A stretch of DNA of 64,000 nt, taken from Paludibacteraceae bacterium (GTDB lineage Bacteria > Bacteroidota > Bacteroidia > Bacteroidales > Paludibacteraceae). Below are positions 1 through 64,000 of the stretch, piece by piece. The DNA lies in contig JAFXPK010000030.1 of assembly GCA_017527905.1 (NCBI GenBank), forward strand, positions 124,001-188,000, written 5' to 3'. The position numbers were made by a program, and so were the translations under genes. How positions within the stretch are numbered: position 1 is the first letter of the stretch; each line of letters opens with the position of its first letter. The notes under the pieces were generated by a model. The model saw nothing but the letters and a program-made list of their open reading frames with translations, made no database searches and had not been told where the DNA came from.

Positions 1-9
1 AACCGATAA

Positions 10-17
10 AAAGGAGG
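10..17 (+). promoter_or_regulatory. Shine-Dalgarno-like site before panB
   Basis: The bases just upstream of the panB ATG read AAAAGGAGG. A strong purine-rich ribosome site is uncommon in Bacteroidota, where most genes here have none. It supports the ATG at 25 as the start. Confidence 0.6.
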
Positions 18-24
18 TATTGAA

Positions 25-840
25 ATGTCAGTACACAGTGAAATCAAGAAAGTGACCACGAAAGTCCTCGCGGACATGAAAGCCCGTGGCGAGAAAATCT
101 CCATGTTGACCGCCTATGACTACTCCATGGCGAGCGTCATCGACCAAGCCGGTATGGACATCATCTTAGTCGGCGACTCCGCATCCAACGTGATGGCAGG
201 CAACGCCACCACATTGCCCATCACATTAGACCAGATCATCTACCATGCGCAATGCGTAGTGCGTGGTGCGAAAAGAGCCTTCGTGGTGGTCGACATGCCT
301 TTCGGCACCACAGAAGTCGGCAAGGAAGAGGCGGTGAAATCAGCGGTCAGGATCATGAAAGAGAGTGGGGCGGACGCTGTGAAGATCGAGGGAGGCGAAG
401 AGCTCATCGATTCCATCCGCGCCATCATAGCAGGAGGCATACCCGTCATGGGACACCTCGGCCTCATGCCACAATCCATCAACCAATACGGATCCTTCGC
501 GTTGCGCGCCAATGACGACGCAGAGGCACAGAAGCTCATCAACGACGCCCTGTTGCTCGAGAAGGCGGGATGTTGCTCCCTCGTCCTCGAGAAGATACCT
601 GCGGCGCTCGCCAAGAAGGTGGCCTCACAGCTCCACATACCAGTCATCGGTATCGGTGCGGGTAACGGAGTGGACGGACAAGTGCTCGTCATGCACGATA
701 TGCTAGGCATCAACAAAGGTTTCTCACCTAAGTTCCTCCGCCGCTACGCCAACCTATTCGACGTGATGACGGAAGCTTTGCAACACTACATCTCTGATGT
801 GAAATCGGGAGACTTCCCGAACGAGAACGAATCCTATTGA
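25..840 (+). CDS. panB: 3-methyl-2-oxobutanoate hydroxymethyltransferase
   Basis: Catalyses the first committed step of pantothenate (coenzyme A) synthesis in the cytoplasm, adding a hydroxymethyl group from methylene-tetrahydrofolate to 2-oxoisovalerate to give ketopantoate. The 271-residue length is typical of the family. Visible hallmarks are the metal-binding region LVGDS (Asp51), VVDMPFG (Asp90), KIEGG (Glu122), the HLGLMPQ loop, the catalytic Glu189 in VLEKIP, and the glycine-rich IGIGAG segment. A purine-rich ribosome site fixes the start. No other pantothenate gene lies in the window. A hairpin with a T-run follows, so it probably ends its transcript. Confidence 0.97.
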
Positions 841-869
841 TTTTTAGGCACATAAAAAAATGCGACAGA

Positions 870-904
870 AAAAAGGGGAATCTTCACAGACTCCCCTTTT
901 CTAC
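870..904 (+). terminator. Rho-independent terminator after panB
   Basis: An inverted repeat with arms AAAAGGGGAATC and GACTCCCCTTTT (one mismatch) and a short loop is flanked by A- and T-rich sequence. Placed 30 bases after panB, it likely terminates that gene. Confidence 0.75.
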
Positions 905-1004
905 TTTATTTAACCTAAACCATAACTAAGAAAATATAATATGTTTATGCATTTGTAAAGTTCCCATATTTTTATGATATTTGAAAGTGCAAAACGAAAA
1001 AAAT

Positions 1005-1850
1005 ATGGGTGTAATCAAAAAAAATGTTAACATACTGAAGATATTCACACAAAAACCGGACTTGAAGGGGTGGAAAGGGGTCCTGAAATATGTGTTGAAG
1101 CGTGTATTGTTCATTTTTTTCGCATCCAGCATCTTCATGACCCTCCTGTATCGTTTCGTGCCCGTGCCCATCACCCCGCTCATGCTGATACGCTCCATGG
1201 AACAGCTGACCGACGGGAAGGTCGTCCAACTCAAGAAGCAATGGGTACCCATCGAGAAGATATCCCCCGAGATGGTCAATGCGGTCGTCGCCTCCGAGGA
1301 CAACCTCTTCATGAGCCATTGGGGCTTCGACTTCGACGCCATCTCCAAGGCCAAGAAGATGAACGAGAAAGGGAAGAAGGTATACGGGGCGAGCACCATC
1401 TCGCAACAGACCGCCAAGAACGTCTTCCTATGGCCCAGCCGCACATGGGTGAGGAAAGGGCTGGAATGCTACTTCACCGTGCTGATCGAACTCTTCTGGC
1501 CCAAAGAGCGCATCATGGAGGTCTACCTGAACGTGGCGGAGACAGGCAACGGCATCTACGGTGTCGAGGCGGCCAGCAAACACTACTACCAAAAGAGCGC
1601 CAAGAACCTGACCCAAGAGCAAGCCGCCCTCATCGCGGCCTCACTGCCCGCACCCCGCAGGTACAACCCCGCCAACCCCACCGCATACATACGCAGTAGG
1701 CAACAGAAAATCCTCCGCCTGATGAAACAGATCGGGCCCATACAGCTGAAAAAGACCGATAAAAAGGAGAAAACGAAGGAGTCATCCCCCAAAAAAACAA
1801 AACAGAAAAGCACAAAAAACAAGAAAAAAACGAGTGCGAAGGGGAAGTGA
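1005..1850 (+). CDS. mtgA: monofunctional biosynthetic peptidoglycan transglycosylase
   Basis: A GT51 enzyme that polymerises lipid II into glycan strands at the outer face of the inner membrane. A basic N-terminus and one membrane helix (roughly residues 35-55) anchor it. The GT51 motifs are clear: EDNLFMSHWGFD (first catalytic Glu), GASTISQQTAKN, and KERIMEVYLN with AETGNGIYG (second Glu). No transpeptidase domain follows, so it is the monofunctional form. The frame opens further upstream only with TTG at 981, so the ATG at 1005 is preferred. The last 40 or so residues are an unusual Lys/Ser/Thr-rich tail, probably disordered. It appears to be transcribed alone. Confidence 0.93.
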   Translation: MGVIKKNVNILKIFTQKPDLKGWKGVLKYVLKRVLFIFFASSIFMTLLYRFVPVPITPLMLIRSMEQLTDGKVVQLKKQWVPIEKISPEMVNAVVASEDNLFMSHWGFDFDAISKAKKMNEKGKKVYGASTISQQTAKNVFLWPSRTWVRKGLECYFTVLIELFWPKERIMEVYLNVAETGNGIYGVEAASKHYYQKSAKNLTQEQAALIAASLPAPRRYNPANPTAYIRSRQQKILRLMKQIGPIQLKKTDKKEKTKESSPKKTKQKSTKNKKKTSAKGK

Positions 1851-2101
1851 GACCAACGACAAGAATAATGCGTGATGGTGAAAAAATAAGTCATTTCAAA
1901 CGATTCCGAGGAAAAACTCTTTATCGGCACATAAGGAATTATATACCATATAACCAATCATCAATTAAAACGAATATTGTTAAATAAATTTGGACGATTT
2001 ATTTTATAAATACATACATAATACATAAATTTGCGATGATTTATTTCTAATGGACCCTTTAAGGAATATGTAAATATGATGTATATAGATAATTTTATGT
2101 T

Positions 2102-2209
2102 ATGGTAAAAAATTACTCATTCTCGGATATCCTCAACCTGACGATACCTGCCCAAGGCATCTATATCGTCAGAACCAACGGCGAGACCTTCACCACCGTT
2201 GTGAAGTAA
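2102..2209 (+). pseudogene. C-terminal remnant of a T9SS cargo gene
   Basis: A 35-codon open frame whose end reads IPAQGIYIVR, then NGETF and VVK before the stop. This is the pattern of the final strands of a T9SS type A sorting domain (small residues, GxYIVR, then a basic end). Nothing before it encodes the rest of a cargo protein or a signal peptide, and the region upstream is AT-rich and closed. A strong terminator follows 32 bases later, as expected for the true 3' end of a gene. I infer the tail of a deleted secreted-protein gene. It could instead be a tiny intact gene, but its size argues against that. Confidence 0.45.
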
Positions 2210-2240
2210 TCAGGAAGTTCGAACAATCGATAATCGTTAA

Positions 2241-2294
2241 AACCCCGGAAGCGTGAAATGATTTAGGTTCCACGTTTCCGGGGTTCTTTTTTTT
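2241..2294 (+). terminator. Strong Rho-independent terminator
   Basis: Arms of 15 bases, AACCCCGGAAGCGTG at 2241-2255 and CACGTTTCCGGGGTT at 2271-2285, pair with one mismatch and are followed by a run of eight or more T. It sits downstream of the secretion-domain remnant. Confidence 0.85.
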
Positions 2295-2333
2295 AATAAT
2301 AAAGACCCGCCACAATTGTCGGCACCATCTATT

Positions 2334-2361
2334 GCACGAATGAAAAAAATGTTTATATTTG
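2334..2361 (+). promoter_or_regulatory. Bacteroidota-type promoter for the GH5-lpxB run
   Basis: TATATTTG at 2354-2361 matches the -7 consensus TAnnTTTG. A TTG lies 17 bases before it, slightly closer than ideal. Transcription would start near 2368, so the first ATG of the following frame (2363) is probably not used. Confidence 0.5.
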
Positions 2362-2386
2362 TATGAACAAGTTTTACTTTAATACA

Positions 2387-3652
2387 ATGCTTATGTTGAA
2401 ACGTATTCTAATACCATGCTTGGCAACTTTGATGATGGCTTGCGGCAACTCGAACACGAGCGACAACGCAAGTAAAGATGCGAAGGAAAGTGAAGAGAAA
2501 AAAGTAGAGAGTAAAGAACAGAAGAAAGTATCGGGTATTGGTGAGATCACCCAGGACGCATTAAATGCGGAGATTCTTCCTCCAATGGAATATCCAGCCA
2601 ACTCACCTGTTGGCAAATGGGGCAAACTGAAAATTGCGCCCAACGAGAAGGGTGTCCGTGTCTTGTGCGACGAAAAAGGGAATCCTGTTCAACTGAAAGG
2701 CATGAGCTCACACGGCCTGCAATGGGCGGGTGTGGCTGAAATCACGGAAGAAAACATCAAGGCATTGCGGAACGACTGGAACTGTTCCGTTTTCCGTATC
2801 GTCTTCTACGTGGACGAGGAGGGCGGATACGCTTACAACGAGACTCACCGTTCCCGTCACCTCGAAAACGCGGTGAAATGGTGCGGAGAGAACGGTATGT
2901 ACCTCCTGATCGACTGGCACGTGCACAACCCTGGCAACCCGGAGGCTAAGCAATACCGCAAGCATCCATCGTCGGGCATCGATTTGGCGGGCGACTTCTT
3001 CACCTACTGCGCACGTCGTTTCCAGAACCAGAAGCATGTGCTCTACGAGCTCTGCAACGAGCCGAACCCTCGCAACGGCGCCACGACCTGGCCTAACCAC
3101 ATCAAGCCTTACTGCGAGGATATGCTGAAGATCATCCGCTCCTACGACAAGGACGTCATCTGCATCTGCGGTACGCCTAACTGGAGCCAGGACGCCCACG
3201 TGGTCATCGGCAACGAGCCTCAAGACGAGAACGGCAACGTCTACGACAACCTGATGTACTCCTTCCACTTCTACTCAGCTTCCCACTACGATGGCATAGA
3301 CAAAGATTCCCCGTACAGAGGACATGACTACATGAAACCGTTACGTGAGGGAGATTCCGCTTCCCATACGCCTTGTATTTTGGCTACTTTGCCTATCTTT
3401 GTGACAGAATTCGGAACGACTGACGCAAGCGGTTGGAACAACTTCAGACCAGACATCACGGACCGTTGGTTGAAGATCCTGGACGGTGACAACCTCGGCG
3501 GACAAAAAGTCAGCTGGTGCAACTGGAGCTTCAGTGCGGAGGGTGGTGCCAGCGCAACGCTGAAGTGGAACGAAGGAAACCTTCTCCTTTGCGACAAACG
3601 AATCCTTACGGAGTCCGGCCAATATATTTACAAGAAGTTACATGAAAAGTAA
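2387..3652 (+). CDS. GH5 family glycoside hydrolase lipoprotein (endoglucanase-like)
   Basis: A cell-surface or periplasmic beta-glycanase of the GH5 (cellulase) clan. The N-terminus has a hydrophobic segment ending in LMMAC, a lipobox, followed by a charged Glu/Lys/Ser-rich linker of about 45 residues and a TIM-barrel domain. The acid/base Glu225 lies in CNEPNP and the nucleophile Glu341 in VTEFGT. DWHVH and SFHFY fit GH5 barrel strands. The start was chosen after the predicted transcription start. Its end overlaps the next gene by 11 bases, so both are probably translated together. Substrate cannot be deduced; beta-1,4-glucan or mannan are plausible. Confidence 0.88.
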   Translation: MLMLKRILIPCLATLMMACGNSNTSDNASKDAKESEEKKVESKEQKKVSGIGEITQDALNAEILPPMEYPANSPVGKWGKLKIAPNEKGVRVLCDEKGNPVQLKGMSSHGLQWAGVAEITEENIKALRNDWNCSVFRIVFYVDEEGGYAYNETHRSRHLENAVKWCGENGMYLLIDWHVHNPGNPEAKQYRKHPSSGIDLAGDFFTYCARRFQNQKHVLYELCNEPNPRNGATTWPNHIKPYCEDMLKIIRSYDKDVICICGTPNWSQDAHVVIGNEPQDENGNVYDNLMYSFHFYSASHYDGIDKDSPYRGHDYMKPLREGDSASHTPCILATLPIFVTEFGTTDASGWNNFRPDITDRWLKILDGDNLGGQKVSWCNWSFSAEGGASATLKWNEGNLLLCDKRILTESGQYIYKKLHEK

Positions 3653-5186
3653 AAGACTTATAACGAGGGCATTTGCGGTTATATTTTTTCTATTCGCCTC
3701 ATTCTCTGCCGCTTCCGCACAGAAAAAACGTGAAATGCGGGGCGCTTGGATGGCGACCGTAGCCAATATCGATTGGCCCACAGACAAAACAGCTCCCGCT
3801 GAATCTCAGAAAAAGGAATTGGTCTCAATCATCGACTCGCTGCACCAATGCGGTGTCAATGCGGTCATGTTCCAAGTGAGACCGACCGCCGACGCGCTCT
3901 ACAAGTCTAAACTGGAACCATGGTCCGAGTGGTTGACGGGGGAACAAGGAAAGGCCCCGTCAACCGACTTCGACCCCCTACAGGTGGCCGTGGAGGAGTG
4001 CCACAAACGTTGCATGGAACTGCACGCATGGATCAATCCCTACCGTGTGACCAACACGCCGACCTCCCAACTCGCCGCCAACCATATCTACCACAAAAAG
4101 CCTGAATTATTCATCTCCTACGGGGAGAAAATCTATTTCGACCCAGGAAAGGAGGAGACTGCGAAGTTCCTGCTGAAAGTGCTCAAGGACATCGTCACAC
4201 GCTACGACATCGACGGTCTGCACCTTGACGACTACTTCTATCCATACCCCATCAAAGGAAAGGAATTCCCCGACGAAGCCACCTTCCGCGCCAACAGCCA
4301 CGGATTCAAGGACAAAGGAGACTGGAGGCGCGACAACGTCAACCGTATCGTGAAACGCATCCATGAAATGTTGCTCGAAACCAAGCCTTGGGTGCAGTTC
4401 GGCATCAGCCCGTTCGGCGTGTGGAGAAACAAATCGCAAGACCCGAGAGGCTCCAACACCAAGGCGGGATGCACCAATTACGACGACCTCTACGCCGACG
4501 TGCTGCTTTGGGCGGACAAGGGATGGATCGACTACATCGCCCCACAACTATACTGGGAAGTGGGCAAGGCGGTGGCGGACTATGCGGTGCTGGCTCCATG
4601 GTGGCGCGAGAACGTGAAGAACTGCAACCTCTACTTCGGGCTCTACGCATCAGGCCTCGCCGTGAACAAGACCAAGGCGTGGAAAACGCCCAACGAGCTT
4701 GCCAGACAGCTACGCTTCAACGAGCAATGCGTCGACATTGAAGGGGTAATCTACTACAGCACCTGCTACTTCCTGCGCAACCCGCAAGGCTTGCTGGATA
4801 GCTTAAAGACAACGTACCAGCCTTACCCGGCCCTGCCACCCACGCACGGGAAGGGAGCGGAGGCGTTCTTCCCTCTGAATGTGCGCATAGACTCGGACAC
4901 GCTCAGCTGGAGTCCGGTCGTGGCGGATGGGGGAGAAGCGATATCCTACTACGTGGTATACGCCTTCGAAGACACGGAGATCTGCGACTTCGACAACCCG
5001 AAGAACATACTGTGCCTAACCGCTGAATCGGAGGTCAACCTCTCTCAGTATAAACTCAACGACACGATCTATAACATAGTCGTCACGGCAGTGAACCGCT
5101 ACGGAAACGAGTCCGAACCGGAAACCTTCCTATACTGGAAGAAACAACCGCCAATGAAACAGACCATGATAAAAATATACGAATAA
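3642..5186 (+). CDS. GHL10 (YngK/DUF187-like) secreted glycoside hydrolase
   Basis: A 514-residue exported protein of the glycosyl-hydrolase-like 10 family. A signal peptide ends at AASA near residue 26. The barrel domain follows with family signatures: MRGAWMATV, NAVMFQVRP, ELHAWINPYR, DGLHLDDYFYP (around residue 195, likely active-site acids) and GISPFGVWRN. A fibronectin type III-like domain (about residues 400-500) closes the protein. The family is generally assumed to act on cell-wall-like or other beta-glycans, but biochemical support is thin. Overlaps with the GH5 gene and with surE show one operon. Confidence 0.87.
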   Translation: MKSKRLITRAFAVIFFLFASFSAASAQKKREMRGAWMATVANIDWPTDKTAPAESQKKELVSIIDSLHQCGVNAVMFQVRPTADALYKSKLEPWSEWLTGEQGKAPSTDFDPLQVAVEECHKRCMELHAWINPYRVTNTPTSQLAANHIYHKKPELFISYGEKIYFDPGKEETAKFLLKVLKDIVTRYDIDGLHLDDYFYPYPIKGKEFPDEATFRANSHGFKDKGDWRRDNVNRIVKRIHEMLLETKPWVQFGISPFGVWRNKSQDPRGSNTKAGCTNYDDLYADVLLWADKGWIDYIAPQLYWEVGKAVADYAVLAPWWRENVKNCNLYFGLYASGLAVNKTKAWKTPNELARQLRFNEQCVDIEGVIYYSTCYFLRNPQGLLDSLKTTYQPYPALPPTHGKGAEAFFPLNVRIDSDTLSWSPVVADGGEAISYYVVYAFEDTEICDFDNPKNILCLTAESEVNLSQYKLNDTIYNIVVTAVNRYGNESEPETFLYWKKQPPMKQTMIKIYE

Positions 5187-5944
5187 TGAAGAAGGAAAAA
5201 CCAATCATACTGATCACCAACGACGATGGTTACCAATCGGACGGCATCACCAAGCTGTCGGAGGTGGCCCGCCAGCACGGAAAGGTGGTGATCGTGGCGC
5301 CAGACTGCCAACAATCAGGAAAATCATGCGCCATCACCCATAGCGTACCCCTGAAGATGACCTTAGTCTCCGAAAGCGAAGAGATGACCGTCTACTCCTG
5401 CAACGGAACGCCCGTGGATTGCGTGAAGCTTTCCCTCTACACCATCTTCAAGGAGAAACGTCCCGACCTAGTGATCTCAGGCATCAACCACGGATCCAAT
5501 TCGTCGGTGAACGCAGTCTATTCCGGAACGATCGGCGCCGCCATCGAAGGATGCGTCAACAACATATCCTCCATCGCCTTCTCCAGCGTGCAATTCGCGG
5601 CCAAACTGGACTTGGAGCATGCGTTGCCCATCATCTCCCAGATGATCAGCGACGTGCTGAGCACACCGCTACCTTTGGGTACTCTGCTGAACGTGAACTT
5701 CCCGGAGGGAGAGGTGAAGGAGATCCGTTTCTGCCGCGAGGCCAATGCCCGCTGGAGCGAGGAGTACATGCCTTACGACGCCGATGCATACCTCTTGGCC
5801 GGAGAATTCCACAACCGTGAACCGGAGGCGGAGGACACCGACGAGTGGGCGCTCTCGCACCACATGGCCTCCGTAGTGCCTATGCTCGTGGACCACACAG
5901 ACTATAATTATCTAAACAAACTGAAATACAAATATGGCAAATAA
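5186..5944 (+). CDS. surE: 5'/3'-nucleotidase SurE
   Basis: A metal-dependent phosphatase that dephosphorylates nucleoside monophosphates and is linked to survival in stationary phase. The metal-site motif TNDDGY is at residues 11-16, with SGKSCAIT and SGINHGSN further on, as in SurE. At 252 residues it has the normal length. Its ATG shares one base with the upstream stop (TAATG), a clear sign of translational coupling, and its end overlaps the next gene by 11 bases. Confidence 0.95.
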   Translation: MKKEKPIILITNDDGYQSDGITKLSEVARQHGKVVIVAPDCQQSGKSCAITHSVPLKMTLVSESEEMTVYSCNGTPVDCVKLSLYTIFKEKRPDLVISGINHGSNSSVNAVYSGTIGAAIEGCVNNISSIAFSSVQFAAKLDLEHALPIISQMISDVLSTPLPLGTLLNVNFPEGEVKEIRFCREANARWSEEYMPYDADAYLLAGEFHNREPEAEDTDEWALSHHMASVVPMLVDHTDYNYLNKLKYKYGK

Positions 5945-6362
5945 CAATTTGAACGAAGATTATTTGGACAAAGACCATTCCGACGAAGAAGACGATGAGT
6001 TGGATGATGAGTTATTGCTCGGCGACCACATGGTCGAGGAACAGTTCGAAGAGGATTGGATGGAAGAGAAGAAACCGGAAATACCGTTCGACAACTTCTT
6101 TATTGGACTCTTCGGAGCCATCCTGATATGCATCATCACCATCCGTCTGGTGACCTACTCCGAATTGCCTGACGTGGGTCTAAAAGACCTCCTCAAGCAA
6201 GTATATAACAGCGAGGGCTTCCAGACCATCATGATGACCGCCATGATTCCGAACCTCATCCTATTCTTCATCCTATACAAACTGGAACGATGGAAGACGA
6301 ATTACGGTGTGGTTGTCGCATCCCTATTGATCACAGCCTTCATATTCCTACACGTCGTATGA
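5934..6362 (+). CDS. small acidic-tailed membrane protein of unknown function
   Basis: A 142-residue protein I do not recognise. The first 55 residues are extremely acidic (runs of Asp and Glu) and probably cytoplasmic. About three hydrophobic segments follow, near residues 60-78, 98-113 and 122-140. It sits between surE and lpxB, overlapping both (11 bases and 4 bases), so it is made with them. Position suggests an envelope role, perhaps near lipid A synthesis, but this is inference only. Confidence 0.75.
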   Translation: MANNNLNEDYLDKDHSDEEDDELDDELLLGDHMVEEQFEEDWMEEKKPEIPFDNFFIGLFGAILICIITIRLVTYSELPDVGLKDLLKQVYNSEGFQTIMMTAMIPNLILFFILYKLERWKTNYGVVVASLLITAFIFLHVV

Positions 6363-7501
6363 AATACTTCATCATAGCAGGAGAGGCATCCGGCGATTTG
6401 CACGCCTCCAATCTGATGGTCTCCATCAAGAAGAAGGATGCGGAGGCGGAGTTCTGTTTCCTAGGCGGCGACCTGATGTTGGCGCAAGGAGGCAAACTGG
6501 TGAAGCATTACAAGGAGATGGCCTTCATGGGTATCATCCCCGTGTTACTGCATGCCCGCACCGTTTTGGCGAACATCAAGCAGTGCAAGCAAGCCATCCT
6601 GGACTATGCCCCGGACGTACTGATCCTAGTCGATTACCCCAGCTTTAACCTGAAGATGGCGCAGTTCGTGAAGGAGAACATGCCATCCGTCCCTGTATAT
6701 TACTATATTTCGCCTAAATTGTGGGCTTGGAAGGAGTATCGCCTGAAATCCATCCGCAAATACGTGGACAAGGTATTCTCCATCCTTCCGTTCGAGGTGA
6801 AATGGTTCGGAGAGAGAGGCTACACCGTCGACTATGTGGGCAATCCGTGCGTCGATGCGGTGGAGGCGAGGAAGCACAAGGACGAATCCAGGGAAGAGTT
6901 CGAGGCACGCACCAAGGTAGGCGCACAACCGATCATCGCCCTGTTGGCGGGCAGCCGTGTACAGGAGATCAGAAGTTCGCTTCCCATCATGCTGGAGGCC
7001 GCTTCGCAATACAAGGATTACCAGATGGTCGTCGCGGGCGTCAAATCGATCGATCCATCCGTATACGACCCCATCATAAAAAAACACAACGCTAAAATCA
7101 TCTACGACGAGACGTACGAGTTGTTGCAGCAATCGGAGCTGGCCATCGTCTGCTCAGGCACCGCCACGTTGGAGACCGCCCTGCTGCGTGTGCCACAGGT
7201 GGTTGTCTATATGATATCGGGAGGGTGGTTGGTCCACCGTTTCCTGGAGCTCTTCATCCGTGTGCCCTACATCTCCCTGGTGAATCTGATCGCGGACAAA
7301 TGGGTGGTGAAGGAACTCGTCTCCGAGAACTTCACGGTCCAGAAAGTACGTGAGGAGGTCGACAAACTACGCACAGGAAGCCACCGCGAACAAATGTTAC
7401 GCGACTATGACGAACTCATCGAATTGTTAGGCCACGAATCCGCCTCGGACAGAGCAGCCAATGCGATGTGGAAAGCCATCAACGAAAGGAAAAAAGAATA
7501 A
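6359..7501 (+). CDS. lpxB: lipid-A-disaccharide synthase
   Basis: A GT19 enzyme that joins UDP-2,3-diacylglucosamine to lipid X, forming the lipid A disaccharide at the inner membrane. The start at 6359 (ATGA overlap with the previous stop) gives 380 residues beginning with the hallmark MKYFIIAGEASGDLHASN. Other signatures are FCFLGGDLM, DYPSFNLKMA, YYISPKLWAWKEYR, VDYVGNP and ALLAGSRVQEI. A longer frame from 6290 adds 23 unconserved residues and is rejected. Other lpx genes are not in the window. Confidence 0.96.
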   Translation: MKYFIIAGEASGDLHASNLMVSIKKKDAEAEFCFLGGDLMLAQGGKLVKHYKEMAFMGIIPVLLHARTVLANIKQCKQAILDYAPDVLILVDYPSFNLKMAQFVKENMPSVPVYYYISPKLWAWKEYRLKSIRKYVDKVFSILPFEVKWFGERGYTVDYVGNPCVDAVEARKHKDESREEFEARTKVGAQPIIALLAGSRVQEIRSSLPIMLEAASQYKDYQMVVAGVKSIDPSVYDPIIKKHNAKIIYDETYELLQQSELAIVCSGTATLETALLRVPQVVVYMISGGWLVHRFLELFIRVPYISLVNLIADKWVVKELVSENFTVQKVREEVDKLRTGSHREQMLRDYDELIELLGHESASDRAANAMWKAINERKKE

Positions 7502-7807
7502 TAAATATTTGATTATAAACAAATTAGAAACGGATTGAAAGGGAAAATAAAAAGTGTGGAATTATAAATAATCAATATAATAAAGTTCTTTAACCAATTG
7601 ACACAAAATAAGTGTGGCAAACAGAGATTTAAAGAAATTTATTTGGAATTCAGAAATCGGTTCGCTATATTCGTATTAATGTGTGATGCAAGATTACAAA
7701 TAAGGGTCACAAATTGGAACGATGTAAGTTTGATGTGTATATGATGTAATAACCATTTAGTGACTTTGGGTAATATATAAATTCAGTGTCATTAATTTTT
7801 TATTTGC
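7502..7807. other. AT-rich gap without recognisable content
   Basis: About 300 bases, very AT-rich. I see no open frame of note, no hairpin with a T-run and no convincing -33/-7 pair. TTATTTGC just before the next frame only partly matches the -7 box. Confidence 0.6.
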
Positions 7808-8290
7808 ATGCTAATGGTAAGTTGTAGTAAGTTGTTAAAACCAATTCAAGGTCTGTTAGCCTCTATGTCAAGGACTATTTCGACGGAGTCCAAATATTTG
7901 ACGATAGAGACGATATCGGGGAAGAAGTTCTCTTTTTCGATCACGGACAATCCGATGATTTCAATTCGGAAAGGGTGTTTGACGGTCGAGAGTTCAGACG
8001 ATCGGTCATACCGGGTAGAGAATGTCAAGGGCTATCAGTTCTGCGAGAACAAGTCCTCCATTCCAGAGTTATTATCCGATGCCATCCGCATCATCTCCAG
8101 CAAGAGCAGATCCATCCAGCTGACCGGTGTTCCGCCGTCCTGTGAGATTGCCATCAGTTCGGAGAACGGAAGCCTCCGCGACCGCATTCACTCCGACAAC
8201 CAGGGGAATGCCTGGATATGCGACAAATTCTCGGCCGGCACATACGTGATCACGGTCGACAACAAATCTTTTCATCTCATAAAAAAATAA
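7808..8290 (+). CDS. orphan secretion-type C-terminal domain protein, possibly truncated
   Basis: Up to 160 residues. The middle (SKYLTIET, then KKFSFSITDNP, then a YRVENVKGYQF segment) matches the general style of small Bacteroidales proteins that carry a T9SS-like C-terminal domain. The end, with GNAW, SAGTYVITVDNKSF and a final KK, resembles the last strands of that domain. There is no proper signal peptide: the first 20 residues hold only a short hydrophobic stretch. It may be the 3' part of a decayed gene or start at a later ATG (7865). Function unknown. Confidence 0.5.
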   Translation: MLMVSCSKLLKPIQGLLASMSRTISTESKYLTIETISGKKFSFSITDNPMISIRKGCLTVESSDDRSYRVENVKGYQFCENKSSIPELLSDAIRIISSKSRSIQLTGVPPSCEIAISSENGSLRDRIHSDNQGNAWICDKFSAGTYVITVDNKSFHLIKK

Positions 8291-8641
8291 TATAAGGAAG
8301 TTGCCTATGGGTAAATTTTTACGCTAACCTTAATAAACTACATATAATAAATTTCAGGTATCCCCTGATTCCTATTTCGATAGGGATATACTTTAATGCG
8401 TTCGATGTGAATGTGAAGTAATCCGTTTGAGATATAACTCTCCGCATTGCAAACCGGAGAGGGAACCAAAGAACCTGTAGGCAAGCATATAGACGCTAGA
8501 CGGCTAGACGTTAGGCATTAGACTTTAGTCCACGGACTTTAAGCTAAAGTCTAATGTCTAAAGTCTAATGTCTAAAAATCCTGTTCGGGAGAGGAAAAGT
8601 GCAGAGTATTGCTTACCTTTGAGCCGCAATACACAAGAATA
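8291..8641. other. intergenic region with hairpin and tandem repeats
   Basis: No gene is visible. It holds a possible degenerate secretion-domain tail (to 8421), a short hairpin of CTCTCCG and CGGAGAG near 8440, and the repeat cluster listed at 8516-8572. Confidence 0.6.
8516..8572. repeat. inverted repeat plus 14-base tandem repeat
   Basis: CATTAGACTTTAG at 8516-8528 is perfectly complementary to CTAAAGTCTAATG at 8544-8556. The second arm is also the first copy of a tandem unit, TAAAGTCTAATGTC, at 8545-8558 and 8559-8572. The structure has no T-run, so it looks like a short extragenic repeat rather than a terminator. Confidence 0.8.
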
Positions 8642-9397
8642 ATGAAAGACTTAAACATATTGTTCATCATCGTCTTCTCCCTTTTCTTCGGAATATGCCT
8701 TTTCGTCTATTTCAGATCGAGCAACCGCTCCTACGAAAAGACCAAGGAGGGCAGGGTGGCGCGGGACATCATCGCACTCTTCTCCATCGTGATGAAAATG
8801 AACGGGGTGGTGGACAAGGTGGAGCTGAACATCGCCCGGAAATATTTCTTCCACCACTTCCATGGCCACCTGATTTGGGCGGTCAACATGCTGAATGAAC
8901 TGAACGGTAAAAAACTGAAGCAATACATCGACTACTGCACAGACCTACTAAACCTCCATATACTGAAATACAACGACCGCCTCGAACTGCTCAATGTCCT
9001 TTTCGAGATCGGGTACACCTGCAACGGCATAGACGACCAGAAGATCGAACTGCTGCGGGGCATCGCCAAATACTTGCTCATACAGGATTGGGACCTCGCC
9101 TCGCTGGAGTACAAGTACGAATGCGGGAAGTACAGCAACAGGGAGAAGCAACAACAGGCGCTCGAACAAGCCTACAAATACAAGATGGAGGTGGCCTACA
9201 CCATCCTCGGACTGAAACCGGGCGATCCGCTCAGCGCCATCAAATCCGCCTACAGGGAGATGGCGAAGAAATACCACCCCGACCACATCCCGGCGGAGTT
9301 GGACGAGGAGATGAAGGAGATGTCCGCCACCCTCTTCCGACAAATCACCGAAGCTTATAATTACTTGAACGAAATATTCAATCCATCCAACAGATAG
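8642..9397 (+). CDS. membrane-anchored TerB-like/DnaJ-domain protein (DjlA-like)
   Basis: A 251-residue protein with an N-terminal membrane helix (residues 3-22), a helical TerB-like middle (about 35-165) and a C-terminal J domain (about 180-250) with the HPD motif in KKYHPDHIP. This order matches DjlA-type co-chaperones, which present the J domain to cytoplasmic DnaK from the membrane. The ATG at 8642 is chosen because the helix follows immediately; an upstream start at 8609 adds 11 residues with no clear role. The next gene starts 6 bases after its stop and is probably cotranscribed. Confidence 0.82.
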   Translation: MKDLNILFIIVFSLFFGICLFVYFRSSNRSYEKTKEGRVARDIIALFSIVMKMNGVVDKVELNIARKYFFHHFHGHLIWAVNMLNELNGKKLKQYIDYCTDLLNLHILKYNDRLELLNVLFEIGYTCNGIDDQKIELLRGIAKYLLIQDWDLASLEYKYECGKYSNREKQQQALEQAYKYKMEVAYTILGLKPGDPLSAIKSAYREMAKKYHPDHIPAELDEEMKEMSATLFRQITEAYNYLNEIFNPSNR

Positions 9398-9403
9398 GGA
9401 AAA

Positions 9404-10036
9404 ATGAAACACGAACTATTTTACCACATGCGGGGGAAAAGATACCCGACGCTTCCTGATATACTCCTCTCCCTATTCCATATAATCGGGATACTATACA
9501 CCATCACAATGGTTGTTTGTGCAATAATGTCACAGGAGAAGTCATTATTTGCCCTTATCATCTTCCTTATCATGAGCCTCGTCCTTATCTACTCGTTCAT
9601 AGATTATTGGAAGGGGCGCAAAAACACCAGAAAATACTATATGTTTGTGAGTCAAAGAGGCATTTTTATCCGCCAGGAAGACACGATGGATATACTATGG
9701 TCTGATATCGAGCGGATTACCATGAACCGGGGGGGCATGTACATTTACTGCAAGCCCAAGGAGAACGAGGAGGAGCAGAATACGGAGGAAGAAGGGAAAC
9801 CCATTTACATCGACTTCGACGACTTCAAGATCGACAAGAAGGATCTATGCGTGGAGATGATGCGTTACAATCCGTCGCTGGAGCTGGAACATCCCGTTTG
9901 GGATTCGCCCCTCGACATCTTCTACCACACCAAGCACGATGTACAGAACGCGAAGGAACTCAAATCCTTGGGCATATCGCAGGAAAAGATATCCCGCATC
10001 ATACATTTGCCCGAGAAGGAGATTGAAAAGCTATAA
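9404..10036 (+). CDS. two-helix membrane protein with PH-like soluble domain, unknown
   Basis: A 210-residue protein with two hydrophobic helices at about 22-43 and 48-68, then a soluble domain whose beginning (YYMFVSQRGIFIRQEDTMDI, then a WSDIERITM-like segment) reads like the first strands of a bacterial PH-type domain. An acidic Glu-rich insert lies near residue 120, and the end is helical (KELKSLGISQEKISRII). It follows the DjlA-like gene by 6 bases. I do not recognise the family; the PH comparison is tentative. Confidence 0.65.
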   Translation: MKHELFYHMRGKRYPTLPDILLSLFHIIGILYTITMVVCAIMSQEKSLFALIIFLIMSLVLIYSFIDYWKGRKNTRKYYMFVSQRGIFIRQEDTMDILWSDIERITMNRGGMYIYCKPKENEEEQNTEEEGKPIYIDFDDFKIDKKDLCVEMMRYNPSLELEHPVWDSPLDIFYHTKHDVQNAKELKSLGISQEKISRIIHLPEKEIEKL

Positions 10037-10114
10037 TATTTACTATTTAGCTATTTACGATTTACTATTTATCATTCACTATTTACTATTTAATTATTTA
10101 CGATTTACTATTTT
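10037..10114. repeat. AT-rich tandem repeat built on ATTTACTATTTA
   Basis: Immediately after the stop of the preceding gene, units such as TTTACTATTTA, CTATTTACGATTTAC and TATCATTCACTATTTAC repeat for about 78 bases. The same repeat in opposite orientation occurs at 16322-16380. It is not protein coding. Confidence 0.8.
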
Positions 10115-10265
10115 CAAGACACGGCGAGCACAATCTTTATGATCTCCATTCATCATTAATTTTCACAATCGTTTGAGAATTAATTATTTTTTGTAATTTC
10201 GCATCGTTTTTTACGACTGATGTGAGAATATTGAATTACGGTTTCCGAAACGAAAAAAACAAAAG

Positions 10266-11288
10266 ATGGCTACAGAAAATATACTCCAAAGGAATCTCGG
10301 TTTAGACAACCTAAAGGCGCTACTAAGTATAGTTATCATAATTCTACATGTGACGGTGCCTTATACAAACGTGAATATTCCATGGTTTTACGAACCGGAG
10401 TTGCCGAACGAGACATTACCGATAAATCCGATCATAACATTCGCAAGGAACTGCGGTATGCCCATCTTTTTCATGATTTCGGGCTATTTCGTGCCAGCCA
10501 GCTACGACAAGCAAGGATTTAATACATTCCTGTGGAAAAAGATCAAGCGTCTGTTGATCCCCGCATTCACCATCTGGGCGATTTGCCTATTGCTCTATCC
10601 GATGTACCATGTGTGGTTCCTTCAGTGGCTTTTCCTCTTCTGCCTGCTATATGCACTTTTCAGACTAATCACGAAATGGCGCATAAAAGAAGGGAAGCAA
10701 CTGGAGCTCTCAATATTTTTCTTGATAGGATTATTCCTGATCATGAGCTTCTTCACCCTAATTATCCGCAGGGAATACTACATCAACCAATTCATACTAG
10801 TCTTCAACATTTTCAGCTTCGAGCCAGCCAAAATGGCGCAATACTTCTTCGCGTTTTATTTCGGCATACTGGCCCGCCGCTTCGATTGGTTCACCCCAAA
10901 ATCAAAGAAATTGGTCATCGAGGTCATTGCGGTGATAATTATCACATTCATAATAAGGAAGATACGTATCACCGAAGAGAACTATATCGGAAGCCGACTA
11001 GACGCAATATTGGAGACGAGCTTCAGTCTTTTCGAATCATTGCTGGTCATATGGATATTCAACAAATTCATAAACAAGAGCAACCGTTTCGTTAAATCAA
11101 TCGCAGAGAATTCCTTTGGCATCTATTTGATTCACCTGCCGATTCTCTATTGCGTGCAGACCTATACGAAGATGTGGGAGTTTTATTTCCCGCTCAAACT
11201 GGTTCTCATCATCCTTTTCGTCGCATTCACAGCCTACATGGCAAGCTTTCTATTGCGGAAAATTAAGTTCTTCAGGAACTTCATATAA
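10266..11288 (+). CDS. acyltransferase 3 family membrane protein (first of a pair)
   Basis: A 340-residue polytopic membrane protein of the acyltransferase 3 (OafA/NodX-like) family, which moves acetyl or succinyl groups onto extracytoplasmic sugars. It opens with GLDNLKALLSIVIIILHV, including the early conserved His, then MPIFFMISGYF and about ten hydrophobic helices, ending with a Lys/Arg-rich cytoplasmic tail. The next gene is a paralogue with the same layout. No polysaccharide cluster surrounds them, so the acceptor is unknown. Confidence 0.85.
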   Translation: MATENILQRNLGLDNLKALLSIVIIILHVTVPYTNVNIPWFYEPELPNETLPINPIITFARNCGMPIFFMISGYFVPASYDKQGFNTFLWKKIKRLLIPAFTIWAICLLLYPMYHVWFLQWLFLFCLLYALFRLITKWRIKEGKQLELSIFFLIGLFLIMSFFTLIIRREYYINQFILVFNIFSFEPAKMAQYFFAFYFGILARRFDWFTPKSKKLVIEVIAVIIITFIIRKIRITEENYIGSRLDAILETSFSLFESLLVIWIFNKFINKSNRFVKSIAENSFGIYLIHLPILYCVQTYTKMWEFYFPLKLVLIILFVAFTAYMASFLLRKIKFFRNFI

Positions 11289-11308
11289 ACCAAACAAACT
11301 CAATGCAC

Positions 11309-11342
11309 GACGGTCATACGCAACGCAAAAAAAATGACCGTC
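11309..11342. repeat. 9-base inverted repeat between the acyltransferase genes
   Basis: GACGGTCAT and ATGACCGTC flank a 16-base loop rich in A. With no T-run on the plus strand it may be a weak attenuator or mRNA stabiliser. It lies 20 bases after one gene and 58 before the next. Confidence 0.45.
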
Positions 11343-11399
11343 TTCGCATTGATAGGATAGCAAAAAAATTAGTATAAACGTTTCTATTGGAATAAAAAA

Positions 11400-12437
11400 A
11401 TGACAAACGAAAACGCACTTACCAACAAATCAAGGAATTATGGATTGGACAATTTGAAATTATTCATTTGTCTGATAGTGGTCACCGTACATGCCATGTT
11501 ACCGTACACGCCGCTAAACGCACATTGGTATTTCACCCCATCGTTACCGGGGGAGAGCCTTTCGAACAATATCATAATCGATACGAATCAACTGCTTAGC
11601 ATGCCCATTTTCTTTATCGTGGCAGGCTATTTTGTCCCGATAAGCTATGACAAGCAAGGGTTCAAACTCTTTGTATGGAAGAAAACCAAACGTCTGTTGA
11701 TACCCGCATTTGTCGTCATGGCGTATTGCATGATTTTTATTCCAGAGCCAATGTACCACATCTGGTTCCTTCAGAATCTCTTTCTCTTTTGCCTAGTATA
11801 CGCACTTTTCAGGAAGTTGACGCAATGGTGGATAAAGGAAGATTACCGACTTGACATCTCGATACCCGTACTGGTTGGCTGTTTCATAATCCTATCCGCC
11901 GTCAATCTGTTCGTCAGACAATTTTGCTATGTCAACCATTTTACTATATTATTCAACATACTCTACTGCGAACCCGCCAGATTCGCCGAATATTTCCTGT
12001 CATTCCTTTTCGGAGTGGTAGCCCGTCGGCTAGGCTGGTTCAAGAAGGATTCCAAACTTCTTATCATCGGAACAATCATCATACTCATCCTTAACAGTGT
12101 CATCATGTTCTCACGCATCAATGAGTCCAACTATATCGGCAGCAGACTTTTCACGATCCTGGAGGCTTGCTACGTGATCTTCGGTTCATATATAATCATT
12201 TGGGGCTTCAATAAAATCCTGAACAAAAGCGCCAGCTTCATCGCTTCGCTAACCGAGAATTCACTGGGCATATACCTCTTCCACGTGCCTTTACTCTACT
12301 ACGTGCAGACCTACACGAAGACATGGGAGATATACTTCCCGCTCAAACTGGCACTGATCCTGCTTTTCGTCGTCGGCACATCCTATCTGTTGAGTTTTCT
12401 ATTACGCAAGTCCAAATTCATCAGGCAATTCCTCTGA
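11400..12437 (+). CDS. acyltransferase 3 family membrane protein (second of a pair)
   Basis: A 345-residue paralogue of the preceding protein. The shared segments include YGLDNLKLF for GLDNLKALL, SMPIFFIVAGYFVP for GMPIFFMISGYFVP, SYDKQGF in both, IWFLQNLFLFCL and LYYVQTYTK near the end. Family members transfer acyl groups to envelope or secreted sugars. The pair probably arose by tandem duplication and then diverged; whether both are active cannot be seen. Confidence 0.85.
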   Translation: MTNENALTNKSRNYGLDNLKLFICLIVVTVHAMLPYTPLNAHWYFTPSLPGESLSNNIIIDTNQLLSMPIFFIVAGYFVPISYDKQGFKLFVWKKTKRLLIPAFVVMAYCMIFIPEPMYHIWFLQNLFLFCLVYALFRKLTQWWIKEDYRLDISIPVLVGCFIILSAVNLFVRQFCYVNHFTILFNILYCEPARFAEYFLSFLFGVVARRLGWFKKDSKLLIIGTIIILILNSVIMFSRINESNYIGSRLFTILEACYVIFGSYIIIWGFNKILNKSASFIASLTENSLGIYLFHVPLLYYVQTYTKTWEIYFPLKLALILLFVVGTSYLLSFLLRKSKFIRQFL

Positions 12438-12490
12438 TGACGCCCGACGGCTCCCCTCCATGAGGTGGGGTAGACCCGAATTTTCAGGGA
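12438..12490. repeat. possible extragenic palindromic element
   Basis: GC-rich sequence just after the second acyltransferase contains CCCCTCCATGAGGTGGGG, an imperfect short hairpin, in otherwise AT-rich spacer DNA. It resembles a small dispersed palindromic element, but no second copy is in the window. Confidence 0.3.
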
Positions 12491-12664
12491 AGGGATGCGC
12501 CACAACGTGTCTCCATAAGGTTTCATTGCCCTTACCGCAGTAACATTTCTTAACGCGAGCCCCTCTATTTTGTTCTCCCACGTTTCTTTTTCTATATTTT
12601 TCTTGTTATTTTTACTCCCATCCATTTGGATCTGTAATATTGTAGAAAAAAAAAGCAAATCGAT

Positions 12665-13648
12665 ATGAGGAAATACATCTATTTAGCGACCTTATTCCTG
12701 ATGGGCGTATTCGTTCAAGGATGCAACAGCAACGACAAAAATTCGGAGGCGGAAGCAGAGATGAGCTATAATGACGAAGAAGAACCCAATCCGGAACCTG
12801 CCGCATCATATGACACAAACGACGAGGAAGAAAATAGAGAAGGTGGTTATAGCCAGGATAGAAGAGCAATGAGAGTCTCCTGTGAAGTCGCCGAATCCCA
12901 ATCGGAAAGTCCAACAAAGAACCAGAACTACACCGTAGACTATTCCAAGAACCTCCCTGTCGGCAGGAAATTGGAGAAGAAAGCCAGAATATGCATCGAG
13001 TCATCCAACATCACCCAATGCAGGAAATTCACAGACAGCTTGTCCTCCCGATACGGAGCCTACGTGGAGAAAGAGCATTACACCTCCTCCATCCAGACAT
13101 ACTCCATAAAGCTGCGAGTCCCTTCCACCGCCTTGGATTCGTTCTTGTCCAGCATGCATGGAATAAATGGAACCATCACGGAGAAGAACGTGTCGGTGAA
13201 TGACCGCACATCCGAATACCGGGACGATGAATCGAGACGGAAGACCCAAGAGGCCATGCTGGAGCGTTACCGCGCCATGTTGAGGAACACCACCAACACC
13301 TCGGACATGCTGGAGGTGCAAAGCCGCATCGACCAAATACAGATGGAGACAGACCGTGTGCAGGGCAGAATGAACGCGATCGACCACAACGTCAGCTATA
13401 GCGTGGTGTATATCACCATCCAACAAGAAAAGAAGGAAGAACCGATCCAGACCGTAGTGGAGGAGAAACCTAGCTTCTGGAAAGATTTGGGCGAAGCATT
13501 CTGCACAGGATGGGATATTATAAAAGCCATCATAGTAGGCATCATCACCATCTGGCCATTGTGGATCATCGCCGGAGTCATCATCTATATCTGGAGAAAA
13601 AAGAGGAAGAACAAACCAGCCCAGGATCAAAAGAAGCTTTTTCAATAG
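12665..13648 (+). CDS. DUF4349 family lipoprotein
   Basis: A 327-residue envelope protein. The N-terminus is a lipoprotein signal with VQGC as lipobox, followed by an acidic, Asn/Glu-rich linker. The DUF4349 domain (about residues 105-265) includes KARICIESSN, the LRVPSTALDSFLS segment, a DRTSEYRDDESR stretch and a coiled-coil with EVQSRIDQIQMETDRVQGR. A membrane helix (about 285-310) and a basic end (WRKKRKNK) follow, so it is tethered at both ends. Function of the family is unknown. It starts the run with DUF445, 11 bases downstream. Confidence 0.85.
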   Translation: MRKYIYLATLFLMGVFVQGCNSNDKNSEAEAEMSYNDEEEPNPEPAASYDTNDEEENREGGYSQDRRAMRVSCEVAESQSESPTKNQNYTVDYSKNLPVGRKLEKKARICIESSNITQCRKFTDSLSSRYGAYVEKEHYTSSIQTYSIKLRVPSTALDSFLSSMHGINGTITEKNVSVNDRTSEYRDDESRRKTQEAMLERYRAMLRNTTNTSDMLEVQSRIDQIQMETDRVQGRMNAIDHNVSYSVVYITIQQEKKEEPIQTVVEEKPSFWKDLGEAFCTGWDIIKAIIVGIITIWPLWIIAGVIIYIWRKKRKNKPAQDQKKLFQ

Positions 13649-13659
13649 ACTAAAAGACC

Positions 13660-14343
13660 ATGTGGTACACATATCTGATTCCTCCCGTCGTGGGAGCCAC
13701 AATCGGCTATTTCACGAATGAACTAGCCCTCATGATGCTTTTCCGTCCGCACAAGCCCAAATACCTTTTCGGACATAAGATACCCTTCACGCCCGGCATC
13801 ATACCGAAGGAGAAGAGCCGCATCGCGACCGCCATCGGCGAGACCGTGAGCAACCACCTGGTGAACAAAGACACGCTCTCCCAAACCCTCCTGTCGGACG
13901 ATATGATAGCGAAGATCGAGGCGGGCATCGACGACTACGTGACGGAGCTGAAGGAGAAGAAGGAGAATCTCCGCAGCTACATCACGCAATACCTTCCTAG
14001 CGACGACCTCGACACGGTGGTCAGGAAGGTCACCGAAGAGTTTTCTGGCAGGATAGGGGGGAAGATCGAGGAGAACAACCTCAGCCAAGGCATTTCGCAC
14101 AAGGTGGTGGAATACGCCATGCAACAGACGGGGAAAGGATTCCTCGGCTTCCTGCAGGCCGACAAGCTGGTCGGCAAACTCTCCGAACCGATCGAGAAGG
14201 CGCTGAGCAAACACCTCGATAATATCCTCAAGGAGAACGCGGGTGAGATCGTGTCGAAACTGGTGGACCATGAAATCACCGCATACCTGGACACACCTGT
14301 CTGCGAATTCATCCAAAACAAGGATAATATCGTGGAGAGGTGA
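13660..14343 (+). CDS. DUF445 (YheB-like) membrane protein, N-terminal part
   Basis: The first 227 residues of a DUF445 family protein. It opens with a helix and the family signature: PVVGATIGYFTNELALMML, then FRPHKP and PFTPGIIPKEKSRIA. A long helical domain follows. The frame stops at 14341-14343 while the family's C-terminal helix is found in the next frame (14340-14570). A change of one base between 14328 and 14343 would join them. The role of DUF445 proteins is poorly known; YheB of Bacillus is a spore-related membrane protein. Confidence 0.75.
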   Translation: MWYTYLIPPVVGATIGYFTNELALMMLFRPHKPKYLFGHKIPFTPGIIPKEKSRIATAIGETVSNHLVNKDTLSQTLLSDDMIAKIEAGIDDYVTELKEKKENLRSYITQYLPSDDLDTVVRKVTEEFSGRIGGKIEENNLSQGISHKVVEYAMQQTGKGFLGFLQADKLVGKLSEPIEKALSKHLDNILKENAGEIVSKLVDHEITAYLDTPVCEFIQNKDNIVER

Positions 14344-14570
14344 AGGAAATAGCCATCAACAGTTACAAAACCATCATAACGGAGCAACTGCCCACCATGA
14401 TGGATTCCATCGACATAAAGAAAATCGTGGAGGACCGCATCAACGGCATGGACATGTCCGACACGGAGAAAATCACTTACTCTGTACTGAACAAGGAACT
14501 AAAAGCTATCGTTTGGTTGGGAGCATTGCTAGGCGGCATCATCGGACTAGCCAATATCATCATCCTGTAG
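14340..14570 (+). pseudogene. DUF445 C-terminal part, in a shifted frame
   Basis: From a GTG codon that overlaps the previous stop (GTGA) this 76-residue frame carries what is normally the DUF445 C-terminus: IDIKKIVEDRI, NKELKAIVWLGALLGGIIG and a final hydrophobic helix. This frame is closed by a TAA at 14325-14327, so the shift must lie just downstream of that. Real mutation, sequencing error, or two coupled genes are all possible. I favour a simple frameshift in one gene. Confidence 0.6.
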
Positions 14571-14588
14571 ATTTTTTCAGGGCAGTTG

Positions 14589-14675
14589 CGGAAAGACAGG
14601 GATTCGAACCCTGGGAACAGTTACCCGCTCACCGCATTTCGAGTGCGGCCCGATCGACCACTCCGGCATCTTTCC
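14589..14675 (-). tRNA. tRNA-Ser (CGA anticodon)
   Basis: Read on the minus strand, the acceptor arms GGAAAGA and TCTTTCC pair. The anticodon loop is CTCGAAA, giving CGA, and a long variable arm and TTCGAATCC T-loop follow, all typical of tRNA-Ser. The discriminator is G. The CCA end is not encoded. Confidence 0.95.
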
Positions 14676-14736
14676 TTTATATTTGATTTTAGTATGCCCT
14701 TAAAATAAAAAATCCGAAGCAATCTTCGGATTACGC

Positions 14737-14820
14737 GGAGAGAGAGGGATTCGAACCCCCGGTACCTCTCGGTACGGCGGTTTTCAAGACCGCTGTAATC
14801 GACCACTCTACCATCTCTCC
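14737..14820 (-). tRNA. tRNA-Ser (TGA anticodon)
   Basis: On the minus strand the acceptor arms GGAGAGA and TCTCTCC pair. The anticodon loop is CTTGAAA, giving TGA. A long variable arm and G discriminator confirm serine identity. CCA is not encoded. Confidence 0.95.
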
Positions 14821-14868
14821 AAATCTTCTAAACTCACTCGCCTCCGCAAGTTCTTCGTCTTTGTTTTG

Positions 14869-14941
14869 TGACCCAGCAGGGGATCGAACCCTGGACCCAC
14901 AGATTAAGAGTCTGTTGCTCTACCAGCTGAGCTACTGAGTC
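14869..14941 (-). tRNA. tRNA-Lys (CTT anticodon)
   Basis: On the minus strand, acceptor arms GACTCAG and CTGGGTC pair with one G-U. The anticodon loop CTCTTAA gives CTT. The variable arm is short and the discriminator is A, fitting lysine. It is the first gene of a three-tRNA run if they share a transcript. Confidence 0.95.
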
Positions 14942-15030
14942 ATTGTCCTTTCGTTTTGACGTTGCAAAAGTAGTGCTTTTGCTATGTTCCACCAAATTTT
15001 TGGAGCACTTTTTTTCACCTTTTTTTCAAA

Positions 15031-15807
15031 TTATTTTTGGAAGCATTCTATTTTTTTCATTATCAGCGAAATAAGAAAATCGGGCAAATGCTTGCAGAAG
15101 GGCAAAAATAGGTAATTGATGAGTCCGGGTATGTATTGGCGCTTCTTTTTGAACATTTTCGCAATCGCTTTCTTCGCCAATTTCTCCGGTGGAATGGATA
15201 CGCCAAGGCGGACCGCCAGCCGACGGAGGTTCATGCTCAGGTTGTAGAGACCCGTGTCCACCGCCCCGGGACACACCGCGGTGACCCCCACGCCGAACGG
15301 ATTCAGTTCGTACGACAGCGCGACGGAGAATGATCGGAGATAGGCTTTGGTGGATTCATAGACGGAGATGCCAGGAAACATCATCCATGCGGAAAGGGAG
15401 GACATGTTCAGGATATACCCATGATTCTCCCGCTTCATATCTTCGCCGAAGAGACGGCACAGTTTGGTGACGGTAACGACGTGGAGCTGCAGCATCACGT
15501 CGATGCGCCTCATATCCGTGTTCGTGAGACTATTGAAGAAGAAGACACCCGCATCGTTCACCAGGATCTCGACCTTCTTTCCGGCCGATTGGCACATCCC
15601 GTACAACTCCTCCGCGGCCTCGCTCCTCGCCAAGTCCATACAAATCGGTTCCACACCCACATGGTAAGTCTCCGCAATCTCCTGCGCCACCTCGCCAAGC
15701 TCCCTTTCCTGATTGCTCACGATGATCAGGTCGTGGCCTCTCCTCGCCAATTCAAAGGCGTACTGCGCACCAATGCCCGAACTGGCACCTGTAACTAACG
15801 CTAACAT
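15031..15807 (-). CDS. short-chain dehydrogenase/reductase
   Basis: A classical SDR of 258 residues. The NAD(P)-binding motif is TGASSGIG (residues 6-13), the NNAG-like motif is NDAGV, and the catalytic Ser lies in MSSLSAW with YESTK as the Tyr-Lys pair about 14 residues later. The C-terminal part is basic (FKKKRQYIP) with a hydrophobic stretch. Such proteins often act on fatty or sterol-like carbonyls, but the substrate cannot be named. Neighbours give no clue. Confidence 0.85.
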   Translation of the reverse strand: MLALVTGASSGIGAQYAFELARRGHDLIIVSNQERELGEVAQEIAETYHVGVEPICMDLARSEAAEELYGMCQSAGKKVEILVNDAGVFFFNSLTNTDMRRIDVMLQLHVVTVTKLCRLFGEDMKRENHGYILNMSSLSAWMMFPGISVYESTKAYLRSFSVALSYELNPFGVGVTAVCPGAVDTGLYNLSMNLRRLAVRLGVSIPPEKLAKKAIAKMFKKKRQYIPGLINYLFLPFCKHLPDFLISLIMKKIECFQK

Positions 15808-15842
15808 CCCAATTGCCTCTCTATATAATCATTCTAGTCCGA

Positions 15843-16163
15843 TCATAGATGGAACGGTTTATTCAACTCTTCCATCAACTCTTTGGTCACATCTGTACCG
15901 CTAAACGCCTTAAAGATGGATTGTATGGTATAAATCGGTCCCCAAGGAAGTCCCCACCATCCAGCAAATAGGCTGATCAACAGATATTTGTATCCGTACT
16001 TGATCGCCGATTCATTCGATTTGAGGAAGTAGATGTCACTGCTCCTCTTAAACGTCATGATCAATACAGATATCGCATAGGGGAAGACAACGAACTTGCC
16101 GCCTAATTCAAGTTCCCTGTTTATCTGCTCGTTCGTTAAATTTTCTAATCCTTTGATTTTCAT
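15843..16163 (-). CDS. small two-helix membrane protein, unknown
   Basis: A 106-residue protein beginning MKIKGLENLTNEQINREL. Two hydrophobic segments surround a basic loop, and the second carries AGWWGLPWGPIYTIQSI, a motif I associate with small Bacteroidota membrane proteins of unknown role. The frame is open for another 24 residues upstream without a convincing start. It lies 35 bases upstream (in transcript order) of the dehydrogenase and might be cotranscribed. Confidence 0.65.
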   Translation of the reverse strand: MKIKGLENLTNEQINRELELGGKFVVFPYAISVLIMTFKRSSDIYFLKSNESAIKYGYKYLLISLFAGWWGLPWGPIYTIQSIFKAFSGTDVTKELMEELNKPFHL

Positions 16164-16321
16164 TATCGTAAAATTATTTATAAAACATACTTCCCAAAGG
16201 AAATACAACCAATCTCTCCATAGGAAATTAAACAAAGTTAATCATATTTACCAAAAAACACTCTCCGTCCCTTAAAATCATTGGAAATACCGCAAAAAAT
16301 CCATTTAGGCAAGGCGTCTAT

Positions 16322-16380
16322 GAAATAGTAAATTGTAAATAGTTAAATAGTAAATCGTAAATGGCTAAATAGTAAATACC
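16322..16380. repeat. inverted copy of the ATTTACTATTTA repeat
   Basis: The reverse complement (TATTTACTATTTAGC, CATTTACGATTTAC, TATTTAAC...) matches the cluster at 10037-10114 almost base for base over about 40 bases. The copies are in opposite orientation and about 6.2 kb apart. Confidence 0.8.
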
Positions 16381-16435
16381 AAGGCCTTTTTTAGCCGTTA
16401 CGGAACATTGCAACCCAGTTGCAGAACCCTCTTCC

Positions 16436-16443
16436 TACATTTG
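16436..16443 (+). promoter_or_regulatory. -7 box TACATTTG
   Basis: A perfect TAnnTTTG box 26 bases before the methyltransferase ATG; no clear -33 element at the proper spacing. Confidence 0.4.
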
Positions 16444-16469
16444 TACCGTAAACATAAAAGCATAATAAG

Positions 16470-17135
16470 ATGGACGAAATACGGAAAGAAAAAATCAGAG
16501 ACGCATACCACGACTCCAAGAGCATCTACGACGGAGTCCTGACGCAGGGGAACCTATTGGCCAAGGCTTATATCCAATTCTTTTGGGGAGGCACGGACGA
16601 CGTGGCGCTCGCACAAAAGCTGCTGTCATACATCCCGGACGGATTTTCAGGAACGATACTGGACGTTCCCTGCGGCACAGCGGTCTTCACCGCCGAGAGA
16701 TGGAAGGAGCTCAACGGCTCGAAGATTATCTGCCTAGACTACAGCGATGACATGCTACGGCAAGCGAACCAACGATTGGAAGGGGAGGAGCATATCCAAC
16801 TTTGTCAGGGAGACGTGGGCGCACTGCCTTTCGAGAGCCAAAGCGTCGATATCGTCATGAGCATGAACGGATTCCACGCTTTCCCCGACAAACTGAAAGC
16901 CTTCGACGAGACCTGCCGGGTGCTGAAGGAAGGGGGAAAATTCATCGCCAGCTTCTATGTCCGTGGCAAATTACGTCGGACAGACTGGGTCGTGAACCAC
17001 GTACTGGCCCAGAAAGGTTGGTTCACACCGCCTTTCCAGACGGAAGAGGAGGTTAGGAGGATTCTAGAGGAGCGTTATTCGGAAGTGGAGATCCATACGG
17101 ATAATGCGATACTCTGGTGCGTGTGTAGAAAGTAA
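16470..17135 (+). CDS. class I SAM-dependent methyltransferase
   Basis: A 221-residue Rossmann methyltransferase. SAM-binding motif I is TILDVPCGTAVFT, the acidic post-I residue is in CLDYSDDML, and motif IV-like MSMNGFHAF is followed by a CRVLKEGGKFIASF strand, as in UbiE/ubiquinone-type family members. No membrane segment is present. The gene seems single, with its own promoter box. Substrate is unknown. Confidence 0.85.
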   Translation: MDEIRKEKIRDAYHDSKSIYDGVLTQGNLLAKAYIQFFWGGTDDVALAQKLLSYIPDGFSGTILDVPCGTAVFTAERWKELNGSKIICLDYSDDMLRQANQRLEGEEHIQLCQGDVGALPFESQSVDIVMSMNGFHAFPDKLKAFDETCRVLKEGGKFIASFYVRGKLRRTDWVVNHVLAQKGWFTPPFQTEEEVRRILEERYSEVEIHTDNAILWCVCRK

Positions 17136-17149
17136 GTCCACAACCTGCT

Positions 17150-17806
17150 TCACCGCCCGCCGCAATAGTTCCACATCAGGATACCCTTAGGCGAGCCGTC
17201 GATGAGCGCCTTGGCCTTCCGGAAGCCCTTGGAGGTAATCGTGACGCACCCCGAGCAGGAGGCACCGTTCAGCGGAAGGTTTCTGCGAGGGATAAGCGAC
17301 TGGCCATCAAGGAAATAGGAATCATGTATTAACAAACCCCTGCGCAGAGCATTGCTGTTGGAAGAGTCCAATCCCACAATCGCCCGGCTCCGTTTTTCCC
17401 CTAAGACCCTGCCATATTGGTTTTTCCGCACGGCGAACCTTCCCAAGGAGGAACAATTGCTCCCCAAATCATTGCTGAAGATAGGGGTGCTCTCCGTGTT
17501 GCCCTTCCCGGCGCCATGCATGCAAAAGTCAGCGAAATCAATCTCATCGGTCGCGAAGTTCCAGATGAAGAACCTAGGTGTGCCCGACGGCAGGGAATAA
17601 TCCACCAAGAAACAATGACAGGTGTCGTAACCATTCCGGACCGCATAGGCTTTCAACGCATGCGCCTTCCCTTTCGCCGAGGCATAGACCGCACTCCCGC
17701 CACGGGGCGGAACCCGTTTGCATTGATGGATGATATAAAACACCCCCAGCACCAAGGCGAAGAGCGCCAAGCCACCCAATAGTATGCGAATGATGGAACG
17801 TTTCAT
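17150..17806 (-). CDS. exported L,D-transpeptidase-like (YkuD_2) protein
   Basis: A 218-residue protein with an N-terminal membrane anchor or signal (residues 7-27). It belongs to the murein L,D-transpeptidase catalytic-domain family, seen in DYSLPSGTPRFFIWN, HGAGKGN, FSNDLGSNCSSLGRF, the later LLIHDSYFLDG with conserved His, and the catalytic-Cys region SCSGCVTI. Members are thought to remodel peptidoglycan in the periplasm, although this branch is not well tested. It is divergent from the lipoprotein at 18021 and convergent with the methyltransferase. Confidence 0.82.
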   Translation of the reverse strand: MKRSIIRILLGGLALFALVLGVFYIIHQCKRVPPRGGSAVYASAKGKAHALKAYAVRNGYDTCHCFLVDYSLPSGTPRFFIWNFATDEIDFADFCMHGAGKGNTESTPIFSNDLGSNCSSLGRFAVRKNQYGRVLGEKRSRAIVGLDSSNSNALRRGLLIHDSYFLDGQSLIPRRNLPLNGASCSGCVTITSKGFRKAKALIDGSPKGILMWNYCGGR

Positions 17807-17976
17807 ATAAATACTAAAAAATTATGAATCAATCAATTATAAAGACACGACCATCCTTTCTGAAGGCAATGGTCAATCCCGTCTCTCTCCATCACAAATC
17901 TAATCATATTTTACCATATCTTAACAAGTCTGCGTTTCAAATCACCGCCAATTGACCCAACATACAAATTATTTCC

Positions 17977-17984
17977 TACCTTTG
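17977..17984 (+). promoter_or_regulatory. -7 box TACCTTTG before the lipoprotein pair
   Basis: Perfect TAnnTTTG box with a TTG 22 bases upstream; predicted start of transcription near 17991, 30 bases before the ATG at 18021. Confidence 0.5.
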
Positions 17985-18020
17985 CCTTCGGAAGTCTAAT
18001 AAACTTTTGAATTGTAAAAC

Positions 18021-18623
18021 ATGATAAAAATTCTTTTTCTATTATTGATTCCCGCCTTGTGCCTCTCGCTGCTGATAGGCTGCTCCTCCGTACAAGGTGT
18101 GAAGAACTTCTCGAATTGCCAATTCAACTATAAGGATGTCACGAATATCCATTTAGCCAGCATCGATGTCTCCCACATCCGCTCTCCCAAGGACCTGAGC
18201 TACGTCGATCTGCTCCAACTGATTCCAGCCTTCAAGGACAAGAGCCTCGGACTGAACATGAACGTGAACATCAACGTGACCAACCCCTACGCAGAAGAGG
18301 CGAAGCTGGAAGGGGTGGACTACATCGTCTGGGTCGATGAGCGGGAGGTGCTCACAGGCAACATGGACAAGAAAATATCCATCGGCGCCAACCAGACGGA
18401 GGTGCTGTCAATCCCTGTCTCCGTCAACCTCCTGAACATGGCGGCTTTCTCCACGATAGATGCGTTGCTCGAGTTCGCCATCGGACTCGCGGCCGACAAC
18501 CCAGACGCCAGCCGCATGAAAGTCTCCCTGAAACCCTACTTCAACGTAGGCAACAAAAAGATTAAGACGCCTTTTTACATCACGGTCGGAGGGGATAAGA
18601 TCATGCCTAAGAAAGATAAATAA
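18021..18623 (+). CDS. LEA2-like lipoprotein, unknown function
   Basis: A 200-residue lipoprotein with signal sequence ending in LIGC. The mature part is beta-rich with MNVNINVTNPYAEEAKLEGVD in the style of LEA14/WHy immunoglobulin-like domains: a strand, an NPY turn and alternating hydrophobics. It ends with a basic KKDK. The next gene follows 18 bases later, so both are likely cotranscribed from the promoter at 17977. Role in the envelope is not known. Confidence 0.7.
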   Translation: MIKILFLLLIPALCLSLLIGCSSVQGVKNFSNCQFNYKDVTNIHLASIDVSHIRSPKDLSYVDLLQLIPAFKDKSLGLNMNVNINVTNPYAEEAKLEGVDYIVWVDEREVLTGNMDKKISIGANQTEVLSIPVSVNLLNMAAFSTIDALLEFAIGLAADNPDASRMKVSLKPYFNVGNKKIKTPFYITVGGDKIMPKKDK

Positions 18624-18641
18624 AACCAAATCCTCAAGACA

Positions 18642-19589
18642 ATGACCGGAAGGCACACCATACTCCTGCTCCTCGCTTGGCTCCTGGCGCCGCAACTGAA
18701 CGCCCAAGAGAAGAACTTCTCGTACAACAACATGGACAGTTGGATACAGCGGGACATCAAGGAGAGCCGTCTCATCGGCGGAGAGACAAAAACCGTGTGG
18801 GAAGTGGGGGCGCCCGCTCACCTCACCAAGGCGGAGGCCTGGAAACAAGGGGATTCTCCATGGGAGACCTCCAGCATATACGCCCACGTCATGGGCATCG
18901 ACAAGGTCAGCAGCACCGTCTTCCCGGAGAAGCGAGGCGAAGGATACTGCGCACGTCTGGAGACCCGTCTGGAGGAGGTCTACGTCTTCGGTTTCATCCA
19001 CGTCACGGCACTGGCCACCGGCAGCCTGTTCACCGGCCGTCTCATCGAACCCATACAGAGCATCAACGACCCGATGCAAAAGATGTCGCAGGGTGTTCCC
19101 TTCACCAAAAAACTGAAGGCTGTCAAATTCGACTACAAAGCCAAAACGGGCGGCAAACGCATCAAGGCGTCCGCCATGAGCAAGGAGGACGTGGAAGGGA
19201 AAAACGCGGCGGAAGTGAGCGTGTCCCTACAGAAACGATGGGAAGACAAGGATGGTAACATCAAGAGCAAACGCATCGCCACCGCCTATATCCGCATCAC
19301 GGAAAGCACAAAGGATTGGGTCAACGGCTATACCCTCGACCTGCATTACGGGGACATCACCCGCCAACCTTTCTACAAAAATTACATGAAACTGAACTAT
19401 AAGGGGTATCCTCAATATGCGCTGAACTCCAAGGGGGAGATGCGCTTCGTGGACGAAATCGGCTGGGGCGACGAGAACGACGAGCCGACCCATATCGTGG
19501 TGAGGTTCGCCGCCGGATACGGGGGTGCTTACGTCGGTGCGGTGGGGGATTGCCTATGGATCGACAACGTGGAGTTTATCGAGAAGTGA
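18642..19589 (+). CDS. secreted PCMD-like carbohydrate-metabolism domain protein
   Basis: A 315-residue exported protein (signal peptide to NAQ, about residue 22). The main domain reads like the PCMD family of Bacteroidales envelope proteins: a W..G...WEVGAP segment, W.TSS, TGSLFTG, then a run of strands ending in GDCLWIDNVEFIEK. Such domains are often near sugar-use loci, but only a lipoprotein is next to it here. The match is by general pattern, so the name is provisional. Confidence 0.6.
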   Translation: MTGRHTILLLLAWLLAPQLNAQEKNFSYNNMDSWIQRDIKESRLIGGETKTVWEVGAPAHLTKAEAWKQGDSPWETSSIYAHVMGIDKVSSTVFPEKRGEGYCARLETRLEEVYVFGFIHVTALATGSLFTGRLIEPIQSINDPMQKMSQGVPFTKKLKAVKFDYKAKTGGKRIKASAMSKEDVEGKNAAEVSVSLQKRWEDKDGNIKSKRIATAYIRITESTKDWVNGYTLDLHYGDITRQPFYKNYMKLNYKGYPQYALNSKGEMRFVDEIGWGDENDEPTHIVVRFAAGYGGAYVGAVGDCLWIDNVEFIEK

Positions 19590-19591
19590 GT

Positions 19592-20605
19592 CTACCGCTT
19601 ATACCAGAGCCTTTCCCCAACCACCTCAAGCGGCCGTTCGACATTGTTCACGTACAATGCGCCCGTTCCGAGTCCCTGCGGGATCTCTATGCCTAGAGTG
19701 GCCGCCCATTGGGCGATGGCGTTGAGCCCCACATTCGATTCGAGGGCGGAGGTGATCCAATAACCTATATTCCTTCGTTTAGCCAAAGAAATCCACTCCT
19801 CCGAACCCCTTATGCCTCCATGCAAAGAGGGTTTTAGGATAATATATTGGGGACGTATCACATCCAACAGACGATTCTTCTCTTCCGTGTCGTTCACACC
19901 GATCAACTCCTCGTCCAGTGCGATGGGCAAAGGCGTGCGGGCGCACAGACGGGCCATCTCCTCCCACTGTCCCGCCATGATAGGCTGCTCGATGGAGTGG
20001 ATGTCCAACGCGGCAAGGCGCTCCAGCCGTTCCATGGCCTCGGCGGGCTTGAACCCACCGTTCGCATCCACCCGCAAGGTAATGGTCTCCTTGGAAAATC
20101 GTCCCCTGATCTTTTTCAGCAAATCCATCTCGTCCTCAAATCGTAACGAACCGATTTTCAGTTTAATGCAGGAAAATCCAGCCTTCAGTTTCTCCTCGAT
20201 CCGTGCGGACATCTCCTCATAGGTGCCCATCCATATCAACCCGTTGATCAGGATGCCGGATGTGCCTTCCGTGAAACTACTCTTCCACATCACACCCGCC
20301 TCCGATTTCAGGTCACGGAGCGCCGTCTCCAAGCCGAAGAGCATGGAAGGGTAGTCCTTCATCGCCTCGTAATCGATCGTACCGTCGAACCGGTCGCAGA
20401 AACCCTTCAGAACGGCCTCATAATCAGGCAAGTCGTCACAACTCAGCTTCACTAGGGGCGCACATTCGCCCCAACCGACCTTGCCGGGACGATTCGTGTC
20501 GGTCATCTGCAGATACCAAACCTGATGGTCGGTATAGACCCCGCGGGAAGTGCCCGCAGGCTGCTTAAACACTAATGTTTTGGGAATAATGGTTACGTGA
20601 TACAA
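19592..20605 (-). CDS. menC: o-succinylbenzoate synthase
   Basis: An enolase-superfamily enzyme that dehydrates SHCHC to o-succinylbenzoate in menaquinone synthesis. The catalytic and metal residues are in order: CIKLKIG (Lys pair), VDANGGF (Asp), IEQP (Glu), ALDEEL (Asp) and LKPSLHGG (Lys). At 337 residues it is normal for the family. It is the last gene of the minus-strand men run, separated from menB by about 200 bases with repeats, so it may have weaker or separate expression. Confidence 0.93.
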   Translation of the reverse strand: MYHVTIIPKTLVFKQPAGTSRGVYTDHQVWYLQMTDTNRPGKVGWGECAPLVKLSCDDLPDYEAVLKGFCDRFDGTIDYEAMKDYPSMLFGLETALRDLKSEAGVMWKSSFTEGTSGILINGLIWMGTYEEMSARIEEKLKAGFSCIKLKIGSLRFEDEMDLLKKIRGRFSKETITLRVDANGGFKPAEAMERLERLAALDIHSIEQPIMAGQWEEMARLCARTPLPIALDEELIGVNDTEEKNRLLDVIRPQYIILKPSLHGGIRGSEEWISLAKRRNIGYWITSALESNVGLNAIAQWAATLGIEIPQGLGTGALYVNNVERPLEVVGERLWYKR

Positions 20606-20640
20606 GATAATTTTGAATTTTGAATTTTGAAACGATAGTT
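20606..20640. repeat. short tandem repeat TTGAATT
   Basis: AATTTTGAATTTTGAATTTTGAAA-type repetition directly upstream of menC. A simple-sequence tract with copies 8 bases apart. Confidence 0.5.
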
Positions 20641-20676
20641 CGACGTAGTCAATTATGAATTAATGGTTCGTCCTGT

Positions 20677-20803
20677 AGAGACGCAACATATTGCGTCTCT
20701 AACATATTGCGTCTCTAACATATTCCATATCTAACATATTGCGTCTATAACGTATCCCATACCTAACGCATTGCGTCTTTATGCCTCGCATCCCTAACAT
20801 TCC
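20677..20803. repeat. GAGACGCAA palindrome with 16-base tandem array
   Basis: AGAGACGCAA (20677-20686) and TTGCGTCTCT (20691-20700) form a perfect palindrome with loop CATA. The unit TCTCTAACATATTGCG then repeats about six times with increasing decay (TCTCTAACATATTCCA, TATCTAACATATTGCG, and so on). It fills the menB-menC gap. The type is a dispersed bacterial extragenic palindrome. Confidence 0.8.
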
Positions 20804-20804
20804 A

Positions 20805-21626
20805 TCAAGGGAATTTAGGGTAATCCTTGAAATTAGGCTTGCGCTTCTCCAAGAAGGCCTTGCCGCCCTCCTGCGCCTCGTCCAGACAGTAGTAGAGCAT
20901 GGTCATGTCGCCCGCGAACTCTTGCAGACCCGCCTGACCGTCCAGCTCGGCATTCAAGCCACGCTTGATCATGCGCAGGGCGAGAGGGGAGTGCTCCATC
21001 ATCTTCTCCGACCAAGCCACGTATTCGTCCTCCAGTTGGTCGAAAGGCACCACCTTGTTGATCATACCCATCTCCAAGGCCTCCTGGGCGGTATATTGCT
21101 TACAAAGGAACCATATCTCACGCGCCTTCTTCTGACCCACCAAACGAGCCAGGTAGGAGGAACCGAAACCAGCGTCGAAACTGCCCACCTTAGGGCCCGT
21201 CTGACCAAACTTAGCGTTCTCCGAAGCAATCGTCAGGTCGCAAACCACCTGCAACACGTTGCCGCCACCGATGGCATAGCCGTTCACCGCGGCGATCACA
21301 GGCTTAGGCAAGGAGCGGATCTGCTTCTGCACATCCAAGACGGAAAGCCTAGGCACACCCTCCTCGTCGATATATCCGCCACGTCCCTTCACGTGCATGT
21401 CACCACCGCTGCAGAAGGCCATGTCGCCCGCACCCGTGAAGACCACCACCTGGATGCGTTGGTCCTCCCTGCAACGCAAGAGCGCGTCGCTCATCTCCGC
21501 CGTCGTGGTAGGCGTGAAAGCGTTTCTGTAACGAGGACGGTTGATTGTGATACGGGCGATGCCGTTATAAAAATCAAAAAGAATCTCCTTATACTCCTTG
21601 ATTGTTTCCCAATTTCTTGTTTGCAT
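20805..21626 (-). CDS. menB: 1,4-dihydroxy-2-naphthoyl-CoA synthase
   Basis: A crotonase-fold enzyme that closes the naphthoquinone ring from o-succinylbenzoyl-CoA. Oxyanion-hole and active-site segments are [24 protein letters not shown] and [16 protein letters not shown], and the end [10 protein letters not shown] is standard. Its 273 residues fit MenB. The start lies 25 bases from the end of menD, so they are cotranscribed. Confidence 0.95.
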
Positions 21627-21651
21627 AATATCTATGGTCTATAATTTTAAT

Positions 21652-23295
21652 TCATTCAAATTGACTATAAAAGAACTTGTGCGCCTGCTCGTCCAACTGG
21701 GCGTCCGTGAAGACCTCCATCACACGAGGAGAGTCTCCTTTCCCTAGAAAAGCCTCCAGATCCTTCTGGAAATCGGCCTCGTCGAACACAGGGAAGTATT
21801 CACACCCGACCGACTCCACCCAGCCCTTGGCCGTGGCATGGTGCGTGGCCATCACATACTGACGGGTACTCTCCGTATCCGCCAATCCCTTCAGGTTCCT
21901 GAATATCGCCCCGCCACCGTTGTTGAGGAGCAAGACATGAAGATTCGCGGGCAATTGGTTGTTCCACAAGGCATTCATGTCGTAGAAGAAGCTCAGGTCG
22001 CCTATTAACAAAAAGACCTCTTTGGAAGGATCCGCCGAAGCGATTCCCACAGCGGAGGAGAGCGAACCGTCGATACCGTTCACCCCTCGGTTGCAATAGA
22101 CGGAGAGGTCCTCCAGCACATCCGCCAGCTGGGCGTACCGTACCGCCGAGCTGTTCGCCAAGACCAAGACGGAAGGGCGGGGTAGTCTCGAGCAGAAGTC
22201 CATGGCCACACTGATGGAAGAGAAAAGGGACGGAGCCTTCCGCTTCGACACCGTCGCGCGTTCCGCCTCCTCCCACCTCGTCAGGTACGCCTGCCGCTCG
22301 GCAGACCCGTATTTCTCCAACGAGCCCAAGAATGTAGCCGCATCCGCCACCACCACATCCGTCAGACACTGGAACGTATCCACCACAGCACCCTCCGGGG
22401 AGATGCGCCAGCACACCTCAGGACGAACCGTCCGCAACCATTGTTTCAGCCGTTTGGAGACCAGATGGCCACCCATATATATCACAAAATCAGGCGCCAA
22501 AGCCTTACGGTTGGCATCCGATAGCAACGTCAAGTCAAAGTTCCGCATCAGGTTCTTTCCCCGCAGATTTGCGAGCGATTCGCACAAGACCGGGCAGTCC
22601 AGTTCAGGCAACAAGGCGGAGAGACCTTCAGCGGTAGCGGTATCCAGCTGGCCGACAATCAGCAGTGGAGCCTTAGCCTCCCGCCAGGCACGGTTCAGCG
22701 CCTCACCATCCAATGCGCCCTTGCGCAAACGGATCACACGCTCCTCCGGCAAGTCCGTCGCAGAGCAGTCGAAGAAAGGTTCCGTGATAGGCACATTGAT
22801 ATGGACAGGGCCCTTAGCACCTGCGGTGAGGGCAATCAGCGCCTCGTTGATCAGCCTATTATTGTACCATCGTTGCGTCTCGTCCGAAGGCTCGCACAGG
22901 TTCGCCTCGAAGCGCACCAGCGAAGCGAACACGCCCGTCTGCGGCAATGTCTGGCCGTCCATCTGACCGATCCAAGCCTGCGGACGGTCCGCCGAGATCA
23001 CCAGCAACGGAACCTGCTGGTAGTAAGCCTCAGAAACCACAGAGGCCAAATTCAGCAATGCGGAGCCCGAAGTGACACATACCGCCACCGCCGTGTTCTT
23101 GCGCTGGGCAATGCCCAAGGCGAAGAAACCGGCGCTCCGCTCGTCCGTCACCGCATGGCAGTTCATTCCTTCCAAGGCAGCGAACGTCTGCGCCAGAGGC
23201 ATATTACGCGAACCAGGGGAGATGACCACGTCATGGATACCATGGCGAAGCATCAGGGACGCAAGTTGTCGAATATTATATTTTACAGAATACAT
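21652..23295 (-). CDS. menD: SEPHCHC synthase (2-succinyl-5-enolpyruvyl-6-hydroxy-3-cyclohexene-1-carboxylate synthase)
   Basis: A thiamine-diphosphate enzyme of 547 residues that joins isochorismate and 2-oxoglutarate-derived succinic semialdehyde. The N-terminal pyrimidine-binding domain has VVISPGSRNMPLA, and the C-terminal diphosphate domain has the GDLSFFYDMNALWN motif. NRGVNGIDGS is also typical. One base separates it from menF on the same strand, showing tight coupling. Confidence 0.95.
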   Translation of the reverse strand: MYSVKYNIRQLASLMLRHGIHDVVISPGSRNMPLAQTFAALEGMNCHAVTDERSAGFFALGIAQRKNTAVAVCVTSGSALLNLASVVSEAYYQQVPLLVISADRPQAWIGQMDGQTLPQTGVFASLVRFEANLCEPSDETQRWYNNRLINEALIALTAGAKGPVHINVPITEPFFDCSATDLPEERVIRLRKGALDGEALNRAWREAKAPLLIVGQLDTATAEGLSALLPELDCPVLCESLANLRGKNLMRNFDLTLLSDANRKALAPDFVIYMGGHLVSKRLKQWLRTVRPEVCWRISPEGAVVDTFQCLTDVVVADAATFLGSLEKYGSAERQAYLTRWEEAERATVSKRKAPSLFSSISVAMDFCSRLPRPSVLVLANSSAVRYAQLADVLEDLSVYCNRGVNGIDGSLSSAVGIASADPSKEVFLLIGDLSFFYDMNALWNNQLPANLHVLLLNNGGGAIFRNLKGLADTESTRQYVMATHHATAKGWVESVGCEYFPVFDEADFQKDLEAFLGKGDSPRVMEVFTDAQLDEQAHKFFYSQFE

Positions 23296-23296
23296 A

Positions 23297-24355
23297 TCAA
23301 TTGAAAAGAAGACGTTTCATGGTAGTCATTTTCTCCTCCGTCTCGTTCCACTCGGAGAGGAGGTCGGACGAGGCGAGGATGCCACCGCCGGCGAAGAACT
23401 GCGCCTCCGAATCAGACATGCGCACGCAACGTATATTCACATAGAGGTGCGTCTTGCCGTCACCGTCCGTCCAGCCCAGGAAGCCGGAATAGTAGGAGCG
23501 GTCATACCCTTCGTTCTCCATGATGAAGCGCATGGACTCCTCCTTCGGAAGACCGCACACCGCCGGAGTAGGGTGGATGGCGGAGATGAATTCCGACCGA
23601 CGATCCTTGTCCATGAAGAAGTAGAAGTCCGTCCGCAAGTGGGAGACATGTCCGGCCGAGACCGAATAAGGTCCCCACTCATCCTTCAACGTGCCGAAAC
23701 AAGCGATGCGCTCACGGAGATAGTCCGCCACGATGCGTTGCTCCAGACGTTCCTTCTCGCCCCAGTCGGAGATCTTCACGGCATGTTCATTCAGGTTGCG
23801 CATAGTGCCCGCCAGAGCCACCGTGCGGAATTGCGTATCGTCACCCGTCAGAAGCAGTTCAGGCGAGGCGCCCAGCCAATCGCCCGAAAGGGGAGAGTGG
23901 AAGAGATAGACCATCGCGTCCGGGTATTCCGCGCACGCCTTGAGGAACAAGTCCAGACGATCCAGAGAAGGGATGCGGCAATGCGAAGTACGCGACAAAA
24001 CCAGTTTCTCGAAACGACCCTCACGCACCGCCAAGACAAACCTATGGAAAGAGGAGCTGTAGGATTCATCCGGCATAGACCCAGACCGCTTGGCCTCCGA
24101 AGAGACACGGAGAGGCATCTCCTCCAAATCAAAAAAGTCCAAATTCTTCGATGGAATCGCCAAAATCGGATGATTATCCGTCGAAAAAGGGAACATCACG
24201 AACGAATCATTCAAACGCACAAATGAAGAGGGAAGATGATCCAGAACATCCAGCCGATCGGAGGAGATGAAGCACCCCCTCTTTTCGTTCGGCAAACGGT
24301 ACAGCACGTAATTTTCCGCCGTCCGCATCACATTTCGTACCTCATTCAAAGTCAT
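23297..24355 (-). CDS. menF: isochorismate synthase
   Basis: A chorismate-binding enzyme converting chorismate to isochorismate, the entry step to menaquinone. The conserved C-terminal fold has GDWLGASPELLL, LAGTMRN, IHPTPAVCGLPKEE and YSGFLGWTDGDG. Starting at the ATG of MTLNEVRN gives 352 residues; upstream frame (to 24379) needs TTG and runs into the promoter box. It heads the run menF-menD-menB-menC. menE, menH and menA are not visible in the window. Confidence 0.92.
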   Translation of the reverse strand: MTLNEVRNVMRTAENYVLYRLPNEKRGCFISSDRLDVLDHLPSSFVRLNDSFVMFPFSTDNHPILAIPSKNLDFFDLEEMPLRVSSEAKRSGSMPDESYSSSFHRFVLAVREGRFEKLVLSRTSHCRIPSLDRLDLFLKACAEYPDAMVYLFHSPLSGDWLGASPELLLTGDDTQFRTVALAGTMRNLNEHAVKISDWGEKERLEQRIVADYLRERIACFGTLKDEWGPYSVSAGHVSHLRTDFYFFMDKDRRSEFISAIHPTPAVCGLPKEESMRFIMENEGYDRSYYSGFLGWTDGDGKTHLYVNIRCVRMSDSEAQFFAGGGILASSDLLSEWNETEEKMTTMKRLLFN

Positions 24356-24376
24356 CTCAAAACATAAATTACCCCA

Positions 24377-24384
24377 CAAAGATA
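24377..24384 (-). promoter_or_regulatory. -7 box TATCTTTG for the men run (minus strand)
   Basis: The complement of CAAAGATA gives a perfect TAnnTTTG, about 22 bases before the menF ATG. It faces a plus-strand box 23 bases away. Confidence 0.5.
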
Positions 24385-24407
24385 GTCTATTTAAACAAAA
24401 ATTGTGT

Positions 24408-24415
24408 TATCTTTG
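24408..24415 (+). promoter_or_regulatory. -7 box TATCTTTG for the MltF-like gene
   Basis: Perfect TAnnTTTG, transcription expected near 24422, giving a leader of about 70 bases. Back to back with the men promoter, so the two may interfere. Confidence 0.5.
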
Positions 24416-24491
24416 TTTGTGCAACCGTGAAAAACGAAGGAGATGTTTGTTTTTTCGCCAATGCGACTCTTTGTAGGACAAAAATGATGAG

Positions 24492-25865
24492 ATGAAAAGA
24501 CACCATGTCATATGGATCTTGGTACCAATGTTGCTGGCTTGTATCTCGAAGAGCGACAAAGGTACAAGCTGCTCGGATTTGGAAAAAATCTTAGCGGAAG
24601 ACACTTTGCGGGTAGTCACTCTCTCACGCTCCACCTCCTATTTCGACTACAAAGGGGAGGAGATGGGCTTTGAGTTCGAGCTGGCCCAGCGATTCGCCCA
24701 GTCATTGGGCGTGCAACTGAAGGTCATCACGGCGAAGGACGAGCCCGAAATGATCCAGAAGCTGAACAACAAAGAGGTGGACCTCGTCGCCTATCCTGTA
24801 GTCATCTCCAACGAAAACAAAGAAAAAGTCACCTTCGTCGAACACACATTCAACTCCTTTCAGGTGTTAGTGCAACGGAAAAAGAAAAATAAATACGAAC
24901 AAATCAACGACGTGGTGGAACTGATAGACAAGGAAGTGGTGGTCGTTGAAAATTCCAAATACCATAAAAGACTGATCAACCTAGACGACGAGGTGGGAGG
25001 CGGAATCGTCATCAGCACCGTCTCCAATGAAGAGGATGAAGAGTCCCTCATCGAGAAAGTTTCCAAAGGAGAGATAGACTACACGATAGCGGACGACAAC
25101 ATCGCCAAAGTGAACAAAACCTACTTCCGGAACATCGACATCAGCCTACGAACAAGCTTCACACAAAGGTTAGCATGGGTACTTCGCAAGAATTCGGATG
25201 AATTAGAAAGCACTGTAAATAAGTGGTTTGAGGCAACAGAAGGGGATTATACCTGCCAATATCTCTACCACAAGTACTTCGAGCAGGAAAAGAAGTATTC
25301 GAAGGAAAAACCCAAGTACCTGAGCAAGGAAAAGATATCCGAATACGACACGTATTTCAAGAAATATTCACAGGATTTGGAGTGGGACTGGAAACTGCTG
25401 GCGTCGGTAGCATACCAAGAGTCCAGGTTCAATCCGAACGCGAAATCATGGGCGGGAGCCATTGGTCTAATGCAGCTGATGCCCAACACGGCGAAGAAAC
25501 TCGGCACCGACAGTTTGTCCATGCGGAAACCCGAAGTGAGCGTCAAAACAGCGGCCACCTACCTCAAAAGGGTGGACAATATCTTCAAATTCATAGAAGA
25601 CAAAAACGAAAGGACCAAGTTTGTCCTGGCCAGCTACAATGCGGGAGTCGGACACGTACGTGATGCGATGGCTTTGGCGGAGAAGTATGGCAAAAGCCCC
25701 ACGAAATGGGGAGACGTGAAGTTCTTTGTGCTTCTGAAGGCAAGGCCCGAATTCTTCAACGACCCGGTCGTAAGGCATGGCTATCTGAGGGGCGAGGAAG
25801 TATATAATTTTGTGGAAGAGATAATGGTACGATATCAAGAATATGTCGATGTGATAATTGATTGA
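24492..25865 (+). CDS. MltF-like lytic murein transglycosylase lipoprotein
   Basis: A 457-residue lipoprotein (lipobox LLAC near residue 17). Residues about 35-265 form a solute-binding (SBP_bac_3) domain with GEEMGFEFELAQRFAQ. Residues about 290-440 form a soluble-lytic-transglycosylase domain: YQESRFNPNAKSWAGAIGLM (catalytic Glu), MQLMP and ASYNAGVGHVRDA. This layout is that of MltF, which cleaves peptidoglycan at the outer membrane, with the binding domain regulating it. The following metallohydrolase begins 32 bases on and may be cotranscribed. Confidence 0.9.
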   Translation: MKRHHVIWILVPMLLACISKSDKGTSCSDLEKILAEDTLRVVTLSRSTSYFDYKGEEMGFEFELAQRFAQSLGVQLKVITAKDEPEMIQKLNNKEVDLVAYPVVISNENKEKVTFVEHTFNSFQVLVQRKKKNKYEQINDVVELIDKEVVVVENSKYHKRLINLDDEVGGGIVISTVSNEEDEESLIEKVSKGEIDYTIADDNIAKVNKTYFRNIDISLRTSFTQRLAWVLRKNSDELESTVNKWFEATEGDYTCQYLYHKYFEQEKKYSKEKPKYLSKEKISEYDTYFKKYSQDLEWDWKLLASVAYQESRFNPNAKSWAGAIGLMQLMPNTAKKLGTDSLSMRKPEVSVKTAATYLKRVDNIFKFIEDKNERTKFVLASYNAGVGHVRDAMALAEKYGKSPTKWGDVKFFVLLKARPEFFNDPVVRHGYLRGEEVYNFVEEIMVRYQEYVDVIID

Positions 25866-25897
25866 TCCACTGCCCATTATATTAGGAGCAAGATGAA

Positions 25898-26680
25898 ATG
25901 AGTGATTTGATTTTCTACAGCATGGCTACAGGAAGTAGCGGCAACAGCTATTACTTCGGGGATTCTGAATGCGGATTTCTCGTGGATGTGGGAATACCGT
26001 TCAGGACCATCCGTAAAAGAATGGAGCAGATCGGCGTGCCCATGACACGCATAAAAGCGGTATTGGTCACCCACGACCACTTTGACCACGTACGTTCCGT
26101 AGGCTTTTTCAGCGAGAAACAACATATACCGATATATGCCACCCAGGCCTCCCATATCGGCATCAACACCAACTACGGCATCACCGAAAAGGTATCGCCA
26201 TGGAATCAAAAGATCCTGACGAGGGGCATTCCCCTGGAAATAGGCAAATTCTCCATCACACCCTTCTCCATCCCGCATGACAGCAAGGATAACAACGGGT
26301 TCTTCATCAAGCATGGAGATGTACGGTTCACCCTCGCGACGGACATCGGCTGCATCACGGACGATCTGAGGAACTACATCTCCATATCCGACTACCTGGT
26401 CATCGAGGCCAACCACGACGAGGAGATGCTCAAGACAGGACCATATGCGCCCCAATTGAAGGTACGCATCATGGGTGGGGGAGGTCACCTCAACAACCAA
26501 CAGGCGGCGGATGTCGTGTCGCAATATGCCTCCCCATTCCTGAAAAAGGTTTTCCTCTGCCACCTCAGCAAAACGAATAACAGCCCCGAAATAGCCTTGT
26601 CAACCGTACAAAAAGCTATTAAGACGAACACTGAAGTCATCGTGCTCAAACGGAGCGAAGGCATGTTGTTCAACCTTTAA
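25898..26680 (+). CDS. metallo-beta-lactamase fold hydrolase (YycJ/VicX-like)
   Basis: A 260-residue cytoplasmic protein with the beta-lactamase-fold metal motif VTHDHFDHV (HxHxDH), preceded by SGSSGNSYY-like sequence (ATGSSGNSYYFG) typical of the YycJ branch. Later ligands are IPHDS, ATDIG, EANHDEEM and HLSKTNNSPE. YycJ-type proteins are linked to DNA repair or cell-wall signalling in Firmicutes, but the Bacteroidota role is unclear. It follows the transglycosylase gene. Confidence 0.87.
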   Translation: MSDLIFYSMATGSSGNSYYFGDSECGFLVDVGIPFRTIRKRMEQIGVPMTRIKAVLVTHDHFDHVRSVGFFSEKQHIPIYATQASHIGINTNYGITEKVSPWNQKILTRGIPLEIGKFSITPFSIPHDSKDNNGFFIKHGDVRFTLATDIGCITDDLRNYISISDYLVIEANHDEEMLKTGPYAPQLKVRIMGGGGHLNNQQAADVVSQYASPFLKKVFLCHLSKTNNSPEIALSTVQKAIKTNTEVIVLKRSEGMLFNL

Positions 26681-26747
26681 ATAACCATAAACAAATTTAT
26701 GACGGGAACGTCCACAGTACAAGTATAATCCTTTCATTTCCAATAAT

Positions 26748-27572
26748 ATGAGCAAAGAAAACATCGTCTTCCTAACAGGAGGAAGCGCAGGTCTAGGCAA
26801 AGCGACCGCCGAACTATTGATGCGAAACGGCTACACAGTCTACTCCGCCTCCCGCAGATTGGCGGAGCGTCAGGAAGACCCCAACCACCAAGGGAAAATC
26901 ATACCGCTACAAATGGATGTGACGGACACCCACAGCATAGCGACCGCAGTGGCCGAAGTTATGGAAAAGGAGGGAAGGATAGACATACTCATCTGCAATG
27001 CGGGGAACGGCATAGCAGGCGCAATAGAGGATACATCGGCGGAAGAGGCCAAATTCCAGTTCGAGACCAATTTTTTCGGGACGGTAAACGTCGTCCATGA
27101 GATTCTGCCCATCATGAGGAAACAAATGAAGGGGAAAATCATCACCACCTCGTCCGTGGCGGGCTTCATCCCCATCCCTTACCAAGGATTCTATTCCGCC
27201 AGCAAAGCGGCCGTCAAAATATTCACGCAGACGCTCTCCATAGAGATGAAACCTTTCAACGTACAATGCTGCTGCGTGATGCCCGGCGACGCGAAGACGG
27301 AATTCACCCAAAGCAGAAAGTTCACCCAGGCATCCCAAGCACCCGAATCCGTCTATACTGAAAAGATGAACAAGGCGGTCGGCATCATGGCGCACGACGA
27401 ACAAAACGGAATGCTACCCGTCGAAATATCCAAGGCGATCCTAACACAAATACGCAAGAAAAAAATGTCGGCGGTCTCCATTCCTGGCATTAAATACAAA
27501 GTCATTTCCTTTGCGTTCAGGCTGGTCCCAAATAAGTTCCTGCTATTCGTTGTTGATAAGTTGTATTCATAA
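26748..27572 (+). CDS. short-chain dehydrogenase/reductase
   Basis: A classical SDR, 274 residues. Cofactor motif TGGSAGLG, NNAG-type motif CNAGNG, catalytic Ser in SSVAGF, and YSASK as Tyr/Lys pair. The C-terminal end has a short hydrophobic stretch (FLLFVVDKLYS), so it may touch membranes. Substrate unknown. No close functional neighbour. Confidence 0.87.
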   Translation: MSKENIVFLTGGSAGLGKATAELLMRNGYTVYSASRRLAERQEDPNHQGKIIPLQMDVTDTHSIATAVAEVMEKEGRIDILICNAGNGIAGAIEDTSAEEAKFQFETNFFGTVNVVHEILPIMRKQMKGKIITTSSVAGFIPIPYQGFYSASKAAVKIFTQTLSIEMKPFNVQCCCVMPGDAKTEFTQSRKFTQASQAPESVYTEKMNKAVGIMAHDEQNGMLPVEISKAILTQIRKKKMSAVSIPGIKYKVISFAFRLVPNKFLLFVVDKLYS

Positions 27573-27675
27573 TACAACTTTATTAACTTCTGATAATCAA
27601 TACAATACAAAATCGTCCATACATTTTATCCATGTTATTTGACAAAATAATCCATGGATTTGGGAAAATATTACA

Positions 27676-27705
27676 TATGAGGGAAGCGCTTCTCTCATAC
27701 CTTTG
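27676..27705 (+). promoter_or_regulatory. 24-base palindrome overlapping a -7 box
   Basis: TATGAGGGAAGC (27676-27687) and GCTTCTCTCATA (27688-27699) form an inverted repeat with one mismatch in twelve. The -7 box TACCTTTG (27698-27705) starts on its last two bases. This placement is that of an operator. Confidence 0.5.
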
Positions 27706-27711
27706 CATATG

Positions 27712-27903
27712 TCGATGAGGAAATAATGTAAGCAAAACGAATACGGAATTTTTTCGGACTATTTCCCAAGGCTGGACGGATAAAGATTTTTATGAAAACT
27801 ATATATTGAATAACTTTTAGAAAACCACGTAACTAAACTTTAATTGCGTATTTCTACAGTTAGTTTGCAAAAAAGAGGGGTTGATGAAACTCCTTTTTTT
27901 TTG
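27712..27903 (+). ncRNA. candidate small RNA of about 190 bases
   Basis: Between the TACCTTTG box and a hairpin with a nine-T run there is no usable open frame. The predicted transcript would be free-standing. Its family is unknown; 6S-like or regulatory RNA are possibilities. Confidence 0.35.
27868..27903 (+). terminator. terminator of the small RNA candidate
   Basis: GAGGGGTT, loop GATG, AAACTCC and a long T-run; the stem includes one bulge and two G-U pairs. Confidence 0.6.
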
Positions 27904-28324
27904 CGCATACGTTACAGTTCATTACCTTCTCTTTAGCATTTACATTCTCTTTACCTTCGCGGAACATTCAGTAAGCTACCAACCGAGACACGCATCTTCA
28001 AACCAGGCAGAGCAAAACGGAACATGAGCCCCTCTACAACCCCTCCAATAGCAGCTTCGGACTGGCCATGTCAATTGACATTTAAACGAAGAAACGACAA
28101 TAAACCACTTAATCAACACAACCATCGAATTTTTTTTCGACAAAACGTATCTTGTTTCCAAAAAAATAGTACATTTGCGGAGCTTGTGGAAAAGAGAATG
28201 AGAATATAGCGAAAGAATCGGGGACGGCAATGATAGAGAGACTTGTCCAGCCTGCCCGATAGACAAAGCATAAGTATAAATTAATTACATAGTGTGTTTT
28301 ATTTGTTTTTATTAATTATTGATT

Positions 28325-29710
28325 ATGTATCCTAACGAAGAAGAATGGCAAAAAGATTCCGGGAGGAACTACAGTGCCGAGAACAATGAGGGGGAACCTC
28401 AACGAGAGAGAAAAAGTTTCAACCCTAACTTCAGCAATGATAACCGGGTAGTGAGAAACAATGCGGACCCTTCTATGAAACGTCCTAGAAGGAGAATAGG
28501 GGAGTCAACACGCTACAACATGGAAAACGACGGCGAATACCAGAACAGTCGTCCTTACCGTCCGAACAACCGTTACAACAACGGTGGCGGATATGGCAAC
28601 AACGGTGGCGGGTACAACAATGGTGGCGGATATAACAACCGCAACTACAACAACTACCGCGACAACCGTGACAACCGTGACAACGACAACCAAGGAAACG
28701 GCAACTACGACGGTGATTATCGCCCGAACAACCGTGGCGGCTACAACAACAACCGTGGCGGCGGATATAACAACAACCGTGGCGGCGGTTACAACAACAA
28801 CCGTGGCGGCGGCTACAACAACAACCGTGGCGGCGGATATAACAACAACCGTGGCGGCGGTTACAACAACAACCGTGGCGGCGGCTACAACAACAACAAC
28901 CGTGGCGGCGGATTCAAGAAGGGTGGTAACAACAAACAATTCAAAAATATCACAAGACCAATCGAATACCGCTCCATCGTGGAGGATCCAAACGAACAGA
29001 TCCGTCTGAACAAGTTCCTCGCCAACGCGGGTATCTGCTCACGTCGTGAGGCTGACGAACTGATCCAAGCTGGTGTTGTGACGGTTAACGGTGTGAATGT
29101 CAGCGAATTGGGAACAAAGATTCTCCGTGGCGACAAGGTCATGATCCACGATCAATTGGTTTCCCCGGACAAGAGGATCTACCTCTTGCTGAACAAACCA
29201 AAAGACTGCGTCACTTCCAACGACGATCCATACGCAAAATTGACGGTGTTGGACATCGTGAAGAACGCTTGCCACGAACGTATCTACCCTGTAGGTCGTC
29301 TCGATAGGAACACGACGGGTGTGTTGCTCCTCACCAACGACGGTGACTTGGCTGCCAAACTGACCCATCCGAAGTATAACAAGAAGAAGATTTACCAAGT
29401 AACCTTGGACAAAGGCCTAACACAGGATGACTACGACAAGATCATGTCGGGCATCATGCTGGAGGACGGAGAGATCAAAGCCGACGAGATCAGCTTCTTG
29501 GACGAGGACGAGCACAGAAAAATCGGTATCGAGATCCACTCGGGAAGAAACCGTATCGTCCGCAGAATCTTCGAGCACTTGGGCTACAAGGTGGTTCGCC
29601 TGGATAGGGTCTACTTCGCAGGTTTGACGAAGAAGAACCTCAAACGCGGACAATGGAGATTCCTCTCCGAGAAGGAAGTGAATATGTTGCGCATGGGCGC
29701 ATTCGAGTAA
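28325..29710 (+). CDS. rluB: RluB-type pseudouridine synthase with Gly/Tyr/Asn/Arg repeat arm
   Basis: A 461-residue protein. Residues about 215-461 are a standard RsuA/RluB enzyme: an S4 RNA-binding domain (RLNKFLANAGICSRREADEL), then the catalytic domain with active-site Asp in GRLDRNTTGVLL. It makes a pseudouridine in 23S rRNA. The first 210 residues are a low-complexity arm rich in Gly, Tyr, Asn and Arg, with about seven copies of GGGYNNNR. This resembles RGG/RNA-binding arms. The ATG at 28325 is preferred over TTG at 28319. purA follows 17 bases downstream. Confidence 0.9.
   Translation: MYPNEEEWQKDSGRNYSAENNEGEPQRERKSFNPNFSNDNRVVRNNADPSMKRPRRRIGESTRYNMENDGEYQNSRPYRPNNRYNNGGGYGNNGGGYNNGGGYNNRNYNNYRDNRDNRDNDNQGNGNYDGDYRPNNRGGYNNNRGGGYNNNRGGGYNNNRGGGYNNNRGGGYNNNRGGGYNNNRGGGYNNNNRGGGFKKGGNNKQFKNITRPIEYRSIVEDPNEQIRLNKFLANAGICSRREADELIQAGVVTVNGVNVSELGTKILRGDKVMIHDQLVSPDKRIYLLLNKPKDCVTSNDDPYAKLTVLDIVKNACHERIYPVGRLDRNTTGVLLLTNDGDLAAKLTHPKYNKKKIYQVTLDKGLTQDDYDKIMSGIMLEDGEIKADEISFLDEDEHRKIGIEIHSGRNRIVRRIFEHLGYKVVRLDRVYFAGLTKKNLKRGQWRFLSEKEVNMLRMGAFE
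28735..28917 (+). repeat. 24-base tandem repeat inside rluB
   Basis: Seven in-frame copies encoding GGGYNNNR, with period 24. Codon choice alternates GGA-TAT, GGT-TAC, GGC-TAC and then repeats, showing a 72-base higher-order unit duplicated once. Confidence 0.85.
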
Positions 29711-29727
29711 AATAAATTGCATATCAA

Positions 29728-31005
29728 ATGAAAGTTGACGTATTGTTAGGTCTTCAATGGGGAGACGAGGGTAAGGGAAAAGTGGTTGACGTGTTGACAC
29801 CCAGCTACGACGTCGTTACTCGTTTCCAAGGAGGACCAAATGCCGGACATACTCTCGAATTCGAAGGTCAGAAGTATGTGTTGCGCTCGATTCCGTCTGG
29901 TATCTTCCAAGGCGGAAAGGTGAATGTGATCGGTAATGGTGTGGTGCTAGATCCTGCTCTCTTCAAGAAAGAGGTGGAGGAGTTGGAGAAATCCGGCCAT
30001 GACCTGAAAAGCAGATTGTACATCTCCAAGAAGGCGCACTTGATTTTACCGACCCACCGTCTGCTGGACGCCGCCTACGAATCCGCCAAGGGTTCCTCTA
30101 AGATTGGCACCACCGGCAAGGGCATCGGACCTACTTACACGGACAAGATCAGCAGAAACGGTCTCCGCGTGGGCGACCTGCTGAATAACTTCGAGGAGAA
30201 GTACAACAAGGCTATATCAAGACATAAGGAGATCCTAAGCCATTACGATTTCCAATACGACTTGGCTCCGATCGAGAAGGATTGGTTCGAGGGCGTGCAG
30301 AAACTGAAGGAGTTCCAATTCATCGACAGCGAATACGAACTGAACGGCATGCTCGCCGAAGGCAAGACCATCCTCGCGGAGGGTGCCCAGGGTACCATGC
30401 TGGACGTGGACTTCGGTTCTTACCCGTTCGTGACCTCCTCCAACACGATCTGCGCAGGCGCATGCACAGGCTTGGGCGTCGCTCCGAACAAAATAGGTGA
30501 CGTCTTCGGTATCTTCAAGGCTTACTGCACACGCGTGGGCTCTGGTCCGTTCCCTACCGAATTGTTCGACGAGACCGGAAAGACAATCCGTGACCTCGGA
30601 CATGAGTACGGAGCCGTGACGGGTCGTGAGCGCCGCTGCGGTTGGATCGACCTCGTCGCCCTGAAGTATGCGGTCATGATCAACGGTGTGACCAAACTGA
30701 TCATGATGAAGAGCGATGTGTTGGATGGCTTCGATAAAATCAAGGCTTGCGTGGCCTACAAGGTGAATGGTGTCGAGACCGACGAGTTTCCTTTCGATGT
30801 GACGGAAGGCTCGGTGGAACCAATCTACCAAGAGATGGATGGATGGAAGACTAAAATGTCTGCCATGAAGAGCGAAAACGAATTCCCTGAAGAATTCAAC
30901 GCTTACCTCGATTTCTTGGAAGATTACCTCGAAGTGCCTATCAAAATCGTCTCCGTCGGTCCAGACCGCGAACAGACGATCATCCGATACCGCGACTTTG
31001 AATAA
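29728..31005 (+). CDS. purA: adenylosuccinate synthetase
   Basis: A cytoplasmic GTP-dependent enzyme that condenses IMP and aspartate, the first step to AMP. The N-terminus VDVLLGLQWGDEGKGK contains the GTP/catalytic loop with the essential Asp, followed by FQGGPNAGHT. TGKGIGPTYTDKI and GYP-style EGAQGTMLDVDFGSYPFV are also present. At 425 residues it is full length. It follows rluB by 17 bases and probably shares its transcript. A palindromic repeat after it may act as a terminator. Confidence 0.97.
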   Translation: MKVDVLLGLQWGDEGKGKVVDVLTPSYDVVTRFQGGPNAGHTLEFEGQKYVLRSIPSGIFQGGKVNVIGNGVVLDPALFKKEVEELEKSGHDLKSRLYISKKAHLILPTHRLLDAAYESAKGSSKIGTTGKGIGPTYTDKISRNGLRVGDLLNNFEEKYNKAISRHKEILSHYDFQYDLAPIEKDWFEGVQKLKEFQFIDSEYELNGMLAEGKTILAEGAQGTMLDVDFGSYPFVTSSNTICAGACTGLGVAPNKIGDVFGIFKAYCTRVGSGPFPTELFDETGKTIRDLGHEYGAVTGRERRCGWIDLVALKYAVMINGVTKLIMMKSDVLDGFDKIKACVAYKVNGVETDEFPFDVTEGSVEPIYQEMDGWKTKMSAMKSENEFPEEFNAYLDFLEDYLEVPIKIVSVGPDREQTIIRYRDFE

Positions 31006-31049
31006 TAGGTACGGTTGGCCCGAAAAATCTTTCTGTACGATACCATCTC

Positions 31050-31114
31050 GTAGGGGCGAAAAATTTTTCGATAAAATACCGTAGGGGCGAAAAATATTTC
31101 GCCCCTACATTTTT
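31050..31114. repeat. GTAGGGGCGAAA palindromic repeat (1.5 copies)
   Basis: A half copy (31050-31070) is followed by a full hairpin, GTAGGGGCGAAA (31081-31092), loop AATA, TTTCGCCCCTAC (31097-31108), then a T-run. It likely doubles as the purA terminator. Confidence 0.85.
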
Positions 31115-31135
31115 TAAACATAATTGATACATCCT

Positions 31136-32800
31136 ATGGAATTCATCATCAATCTTTTTGCGGGAACAAACATTGCCTCGACATTGATCTACCTATGTAT
31201 CACCGCCTTTTTAGGTCTGACATTAGGCAAGATATCCATCAAGGGCATTCGTTTGGGCATCGCTGGCGTCCTGTTCGTGGGAATATTCCTGGCCCACGCC
31301 AAGGGATTCTTCGGCTCCACTCCGCTCGACGCGCAGATATTAGGCTTCGTAAAGGAATTCGGACTGATACTCTTCGTCTACTCCATCGGTATCGACGTGG
31401 GTCCTCGTTTCGCGGGCTCTTTCAAGAACGATGGTATGAAACTGAACCTGCTGGCCGTCGGCTACATCGTCGCGGGTGTGATCGCCACGATCTGCGTCTA
31501 CTACGCGACGGGGCTGGACAAATCCGTGATCGTGGGTATCCTCTCCGGAGCCGTCACCAACACGCCTAGCTTGGGCGCCGCGCAACAAGCTCTCGGCACG
31601 GACGCTTTGGGCATCGAGCAATCGGGTATGGCTTACGCGATGGCTTATCCTTTCGGCGTGATCGGTATCATATCGACCATGCTCCTCATCAGGGCTATCT
31701 TCAAAGTAAAGGTCAAGGACGAGGCCGACAAATATACCGAGCAAATAGCCAACAACAAACGTGGCAAACTGGAAAGCGTGCAGGTGAAGGTCACCAACAC
31801 CAACCTGATCGGCAGGACCATAGGCGACTTCAAGAACATGTTCGGCCAAAACTTCGTACTCTCCCGTGTGTTGCACAACGACCGCTTCGACATCCTGCAC
31901 GACGACGATGTGCTGCAGGAGGGCGACGTCCTCTTCGGTGTCTCCAACAAGGACTACGTGCCTAGCTTGGAGATGGCGGTGGGTCCTGTGGAACTAGGCA
32001 TGAAACGTGAGGTAGACGGGGCGCTGGCCATGTTCGAGGTGTTGGTCACCAACAGGAAGATCGCGGGAAGGACCATCGAGCAGATCGGTATCTACAGACG
32101 CTACGAAGCCAATATCACCCGTATTTTCCGCGCCGGCATGGAGATCTTGCCTACACTGGATACCACAGTCGAACTGGGTGATACCGTGCGCGTGGTGGGA
32201 AAGAAAACGTTGTTGCCTGAGATCCAAAAGGAGATAGGCAACTCGCTCCAGCAATTGGCCGTTCCGAACGTCGTGGCTATCTTCCTCGGAATCTTCCTCG
32301 GTATCCTGCTGGGAAGCGTTCCGTTCGCCATTCCAGGACTTCCAGCCTCCGCTAAACTGGGCTTGGCCGGTGGTCCGCTGATCGTGGCGCTGATCCTTGG
32401 CCATAAGGGTAGGGTGTTCGACATCAATTTCTACATGACCCCAGGCGCGAACGCACTGATGAAGGAATTGGGCATCATCCTCTTCCTGGGTAGCGTGGGA
32501 CTCTCCTCCGGTACCAATTTCGTGGAGACATTCTCTAACGGAGGCTACGTTTGGATGCTCTACGGTATGATCATCACCTTCGTGCCTGCGATACTCATTT
32601 CGGTCACCGCACGCATCATGAAGATCAATTACCTGAAGATCTGCGGACTCCTCTCCGGCGTGACCACCAATCCACCGGCCTTGGAGTATGCCAACTCCAT
32701 CGCACCCGTGCAGGCGCAATCCACCGCCTATGCTACGGTATATCCGTTGACGATGTTCCTGCGCATCCTGTCCGCGCAAATACTGGTTTTGATTTTGTAG
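31136..32800 (+). CDS. YidE/AspT-type transporter with TrkA-C domains
   Basis: A 554-residue inner-membrane protein of the aspartate:alanine exchanger family. An N-terminal block of about five helices (residues 1-190) and a related C-terminal block (about 370-554) surround two RCK_C/TrkA-C regulatory domains (about 205-365; GRTIGDFKNM and AGRTIEQIG). TNTPSLGAAQQAL and TNPPALEYANS are the duplicated family motif. It probably transports a small dicarboxylate or amino acid, not identifiable here. ATG at 31136 is preferred to TTG at 31124. Palindromic repeats of one family flank it. Confidence 0.88.
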   Translation: MEFIINLFAGTNIASTLIYLCITAFLGLTLGKISIKGIRLGIAGVLFVGIFLAHAKGFFGSTPLDAQILGFVKEFGLILFVYSIGIDVGPRFAGSFKNDGMKLNLLAVGYIVAGVIATICVYYATGLDKSVIVGILSGAVTNTPSLGAAQQALGTDALGIEQSGMAYAMAYPFGVIGIISTMLLIRAIFKVKVKDEADKYTEQIANNKRGKLESVQVKVTNTNLIGRTIGDFKNMFGQNFVLSRVLHNDRFDILHDDDVLQEGDVLFGVSNKDYVPSLEMAVGPVELGMKREVDGALAMFEVLVTNRKIAGRTIEQIGIYRRYEANITRIFRAGMEILPTLDTTVELGDTVRVVGKKTLLPEIQKEIGNSLQQLAVPNVVAIFLGIFLGILLGSVPFAIPGLPASAKLGLAGGPLIVALILGHKGRVFDINFYMTPGANALMKELGIILFLGSVGLSSGTNFVETFSNGGYVWMLYGMIITFVPAILISVTARIMKINYLKICGLLSGVTTNPPALEYANSIAPVQAQSTAYATVYPLTMFLRILSAQILVLIL

Positions 32801-32827
32801 GGCAAAAAACATTACATACAAAACAAC

Positions 32828-32862
32828 GTAGGGGCGAAAAATTTTTCGCCCCTATATTTTTT
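32828..32862. repeat. GTAGGGGCGAAA palindromic repeat
   Basis: GTAGGGGCGAAAA (32828-32840) pairs with the following ATTTTTCGCCCCTAT, then a T-run. Same family as 31050-31114, and probably the transporter's terminator. Confidence 0.85.
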
Positions 32863-33022
32863 CTCCAATATTACAGTACTCCCCATTTCTTGACAACTTG
32901 GTTAATACTTTTTCTCTTCCCATCGTTTTTAGATTTTTATAAATTTACATTTTTATCTGTACCTTTATCGTTATCTAAATTTTTGGGAGCATTATAAATA
33001 GTAAAGTCATAATTGAATTGTC

Positions 33023-33775
33023 ATGAAAAATTTTGTTTTTGGATTCTTGCTTTTTATAGTAGTTTTTGAGTGCAATGCAACCGGAACTTATAAAACTCAT
33101 AAACAGTGTATGCAAGGTATGTGGCTTCGGGAAAGCATGAACCAAATGGATTTTAAAATAATAAAAGGGAATACTTCTTTAAATTGTCATTTTGGACTCT
33201 ATGAATTTGATGATGATCCTGTTTATTATTATACTATTGTAGGTTTCGCTGATTCTAGTAAAGTTGATACGACTTCTTATACAGCGACTATATCCACAGT
33301 AGAGTTTCTTGAAGCAGAAAACGGATATAGGTTTGAAATAGATTCGGATGTTAAGGAAGATGAATTTTTGAAAACGCAGAATGAGTGTCGTTATGCAAGA
33401 AAATGGTATGAAGACTCATATTGTGATGAGTATGTGTTTTGGTTTTCTATTACAGAAGATGGTTATTTTAGAGTTGATAATTTTCCCCCATATTTTATGA
33501 ATTATATATGTGTTCATCATGAAGATGATTTGAAATATTTTTTCAATTTAAGTAGAAAAGATTTTAAGTTAGGTGTAGTTTGTATGGATAGTACTATCGT
33601 ATATGATGAAAACAAGAAGGAGACTGAACGAAAATTAAAGTATGGTGAGATTGTAACTGTTTTAGGAAAGTCCAAAGATTTTATTAAGTTTAAACTTGAA
33701 CGATTAGCGGATGATCCAGTTGTTGGTTATATCAAGAAAGAGAATCTTGATTTAAATTGGTATAAATCAAAGTAA
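33023..33775 (+). CDS. exported array protein 1 (QGxW/GYIKK family)
   Basis: The first of five paralogues; 250 residues with a signal peptide to about residue 20. The mature part starts CMQGMWLRE, contains a CVHHEDDLKYFFNL segment that recurs in copy 2 as AYRKDDLKYFD, and ends VVGYIKKENLDLNW in a likely SH3-like fold. Several cysteines fit an oxidising compartment. I recognise no known family. Base composition is far more AT-rich than in core genes, suggesting transfer. A TACCTTTA box near 32960 may serve the array. A short frame, then copy 2, follows 62 bases after its stop. Confidence 0.75.
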   Translation: MKNFVFGFLLFIVVFECNATGTYKTHKQCMQGMWLRESMNQMDFKIIKGNTSLNCHFGLYEFDDDPVYYYTIVGFADSSKVDTTSYTATISTVEFLEAENGYRFEIDSDVKEDEFLKTQNECRYARKWYEDSYCDEYVFWFSITEDGYFRVDNFPPYFMNYICVHHEDDLKYFFNLSRKDFKLGVVCMDSTIVYDENKKETERKLKYGEIVTVLGKSKDFIKFKLERLADDPVVGYIKKENLDLNWYKSK

Positions 33776-33781
33776 TTTTGT

Positions 33782-33826
33782 ATGACGAAGATAAACTATA
33801 AGGTAATTAAAAATTGGTTTAAATAA
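33782..33826 (+). other. short ORF remnant before array gene 2
   Basis: A 14-codon frame ending KVIKNWFK, which stops 11 bases before the next ATG. Its end resembles that of the remnant before gene 3 (AVKNVLIK). Possibly the end of a decayed gene; chance is also possible at this length. Confidence 0.2.
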
Positions 33827-33837
33827 TAAGTTTTAAA

Positions 33838-34554
33838 ATGAGGTTGAATTTTTTTATTTTATATATGTTGTTATTCTTCCTAAATGTAGAATCAAGTACG
33901 GCAACTGATTTAGACTGTATTCAAGGAGTTTGGGAAATAAGAAATGATGAAAATTCTTATCAATCAGAGTATATAGTATATAAAGACCATACTGGTTTGT
34001 CTATTATTCTAGATTCAGCAGGAATCGTGTCCCTTATTTCATATTCTACTGTTGGCTTTTTCGATACTGACGATCTTAATCAAGATGTTGATGAGAAATC
34101 TTTATTAGAGTCTAACACTGGAGATATGTTTGAGTATCTCGATACGTTGAAACAGGAATCATTATCCTTTAACACAAAATTAAATGATCCTTTATTTTAT
34201 AGAGTAGAGTGTTCATTTTGTTCAAGTGAAGTATTGGTTAGTGGATGCCAACCTACAGCTTTCTATAGGAAAAGGGTAAAGCTGCCTTCTCCTATAATCA
34301 ATTATCTAATTGCTTATAGGAAAGATGATTTGAAATATTTTGATATAGAATATGAAGATCATGACGTTTGTTCGGTCCTACCAGAGAAAATTATTTATGA
34401 TTTGAATTTTAAGCCTGTTTCTGGCTTTGATACAAGTAATGTCTTGCTTTCTATCATTGGTAAAAAAGGGAGTTTTTATAAGTTTGAATATGAATCTTTA
34501 GATGGAAAAAAAATGATTGGTTATGTTAAAAAGAAGGATGTAGAAATAAAATAG
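33838..34554 (+). CDS. exported array protein 2 (QGxW/GYIKK family)
   Basis: A 238-residue paralogue. It has a signal peptide, a mature start DLDCIQGVWEIR, a middle section with SFCSSEVLVSGC (two cysteines eight apart), AYRKDDLKYFD and an end MIGYVKKKDVEIK. Conservation with its neighbours is limited to these blocks, so the copies are old or fast-evolving. The first motif resembles the opening strand of lipocalin-like barrels (L-x-G-x-W). Function unknown. Confidence 0.75.
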   Translation: MRLNFFILYMLLFFLNVESSTATDLDCIQGVWEIRNDENSYQSEYIVYKDHTGLSIILDSAGIVSLISYSTVGFFDTDDLNQDVDEKSLLESNTGDMFEYLDTLKQESLSFNTKLNDPLFYRVECSFCSSEVLVSGCQPTAFYRKRVKLPSPIINYLIAYRKDDLKYFDIEYEDHDVCSVLPEKIIYDLNFKPVSGFDTSNVLLSIIGKKGSFYKFEYESLDGKKMIGYVKKKDVEIK

Positions 34555-34628
34555 TGTAATGATTATGCGAATGACATAACTGATGGTCAAATAGAAAGGA
34601 TCCGAATTTCTCAGATGAGACCATAAAA

Positions 34629-34733
34629 ATGGTTGGAGGTGCTGTGAATAGAGGAGGAATTAAAAATGACCCCTTTGAGGGAACAGACAGAAAAAAGAAA
34701 ACAGAAGCTGTAAAAAATGTTTTAATTAAATAG
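34629..34733 (+). other. short ORF remnant before array gene 3
   Basis: An ATG frame of 34 residues (open without ATG from 34584). It contains ETIKMVGGAVNRGG and ends KTEAVKNVLIK, stopping 7 bases before the next ATG. It looks like the C-terminal piece of a larger, now absent protein. It has weak likeness to the frame at 35448. Confidence 0.35.
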
Positions 34734-34740
34734 TTTAGCA

Positions 34741-35454
34741 ATGAATAGGTTTGTAATTTATATTTTACTTTTTCTCCCTACGGGATGTCTATTTGCACAG
34801 AAGATGAATTCAAGGGATAAATTACAGGGAGTATGGGAAATTACCTCTATTAGAGCATTTGATTATCAAGATAGTCATTCTTATGAGTACGAAGTTTATA
34901 GAAATAACGATATACTATATTTACATTTTGAATCAGACACGTTGGATGGGTATTATTCATCAAAATTCGGTTTTAGTCCCAAAGATTTAAAAGGTATTGA
35001 TTCCGTACCATTGGATTCATTGTCAGATTATGATGGATTTGTCCTTGTTGAGTATAATGATTCTATAGTCGATTCTTTAGGTGTTATACATGGATTCGTT
35101 TTAGAATATGCTTTCAAAAACTATGATAATTATTATCGTTGCTCATCTAATATTTGTTGTTATAGAAAATCGGCTATTCCAACCCCGTATTTAGTTCTCG
35201 TTAAAGAGGTTGGAACAAAAGATGGTATTGATTATCTGAAAAAATATTTCGGAACAAGCTTGTTAAAAGTTTCGGTGCAAAAGGCAGCTGTTTTTGATAA
35301 TTCTTTTCATCAAACAAAAAGTTTTTTTTATAAAAATGATGTTGTTGAATTGGTAAAAGAGGAGGGGCAATTCTTTAAAATTTTTTATCGTTCTAAAGAC
35401 GACCATATTGTTGAGGGCTTTATAAAGAAAAATAATGTTTATACGAAATGGTAG
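34741..35454 (+). CDS. exported array protein 3 (QGxW/GYIKK family)
   Basis: A 237-residue paralogue with a signal peptide ending CLFA near residue 19. The mature part carries KLQGVWEITS, then YEYEVYRNNDILYL, CSSNICC with three cysteines, a DYLKKYFG block matching the DDLKYF of copies 1 and 2, and an end VEGFIKKNNVYTKW. A potential lipobox is spoiled by a Pro, so a soluble periplasmic or secreted protein is expected. Its stop overlaps a short frame beginning at 35448. Confidence 0.75.
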   Translation: MNRFVIYILLFLPTGCLFAQKMNSRDKLQGVWEITSIRAFDYQDSHSYEYEVYRNNDILYLHFESDTLDGYYSSKFGFSPKDLKGIDSVPLDSLSDYDGFVLVEYNDSIVDSLGVIHGFVLEYAFKNYDNYYRCSSNICCYRKSAIPTPYLVLVKEVGTKDGIDYLKKYFGTSLLKVSVQKAAVFDNSFHQTKSFFYKNDVVELVKEEGQFFKIFYRSKDDHIVEGFIKKNNVYTKW

Positions 35455-35561
35455 ATGAGGCCTTATTCAAAGATGTATTTATTAGAAGTTGTTTAGGTCT
35501 TATTAATGGTGGCAGTAATGGGGAAGACACAAGACTAGAAATGACTAAAAAAAGCATATAA
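35448..35561 (+). other. short ORF overlapping the end of array gene 3
   Basis: ATG frame of 37 residues (MVDEALFKDVFIRSCLGLI then NGG). It overlaps the upstream stop by 7 bases and ends 23 bases before array gene 4. The segment IRSCLGLINGG is similar in pattern to IKMVGGAVNRGG at 34629. Could be translated by coupling, or be a remnant. Confidence 0.35.
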
Positions 35562-35584
35562 GGAGCTAAATAAATGAGATTATT

Positions 35585-36262
35585 ATGAGAAGTAGGTTGT
35601 TGATATTATTTATTTTGTTAGCAAATTATCTATATGCGGGTGATTTGCAATGTCTTCAAGGCGTTTGGAAAGAATTCGATATGACTCCTGATAAAAGTAT
35701 GAGTTCTGTTAATGAATTGTATTTAATTGTTAAGAACAGACAAATGCTATATGTATGGGTCGAGCAAGGAAATGTTACGCATGTGCAACTAGAATATATG
35801 TGTTTTATTCCCGATGAACAACAAAATAAAAATGTCCGATATAAGGATATCAAAAATAATGAAAGTGGTGACGTTTATTTGGCGAAACATCCTTTAAATG
35901 ATACAGCTATGATTAATAGTGAATGTTATCAGGAGATGATGAGTTGCTCGGAAGAAGATCTATATGTATCATCTGCAATGTATGGAAGAGGTAATTTAAA
36001 TTTTGCATTAAAGGAATCGATATTTTATTATGATCCTGATTTTGGATATTTTGTAGATTGTGCAAGAATAAAGGTAGATAAGGCATATATATATGATTCT
36101 ACAATGCATAAAACGAATGAGTTCCTTACAAAAGAAAAAGAATGTTTTGTCATTGAATCAAATGACAAATATGTGAAAATGGAATGTAGGGGAAAAAGTG
36201 GAAAGGCAATCGTCGGTTATCTCAAAAAGGAAGATATCGCCTTCAGTATATTCATTGAATGA
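35585..36262 (+). CDS. exported array protein 4 (QGxW/GYIKK family)
   Basis: The shortest paralogue, 225 residues. Signal peptide to NYLYA (about residue 18), then GDLQCLQGVWKEF at the mature start. Two cysteines in SECYQEMMSC sit mid-protein, and the protein ends IVGYLKKEDIAFSIF. AGGAGCT lies 23 bases upstream of the ATG. The DLKYF block is not obvious here, so this copy is the most diverged. Function unknown. Confidence 0.75.
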   Translation: MRSRLLILFILLANYLYAGDLQCLQGVWKEFDMTPDKSMSSVNELYLIVKNRQMLYVWVEQGNVTHVQLEYMCFIPDEQQNKNVRYKDIKNNESGDVYLAKHPLNDTAMINSECYQEMMSCSEEDLYVSSAMYGRGNLNFALKESIFYYDPDFGYFVDCARIKVDKAYIYDSTMHKTNEFLTKEKECFVIESNDKYVKMECRGKSGKAIVGYLKKEDIAFSIFIE

Positions 36263-36288
36263 TTTACAAAATAATTAACCAAAAAATA

Positions 36289-36440
36289 ATGACGAAAAAC
36301 TTTCAATCCTAATCATCCTTCTCCTATCGTCGTTTTAGTTGGCGATGGCGGATGTTGTATCGGTAGCGGCGAAGCAGCTGGAGAATAATTATAACAATGT
36401 GGTCAATACTAAACAAAAAGCATATCAACAATTAAAATAG
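36289..36440 (+). pseudogene. broken small exported-protein gene before array gene 5
   Basis: ATGACG followed by five A bases begins a frame that closes at once. One frame over, a signal-peptide-like stretch (KLSILIILLLSSF) runs into a TAG at 36336-36338 and then continues as LAMADVVSVAAKQLENNY and ends AYQQLK. One frameshift in the A-run and one stop would account for it. It ends 7 bases before the next ATG. Confidence 0.4.
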
Positions 36441-36447
36441 TGATAAA

Positions 36448-37143
36448 ATGGGAAAAATAAAGTTCCTTTTTGCTTTGTTTATATTTTGCATAAATTGCTC
36501 TTATGCACAATATTCATATAACGATGTCCAAGGAATTTGGATGATGGAAGAGTCTTTGTCTTCTAATGAATGTACTATTCTAAATAATAATGTTTTTTTT
36601 GTTTTTTATAAGAATCATTATTTGATTATACCGACAACCGATAACGATTCAGTTACTTTATTCAGAGAAGTTAAGGTTGCGGAATATGGCTTTAGTGATG
36701 ATTGTAATTCGCCAGATAGTATATCAAGCGAAGGAAGATTCCTTGTCAAAATAACGAATTCACCTAATGGCAAAGTCTTTTATGATGCATGGTGCTATTT
36801 CTTTGTCAATAAAAAGAAAATATTACATTATAGTGGTGCGGGATTTATATATCTTGAAAAATTACCAATTAAGGCCCAAAATAAATTATTTATGCAAAGT
36901 ATAAATGATCATCACAATTATGCCCGTGAATTTCTAGAATATGATCTTTGTTGTGTGAAAAAAGATAATTGTCATTTGCTAGATAATCAAGGGAAGAAGA
37001 CGGATATAATCGTACCCAAATTGTGTGTTGTAATTGTTCGCAACGTTTCAGGCAGTTTACTCAAGGTGGAATACGAAGACTCTCCTGGACATGTAGTCTA
37101 TGGCTATATTAAGAAAAAAGATTTAATATTTGTCGATGAATAG
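36448..37143 (+). CDS. exported array protein 5 (QGxW/GYIKK family)
   Basis: A 231-residue paralogue and the last of the array. Signal peptide to CSYA (about residue 20), then DVQGIWMMEE, a central CYFFVNKKK stretch, paired cysteines in DLCCVKKDNCH, and an end VYGYIKKKDLIFVDE. Its 3' end faces the convergent gene at 37184 across only 40 bases. Function unknown. Confidence 0.75.
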   Translation: MGKIKFLFALFIFCINCSYAQYSYNDVQGIWMMEESLSSNECTILNNNVFFVFYKNHYLIIPTTDNDSVTLFREVKVAEYGFSDDCNSPDSISSEGRFLVKITNSPNGKVFYDAWCYFFVNKKKILHYSGAGFIYLEKLPIKAQNKLFMQSINDHHNYAREFLEYDLCCVKKDNCHLLDNQGKKTDIIVPKLCVVIVRNVSGSLLKVEYEDSPGHVVYGYIKKKDLIFVDE

Positions 37144-37183
37144 GCGTTTGGTTGCGGTGACTTCCTAGTACTGAACACCTCCG

Positions 37184-37771
37184 TTATTCGGACCCTCTGT
37201 TTTCCTTCTTCTTCTTTGAAAAATCTTGCAGGAACCTTTCCACTTTTTTCCATTGAATATCCTTCTCGATTATATAATCCAATTCACGTAGGTATTTTTT
37301 CCCTTGGATGATAGATTGCAGGTATTGGTGAACAGGCTCTGGATCATACACTTGCCAATATACGTCCAACATTCCGTCGAAAGTCTCCCTGGCTAAGAAA
37401 AGTGCATTGGGATGTTTCGGATCGCCCTTAATGACTGAATCAAGTTGGGTAACCCAATTGACTACAAGATTATACTCCTCTTGCGATGGCATGCCATTGT
37501 TAGCCAAATCTTTGTATTCAATCGTAAGAGAACATGTCCATCCGAACACATCCCTATCCTTGAAATCACGCAAACTGGTGTTAACAACGGCAACCGCAGG
37601 TTTATTATCCTCGGACATGCTTTCCACAACAGAAAAAACTTCTTCAGGAATTGCGACACTGACATTTTCCCGTTCCACATATGACGGTTCCGTGCTCTTT
37701 GCCGCATAACCGTTGGAAAAGCCTGCGAACAACAGAAAAGAAGCAATTGCTATGACCAATACATTTTTCAT
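37184..37771 (-). CDS. exported DUF695-like domain protein
   Basis: A 195-residue protein with signal peptide to about residue 23 (NGYAA). The mature part reads FGWTCSLTIEYKD, NGMPSQEEYNLV, ALFLARETFDGMLDVYWQV and a final EKDIQWKKVERFL. That series (Gly-x-Pro...Glu, a strand with xR.T..G, then a D-x-W near the end) is like DUF695. DUF695 proteins have no agreed function. It is convergent with the array and codirectional with the two genes on its right. Confidence 0.65.
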   Translation of the reverse strand: MKNVLVIAIASFLLFAGFSNGYAAKSTEPSYVERENVSVAIPEEVFSVVESMSEDNKPAVAVVNTSLRDFKDRDVFGWTCSLTIEYKDLANNGMPSQEEYNLVVNWVTQLDSVIKGDPKHPNALFLARETFDGMLDVYWQVYDPEPVHQYLQSIIQGKKYLRELDYIIEKDIQWKKVERFLQDFSKKKKENRGSE

Positions 37772-37843
37772 CTCTCCGAATCTTATATTAATTATTTAAT
37801 ATTCAATATCTTGCAAAATAATTTACTGATTCAATCCCGTTCA

Positions 37844-38419
37844 TTATTCTTCTATTCCCCACACAACAGCGGCCATAGAATCCACATATCTATCATACTC
37901 TTTATCTTCATATAATATGTGTTTTTTCACGCTGTGATCGTTATATTCAAGAAGTTGGAAGTCGCTTTCCCATATTAGCTTTTTCCCTTCCTTTTCGATT
38001 GACAATACGCCAAAATCTTTATTTAAGATATCATCTCTCTTCCCATCTGTTATACCTTTAAGGCCCAATAGTTTTATTTTTCCCGGACTGATAGACTTAG
38101 AATAAAACAGATAGGAAGTGGAAGGAGTTGAATCTGCGACCCATTGGAATTGAAAGATAATACTGTCTTTATTAATGGTTAACGAATAGGTGGGATTATC
38201 ATCATACAATTCGTCCGTAAGATCCCCTTGCCCGTAATAGACTCCCTCCCAATTATACTGGTTATCAAATTCCAACACATAAGGAGCTGAACGATCTGAA
38301 GCTTCGGGGTTTTTAGAAATTGGCTTGGATTGGCCGCTATTGTTCATAACCCAAAGAGACAAAAGAACAACTACACAGGTTGTTAGATATTTGTTTGAAT
38401 TAGATTGTTTTTCCTTCAT
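37844..38419 (-). CDS. exported small protein, unknown (lipocalin-like style)
   Basis: A 191-residue protein with one N-terminal hydrophobic segment (residues 11-27), a signal or anchor. The mature part has YNWEGVYYGQGDL, TYSLTINKDSIIFQFQW and a C-terminal stretch with LLEYNDHSVKKHI. The W-x-G-x-Y strand start resembles lipocalin-like or DUF5991-type proteins, but I would not name it. It lies between the DUF695-like gene and the large HEXXH protein, on the same strand, with gaps of 72 and 39 bases. Confidence 0.65.
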   Translation of the reverse strand: MKEKQSNSNKYLTTCVVVLLSLWVMNNSGQSKPISKNPEASDRSAPYVLEFDNQYNWEGVYYGQGDLTDELYDDNPTYSLTINKDSIIFQFQWVADSTPSTSYLFYSKSISPGKIKLLGLKGITDGKRDDILNKDFGVLSIEKEGKKLIWESDFQLLEYNDHSVKKHILYEDKEYDRYVDSMAAVVWGIEE

Positions 38420-38458
38420 CTTATTTACCGTTTCGTATTAGGATCATTGGGATACATA

Positions 38459-41400
38459 TCACCGAACGATCTTTTGTCCGTTCACCACATACACGCCCGA
38501 CTGGATCGGCTTCACGACACGCATACCGGCCTGCATATAGAACTGGTCCACCAACAGACCACGCATATCGTAAACCGTCACCCATTGCGCCTTGCCCACC
38601 GTCTCGAAGCAGAAGCCCTCCTCCTCATTGTAGACAAGCAGAGAAGTGGTCTCGTTCCGCAGTTCATCCACAGCCGTCAAATCACCCGCCAATGCCTTCA
38701 CTTCGGCCTTGGAAAGGATGATCCACCTTTGCTGGCTCGCAGAGTTCTGGTGGTCGAATCGTGCGGCGGAAACACCGTTGTTCGCGGAGGATAAGGCCAT
38801 CGGACGGTTCGTTCCGTCGGCGAAGACCATCCAATAGGACTTCAGGTTGAAATACTGGTTCGTGACATTCTGACGGGAACCCATCAGCTGAATACCATAC
38901 TTCTCCTGCGAGCCCAAGGAGAGCCTAGAATTGGCGCAGGAGAGCGATTTATCCTCCGAAACGTTCCGAAAATCATACAACTGCGTTTCCGGCTCGAAAT
39001 GGATCTTCCAGGCGTAGGCGTTCTCCTTCAACAACGTTTTCCAATCCGTAGCCTTCACCGAAAGATTACCGTTCTCCAACCGTAAAGAGGTCGGTGTACT
39101 TGCATTCTGAGCAGCGGACAAAAGGTAATAGGTCTCGTAATCCTCCTGCGTGAACGTGTAGGCTGGGGAAGCGAAGGCACCTGACACCGGCGGAAGGTTA
39201 TCCTCGCCCAACGCTTGGATAATCAGCGCATTGGCGTAATATAGGATACGTGTGCCGTCATCCTCGTGCGCCCCATTGATACCATACGGCCAGAAGTGCG
39301 TGTTATCGCCCTTCAATTGGGCGGAGTTGTCATTCTCCAGGAAATGCAGGATTTGATCCGTACGTTCGCCTAACCAGAAGCCTTTGGTCGTCTCCTGACG
39401 GTAGACGGAGGAGTTCATCCAATTATCCGTCGTACCGACACCCGCGGCGTGGCACATCTCATGCTGGATCGTACCCGTACGCTGGTAGCTGGCGTTCGGT
39501 CCGACCCTCATCCAACCTCCATAGCTACAATCCGCGGTCTGGGTGCTCGCCCCGTACGAAACGGTCAGATGCAAGCCCCGGATGCTCGTGATGTTGTTCC
39601 AGACATCACACGCGTCCGCCACAGCTTCGTTGATACGCTTGTTTTCCTCGTCGGAGCCTCCGTTGTTGTACGACCAGGTGATGTCACCCTTCGGCAACGT
39701 GCATATCTTGATGCGCTCGCCATAGCCCACTGCGTTCGACCTCGTGATCGCATAAGGGCGGATATAATAGACCATGGAGGGGGTCAAGCCTGTCATGACA
39801 TAGATGGTTCCGTTGTTAGTGTAGGATAGGGAAGAGCGGTCGTCCAACACCGTCGGGTTGGAGGAGGTGGACCAGCAGAAGCCCCGCTCCGTGATGTTAT
39901 TGCCAGAGAACGTGGCGCGTCCGAAGGCCATCGTCGCACCCGTCGCATGACGAGGATCCGTCACGACCGTAGGGATATCCCCCGACGCATTCGCCACCTG
40001 GAACGTGAATATAGCGTCGTCGAGTCGCTTTACACACCCGTCAAGATCATCCACGCCCATCGACTCATTGCCTAAATACTTCTTCGCCTCGTCTATGGCC
40101 GCCTGCAGTTCAGCGCTACCATTCTTTCCCTCCTGATAGGTGTTCTCAGCCAAGGCTATCTCCTCCGCAAGACGCTGGAACGCCGCGGCCGACGAACCCG
40201 CCAGCTCGCTATACTGACGAAGACGTGTCGCGATGGAGGAGAGATCCTTCTCGTTCGGATTCCCCAACCACTCCTTCGCCTTGGCGACCTCACCCTCCAA
40301 TTGGGTACGGTAAGTCTTGTAGATCGTTCCACTCAACAGATTCTCAGCCACTTCCACACGTCGCTGAATCTCCACTTCGTAGTCGTCCATGCTAGCCGCA
40401 CTGTACAATAGCCTGAAATTATCTACCGACAGCCAGTTGCCGGAAGCGTTTTTAGCCACAAAACCTATTGAAAAGCTCTCCTCCATGTGGGTGAATTGTA
40501 GGGTATATTCCTTCTTTTCGGAGACTGCCACACTGTCACTGCCTGCGATGATCCATGCGCCTGTCTGGCCACTCCTTCCGTCCTGCGTGTTCTGCGCCGC
40601 CACCTTCAGCGTATAGACACCGTTGGGAGCCTCCGGACCAACTTCTTGGACAACACTCGCACTGCCCACCTTAGATCCTGCGGAAACCCATTTCTCCGCA
40701 TAGTAGTTACCTGATTTCAGCGAGAACGACGTGTTAGACTGCGTCTGCAGACCCGACACGCTCCATCCCTCGAAACCATCCTCGAAGCTTGGGTTCACGA
40801 TGAAACGGGTCATGTCTGAAGGATGATCCGAGGAGGAATTGGCCCAACCATACACCTCCAACTGATTCCTCAATGCCTCGTCCGCCTTGAAAAGGTCCGC
40901 ATAGGAAGCGCTCTCATCGTCGCACACACGCTGCACCTCGTCCATCACAGCCTTCAGATCGGCCGCACCGTTCCCCGTACCGCTACCATAGGTGGTGCTG
41001 GCGGTGGAGAGGGTAGTCCGCAGTGTGGAACGCATCCCGGCGATCAAGGTGCCATTATCACCCACTAAATAGAGTCTCACGAAATCGACCATTACCTTGG
41101 CGGAATTGGCCGAACCGTTCGCCACGCCCTTGAAACCGATCTGCACCTTTCCTTCCTTCTCCGACGAAAGGGTAAAGGTGACCTCATCCAGCGTCCAATT
41201 CATGGGGAAAGAGGAGAGGCGGGAAAGGGAAGAGGATCCGTTGTCCGGAATCCATCCCAAAAGGCTATATCCATTGGTGGAGTTGCTACCGTTGTAGAAG
41301 GCGGCCTGCAGCTTGTACGAACCCGCCGGCAAGGTGATTTTCTGATAATACTTCAAAGACTCCTCCCAGCCCGTGCTGAGCACCAGACAGCCACCCTTCG

Positions 41401-41689
41401 AGCCCTCATAGCCCGACGAAGGAACCTTTCCGTTGGTGTTGAACGTCTTGCCCGTCCCTAACTCATAGACACCCGTCACGGTATAATCCACACCGATATC
41501 CTTGTTCCAACCATAAACGGGGAGAATCTCCTGCGCCACATTCCCTTGCTCATTCGCCTTATAATCAAAGTGTTCCGAGTCGTCGAACCCATAGTTCTGC
41601 AGATATAACTCCGAGATGTCAATATCAGCCCACGCCGAAGCGCAGAAAGCCAAGGAGAACGTAATAATGGATAACAAACGTGTTTTCAT
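38459..41689 (-). CDS. large secreted HEXXH metalloprotease-like protein with T9SS-like tail
   Basis: 1076 residues. A signal peptide (to SAWA) precedes two carbohydrate-binding-like beta-sandwich domains (about 30-205 and 290-430). FIVAR-like helices follow (440-565), then a fibronectin-like section (PYAITRSNAVGYG), and a peptidase-like domain with HEMCHAAGVGT, His743 to His747 being the HEXXH. A later THFWPYGINGAHED is conserved-looking. The end (VTVYDMRG and IQSGVYVVNG) resembles a T9SS sorting domain. It probably degrades or binds surface glycoproteins. Start ATG at 41689 fits the signal peptide; a 45-residue upstream extension is rejected. Confidence 0.82.
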   Translation of the reverse strand: MKTRLLSIITFSLAFCASAWADIDISELYLQNYGFDDSEHFDYKANEQGNVAQEILPVYGWNKDIGVDYTVTGVYELGTGKTFNTNGKVPSSGYEGSKGGCLVLSTGWEESLKYYQKITLPAGSYKLQAAFYNGSNSTNGYSLLGWIPDNGSSSLSRLSSFPMNWTLDEVTFTLSSEKEGKVQIGFKGVANGSANSAKVMVDFVRLYLVGDNGTLIAGMRSTLRTTLSTASTTYGSGTGNGAADLKAVMDEVQRVCDDESASYADLFKADEALRNQLEVYGWANSSSDHPSDMTRFIVNPSFEDGFEGWSVSGLQTQSNTSFSLKSGNYYAEKWVSAGSKVGSASVVQEVGPEAPNGVYTLKVAAQNTQDGRSGQTGAWIIAGSDSVAVSEKKEYTLQFTHMEESFSIGFVAKNASGNWLSVDNFRLLYSAASMDDYEVEIQRRVEVAENLLSGTIYKTYRTQLEGEVAKAKEWLGNPNEKDLSSIATRLRQYSELAGSSAAAFQRLAEEIALAENTYQEGKNGSAELQAAIDEAKKYLGNESMGVDDLDGCVKRLDDAIFTFQVANASGDIPTVVTDPRHATGATMAFGRATFSGNNITERGFCWSTSSNPTVLDDRSSLSYTNNGTIYVMTGLTPSMVYYIRPYAITRSNAVGYGERIKICTLPKGDITWSYNNGGSDEENKRINEAVADACDVWNNITSIRGLHLTVSYGASTQTADCSYGGWMRVGPNASYQRTGTIQHEMCHAAGVGTTDNWMNSSVYRQETTKGFWLGERTDQILHFLENDNSAQLKGDNTHFWPYGINGAHEDDGTRILYYANALIIQALGEDNLPPVSGAFASPAYTFTQEDYETYYLLSAAQNASTPTSLRLENGNLSVKATDWKTLLKENAYAWKIHFEPETQLYDFRNVSEDKSLSCANSRLSLGSQEKYGIQLMGSRQNVTNQYFNLKSYWMVFADGTNRPMALSSANNGVSAARFDHQNSASQQRWIILSKAEVKALAGDLTAVDELRNETTSLLVYNEEEGFCFETVGKAQWVTVYDMRGLLVDQFYMQAGMRVVKPIQSGVYVVNGQKIVR

Positions 41690-41758
41690 GATATGTACAA
41701 TATAAAGGGCAAACGCAAGACGCATCGGCCTCGCATCTCCCCAACGTTCAGTATAGCG

Positions 41759-41766
41759 CAAATGTA
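41759..41766 (-). promoter_or_regulatory. -7 box TACATTTG for the HEXXH gene
   Basis: Complement of CAAATGTA; a perfect box about 70 bases before the ATG on the minus strand. Confidence 0.4.
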
Positions 41767-41905
41767 AAATAAAAATCCTTAAATGCCGAAGAATTCGCCG
41801 AATTTTATAGGATGGACAACCCATACCTCACCCCCTTCAACGCCAACGAAAGAATCATGTAACGCATTGAGATAGAGTAGGGTAATATCCTTTCTTGGAC
41901 TTCCC

Positions 41906-43237
41906 TTAATTGAATAACTTATCCAGCTTCTGTATGCTGGAGGACAAACAGAAAACGATCACATCGTCGCCCGGCCGGATATGGGTGTTACCGTTCGCGA
42001 TTTCTCCCTTGCCGTCACGTATCACACCTCCGATGAAGATGTCGCGCGGTATCTTGAGGCCCTTGATCTCCGCCTTGGTGATATAGGCCCCCTCCTTAGG
42101 CGTCAGTTCGACAACCTGCGCGTCCACGTGCGTCAGACCCTTCACGTTCCTGACGTCGGCGTCCAGCGTGTATTGGTAGATATAGCTGGCGGCGATCAGT
42201 TTCTTGTTGATGACCGTACCGATGTCCAAATTCTCCGCCAACGGTATGTAGTCTATGTTCTCCACCTCCGAAATAGTCTTCCGAAGACCGAATCTCTTAG
42301 CGGAGATGCAAGCCAATATATTAGCCTCCGAGTTGTCCGTCAAGGCGACGAAAGCGTCCACATCCTCGATGCCCTCCTCGCGCAGCAGCTCCAGGTTCGT
42401 GGCGTCACCCAAGATAACCAAGGCGTTGTCCATCTTCTCCGCCAGCTTCATAATCTTGCTCTTATCCTTCTCGAGGACCTTCACATGGATATCGTCATGG
42501 AGCATATCAACAGTACGTTGCGTGATGTTTCCACCTCCCATGATCATCAGATCCTTCACTTGAATCACCTCCTTACCCGCCTGTTCACGCACATTGGCGA
42601 TGAAGTCGCGCGTCGTGATGAAGTAAACAATATCGTTCGCCAAGATCTCGTCATCACCCTTAGGGATGATGGTGGACAAGTCTCGACGGATAGCCACGAC
42701 ACGATAGAACTCGCTGTGTTTCAAGTCTTTCAGCGGTTGGTTGATGATAGGAGCGTTACTCCGCACCTTCATACCGATCAGGGTCAATTCACCGTCGCTG
42801 AACTCCATCCATTGGCGGACCCAGTTCATTCTGAGCGAATTGACGATCTCCTTAGCGGCCAGCACCTCAGGATAAATCAGGGAATCGATACCCAGATCCT
42901 TAAATCTGGCGGTATTTTTAGGAGAAAGATATTCGTAATTATTGATTCGCGCCACCGTCTTTTTAGCGCCCATGTTATGGGCCAGTATGCACGAAGTGAT
43001 ATTCTGGCTCTCGTATGGAGTAACACCGACAAACAAATCTGCCTGGGAAACATTCGCCTCTTCCAAGTCCTTGATGGACGTGGTGCAGCCCGTGACCGTC
43101 ATCAGGTCATAATTGGACTCCATCCTTTGCAGTTTCTCCTCATCATCATCCAAAAGGATGATGTCATGGTTCTCCCTCGACAACATCTTCGCCAAGTGAG
43201 TACCCACTTCTCCAGCACCTGCAATAATTATTTTCAT
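41906..43237 (-). CDS. trkA: Trk potassium uptake regulatory protein TrkA
   Basis: A cytoplasmic NAD-binding subunit (443 residues) of the Trk potassium system. It has two copies of the RCK unit: KIIIAGAGEVGTHLAK for the first Rossmann fold, and LMIMGGGNITQR for the second, each followed by a TrkA-C domain (IPKGDDEI; HIRPGDDVIVF). The membrane partner TrkH is not in this window. It appears to be transcribed alone. Confidence 0.93.
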   Translation of the reverse strand: MKIIIAGAGEVGTHLAKMLSRENHDIILLDDDEEKLQRMESNYDLMTVTGCTTSIKDLEEANVSQADLFVGVTPYESQNITSCILAHNMGAKKTVARINNYEYLSPKNTARFKDLGIDSLIYPEVLAAKEIVNSLRMNWVRQWMEFSDGELTLIGMKVRSNAPIINQPLKDLKHSEFYRVVAIRRDLSTIIPKGDDEILANDIVYFITTRDFIANVREQAGKEVIQVKDLMIMGGGNITQRTVDMLHDDIHVKVLEKDKSKIMKLAEKMDNALVILGDATNLELLREEGIEDVDAFVALTDNSEANILACISAKRFGLRKTISEVENIDYIPLAENLDIGTVINKKLIAASYIYQYTLDADVRNVKGLTHVDAQVVELTPKEGAYITKAEIKGLKIPRDIFIGGVIRDGKGEIANGNTHIRPGDDVIVFCLSSSIQKLDKLFN

Positions 43238-43321
43238 AAATTCTAATTTGTATCCCGCGAATTTAGTGAAAAATATGATAGGTGTACCATAGAATCGTTT
43301 ACAAGCGCTTTTTCTGGGAAT

Positions 43322-44269
43322 CTACAACGTATGTATTCCCTCCCTGAACGTCGGATATTTCAGCTGAGGGAGGAGTTCCGCCCTCATGCGGCTCGTGTCC
43401 CCATAATAAGGCACCTTACCGATGGTGATGAAGTCCTGCGTCAATGGCGCGCGGCAGCCCGTGAGACTGGAAACCGTCTCGAACACCCATGCGGCGGTGC
43501 GGATCATCCACATCGGCATCACCCACGGACGACGGGTCCCCCATTCCTTAGCCGCCTCGTCCAAGAACTCCTTCAACGTCTGTACACCTTCGTCTCCGAG
43601 ATGATAGATGCCCGATGCGGTCGGGGAGAGGATGGCCGCCTTTGTCGCCGCCACATAATCATCCTTGGAAATCAAGTGGATATAGTTCGGTTCTTTCCAG
43701 ATGCCCAACAAGTAATGGCGGGAAAACCAGTGCGCGGCGTCTATCATCAGAATGCCCTTCCCATAGACCATCCCGCAACGTAATATCACCTTTTCAAAGC
43801 CAGTCTCCGCCAACAAGAGCTTCTCCTCCTCCAAACGGGTCTTCGCATGCACCGAATTGGGCGTGCCGTCCAACCTGCCTGTCGCAGGGTGCTCAGGGGT
43901 GGTATCCCCCTCCACATGCGGGAAACTGAACAGGATCACCTTCTTCACACCGGCGGTCTTCGCCGCACGGAGCAGGTTCGAGAAATATTGTGTGTTGGTG
44001 GTCGGAAGAAACTTCTCAGGATTTCCTTTGAACAGGATGCCTGCGAAATGGATCACCGTGTCCACACCTTTCAGTGAATCGAGCAGGGAGTTCTCATCCT
44101 GCAAATCCACTTGGAAGGGCTTCACCTTCTCATGATTCAGCAACGACTCCGGCAGAGGATTCTTATGCCATAGAAGATGCAACTCGACCTCGTCGGAGAG
44201 GAGCCCCTCAGCCAATAGACTACCCAAGTTACCAGCCGCTCCGGTTATCGCTACAACTTGTTTTTCCAT
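43322..44269 (-). CDS. NAD-dependent epimerase/dehydratase family protein
   Basis: A 315-residue extended-SDR protein: cofactor motif GAAGNLGSLLAEGL, DTVIHFAG, then a strand ending VILFSFPHVEG. A YGKG motif is in the region of the usual catalytic Tyr, but the classical YxxxK pair is not clear, so it may bind rather than catalyse. The last third has an RTAAWVF segment. No sugar locus surrounds it. Role unknown. Confidence 0.78.
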   Translation of the reverse strand: MEKQVVAITGAAGNLGSLLAEGLLSDEVELHLLWHKNPLPESLLNHEKVKPFQVDLQDENSLLDSLKGVDTVIHFAGILFKGNPEKFLPTTNTQYFSNLLRAAKTAGVKKVILFSFPHVEGDTTPEHPATGRLDGTPNSVHAKTRLEEEKLLLAETGFEKVILRCGMVYGKGILMIDAAHWFSRHYLLGIWKEPNYIHLISKDDYVAATKAAILSPTASGIYHLGDEGVQTLKEFLDEAAKEWGTRRPWVMPMWMIRTAAWVFETVSSLTGCRAPLTQDFITIGKVPYYGDTSRMRAELLPQLKYPTFREGIHTL

Positions 44270-44329
44270 ACCTGCTTAATTTTTAGAGTTAATAGATTTT
44301 ACACAATGTGCAATGCGGACAAAAATGCG

Positions 44330-44995
44330 TCACTTCGAGGGAATCTCCAGCGTCAGAAGAGGGTAGGCGACCTCCTTCATGTTATTGCAACGGCTCACGT
44401 TATAGAGGGTCATTCCCCTCCATTTCACCCTTTTATGATTGCCTTGGTGGATATGTCCGCAAAAAACGTAACGTATCTTACGAGACTCAAGCGCAGCCGT
44501 CAGCTCCGGACTTCCCACATCCAGACCATCCTCCACACCCGCCAATCCACCGACCTCGAACGGTGCGGCGTGGGCGATCAGGACATCACACCTTTCGGGT
44601 ATCTTCTGGAACGTCTCCATCAACTGCGCCGACTCCTCGCTGAAGGCGATGTTACGCTTCGGCGGCAGGGTATTGGGCGTCCCGTAGAAACGAAGGCCTT
44701 CCAATGTCATCGAATTATTGCACAATATCTTCAGTTTGGACGAAGAGAGCGAAGTGAGCCGCTTCCCCTTGTAGAGCTCCTCGAAATAGTAATCATGGTT
44801 GCCTGGCACCAAGACAACATATTTACAAGGCAAGGAGGAAACCCATGGCGAAAAATAATCGTAAAACCACTGTTCCTGCGCCGCCGCATCCTTATCCATC
44901 TCCTTTGGAAAAACATCCCCTCCGACGATGACAATGTCACAAGCGGAGATGTTGGGCAAATGACCGTGAATGTCCGATGTTACCGTGAACTTCAT
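44330..44995 (-). CDS. calcineurin-like metallophosphoesterase
   Basis: A 221-residue cytoplasmic phosphoesterase with all metal motifs in order: TSDIHGHLPN (DxH), IVGGDVFP (GD), VPGNHDYYF (GNHD), IAHAAP and FCGHIHQGN (GHxH). It closely fits the small Icc-like proteins, some acting on nucleotides or phosphodiesters. A perfect TAACTTTG box (complement of 45015-45022) lies 20 bases before the ATG, so the gene has its own promoter. Confidence 0.88.
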   Translation of the reverse strand: MKFTVTSDIHGHLPNISACDIVIVGGDVFPKEMDKDAAAQEQWFYDYFSPWVSSLPCKYVVLVPGNHDYYFEELYKGKRLTSLSSSKLKILCNNSMTLEGLRFYGTPNTLPPKRNIAFSEESAQLMETFQKIPERCDVLIAHAAPFEVGGLAGVEDGLDVGSPELTAALESRKIRYVFCGHIHQGNHKRVKWRGMTLYNVSRCNNMKEVAYPLLTLEIPSK

Positions 44996-45132
44996 ATAGC
45001 TTCTCTTATATCCGCAAAGTTAATAAATGTTCCGTTCCCAGCGTCATTTCCACCCTTTTTTAATCGTGAAAACGAGCGGAAAATGGAGAGAAATCCGCCA
45101 ACGTTAAACAATGTTAAATATTAGTTTACCTA

Positions 45133-45163
45133 TTGTGTAGTTATGTTTTATAACATATTTTTG
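45133..45163 (+). promoter_or_regulatory. Bacteroidota promoter for the small transcript
   Basis: TTG at 45133-45135, 20 bases, then the perfect -7 box TATTTTTG at 45156-45163. Among the best promoter matches in the window; transcription should start near 45170. Confidence 0.6.
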
Positions 45164-45209
45164 CAACATCAAAATTTAAGGAAAGTTAAACATAAAAATA
45201 CTTAGCAAA

Positions 45210-45266
45210 ATGGTTTGTTTGAACATGATCGTGATTGCCCTGATTAGAAAGTACGCCAAGTTCTAA
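45210..45266 (+). CDS. candidate 18-residue micropeptide
   Basis: ATG frame encoding MVCLNMIVIALIRKYAKF: a short hydrophobic start and a basic, aromatic end. It lies 40 bases from the predicted transcription start, ending 41 bases before a terminator hairpin. No gene lies between it and the terminator, so it is the only frame in this transcript. It could be a membrane-touching peptide or an incidental frame in a small RNA. Confidence 0.35.
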   Translation: MVCLNMIVIALIRKYAKF

Positions 45267-45306
45267 TCGGAAAAAAATTTCTTCATTTTAAGGTTATTAA
45301 ATTGTT

Positions 45307-45341
45307 AAGCGCATTTGGTCGGCAAGCCAGATGCGTTTTTT
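45307..45341 (+). terminator. terminator of the short transcript
   Basis: Stem GCATTTGG with CCAGATGC, extended by C-G, G-U and A-T pairs, loop TCGGCAAG, followed by a six-T run. Confidence 0.75.
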
Positions 45342-45500
45342 ATTGCAACAACACAAAAGGGAACACACACAAAAAAAGGATAGGATAGGGGAAAGAAAAG
45401 GGGAAAAAACATCTAACGAGCAATGTAAAACGCATCACATTCGTACATAAACATCTATAAGTTAAAACTATAGCAGAATAAAAACAGGGACTTACTAAAA

Positions 45501-45529
45501 CAAAGAAAGGGCATCCTCCCGGATGCCCT
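45501..45529 (-). terminator. minus-strand terminator hairpin
   Basis: AGGGCATCC (45508-45516), loop TCCC, GGATGCCCT (45521-45529) form a perfect stem. On the minus strand it is followed by TTTCTTTG, so it ends leftward transcripts. Confidence 0.6.
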
Positions 45530-45566
45530 ATCCACAACAGTTATATATTAAAATAATTAACGTATG

Positions 45567-45596
45567 CAAATGTACCAATAATATGTGGAACACAAA
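45567..45596 (-). promoter_or_regulatory. possible minus-strand promoter
   Basis: Minus strand TTTG (45593-45596), 18 bases, then TACATTTG (45567-45574). It would drive a very short transcript of about 60 bases ending at the 45501-45529 hairpin. Confidence 0.35.
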
Positions 45597-45681
45597 ACGT
45601 TTTACACTTTTTTTTTCGCTATAGGCATTATTTCTTTTCATATTTCAATAAAACGCAAAACAATCGAATAATGGAGAAAAC

Positions 45682-45714
45682 AAAAAAGGGCGGCCCAATA
45701 GCCACCCTTTTTTA
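45682..45714. terminator. bidirectional terminator after the lipoprotein gene
   Basis: AAAAAAGGG.GGC, loop, GCC.CCCTTTTTT, just past the stop of the minus-strand gene that ends at 45737; A- and T-runs on both sides. Confidence 0.7.
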
Positions 45715-45736
45715 CATCGTATCATATGTAAAACTA

Positions 45737-46609
45737 TCAATTCACAATCGGTTGAAGGAACGGACCAGGAACGATCGATCCAGCAGCGCCAGTCTTAAAC
45801 TTCTTAACGGAAGCGAAGAGACCCTCGTTCTTTTGAGGCTCCGTAATAGCCCACACGAAATAAACCGTATTAGGTTTCAGCTTGGCGAAAACATAGAAAC
45901 CATTTTCGTCCACCCTGCAGTCATCCGTAGTCAACCCGTTTTCCTCGCGGAGATAGACTCTTTGATCCACACCTGGGAAATTCTCATCGACCTTAGGGAA
46001 ATTGGCCTCCAAATAACCGACCACGCCACACAAATTGGCATTCTTCCCGTCATTGATGTAGAAATCACCACCATAGACCTGTCCGCCGTCCAATTTCACG
46101 TCATACACAACACCTTCTTTTCCGTCCATATTGTCGTTGTACGCAAATATCTTGTAATTACCATCATTCAAATAGTTAAACCTATATGTGCCATCGTAGG
46201 AGGTCTTCACCTTGTCATCAAAACCATACTCATGATTTCCATATACGATGAACACATCCTCGTCACATCCCACAATAGTATCCTTGCCGAAGTGGAACAT
46301 ACGGCCTAAAAGCAACGTATAATAATTGCAAATCGCCGTGAAAGAGTCCATTTCCGCTACCGAAGGAGCATTTTTGCCATACATCTTATTCAGGATGGCA
46401 TTGTTAGCCTTAATAATGTTTAATAAATCAGTCTTACCTGAGTTGGAGTCAAACACAGAATTGTAACTATAGATGTATCCGTCATCCACAACTTTGAAAA
46501 CCTTACCAACGATGGATCCCTCTCCACCTTCGCCTTCCTCTTTCTCACAAGAACAAAAGAACCCCGAAAAGAGCAGCAAATTAACTAAAATAATAAAAGT
46601 GTTTCTCAT
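45737..46609 (-). CDS. lipoprotein with carboxypeptidase-regulatory-like fold, unknown
   Basis: A 290-residue lipoprotein: signal peptide with CSC at the lipobox (FFCSCEKEEG), then an acidic glycine-rich start. A segment SIVGKVFKVVDDG begins a likely beta-sandwich, and later pieces TYRFNYLNDGNYKIFAYNDN and GFYVFAKLKPNTVYFVWA have the pattern of carboxypeptidase regulatory-like domains (GxYxFxxLxPGxY). Placed at the outer membrane. Function unknown. It has its own terminator. Confidence 0.75.
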   Translation of the reverse strand: MRNTFIILVNLLLFSGFFCSCEKEEGEGGEGSIVGKVFKVVDDGYIYSYNSVFDSNSGKTDLLNIIKANNAILNKMYGKNAPSVAEMDSFTAICNYYTLLLGRMFHFGKDTIVGCDEDVFIVYGNHEYGFDDKVKTSYDGTYRFNYLNDGNYKIFAYNDNMDGKEGVVYDVKLDGGQVYGGDFYINDGKNANLCGVVGYLEANFPKVDENFPGVDQRVYLREENGLTTDDCRVDENGFYVFAKLKPNTVYFVWAITEPQKNEGLFASVKKFKTGAAGSIVPGPFLQPIVN

Positions 46610-46712
46610 ATTTTATAAATGGAACTATTTATTTCAACTCCAAAATTATAGATTATACGTTTCATACCCAAAACTTTTTCAACAAAAGTATTTTTTTCGG
46701 CGCAAAATACGT

Positions 46713-49061
46713 TTACTTCTCTATCATACGGTCATGGAACAGCAAATAGCCTATATTCAGGCCATAGTTCCAGTTCTTTTCCGGATATGAGTATCGATTC
46801 ACATACAAAGCGGCGGAAATAAACTTCAGGTTAGCCACGAACGACAACTCATTAAAATAATAGATATGGGACAAGGCCGGACGATATATGGAACCATAAC
46901 TTCCCGTCGGAGAGAGCGCCATATAAGGCACATACGCATAGTTCGCGAATCTCAACTGAAGGACTTTATTGAACTTATATATGGGAGCCAAACCTCCCGC
47001 CCAATATGTATGGGAACAAAATGCGGAATTAAACAAGAATTTGGTGTGGTTGGAAGGCGTGAACATAGGCGATATAAGCAGCCCCTCCATATAGTTGCCC
47101 ATCAACACCACATTGGAATAAACCCCATCGAGATAGAGTCCCAATGAAAAATGATTACTAACATTAATATAATAATCCATATTATAGGAGAGCTGCACCC
47201 ACCAGATACGATCAGAAGGGGTTCGTTTATAATCCAGAAAGCCTTCTTCATTCTTCAAATACCGTCTGGACCATTGACTGCCAAATATGTATTGTCCAGT
47301 CAGACTGATTCGCATTCCATCCACAGGATATTGCTTATGGGACAAAGAATTATGCTTATACTGCAACAATGCGATGCCTAAATTGTAGTTGGTGATGTTC
47401 CATTTATTCTTTTCGTCCGGCCAATAATGGTAATGGTCATTCTTATGTCCATAACAAAAACCGATGTCCATCTTTCCCTTCAAGTAGAACGGCACCATCA
47501 TTTTCACTTTACCGTACAACTCCGAGGTGTAGGCCTCCGTCGATATGTTATTCTGGATATTGTCCTTATAAAACGGTTCCTGCTGATTCAAATAATTGAT
47601 CTGACAATAATCCACAATCATCTTCAATCCTATCGGAACCCTTCCGGGGCGGTCCAAACGAACCTGCATATGGGCATCCTTGTACAATGAACCCACCTGG
47701 CCATCCAACGCCACGTTGTAGCCGAAATAATGCACTCCCCGCTTCTGAACTCCCAGGAATAGGCTGTTCGCCGCCGTCGAGGATATGTTTCCTCCAAAGG
47801 AGACCTCGAAATCACTGTTCATCTTCACATCAAGGACTAGATCGTACGTGCCCAGCGAATCATTATAATAGGCATGAGGAACTATCTCTGAAATCTTTTC
47901 GTCGGACAATAACTTAAAATATGCACTCTGAAAGCTATTGAGATCCAATACGGAATCCTTCTGTCCCGCCAAGAAACTGTTCATCAGATACTTACGCTGT
48001 ACGGAATTGACCCCATGGATGGTCACGGAACCAAACACCAAATCCTTCTCCTTCTGAACAAATTCCATCCTTCGCTTCTCCACAACATCCGGACTGACAC
48101 GACGTGCCACACGGTCCTTGATTCGCTGAATCATCGCTTTGGTGGAATCATACCCCAACTGCTCCAGTTCCTTGATCCGATGGAAATCCAACAATCCGAC
48201 ATCCGTGAAATGAAAATCGATCAACACCCCCTTCTCCTCCGGAATCTCATAGTTTGTCTCGTCCATGATTAACTTCTCAAGCAATGCCACCGGACTTACC
48301 TGGTTCCCCGCATCTATGGATGGATTGTCACTCACCGCACACCCGATGATGAAATCGGGATGGAAATCCTTCTCCATCACATCGACCGGGAAGTTATTGT
48401 ATATTCCGCCATCCAACATCAACAATCCATCCACCTGTACCGGCTTGAACACAAAAGGGAACGACATGGAGGTACGCACCGCATCGCCCAAATCACCCTT
48501 CCGATGCACATACGCCCGCTTGTGCGCCACATCGGAAGCCACACAACGGAATGGCACAAATAAGCTATCGAAATTCCCCCCACACGCCGCATTCGCCTTG
48601 GAGAACAAATCCATGAACGCAATGTTCAGCTGGTCGGGAGGCAACACACTGGTCGGTATCAGGAAATTCGCCCCTGAACCGGAAGAATCACGCACATTGA
48701 CCTTGAACTTAATAAAATCGGGAGTGGGGTCATCCCTCTTGAAAAAAAACAGGTTACGTTCATCTATGATTCCATTCTGCCACCTCATGAACTTCTCGGA
48801 CATAATCAGCGAGGTCATCTGCTCGGGAGAATAACCCATGGCATACAAGGAACTGACTATGGCTCCCATGGAAGTGCCCGCCACATAGTCAATAGGTATG
48901 CCTTCCTCCTCCAAAGCGCGGATCACACCAATATGGGTACACCCCTTGGCACCTCCGCCACTAAGGACAAGTCCCACCTTTTGGGCGGACACATCCATCC
49001 GACCCACCCACAAGAGGAGGAAACACAGAAATAATATTCGACAAACAAAACCTCTGCTCAT
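46713..49061 (-). CDS. patatin-like phospholipase fused to outer-membrane beta-barrel
   Basis: A 782-residue exported protein. After a signal peptide (to SAQ, about residue 27) the patatin domain shows the glycine-rich oxyanion motif SGGGAKG (34-40), GTSMG with Ser64, and the Asp217 of DGGIYNN. A POTRA-like section (about 340-420) and a C-terminal 16-strand-style barrel (about 440-782) follow, ending with a hydrophobic strand. The set is the same as in PlpD-type (type Vd) or related BamA-superfamily lipases. Here it would display or retain a phospholipase at the outer membrane. Confidence 0.9.
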   Translation of the reverse strand: MSRGFVCRILFLCFLLLWVGRMDVSAQKVGLVLSGGGAKGCTHIGVIRALEEEGIPIDYVAGTSMGAIVSSLYAMGYSPEQMTSLIMSEKFMRWQNGIIDERNLFFFKRDDPTPDFIKFKVNVRDSSGSGANFLIPTSVLPPDQLNIAFMDLFSKANAACGGNFDSLFVPFRCVASDVAHKRAYVHRKGDLGDAVRTSMSFPFVFKPVQVDGLLMLDGGIYNNFPVDVMEKDFHPDFIIGCAVSDNPSIDAGNQVSPVALLEKLIMDETNYEIPEEKGVLIDFHFTDVGLLDFHRIKELEQLGYDSTKAMIQRIKDRVARRVSPDVVEKRRMEFVQKEKDLVFGSVTIHGVNSVQRKYLMNSFLAGQKDSVLDLNSFQSAYFKLLSDEKISEIVPHAYYNDSLGTYDLVLDVKMNSDFEVSFGGNISSTAANSLFLGVQKRGVHYFGYNVALDGQVGSLYKDAHMQVRLDRPGRVPIGLKMIVDYCQINYLNQQEPFYKDNIQNNISTEAYTSELYGKVKMMVPFYLKGKMDIGFCYGHKNDHYHYWPDEKNKWNITNYNLGIALLQYKHNSLSHKQYPVDGMRISLTGQYIFGSQWSRRYLKNEEGFLDYKRTPSDRIWWVQLSYNMDYYINVSNHFSLGLYLDGVYSNVVLMGNYMEGLLISPMFTPSNHTKFLFNSAFCSHTYWAGGLAPIYKFNKVLQLRFANYAYVPYMALSPTGSYGSIYRPALSHIYYFNELSFVANLKFISAALYVNRYSYPEKNWNYGLNIGYLLFHDRMIEK

Positions 49062-49074
49062 CCTAATGGTTATA

Positions 49075-51615
49075 TTAGACCTCGACGATACATTCCGTCG
49101 AGTTTTTTTCCTTATTCATCACAATGGTGAGCCGATCACCTGCCTTCGGTGCCTTGTTCAAGACGGTTTCCGCCACCGGATCCTCAATGTATTTCTGCAA
49201 GGCGCGCTTCATCGGCCGCGCCCCGTACTGAGGATCATACCCCTGCTCCGCGATGAACGATTTGGCATCTTCCTCCAACGTGAGGGAAAATCCCAGTTCC
49301 TCCATGCGCTTATAGATGTGAGAAAGCTCCAAATCGATGATCTTCAAAATAGACTCCTTGTCCAACTGATCGAACATAATCACATCATCGACCCTGTTCA
49401 GGAACTCCGGAGAGAAAGTCTTGTTCAACGCCTTCATGATCACACTTTGCGCCAATTTCCGATCCCCCTCCTTATTCGTCATAGAGAAACCTATACCCTT
49501 ACCGAACTCCTTCAACTGACGGGTTCCCGCATTTGAAGTCATGATAATCACTGTATTGCGGAAATCTATATGACGGCCCGTACTGTCTGTCAACCGACCT
49601 TCATCCAACACCTGCAACAACATGTTGAAGACGTCCGGATGCGCCTTCTCTATCTCATCGAATAAAACGATAGAGTAGGGTCTACGCCTAACCTGCTCCG
49701 TGAGCTGTCCTCCCTCGTCATAACCGACGTATCCCGGAGGTGCTCCATTCAGCCTGGAAACAGAGTATTTATCCATGTATTCGCTCATGTCCACACGAAT
49801 CAGAGCATCCGCACTGCCAAACATCTCCTTCGCCAACGTCTTCGCCAAGTAGGTCTTACCCACACCGGTCGGACCCAAAAATATGAACGAACCGACAGGC
49901 CTGTTCGGATCCTTCAATCCTATACGGTTGCGCTGTATCGCCTTCACGGTCTTGTCCACCGCCTCGTCCTGTCCGATGATCATCGATTTCAGCACAGCGT
50001 TCATCCGCACCAACTGCTCGCCCTCCGAACGTGCCATACGCTGGACAGGAACGCCCGACATCCGGGAAACCACCTTCATCACGTCATCCTCGGAGACTAA
50101 CAATCGATTCTCCTTCTGATCCTCCAACCATGCCTTCCGCTCCGCCGCCAGTTGGACGGACAAAGATTTCTCCTTGTCACGGTAGTTAGCCGCCAACTCG
50201 AAATCCTGCGACTTCACATACTGCATCTTCAATTCCTTCACCGACTCGATCTCCGCCTCAAGGTTCAATATGTTTTCCGGCACGGAAATGTTCGCTATGT
50301 GCATGGCGGAACCCACCTCGTCCATAGCGTCAATCGCCTTGTCAGGGAAACAACGGTCCGTAATGTATCGTCCCGTCAGACGCACACATGCCTCCAACGC
50401 CTCATCCGAATACGAGACGTTATGATGATCCTCGTAACGCTCCTTCACATTCTTCAATATCTGGAGCGTGTCCTCCGGGGAAGTTGGCTCCACAAGAATC
50501 TTCTGGAAACGACGCTCCAAGGCGCCATCCTTCTCTATCTTCGTGCGATACTCGTCCAACGTCGTGGATCCGATGCACTGGATCTCACCTCTGGCCAATG
50601 CCGGCTTCAACATATTCGCAGCATCCAAAGAGCCCTGCGTGCCTCCCGCACCGACCATCGTATGGATTTCATCGATGAACAATATGATATCCGGATTCTT
50701 GGACAACTCGTTCAAAATAGCCTTGATGCGCTCCTCGAATTGTCCCCTGTACTTCGTTCCGGCGACAACAGATCCCAAATCAAGGGAGACAAGGCGCTTA
50801 TCATGCAATATCCTCGAAACGCTCTTATTCACGATCCGAGTGGCCAAACCTTCCACGATAGCGGTCTTACCCACACCAGGCTCGCCAATCAGTATCGGAT
50901 TGTTCTTCTTCCTGCGGCACAAGATCTGCGCCAAACGGTCCATCTCATCATCACGACCTACGACAGGGTCCAATTTCCCCTCCTCCGCAGCCTTCGTCAG
51001 ATCGACGCCGAAATTGTTCAGGACAGGCGTGTCGTTTCCCGTCACCACCGTGTCAGAGTCCCTCTTCGTGTACGTTGTATCCTCCGCACCCATGCGGGCG
51101 CCGCCACTCGGACGAGAAGTGCTGAACATCGAATCGTCGCTGTCATCATCATCCATGGAATCCAACTTGTTGCTGTAGTCATAGTCACTATGATTTGCCA
51201 ATGAGAAAATCTGCTCATAGGTGACATTCTGCTGGCGAAGCGCCTCCGCCGCCAAACTGGTGTTCTCCCTCATGATGGCGAGCAATATATGGTCCGTGCC
51301 CATCTCGTCGCAATGAAGCATACGCGTCTCAAGGCTAGCATATTTCAGTATCTTTTCAGTTGATTTCAAAAGGGGCAAGTCACTATCGATAGCCACCTCA
51401 TTCACTTGGCGAAGCCGATCTTCCAGATATTCCTTCACGACCTTTACATCCACGCTTAACATCGCCAAAAGCTTATTCGCAGGACCCGTGCCATCACGCA
51501 GAATACCCAGCAGCAAATGTTCGGGAGCCACACATGAATCCCCCAGCCTCTGCGCCTCTTCTCTACTGTACGACAAGACATCCTTTACGTTTTGAGAATA
51601 TTTATATAGAGCCAT
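49075..51615 (-). CDS. clpC: ATP-dependent Clp protease ATP-binding subunit ClpC
   Basis: An 846-residue AAA+ unfoldase that feeds proteins to ClpP. An N-terminal Clp repeat domain (1-145) is followed by AAA1 with GEPGVGKT and ILFIDEIH, a middle UVR region with YVKSQDFELAANYRDKEK, and AAA2 with GPTGVGKT and VLFDEIEKAH. The length and the UVR motif mark it as ClpC rather than ClpB. Its promoter lies just upstream. Translation ends 14 bases before the patatin gene on the same strand. Confidence 0.96.
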   Translation of the reverse strand: MALYKYSQNVKDVLSYSREEAQRLGDSCVAPEHLLLGILRDGTGPANKLLAMLSVDVKVVKEYLEDRLRQVNEVAIDSDLPLLKSTEKILKYASLETRMLHCDEMGTDHILLAIMRENTSLAAEALRQQNVTYEQIFSLANHSDYDYSNKLDSMDDDDSDDSMFSTSRPSGGARMGAEDTTYTKRDSDTVVTGNDTPVLNNFGVDLTKAAEEGKLDPVVGRDDEMDRLAQILCRRKKNNPILIGEPGVGKTAIVEGLATRIVNKSVSRILHDKRLVSLDLGSVVAGTKYRGQFEERIKAILNELSKNPDIILFIDEIHTMVGAGGTQGSLDAANMLKPALARGEIQCIGSTTLDEYRTKIEKDGALERRFQKILVEPTSPEDTLQILKNVKERYEDHHNVSYSDEALEACVRLTGRYITDRCFPDKAIDAMDEVGSAMHIANISVPENILNLEAEIESVKELKMQYVKSQDFELAANYRDKEKSLSVQLAAERKAWLEDQKENRLLVSEDDVMKVVSRMSGVPVQRMARSEGEQLVRMNAVLKSMIIGQDEAVDKTVKAIQRNRIGLKDPNRPVGSFIFLGPTGVGKTYLAKTLAKEMFGSADALIRVDMSEYMDKYSVSRLNGAPPGYVGYDEGGQLTEQVRRRPYSIVLFDEIEKAHPDVFNMLLQVLDEGRLTDSTGRHIDFRNTVIIMTSNAGTRQLKEFGKGIGFSMTNKEGDRKLAQSVIMKALNKTFSPEFLNRVDDVIMFDQLDKESILKIIDLELSHIYKRMEELGFSLTLEEDAKSFIAEQGYDPQYGARPMKRALQKYIEDPVAETVLNKAPKAGDRLTIVMNKEKNSTECIVEV

Positions 51616-51636
51616 TTTTTATCCTAGTTTATTTCG

Positions 51637-51667
51637 CAAATATAAGAAAACGGATAGACTCACACAA
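51637..51667 (-). promoter_or_regulatory. Bacteroidota promoter for clpC
   Basis: Minus strand TTG (51665-51667), 20 bases, TATATTTG (51637-51644), ideal spacing; the start is about 15 bases before the ATG. Confidence 0.6.
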
Positions 51668-51746
51668 TATAAAAAGGTGGGAATGCGACGAAAAAAGCCC
51701 CGATATTCATTTTTTAACCAAAAAAGCACAAAAATAATTCCTTGGT

Positions 51747-51777
51747 TTTGCTCCGTAGTGTTTTTTTTGTACTTTTA
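51747..51777 (+). promoter_or_regulatory. promoter for gyrA
   Basis: TTTG at 51747-51750, 19 bases, TACTTTTA at 51770-51777 (seven of eight to TAnnTTTG). Confidence 0.45.
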
Positions 51778-51814
51778 CGATATTTTTACGGAGTAGAATA
51801 AAGTTGAATATATA

Positions 51815-54337
51815 ATGGTTGATCAAGACAGAATTATCCAAATCGACATTGACAAAGAGATGCGCTCCTCGTACATCGATTATTCAATGTCAGTGATTGT
51901 GTCCCGTGCGTTGCCAGACGTCAGGGATGGCTTCAAGCCAGTTCATCGCCGCGTCTTATTCGGTATGAGCGAATTGGGTTTAGTATCCAACAAGCCGACA
52001 AAGAAATCAGCAAGAATAGTAGGAGAGGTCTTAGGAAAGTACCACCCGCACGGAGACTCTTCCGTGTATGGCACTTTGGTGCGTTTGGCACAAGACTGGA
52101 CATTGCGTTATCCGCTCGTCTATGGACAAGGTAACTTCGGCTCCATCGACGGCGACTCCGCAGCGGCTATGCGTTACACCGAGGCACGCCTGCAGAAAAT
52201 CACTGAGGACATTCTGGTCGATTTGGACAAGGACACTGTCGACTTCCAAGACAACTTCGACGGTGAGCACCAAGAGCCTACGGTTCTGCCAACCCGCATC
52301 CCGCAATTGCTGGTGAACGGTGCATCCGGTATCGCCGTGGGTATGGCGACGAACATGCCGCCCCACAACCTCTCCGACACGATCGACGCCTGCGTGGCCT
52401 ACGTGGACGACAAAAACGTGGACATCGAAACATTGATCAAACTGATAAAAGCACCTGACTTCCCGACGGGCGGTATCATCTACGGATATGCCGGCGTGCG
52501 CGACGCCTATCTGACAGGCCGCGGTCGTGTGGTCATCCGCTCTAAAGTGGAGATAGAGAACGAAAACGGCAGGGAAAAGATCATCGTCCGCGAAATACCT
52601 TACTTGGTGAACCGCGCCGAAATGATCAAGGACATCGCCGACATGGTCGCGGAAAAGAAATTGGAGGGAATCTCCAACATCAACGACGAGTCGGACCGCG
52701 AGGGTATGCGTATCGTCATCGACGTGAAACGCGACGCCAACTCGAACGTTTTGCTTAACAAACTATACAAATACACGGCGCTTCAGTCTTCCTTCAGCGT
52801 GAACAATATCGCTTTGGTTCACGGAAGACCGAAATTGCTGAATCTGAAAGAATTAATCGCAGAATTCATCGCTCACCGCCATGAGGTGGTTGTTCGTAGG
52901 ACACGTTACGAATTGGCGGAGGCGGAGAAGAAAGCGCACATCCTGGAGGCGTTGATCGTCGCTGTGGACAACATCGACGAAGTCATCCGCATCATCCGCT
53001 CCTCCGAGAACGTGAATGCGGCCAAGGAAGGTTTGATGAAACGCTTCGGGTTCGACGACGATCAGGCGAAGGCCATCGTCGAGATGAGACTCGGTGCCTT
53101 GACCAAACTCTCCATCGACGACTTGAGGGCTAAATACGAAGACCTCATGAAACTCATCAACCACTTGAAGGATATCCTCGCCAGCGAAGACCTCCAGATG
53201 CAAGTGGTGAAGGAGGAGTTACTCGACGTGAAGGCTAAGTACGGCGACGAAAGACGTACGGAAATCAAATATACTTCGGAGGAATTCAACCCTGAGGACT
53301 TCTATTCGGACGATCAGATGGTCATCACCATCTCCCACCTCGGCTACATCAAGCGTACTCCGCTCGACGAGTTCAAGGCGCAAGGCCGTGGCGGCGTAGG
53401 CTCCAAAGGAAGCAGCTCGCGCGACGAGGATTTCATCGAATACATCTATCCGGCGTCCATGCACAACACGATGTTGTTCTTCACCCAAAAGGGTCGTTGC
53501 TACTGGTTGAAAGTGTACGACATCCCTGAGGGAAGCAAGACGACCAAAGGCCGCGCCATCCAGAACATGCTCAACATCGACGCCGACGACAAGGTGAACG
53601 CATTCATCAAGATCAAGTCGCTGAACGACGAAGAGTTCTGCAAGTCTCATTACTTGATGTTCTGCACCAAACGCGGTATCGTGAAGAAGACCTCATTGGA
53701 GGCCTATTCCCGTCCTCGCGCCAACGGTGTCAACGCTATCACCATCAGGGAGGACGACCAGGTCATCCAAGTAAGACAGACGACAGGAAACAGCGAAATC
53801 ATCTTGGCGAACCGCAACGGACGCGCCATCCGTTTCAACGAGACGAAAGTGAGGGAAATGGGTAGGACGGCGACCGGTGTACGAGGCATGACGCTCGACG
53901 GTCCTGACGACGAAGTGGTAGGAATGATCACCATCAACGATCCTCAAACGGAGACAGTGATGGTCGTATCCGAACAAGGTTACGGAAAACGCAGCGACAT
54001 CGAAGACTACCGCATCACCAACAGAGGCGGCAAGGGCGTCAAGACGATGAACATCACGGACAAAACGGGTCTTTTGGTTGCCATCAAGAGCGTAACGGAC
54101 GAGAACGACCTGATGATCATTAACAAATCAGGCATCACCATTCGTCTGAAAGTGACGGATGTACGCGTGATGGGCCGCGCCACACAAGGTGTCCGTCTCA
54201 TCAACCTCACCAAGAAGAATGACCAGATCGCATCCGTATGCAAGGTCCTGTCACAACCGGACGATGAAGAGGAATTGGAGGGAGAGGAAAACCCACAAGA
54301 ATCAGGAGATGAGAACAATATTAACGAACAAAACTAA
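51815..54337 (+). CDS. gyrA: DNA gyrase subunit A
   Basis: The breakage-reunion subunit of the type IIA topoisomerase that introduces negative supercoils. Active-site Tyr121 lies in [11 protein letters not shown], and the quinolone-determining region reads [14 protein letters not shown], so the residue equal to E. coli Asp87 is Gly86. The C-terminal pinwheel has repeated blade motifs, including the GyrA-box-like [10 protein letters not shown]. An acidic tail closes the 840 residues. Followed 16 bases later by a TPR gene. Confidence 0.97.
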
Positions 54338-54353
54338 TTATTAATTAAATATC

Positions 54354-55613
54354 ATGAAGAAAATAGCAATCACGGTTTTCGCCATGGCATTGACCATGAG
54401 CGGATTCGCACAAAAAAAGTTGGTAAGAAGCGCCGAGGGATATCTTTATGAGCAACCTATCAACTTCGACCAAGCAGTTAAGGATATAGAAACCGCCATG
54501 AAGGACCCAACCTCCAACAACATGGCATATACCTACGACGTGGCTGGTCAAATCTATTTCAAGATATATGAGGCAGAAGCCATCAAAAGGGATGGAAAGA
54601 TGCAATACAACCAGGATCTGATGAGCGACAATCTGATAAAGGCAGTCGACGCTTACCTGAAGTGCGGAGAGTTGGATCAGTTGCCTGATGAGAAGGGCAA
54701 GGTTAAGTCCAAATATCTGAAGAATGTGAAGAAAAATGTCTCCACATACGCCAACTACTTGGTTGCGGAAGGCCAACAACACCAGAAATTGGCAGCGGAA
54801 GCATCAGGAAGCCAGAAGGACAAGGAACTTAACAAAGCTTTCCAATTGTATCAGAAGTACTTGGACTTGCCATCCAACAGCATCATGAAAGATGAGGGCA
54901 TCGATAAAAGCGACTACTACAACGACGTTAAGTACCTCGCCGTCAACTTGGCCGCTTCAGACAGCACCAAACGCCCAATCATGATCAAGTACATGGAGGA
55001 GTTGAAGAAGATAGCCTTCAAAGAGGAGACCATGTACGAATGGTTGTGCGACGCATACAGCAAGGATAAGCAAAACGACAAGATGATCGCGACCATCAAC
55101 GAGGGTCTCAAAAAATATCCTTCTAACCAATACCTTATCGGTAATTTGATCAACTATTATCTGAACAACGGAAAGAAGGAAGAAGCCATCAAGTATTTGG
55201 ACGAGGCCATCTCTAAGAATCCAACCAACGCTCAATATTACAAGATCAAAGGTAATATGTTCTTGAGAGAGCAGAAATTTGACGAGGCGATCGCCAGCTT
55301 GAGCAAAGCGGTGGAATTGGCTCCATCTGATTTTGAGGCACAATACGAGTGCGGTTTGGCTTACGAAAAGAAAGGTGAGAAAATCATCAACGACGCCAAC
55401 AGCATCAAGGATATCAAGAAATACAACGCTGAAAGAACCAAAGGAACCGCAGAGTTGAAAAAGTCTCTCCCTTACTTCGAGAAAGCACGCAGCATCAACG
55501 GTGAAGACCTGATGAACTTGCAATTCCTCCGTTCCGTGTACTACAAATTAGGCATGAACGACAAATACAAAGAGGTAAGCGACAAGTACAAAGAAGTAGA
55601 GGCGAAAAAATAA
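54354..55613 (+). CDS. exported tetratricopeptide-repeat protein
   Basis: A 419-residue protein with a signal peptide (to SGFAQ, residue 20), then TPR-type helix pairs, best seen at about residues 240-345 (YLDEAISKNPTNAQYYKIKG, then EQKFDEAIASLSKAVELAPS). The rest is helical and lysine-rich. Such periplasmic TPR proteins usually hold complexes together. It sits 16 bases after gyrA, so it may be cotranscribed, though this is not a known functional link. A strong terminator follows. Confidence 0.82.
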   Translation: MKKIAITVFAMALTMSGFAQKKLVRSAEGYLYEQPINFDQAVKDIETAMKDPTSNNMAYTYDVAGQIYFKIYEAEAIKRDGKMQYNQDLMSDNLIKAVDAYLKCGELDQLPDEKGKVKSKYLKNVKKNVSTYANYLVAEGQQHQKLAAEASGSQKDKELNKAFQLYQKYLDLPSNSIMKDEGIDKSDYYNDVKYLAVNLAASDSTKRPIMIKYMEELKKIAFKEETMYEWLCDAYSKDKQNDKMIATINEGLKKYPSNQYLIGNLINYYLNNGKKEEAIKYLDEAISKNPTNAQYYKIKGNMFLREQKFDEAIASLSKAVELAPSDFEAQYECGLAYEKKGEKIINDANSIKDIKKYNAERTKGTAELKKSLPYFEKARSINGEDLMNLQFLRSVYYKLGMNDKYKEVSDKYKEVEAKK

Positions 55614-55632
55614 CCATTTTCGCTCAACAATA

Positions 55633-55672
55633 AGGAAGGCGGGCTAATTAAGTCCGCCTTTCCTGTTTTTAT
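55633..55672 (+). terminator. terminator after the TPR gene
   Basis: GGAAGGCGG (55634-55642) and CCGCCTTTCC (55654-55663), one bulge, then TGTTTTT. Ends the gyrA-TPR run. Confidence 0.8.
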
Positions 55673-55744
55673 TAAATATTTTTAAGCAAGGGGAATTGTT
55701 TTTCACATCTTTTTTTGTTATATTCGTTAGAAACGAGCACGGAT

Positions 55745-56593
55745 ATGAATAAAAAGGTGACGATCATAATTGTCGGCTACAATTCTTGGCACTACCTGCA
55801 AAAGAATTTTGCTTCCCTTGACTTCCTGAAGGACGACAAGGATGTCGAGGTATTGTATATCGACAATGGTTCCACCGACGAGACGAGGACTGCCGTGGAG
55901 TATTCATATCCTAACGTCAGAATGATATGCTGCACGGAGAACAAAGGTGTAGCAGCCGCCAAAAACATAGGAATCATCAACGCCTATCCCAGCGAATACC
56001 TGCTTTTCCTCGACTCCGACACGGAATTCAACCAAAACGCCTACGAAACGATGCTCAACTACATGGATGAGAATCCGGATGTGGGACTATGCAGCTGCAA
56101 ACTCGTCGGACAAAACGGGGAGACGCAAAAAAGCTGCAGGAGATTCCCTAGAATCCGGCACTTGGTGAAAGCATACCTACACGACGTTTCATTGCGCTAC
56201 AACATGGAATGGTTCAGCAAAGACTACCAAAACACGCTGTACGACATGAACCAAACCGAGCCCTTCGAGGTGGATTACACGATAGGCGCCTGCCATATGA
56301 TCAGAAGGAGCGCACAAATAGCCGTAGGCTTTTGGGACGAGAACTTCTTCTTCGGACTTGACGACGCGGACTTCTGTTTCAGGATGAAAGGGGTAGGCTA
56401 CAAGGTGATATGCCTACCGCAGGTATACATTCACCACGCATATGAACACAATACAACCACCACACAAAAATTCCTCTCCAGACTGACTTGGAAGAAAATA
56501 TGTGGATTCTATCACTACTTCAAAAAGGTTAGATTGAAGAAATATTCGACGATAAAAAGCAAATTTCGATTCCACACAAGAAAAAAAAGTTAA
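55745..56593 (+). CDS. family 2 glycosyltransferase
   Basis: A 282-residue GT-A-fold transferase. VTIIIVGYNSWHYL opens the nucleotide-binding part, YIDNGSTDETR follows, LFLDSDTEFN holds the DXD metal motif, and a later FEVDYTIGACHMIRR with DENFFFGLDDADFCFR is usual for rhamnosyl- or similar transferases. It probably builds surface polysaccharide or a glycoprotein glycan, but no other sugar genes are adjacent. ATG at 55745 is preferred to a TTG ten codons earlier. Confidence 0.88.
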   Translation: MNKKVTIIIVGYNSWHYLQKNFASLDFLKDDKDVEVLYIDNGSTDETRTAVEYSYPNVRMICCTENKGVAAAKNIGIINAYPSEYLLFLDSDTEFNQNAYETMLNYMDENPDVGLCSCKLVGQNGETQKSCRRFPRIRHLVKAYLHDVSLRYNMEWFSKDYQNTLYDMNQTEPFEVDYTIGACHMIRRSAQIAVGFWDENFFFGLDDADFCFRMKGVGYKVICLPQVYIHHAYEHNTTTTQKFLSRLTWKKICGFYHYFKKVRLKKYSTIKSKFRFHTRKKS

Positions 56594-56622
56594 AAAATTC
56601 TCCATCTATCACAAAAAAAATG

Positions 56623-56630
56623 TAACTTTG
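56623..56630 (+). promoter_or_regulatory. -7 box TAACTTTG before aspS
   Basis: Perfect box; transcription would start near 56637, after the first possible ATG (56635), which supports the second ATG at 56653. Confidence 0.5.
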
Positions 56631-56652
56631 TGCCATGCAAACGTGTATCGAT

Positions 56653-58404
56653 ATGTACAGGACAAGAACATGTGGAGAGTTGAACATCGCGAATGTAGGT
56701 GAAACAGTTACATTGGCGGGATGGGTGCAGAAAGCACGTAAAATGGGAGGAATGACCTTCGTCGACATTCGAGATCGTTATGGTATCACCCAAATCGTAT
56801 TTAACGAAGATATCAATACCGAATTATGCGGACAAGCGAACAAATTAGGTAGAGAATGGGTGATTCAAGTAACCGGAAAGGTTGCGGAGAGAAGTAGCAA
56901 AAACAAGAATATACCAACAGGCGAGATAGAGATCATCGCTGATAAACTTGAAATTCTGAATGTTGCGGAAGTACCTCCGTTTACAATAGAAGATAATACA
57001 GACGGAGGTGATGACCTACGTATGCAATACAGATACTTGGATTTAAGACGTAATTGCGTCCGTTCCAACTTGGAATTGAGACACAAAATCGCATTCGAAA
57101 TCCGTAGATTCCTGGACGAACAACATTTTCTGGAAGTTGAGACGCCTGTGCTGATTAAATCAACACCTGAAGGCGCAAGGGATTTTGTCGTTCCGTCAAG
57201 GATGAATCCAGGGCAATTCTACGCATTGCCACAATCCCCTCAGCAATTCAAACAATTGTTGATGGTCGCTGGATTCGACCGCTATTTCCAAATCGTTAAG
57301 TGCTTCAGGGATGAAGACTTACGCGCGGATCGCCAACCGGAATTCACACAAATAGATTGCGAGATGTCTTTCGTGGAACAAGAGGATGTGCTCAACATCT
57401 TCGAAGCCATGATCAAACATATATTCAAGTACGTGAAGGGAATCGACTTCAAGGATCCTTTCCCTCGTATGACATGGCACGAGTGTATGCGCCTTTACGG
57501 CTCCGACAAACCTGATATGCGTTTCGGCATGACTTTCGTCGAACTGAAAGACTTGACGGAAGGACACGGCTTCAGCGTATTCGACAACGCCAAAATCGTC
57601 GTAGGAATATGTGCTGAGGGTTGCGCCGAATATACACGCAAACAGTTGGATCAACTGACCGATTTCGTGAAAAAACCTCAGGTGGGTGCGAAAGGCCTTG
57701 TATACGTGAAATACGAGAAGGACGGCTCATTCAAATCCAGCGTGGATAAATTCTATGCGCAAGAGGATTTGAAGAAATGGGCGGATCGCTTCAATGCGAA
57801 ACCGGGCGACCTGATGTTGATTCTCTGCGGCGACGACGTGAACAAAACTCGTAAACAGATGAACGAGCTCCGACTCGAAATGGGTGAGAGACTCGGTCTA
57901 AGAGATAAAAACAAGTTCGCTCCGTTATGGGTCATTGATTTCCCTCTATTTGAATGGAGCGAAGAAGATAGTCGATTCTATGCGATGCACCATCCTTTCA
58001 CCAGTCCAAAGACTGAGGATATTCAATATTTGGACAGCGATCCTGGACGTGTGCGCGCAAACGCATATGACTTGGCAATGAACGGTGTAGAGTTGGGTGG
58101 TGGATCCATTCGTATCCATGACTCGAAACTACAGAACAAGATGTTCCAATTGCTTGGATTTACGCCAGAAAAAGCGATGGATCAGTTCGGTTGCTTGATT
58201 AATGCGTTCAAATACGGCGCACCTCCTCACGGCGGACTAGCGTTCGGATTGGATAGAGTCGTATCAATGCTGGCGGGTTTGGATTCTATTCGTGACTGCA
58301 TCGCATTCCCTAAGAATAATGCGGGAAGAGATGTGATGATCGATTCACCATCCGCCATAGATGAAGCTCAGTTGAAAGAGCTTTGTCTAAAAATCAATTT
58401 GTAA
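56653..58404 (+). CDS. aspS: aspartyl-tRNA synthetase
   Basis: A class IIb synthetase, 583 residues from the ATG of [10 protein letters not shown], the usual Bacteroidota beginning. The N-terminal OB fold ([17 protein letters not shown]) reads the anticodon; motif 2 is [20 protein letters not shown], and motif 3 [14 protein letters not shown]. The bacterial GAD insertion domain lies in the middle. A few residues added by the ATG at 56635 are not expected. A terminator follows. Confidence 0.96.
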
Positions 58405-58441
58405 TATTTTCCATATATTCATAGTTTTATTATTTTGTTGT

Positions 58442-58475
58442 GACACTGCTTCGTGAGAAGCGGTGTCCTTTTTTT
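58442..58475 (+). terminator. terminator after aspS
   Basis: GACACTGCTTC, loop GTGA, GAAGCGGTGTC (one G-U pair), then CTTTTTTT. Confidence 0.85.
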
Positions 58476-58522
58476 GTGAATAACTTACCTATCTTTCCTT
58501 TAGGATAAACGAAAATCTTTAT

Positions 58523-58530
58523 TATCTTTG
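58523..58530 (+). promoter_or_regulatory. -7 box TATCTTTG before the phosphorylase gene
   Basis: Perfect TAnnTTTG, about 33 bases before the ATG. Confidence 0.5.
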
Positions 58531-58563
58531 GTAATATCACTAGTTAGATTAATATAAATTGTC

Positions 58564-59436
58564 ATGCAAAATAGGATTATACCACCATCCGAACTGATCA
58601 TCAATGAGGATGGATCAATTTTTCACCTTCATATCAAGCCTGAACAGCTGGCTGATACGGTGATTTTAGTTGGAGACCCGACACGAGTCAACATGGTCGC
58701 CTCGTTCTTTGACAGCATAGAATGTGATATCCAAAGCCGTGAGTTCCATACAATTACTGGATTCCACAAGGGGAAAAGAATATCCTGCGTCTCCCACGGC
58801 ATCGGAACGGATAATATCGACATCGTGGTCACGGAACTGGATGCGCTGAAAAACATAGATTTCCAGACCAGATGCGTCAAAGAACACCATACCACACTGA
58901 CAATGGTCAGAATCGGCACATCAGGTGGACTGCAAGATTTCACGCCTGTAGGCTCTTACGTGGTCTCTAAGCGCTCGATAGGCTTCGATGGCATGATACG
59001 GTTCTACGACCTCCCAAAAGACGTTACAGACGAGGATTTCGAGTCAAAATTCTGCGAACACACCAATTGGAGGAAGAAACTATGTATACCGTATGTCGTT
59101 TCGGCAGACGATGAATTAGTCAGCAGAATCGGAGAAGGGATGGTGATGGGCGTGACGATTTCCGCACCAGGCTTTTACGGTCCGCAAGGAAGGCACGTAC
59201 GCATTCCTTTAGCAGACCCTGACCTGAACAGCAAAATTATGTCTTTCGACTATAATGGAGAGAAAATAACAAATTATGAAATGGAGAGCTCCGCGGTCGC
59301 CGGAATGGCAAAACTCTTAGGGCATAAAGCCATGACGGTTTGCTGCATCATCGCGGGTCGTGTCGACAAAAGCATGAACACGTCCTACAAAGGCACCATG
59401 GAAGGTCTCGTGAAAATTGTATTAGACAGGATTTGA
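58564..59436 (+). CDS. nucleoside (uridine-type) phosphorylase
   Basis: A 290-residue PNP/UDP family phosphorylase that cleaves nucleosides with phosphate to release base and ribose-1-phosphate. VILVGDPTRVNMVA holds the phosphate-binding region, HTITGFHKGKRISCVSHGIG follows the family pattern, and NYEMESSAVAGMAKLLGH holds the ribose-binding Met-Glu. Fits the uridine-phosphorylase side, but exact base specificity is unproven. tilS follows after 13 bases. Confidence 0.87.
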   Translation: MQNRIIPPSELIINEDGSIFHLHIKPEQLADTVILVGDPTRVNMVASFFDSIECDIQSREFHTITGFHKGKRISCVSHGIGTDNIDIVVTELDALKNIDFQTRCVKEHHTTLTMVRIGTSGGLQDFTPVGSYVVSKRSIGFDGMIRFYDLPKDVTDEDFESKFCEHTNWRKKLCIPYVVSADDELVSRIGEGMVMGVTISAPGFYGPQGRHVRIPLADPDLNSKIMSFDYNGEKITNYEMESSAVAGMAKLLGHKAMTVCCIIAGRVDKSMNTSYKGTMEGLVKIVLDRI

Positions 59437-59449
59437 GAGAGAGAAAAGA

Positions 59450-60760
59450 ATGGGTAAAATAGAAGAATGTTCCTTCGCGGATCTTATCCCGCAAGGGGCC
59501 AAAATAATAGTTGGATTGAGCGGAGGAGCCGACTCCATCACACTATTAGATTCGTTGCACAAAAGAGGTTATATGTGCATTGCAGCACATTGCAACTTCC
59601 ATATTCGCAACGAAGAGGCTAATCGCGATTCTAAATTTGCACATTCGCAAGCAGATGCGCGAAAAATTCCCTATTTTCAAATCGATTTCAACACATTGGA
59701 ATATGCCGCCATCAAAAAGATATCGACAGAAATGGCGGCGAGAGAACTGCGATACAACTGGTTCGCCGAACTGAAACAGAGGGAAAAAGCAGACTATATA
59801 GCCGTCGCCCATCATGCGGACGACTGCATAGAAACCTTCCTGATCAACCTCTCCAGAGGAACTGGCTTAAAAGGATTGTCAGGAATAAAACCCAAACAAG
59901 GGGATATCGTTAGACCACTGCTGCAATTCACGAAGAAAGATATCCTCGATTATATCGAAAGGCAAAAGTTGTCGTACGTGGATGACTCAACCAACTTCGA
60001 AAGCGTCTATTTGCGCAATAAGTTCAGGAACCAAGTTATCCCTATGCTTGAAGAAATCAACCCGACCTTCCGACAGAATATGATACAAACCATATCACAT
60101 CTGCGGGAAGCCGAGCAATTCATCAACCACCAATTGTCCATCGTCGCCACCAAAACGCCTCAAGACAACGGTTGGACAATCCCCAAAGAGGAGATACTTT
60201 CCAATCCGGACAGCCGATTCATCCTATACGAGACACTGAGTCCGCTCGGTTTCTCATCCGATGTCGTGGATAACCTGCTTCACATGGGAATGAACGGAAC
60301 CGGGAAAAGATTTCTTTCAGACCAGTACGAATTGCGTTGCGAACGGACAGAGTGGGAGATAGTCCCCATACAGAAAAAAGAGGATGCCTCTTTTGAAATA
60401 TCCACCATCGACGATGTCCAAAAACTCCCTATCAAACTAAAAATACACCAGGTTTCGACCCAAAATCTGACTATAAAGCGAGACAATAGCCTCTGTTATG
60501 CAGATTGCGGCAAGATATCCTTCCCTCTAACACTAAGAAAATGTAAATCAGGCGATTACTTCTATCCTTTCGGCATGAAAGGACGTAAGAAGACCAGTGA
60601 TTTCTTTATCGACAACCACTATTCGCAGTCAAAAAAGGAAAAAACATGGGTTTTGACCACCGCAAATGGAGAGATAATCTGGATCGTGGGGGAACGGGCG
60701 GACAACAGGTTTAAAATTGAGGAAACGACCCAACAGGCCTACATCTTTTCCATAGAATAA
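59450..60760 (+). CDS. tilS: tRNA(Ile)-lysidine synthetase
   Basis: ATP-dependent enzyme that changes C34 to lysidine in the AUA-reading tRNA-Ile. The PP-loop SGGADSITLL (residues 24-33), HCNFHIR and VAHHADDCIETFLINLSRGTG are typical, and a C-terminal TilS domain contains LRKCKSGDYFYPFGMKGRKK. At 436 residues it is normal for the phylum. It is the second gene of the pair with the nucleoside phosphorylase. Confidence 0.94.
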   Translation: MGKIEECSFADLIPQGAKIIVGLSGGADSITLLDSLHKRGYMCIAAHCNFHIRNEEANRDSKFAHSQADARKIPYFQIDFNTLEYAAIKKISTEMAARELRYNWFAELKQREKADYIAVAHHADDCIETFLINLSRGTGLKGLSGIKPKQGDIVRPLLQFTKKDILDYIERQKLSYVDDSTNFESVYLRNKFRNQVIPMLEEINPTFRQNMIQTISHLREAEQFINHQLSIVATKTPQDNGWTIPKEEILSNPDSRFILYETLSPLGFSSDVVDNLLHMGMNGTGKRFLSDQYELRCERTEWEIVPIQKKEDASFEISTIDDVQKLPIKLKIHQVSTQNLTIKRDNSLCYADCGKISFPLTLRKCKSGDYFYPFGMKGRKKTSDFFIDNHYSQSKKEKTWVLTTANGEIIWIVGERADNRFKIEETTQQAYIFSIE

Positions 60761-60763
60761 GGA

Positions 60764-61234
60764 TTACCTTTTCCTTGCTTCAACCTCTTTTTTTATTTTT
60801 TCCAGCCAAAGTCCAAAACGGATAAAGATATTTTGCGGCTGGACAGATTTTTCCTTCTGGGCATCCAAGACAATACGAGAGAAAGCCTTACCGGACTTCA
60901 CCTGCCGATAGATGGTCGTCCAATCCGGCACACCTCCTAAATTACGGTCATCGATGAATAAATGAGCATTCACTTTATTGGAAATGGAGGAGCGGTCACA
61001 ATTTTCACCCTCCTCGAAATAATGCGTATTGACCGCGTCGAACTCCAAGCCACGCTCCTCGCACCATTTCAACGCCTCGTCCAGGTATGCGCCGTTTCTG
61101 ACAGTCCACAAGATCAACACATGGTGCTCCTCCCTGAATTTCTTCAGGACATCCACCGCGAAAGGACGCTCCTCACCGATTTCAGGGAAGCAATTCTCGA
61201 CAATCGTACCATCAAAATCAACCGCTATTCGCAT
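60764..61234 (-). CDS. HAD-like phosphatase of the BT0820 type
   Basis: A 156-residue HAD-fold hydrolase: VDFDGTI (nucleophile Asp, motif I), ILWTVRNG (Thr, motif II), FIDDRNLGG (acidic motif). No cap domain, so substrates may be larger, perhaps proteins or sugars. It overlaps the membrane-protein gene upstream by 10 bases. Exact role unknown; its end is convergent with tilS, only 3 bases away. Confidence 0.8.
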   Translation of the reverse strand: MRIAVDFDGTIVENCFPEIGEERPFAVDVLKKFREEHHVLILWTVRNGAYLDEALKWCEERGLEFDAVNTHYFEEGENCDRSSISNKVNAHLFIDDRNLGGVPDWTTIYRQVKSGKAFSRIVLDAQKEKSVQPQNIFIRFGLWLEKIKKEVEARKR

Positions 61235-61674
61235 ACCTTCTCCTCTCGCTCTGAGTTCTGCAAATAAGTTAATTCTCCCCGAATAGGCCTACAGAAGAAA
61301 AGAAATACCAAGCAAATCAGCACACATAAGAGACCTGACTGGGAGCCGAATACTACAAAAGCGATGAAATTCAACGTCAAGGCCATTAAAACGATGCCTA
61401 GGCGCAATAAAAACCATTTGACGATATGATTTACCAAACGCTTCTCGTCCTTCTCCTTAGGCAGTTTTTCACGCGTATAGACATGATATAACTTCAGAGA
61501 CAAAGGTATACCTAAGAGCATGGTTAGAATGGCGATACCCTCGCCAATCGTCCTGTCCGACTGGTCATTCACGATTGTCACGCCATGACTCCAGTAGAAA
61601 GCCACGGCCACGGCAACCAGCACGACACCCACAATGGTCCAAAACATAATCGTCAATTTCTTTATCCAATCCAT
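61225..61674 (-). CDS. small multi-helix membrane protein, unknown
   Basis: A 149-residue protein with about four helices (residues 10-27, 44-62, 87-107, 112-130) and a charged middle loop (REKLPKEKDEKR). No motif is recognised. It lies 19 bases after recR and overlaps the HAD gene, so the three probably form one transcript. Confidence 0.65.
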   Translation of the reverse strand: MDWIKKLTIMFWTIVGVVLVAVAVAFYWSHGVTIVNDQSDRTIGEGIAILTMLLGIPLSLKLYHVYTREKLPKEKDEKRLVNHIVKWFLLRLGIVLMALTLNFIAFVVFGSQSGLLCVLICLVFLFFCRPIRGELTYLQNSEREEKVCE

Positions 61675-61693
61675 GGTACTAAATAAGAGTTTA

Positions 61694-62305
61694 TCACAAT
61701 TTATAAGGGGTCCGGTTCACGATGGAACGCCCGAGCGTCACCTCGTCCGCATACTCCAATTCATCTCCGATCGAGACGCCACGAGCGATCGTGGAGATCT
61801 CCACGTCATACTTCGAAAGCTTTTTATAGAGATAAAAATTGGTCGTGTCGCCCTCCATCGTCGGACTCAAAGCTAAAATCACCTCCTTTATGCCTCCAGC
61901 CTCCAGCCTGGCGACCAGCTCATCGATCGCCAAATCGGAAGGTCCCACACCATCCATAGGCGAAATAACGCCGCCAAGGACGTGATAGAGGCCGTGAAAC
62001 TGCTGCGTATTCTCAATGGAAATCACCTCATTGATGTTTTCCACGACACAGATCAGAGAAGAATCACGCCGCTCGTCAGAACATATACCACAAATCTCCG
62101 AATCGGATATATTGTGGCATACCTTGCAGTACTGAATACCGTTGCGCAACGAGATGAAGGCATTACCGAACTGTTCCACATCCTCACGACTCTGGCGAAG
62201 CAAATGCAACACCAGCCTTAAGGCGGTTTTCTTCCCTATACCAGGCAACTTGGAAAACTCCTTTACGGCATCATCTAAAAGGACAGAAGAACACGGATTA
62301 TCCAT
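61694..62305 (-). CDS. recR: recombination protein RecR
   Basis: A 203-residue DNA-repair protein that works with RecO and RecF in loading RecA at gaps. It has the N-terminal HhH piece ([18 protein letters not shown]), the four-cysteine zinc motif (CKVCHN, CGIC) and a Toprim domain starting [11 protein letters not shown]. First gene of a minus-strand run with a membrane protein and the HAD phosphatase. Confidence 0.96.
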
Positions 62306-63511
62306 TCTCTAAATTCACACTAAACAATAATACATACAAAATTACAAAATTAAGATTTAAGAGTCATGAATTAAGAATTAAAAATAAAAGGCGAGTGATG
62401 GACGAGTAGGAATCCACATGGATTTCCATCGTGAAACATAGAGTACCACTGGGTTTGACGTAAATTAGAGCCTCAACTTAACTCCACGAGAATCGCATAT
62501 TTTCTTTCAACCGTATATTGCACGGCAAATATTCAAATTTCACACTGTCCGGACATCACGGAAACGTAGGCTAGAAGGGCATTCCAACCATATTTTCCTT
62601 TCGTAAATATTCAGCTTGTAAAATTACACACTTGTAAATATGTAAATTCACAAAATAGGTATATTACAAATGTAAAACTGCAATTTTACAGCCACCCAAC
62701 AAGGATTTTACAACGAATTTTTAGATGGATACACATATGTAAATACACATATGTAAAATTTTACAACAATAGAAACACACGTACAATATGCATATTAGTA
62801 AACACATGATTAAATACTTTATAATCTATATATCAGTATTTTAAATATTATAAATAAAACTAAAACTTCAAACAAAAACACCCAAAACGACAGAAATTCA
62901 GTTTTTAGCGGTTATTTACATCAAATAAACAAACTAAAAATTTCATAATAAATTTACAATCAGAAAATTAGCACATTAAAGTAAAAGCGATGATTTAATG
63001 GAATAAAAAGGAGGATAGAGAAGGCAAAAAGCTGTCCGGATCCGCATTCCCCCAACCAGAATGCATAACACACCTTATATCGCTTCATTTAAGATATATA
63101 AAGACAGAAACCACAATATCATAGGGATTCAGGGAAAAACAGCGCAGAAAAAGCGTTTAAAAGCCGTTTCCCCCCTCATTTCAGAGGAAATGTGACTTCT
63201 ACTAACGGGAACCATATGCCAGACAGAAAGAGAGATACACATCCGTGAAAATCGTTAATGGCTGAATGACACAGACATTGTTTGTCAGCTATACGAAAAA
63301 CAAGCGAAGAAGTGCCTAAATAAAAGGCGTACGGAACCAACAACCCCTTATAACTTAAAGATGGAATTTGTTTTTGCATCTGTAAACATACACATTCGTA
63401 AATACATATCGCCATATTTTACAAATGTATTTTACATTTTTAAAACAATACATTACATTTGTAAAAGAAATATTAATTACATTTGTAAATCAAACATTTT
63501 ACAAAATAAAA
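62306..63511. other. 1.2 kb AT-rich spacer full of TTTACA/TGTAAA sites
   Basis: No convincing gene. At least fifteen TTTACA or TGTAAA hexamers crowd 62600-62780 and 63380-63510. Between them lies undistinguished AT-rich DNA. The right part ends at the HTH regulator. Confidence 0.65.
63419..63488 (+). promoter_or_regulatory. TTACATTTGTAA palindromes before the HTH gene
   Basis: Two perfect 12-base palindromes at 63453-63464 and 63477-63488, 24 bases apart, and a variant (TTACAAATGTAT) at 63419-63430. Each perfect copy also contains TACATTTG, a -7 box, so this may be promoter and operator in one. Confidence 0.5.
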
Positions 63512-64000
63512 ATGACAAAAAGTGTAGCAGAACGCATTGCGGAGATCATAAAGATGGAGGATTTGACCAATTCTCAGTTCGCCCAGCTCATCGGTATACA
63601 ACCGTCGGCGGTCACGCACCTACTCAGCGGTAGAAATGCGCCTAGTTTGCAGGTCATACAGAAGATTCTTGACACATTTCGAGGAATTAGTCCAGAATGG
63701 TTCGTGTCAGGCATTGGCGATATGTACAGAAAATCGCCCGAACAGATTGAAAACAAAGCAGATACAATAAAAAGGCAGCCAAGTTATCCTTACCAGCAGT
63801 CGTTATTTCCGGAGATTCCGATACCTACACAGGAATATGGCAAGGAAAACGAGATAAATTCCAACGAGGAAGAAAAGGAAAAATTTGGAACAACAGAGCC
63901 GAGACATGAACAAACTCCGATCCATCAACCGGAATTTCAAAATCCACAAAATACGCAATGGAACGGAACATACAACAACCCACCCCAACAACCGACGATG
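63512..64000 (+). CDS. Xre-type helix-turn-helix regulator, 3' end cut by window
   Basis: 163 residues before the window ends. The N-terminal domain is an Xre/Cro type: VAERIAEIIKMEDLTNSQFA, then GIQPSAVTHLLSGRNAPS with the recognition helix, and a SPEWFVSGIGDMYR segment typical of Bacteroidota versions. A long Gln/Pro/Asn/Glu-rich, low-complexity tail follows from about residue 75. Palindromes upstream suggest autoregulation. Start ATG at 63512 fits the HTH domain. Confidence 0.8.
   Translation, partial: MTKSVAERIAEIIKMEDLTNSQFAQLIGIQPSAVTHLLSGRNAPSLQVIQKILDTFRGISPEWFVSGIGDMYRKSPEQIENKADTIKRQPSYPYQQSLFPEIPIPTQEYGKENEINSNEEEKEKFGTTEPRHEQTPIHQPEFQNPQNTQWNGTYNNPPQQPTM

Follow-up and report, generated by a model that had tools for sequence, protein, structure and literature searches.

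What is the role of five tandem genes for diverged, exported proteins in a genome of the Paludibacteraceae? The genes occupy positions 33023-37143 of the window, i.e. the whole stretch of 64,000 nucleotides that was analysed, and the original prediction described them as exported paralogues that are not recent copies and that form an array far more AT-rich than the genes on both sides. ORFs, alignment and profile search agree with this description. Five intact plus-strand ORFs of 250, 238, 237, 225 and 231 aa lie exactly at these coordinates (Table 1), and GC content is ~0.30 versus 0.50 in the flanks (0.288-0.312 per kb in the array, 0.50-0.53 in the left flank and 0.39-0.56 in the right flank). 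All five proteins open with a hydrophobic, signal-peptide-like stretch, as read from the sequence, and can be aligned over their full length with 18-26% identity to gene 1. QG.W, where the mature part starts, and G..KK, close to the end, are among the invariant columns of the alignment; the DDLKYF block, which had been noticed in some members, is common to genes 1 and 2 only. A profile built from the five proteins recovered exactly these five in their own genome with E 1e-68 to 1e-98 and, thus, the relationship is real.

Table 1. Features of the array and its island, with positions in the window
Feature	Position	Strand	Description
Terminator-like hairpin	32828..32855	+	Of the upstream transporter; left edge of the island
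Inserted island, whole	32862..37199		4.3 kb; missing at the same site in sister genomes
Gene 1	33023..33775	+	Family member, 250 aa, predicted exported
Possible toxin tail, weak	33780..33830	+	..NYKVIKNWFK (stop), 5' of gene 2
Gene 2	33838..34554	+	Family member, 238 aa, predicted exported
Toxin tail	34584..34733	+	GH19-toxin C-terminal 44 residues and stop codon, 7 nt 5' of gene 3
Gene 3	34741..35454	+	Family member, 237 aa, predicted exported; adjoins its toxin's tail
Second toxin tail, frameshifted	35452..35578	+	Between genes 3 and 4; reads ..GLINGGSNGEDTRLEMTKK..
Gene 4	35585..36262	+	Family member, 225 aa, predicted exported
Accessory-gene remnant	36277..36406	+	Start of a ~1118-aa gene found 3' of immunity genes in toxin loci
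Third toxin tail, probable	36407..36439	+	..TKQKAYQQLK (stop), just 5' of gene 5
Gene 5	36448..37143	+	Family member, 231 aa, predicted exported

No Pfam or NCBIfam immunity model (Imm, SUKH) matched the five proteins at E <= 1, and attempts to name them from these collections gave only spurious names and a match of gene 1 to Pfam SH3_3 (E 0.0019) that, at 18.8 bits, fell short of the cut-off of 27. In the structural model of gene 2 (pLDDT 80), residues 17-150 are predicted to form a lipocalin-like barrel, which matches the Bacteroides lipocalin-like proteins best (4qrl and 2m4l, VIA Z 7.7-7.8 over 91-95 residues, below the safe level of the tool), and residues 172-238 are predicted to form an SH3-like tail (Z 7.8 to LytB over 59 residues). 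This model agrees with the predicted lipocalin-like opening and SH3-like tail at structural Z scores (7-8) that are moderate. The family carries QGxW; lipocalins have a barrel with GxW at the first strand. The SH3-like part also had a PDB profile match (E 0.003-0.014); Pfam, PDB profile and structural Z agree in pointing to a possible SH3b domain, each alone being short of decisive. Sliding clamps, returned by Foldseek for the whole two-domain model with TM ~0.15, were rejected as noise.

In other genomes, a family member is present directly downstream of a GH19 toxin in seven loci (one gene further on in one case), which were searched for either from the toxin side or from the immunity side. 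Starting from toxins, we found a family member 8 nt downstream of the GH19 toxin in genome G311 and, with the domain of this toxin as query, recovered G302:C28, in which a 1512-aa zincin+GH19 toxin is followed after 4 nt by a family member (immunity profile IMM, E 5.7e-30), and G295, in which the member lies one gene further on (E 6e-6). The immunity proteins of G311 and G302:C28 are distant from those of the window and were not recovered before the second round of the profile search. In the opposite direction, searching the order with the family profile gave three strong matches outside the genus, in G669, G539 and G666, each of which lies directly downstream of a GH19 toxin (profile E of the toxin in the 2e-47 to 2e-51 range). 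The immunity protein that directly follows the GH19 toxin in G669, a genome of another Bacteroidales family, shares 40% identity with gene 5 (tree 99/98), and homologues of gene 3 in G320 and G302 stand behind toxin tails. Genes 1 and 2 are connected to GH19 toxins via family membership only; the gene 1 homologue G320:C174 lies in a toxin locus where the toxin that can be seen, an M23 peptidase, has a candidate immunity gene of its own. In the stretches read around the members in G315, G316, genus g27, G550, G514 and G000:C20, no toxin adjoined.

The toxins were identified as GH19 by PDB matches to TseP (2.4e-6) and GH19 endolysins and, in the case of G295, by Pfam Glyco_hydro_19 (E 8e-5). The RGRG.IQLT..NY-type motif and the catalytic-acid helix are present in the toxins of G311, G302:C28 and G295; the corresponding motif is GRGFIHLTG in G539 and G666, and the variant GVGFIHLTG in G669. 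The top four Foldseek matches of the toxin model were TseP and phage or GH19 endolysins, this model being poor (pLDDT 51) and serving only as backing for the sequence evidence. Behind T6SS-type GH19 effectors (L077-L083, located behind VgrG/PAAR-like genes), other gene families come next. The genome that carries the array gave no match to VipB/TssC and no GH19 toxin match; as its assembly is 97% complete in 53 contigs, a toxin could be missing from it.

Between the five genes lie the remains of toxin genes and of an accessory gene from toxin loci. The tail before gene 3, from which the remainder of the toxin is absent, is 91% identical to residues 440-483 of L024:9091-10542, where the tail is intact, and 57% identical to L026. 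When an independent tail profile was run against 2242 peptides of the window, this tail was the best match (E 8.5e-9) and the tail before gene 4 the second (E 0.0025), with no others above noise. The probable third tail and the second tail have a 29-nt repeat in common (72% identical); the repeat is short and this evidence is therefore weak. A similar end to that before gene 2, ..SYKVIKVWFE (stop), precedes the gene 2 homologue in G328. The accessory-gene remnant is 91% identical at the nucleotide level to L025:9330-9460, has homologues in G311, G323 and G317, and is disrupted by one frameshift and an in-frame TAG; it was first read as the N terminus of a toxin backbone, and intact loci revealed that it starts an accessory gene of its own, located behind the immunity gene. 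The locus contains no complete toxin; the tails alone persist in the gaps.

The array is missing from the site in G311, G313, G315, G319 and G323; G313 joins 32861 to 37206 and G319 joins 32872 to 37200, with ~16-22 nt between. Genes 1, 3, 4 and 5 are 89-98% identical at the nucleotide level in G320, a distant congener, whereas the G320 flank homologue is 67-72% identical. Individually, gene 1 has 83% aa identity to G320:C174; gene 2 is 51% identical to a member in genus g27 (G328); gene 3 is 95-98% identical in G320 and G323 and 59% in G302; gene 4 is 93-96% identical in G320 and G323, with the order relative to gene 3 kept; and gene 5 is 96% identical to G320:C46. From the empty sites and the discordant identity, we conclude that the array was gained horizontally, as originally proposed. 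The family is carried by 10 of 358 genomes of the bacterial family, i.e. it is not a single, vertically inherited core gene of normal composition. No recombinase ORF was found in or beside the island, where the plausible genes are the five, the transporter, a DUF695 gene, and genes for a 191-aa exported protein and a 1121-aa protein. Viral contigs and plasmids contained no relative, and an origin from a virus or plasmid was dropped.

Altogether, these sequence-based observations support that the array is very probably a horizontally acquired homogeneous polyimmunity locus, comprising five orphan immunity genes against GH19-tipped polymorphic toxins. Periplasmic immunity against secreted effectors was among the functions initially suggested, and is backed by the linkage to GH19 toxins elsewhere and by the toxin tails in the array. 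Alternatively, the proteins could be general lysozyme inhibitors (like MliC, PliC and PliI) directed against animal-host lysozymes, with their presence in toxin loci being secondary. Predicted export and a lipocalin-like barrel would suit such inhibitors, the genomes of the bacterial family stem from animal guts (horse faeces MAGs), and several members have no adjoining toxin; however, members immediately follow GH19 toxins in unrelated families, the array itself contains toxin tails, and the patchy occurrence is ill-suited to a constant host threat, making this explanation very unlikely. MliC/PliC-type inhibitors (PMC2267010) are exported inhibitors of wall glycosidases and are comparable only in how they work: they are single genes acting against animal lysozyme, whereas the window proteins have no Pfam/NCBIfam match to them.

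Patterns of substitution bear on two further alternatives. Compared with G320, genes 1, 4 and 5 have fewer amino-acid than silent changes, indicating purifying selection; pN/pS is low in gene 1, above all in the SH3 part (0.08, p 9e-5), and p is 0.001 for gene 4 and 0.02 for gene 5. In gene 3, purifying selection was not significant, and positive selection, considered from 12 amino-acid and 0 silent changes between G323 and G320, was dropped (Fisher p 0.14). That the array is a decaying remainder of toxin loci without a present role would fit the shredded remnants, the sisters without the island, and gene 3; by contrast, the five ORFs have remained intact amid otherwise broken sequence, three genes are under purifying selection, and no plus-strand terminator-like site was found within the array, so that we give decay little credence. 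In a promoter scan, the number of matches equalled the shuffled expectation. Lipocalin-like barrels frequently bind small ligands, and the amino-acid changes of gene 1 are concentrated between residues 95 and 162, as might be expected of binders of surface ligands or carbohydrates under diversifying selection, the other function initially suggested. However, pN/pS in these residues is 0.67, i.e. the changes are not above silent and no positive selection is demonstrated in gene 1; moreover, ligand binding leaves the toxin linkage and the toxin tails unexplained. This reading is extremely unlikely and is not needed.

As immunity proteins, the exported products would inactivate GH19-type (lysozyme/chitinase-like) toxin domains from competing Bacteroidales. 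If the toxin tip at a polymorphic-toxin locus was exchanged time and again, each earlier immunity gene would have stayed behind with the final codons of its former toxin, and the cluster of such leftovers may have been passed on and then retained for its protection against non-kin. The lipocalin-like barrel would act in the periplasm by binding the catalytic domain of its own toxin variant; specificity may be set by variable residues (about 95-162 in gene 1), and the conserved SH3-like tail may contact either peptidoglycan or a surface that the toxins have in common.

The initial statement that no system like this has been described was too strong because polyimmunity loci are described (PMC3482391). 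Homogeneous polyimmunity loci consist of tandem, one-strand, distantly related paralogous immunity genes without a toxin; they differ between close strains and were proposed to be a back-up against non-kin toxins (Zhang et al. 2012, PMC3482391). The array is similar in having at least four tandem one-strand paralogues (here five, at 18-26% identity), relatives elsewhere that are candidate cognate immunity genes beside toxins (G311, G302:C28, G295, G669, G539 and G666), no complete toxin, and a content that varies between close strains. Unlike the homogeneous loci listed (SUKH, Imm6, Imm11, Imm28, Imm33, Imm36 and Imm41; PMC3482391), it consists of a family that has no Pfam/NCBIfam immunity model, is predicted to be exported and would face a peptidoglycan hydrolase, and it keeps toxin tails between its genes. 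Similarly to rAID (acquired interbacterial defence) clusters, it contains horizontally gained Bacteroidales orphan immunity genes diverged from their cognates (PMC12247911, PMC10470768); unlike these clusters, which face T6SS effectors, the island has no adjacent recombinase ORF, no SUKH domain was found, and the array is linked to Sec-signal, zincin-type polymorphic toxins. In Xanthomonas, the GH19 effector X-Tfe-XAC2609 is inhibited by its own periplasmic immunity protein X-Tfi-XAC2610 (PMC10933484). Here, too, sequence linkage pairs a GH19 peptidoglycan hydrolase with an exported candidate immunity protein; however, X-Tfi-XAC2610 is described as a beta-propeller-like lipoprotein (PMC10933484), whereas the array has five members with a modelled lipocalin-like barrel and SH3-like tail.

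The exported anti-GH19 family appears to have no prior description, whereas polyimmunity loci are already known. On balance, we favour that an undescribed family of exported GH19 inhibitors, with a lipocalin-like barrel and an SH3-like tail, forms periplasmic immunity banks in which tip replacement leaves toxin tails between the genes, so that the fossil order would record the weapons that a lineage has met. This gives a likely function to a family without a Pfam/NCBIfam model and connects it with GH19 as a defined enzyme class, and the toxin-immunity pairs named in G539, G669 and G302:C28 are directly testable. Less has been documented on periplasmic banks against wall-cutting toxins than on cytoplasmic SUKH-type banks, and the array would represent a readable intermediate in the formation of a bank of orphan immunity genes, i.e. 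immunity genes that still carry the last codons of their original toxins.

ORF reading of the window identified five intact genes in tandem, with a GC content of ~0.30 compared with ~0.50 in the surrounding genome stretch. The five proteins align as paralogues along their full length; they are 18-26% identical and share invariant QG.W and G..KK motifs. A five-gene profile matched only these genes in the 3.27-Mb assembly, and a broader profile added one distant family member on contig C20. Curated libraries did not recognise genes 1-5 except for an SH3_3 match in gene 1, which was below threshold.

In a structure model of gene 2 (24-row alignment, pLDDT 80), residues 17-150 form a barrel with Bacteroides lipocalin-like proteins as best matches (Z 7.7-7.8), and residues 172-238 form a tail whose matches are the SH3 domains found in peptidoglycan hydrolases (Z 7.8). 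Between gene 1 and its homologue in genome G320, the SH3 part is little changed (pN/pS 0.08) and residues 95-162 are the most changed, yet without exceeding the silent rate; in genes 4 and 5, amino-acid changes are also fewer than silent ones. These observations suggest that the tail is conserved and the barrel variable, as would fit specificity being set in the barrel.

Features of the array, its insertion site and related loci
Feature	Position	Remarks
Gene 1	33023-33775 (+)	89% DNA identity to G320
Gene 2	33838-34554 (+)	
Gene 3	34741-35454 (+)	98% DNA identity to G320
Gene 4	35585-36262 (+)	96% DNA identity to G320
Gene 5	36448-37143 (+)	98% DNA identity to G320
Empty site, G313	32861 joined to 37206	window positions
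Empty site, G319	32872 joined to 37200	window positions
Empty site, G311 and G323		flanking genes separated by just ~380 bp
DUF695 gene and 191-aa exported protein	37184-38419	right of array; present in G313, G315; absent from G311, G323
1121-aa secreted protein	38459-41824	HEMCHAAG zinc-binding-like motif; T9SS sorting tail below threshold
Distant family members, genus g27	L030:8930-13308; L031:5594-10000	adjoin homologue of the 1121-aa protein
Neighbouring cassettes, G320 contig C57	L024:910-9057	Rhs-core remnants
Zincin polymorphic toxin, own genome contig C26	L035:13102-16248	cut by contig end

The family was matched in 10 of 358 Paludibacteraceae genomes, from 3 of 33 genera, and relatives from the public collection are Paludibacteraceae MAGs. 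The island is missing from sister genomes whose flanking genes are 91-97% identical. Moreover, the G320 homologues of genes 1, 3, 4 and 5 are spread over three different contigs, and the 1121-aa gene that flanks the array is just 67-72% identical between G320 and the window. We conclude from these sequences that family genes travel between lineages as separate modules. Similarly, since the nearest relative of every window gene in the tree sits in another genome, we infer that the array was assembled from separate genes and is not the product of recent duplication. The presence of the DUF695 and 191-aa genes also varies between sister genomes, and the insertion site is therefore variable in general. 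The 1121-aa protein flanks the array and its homologue adjoins the g27 members, a likeness that reflects either a shared neighbourhood or coincidence.

In G311, of the same genus, a toxin with a zincin domain, SH3-like repeats and a GH19-type C-terminus is followed 7-8 nt downstream by an exported family member. We base the GH19 assignment on matches in the PDB to TseP, a T6SS effector, and to phage endolysins, on the retained RGRG.IQLT motif, on a Pfam GH19 match for G295 and on fold comparison from a weak model. In G320, the gene 3 homologue lies 7 nt downstream of an ORF that carries the zincin motif HELGHG; in G302 (contig C10), the homologue is preceded by a fragment with a GH19-like motif. 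We checked the linkage in both directions. Using the G311 GH19 domain as query, we found in G302 (contig C28) a toxin of 1512 aa that is followed after ~4 nt by a family member, and in G295 a GH19 protein with a family member one gene beyond it. Using the family profile as query in an order-wide sample of 393 genomes, we found three strong out-of-genus matches (G669, G539, G666), all three with a GH19 toxin immediately upstream (E 2e-47 or better). Genes downstream of GH19-bearing proteins that lie behind VgrG/PAAR-like genes belong to other families. In other Paludibacteraceae genera (L077-L083), large PAAR-like proteins, several with GH19 matches, stand behind VgrG-like genes; next to them downstream comes a different lipoprotein-like family (420-530 aa) of possible immunity proteins.

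Toxin remnants lie within the array itself. Before gene 3, a stretch of 44 residues that runs up to the stop codon shares 91% identity with the G320 toxin end and 57% with that of G302 (C10). A tail profile built without window or G320 sequences gave two matches above noise among all 2242 stop-to-stop window peptides: the peptide preceding gene 3 (E 8.5e-9) and another, frameshifted, preceding gene 4 (E 0.0025); the third-ranked had E 3.2. Intact loci have an accessory gene downstream of the immunity gene; a broken remnant of its first part precedes gene 5 and is itself followed by a probable short toxin tail.

Complete zincin toxins have a signal-peptide-like stretch at their start and three conserved partner genes alongside. 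A conserved set recurs in the toxin loci of G323, G320 and G311 (L055, L058, L051, L056): a barrel-like protein (~480-580 aa), the signal-peptide zincin toxin (~1300-1500 aa), and proteins of ~950-1120 aa and ~700 aa. This set may represent an undescribed system by which polymorphic toxins are exported or displayed. In the same island of G320, the neighbouring cassettes have C-termini resembling NlpC/CHAP-type amidases, and a gene for an exported or lipoprotein-like product lies downstream of each; the island as a whole probably consists of toxin tips aimed at the cell wall, with immunity genes.

The source genome had no GH19 toxin detectable with the G311 GH19 domain and no VipB/TssC match. 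Its one zincin toxin, at a contig end, is of another type, with a second zincin-like motif near the C-terminus and a short ORF downstream. Because no GH19 toxin was detected and the zincin toxin differs in type, genes 1-5 would act, if they act at all, as orphans. The arrangement matches that of homogeneous polyimmunity loci, proposed as a back-up against toxins of non-kin (Zhang et al., PMC3482391). It also resembles the orphan immunity of gut Bacteroidales, shown to protect in a T6SS case (PMC12247911); a demonstrated case of an exported immunity protein that acts on a GH19 effector comes from Xanthomonas (PMC10933484). As far as we searched, these accounts contain neither the protein family, with its putative role as an exported defence against GH19 toxins, nor toxin tails lying between immunity genes.
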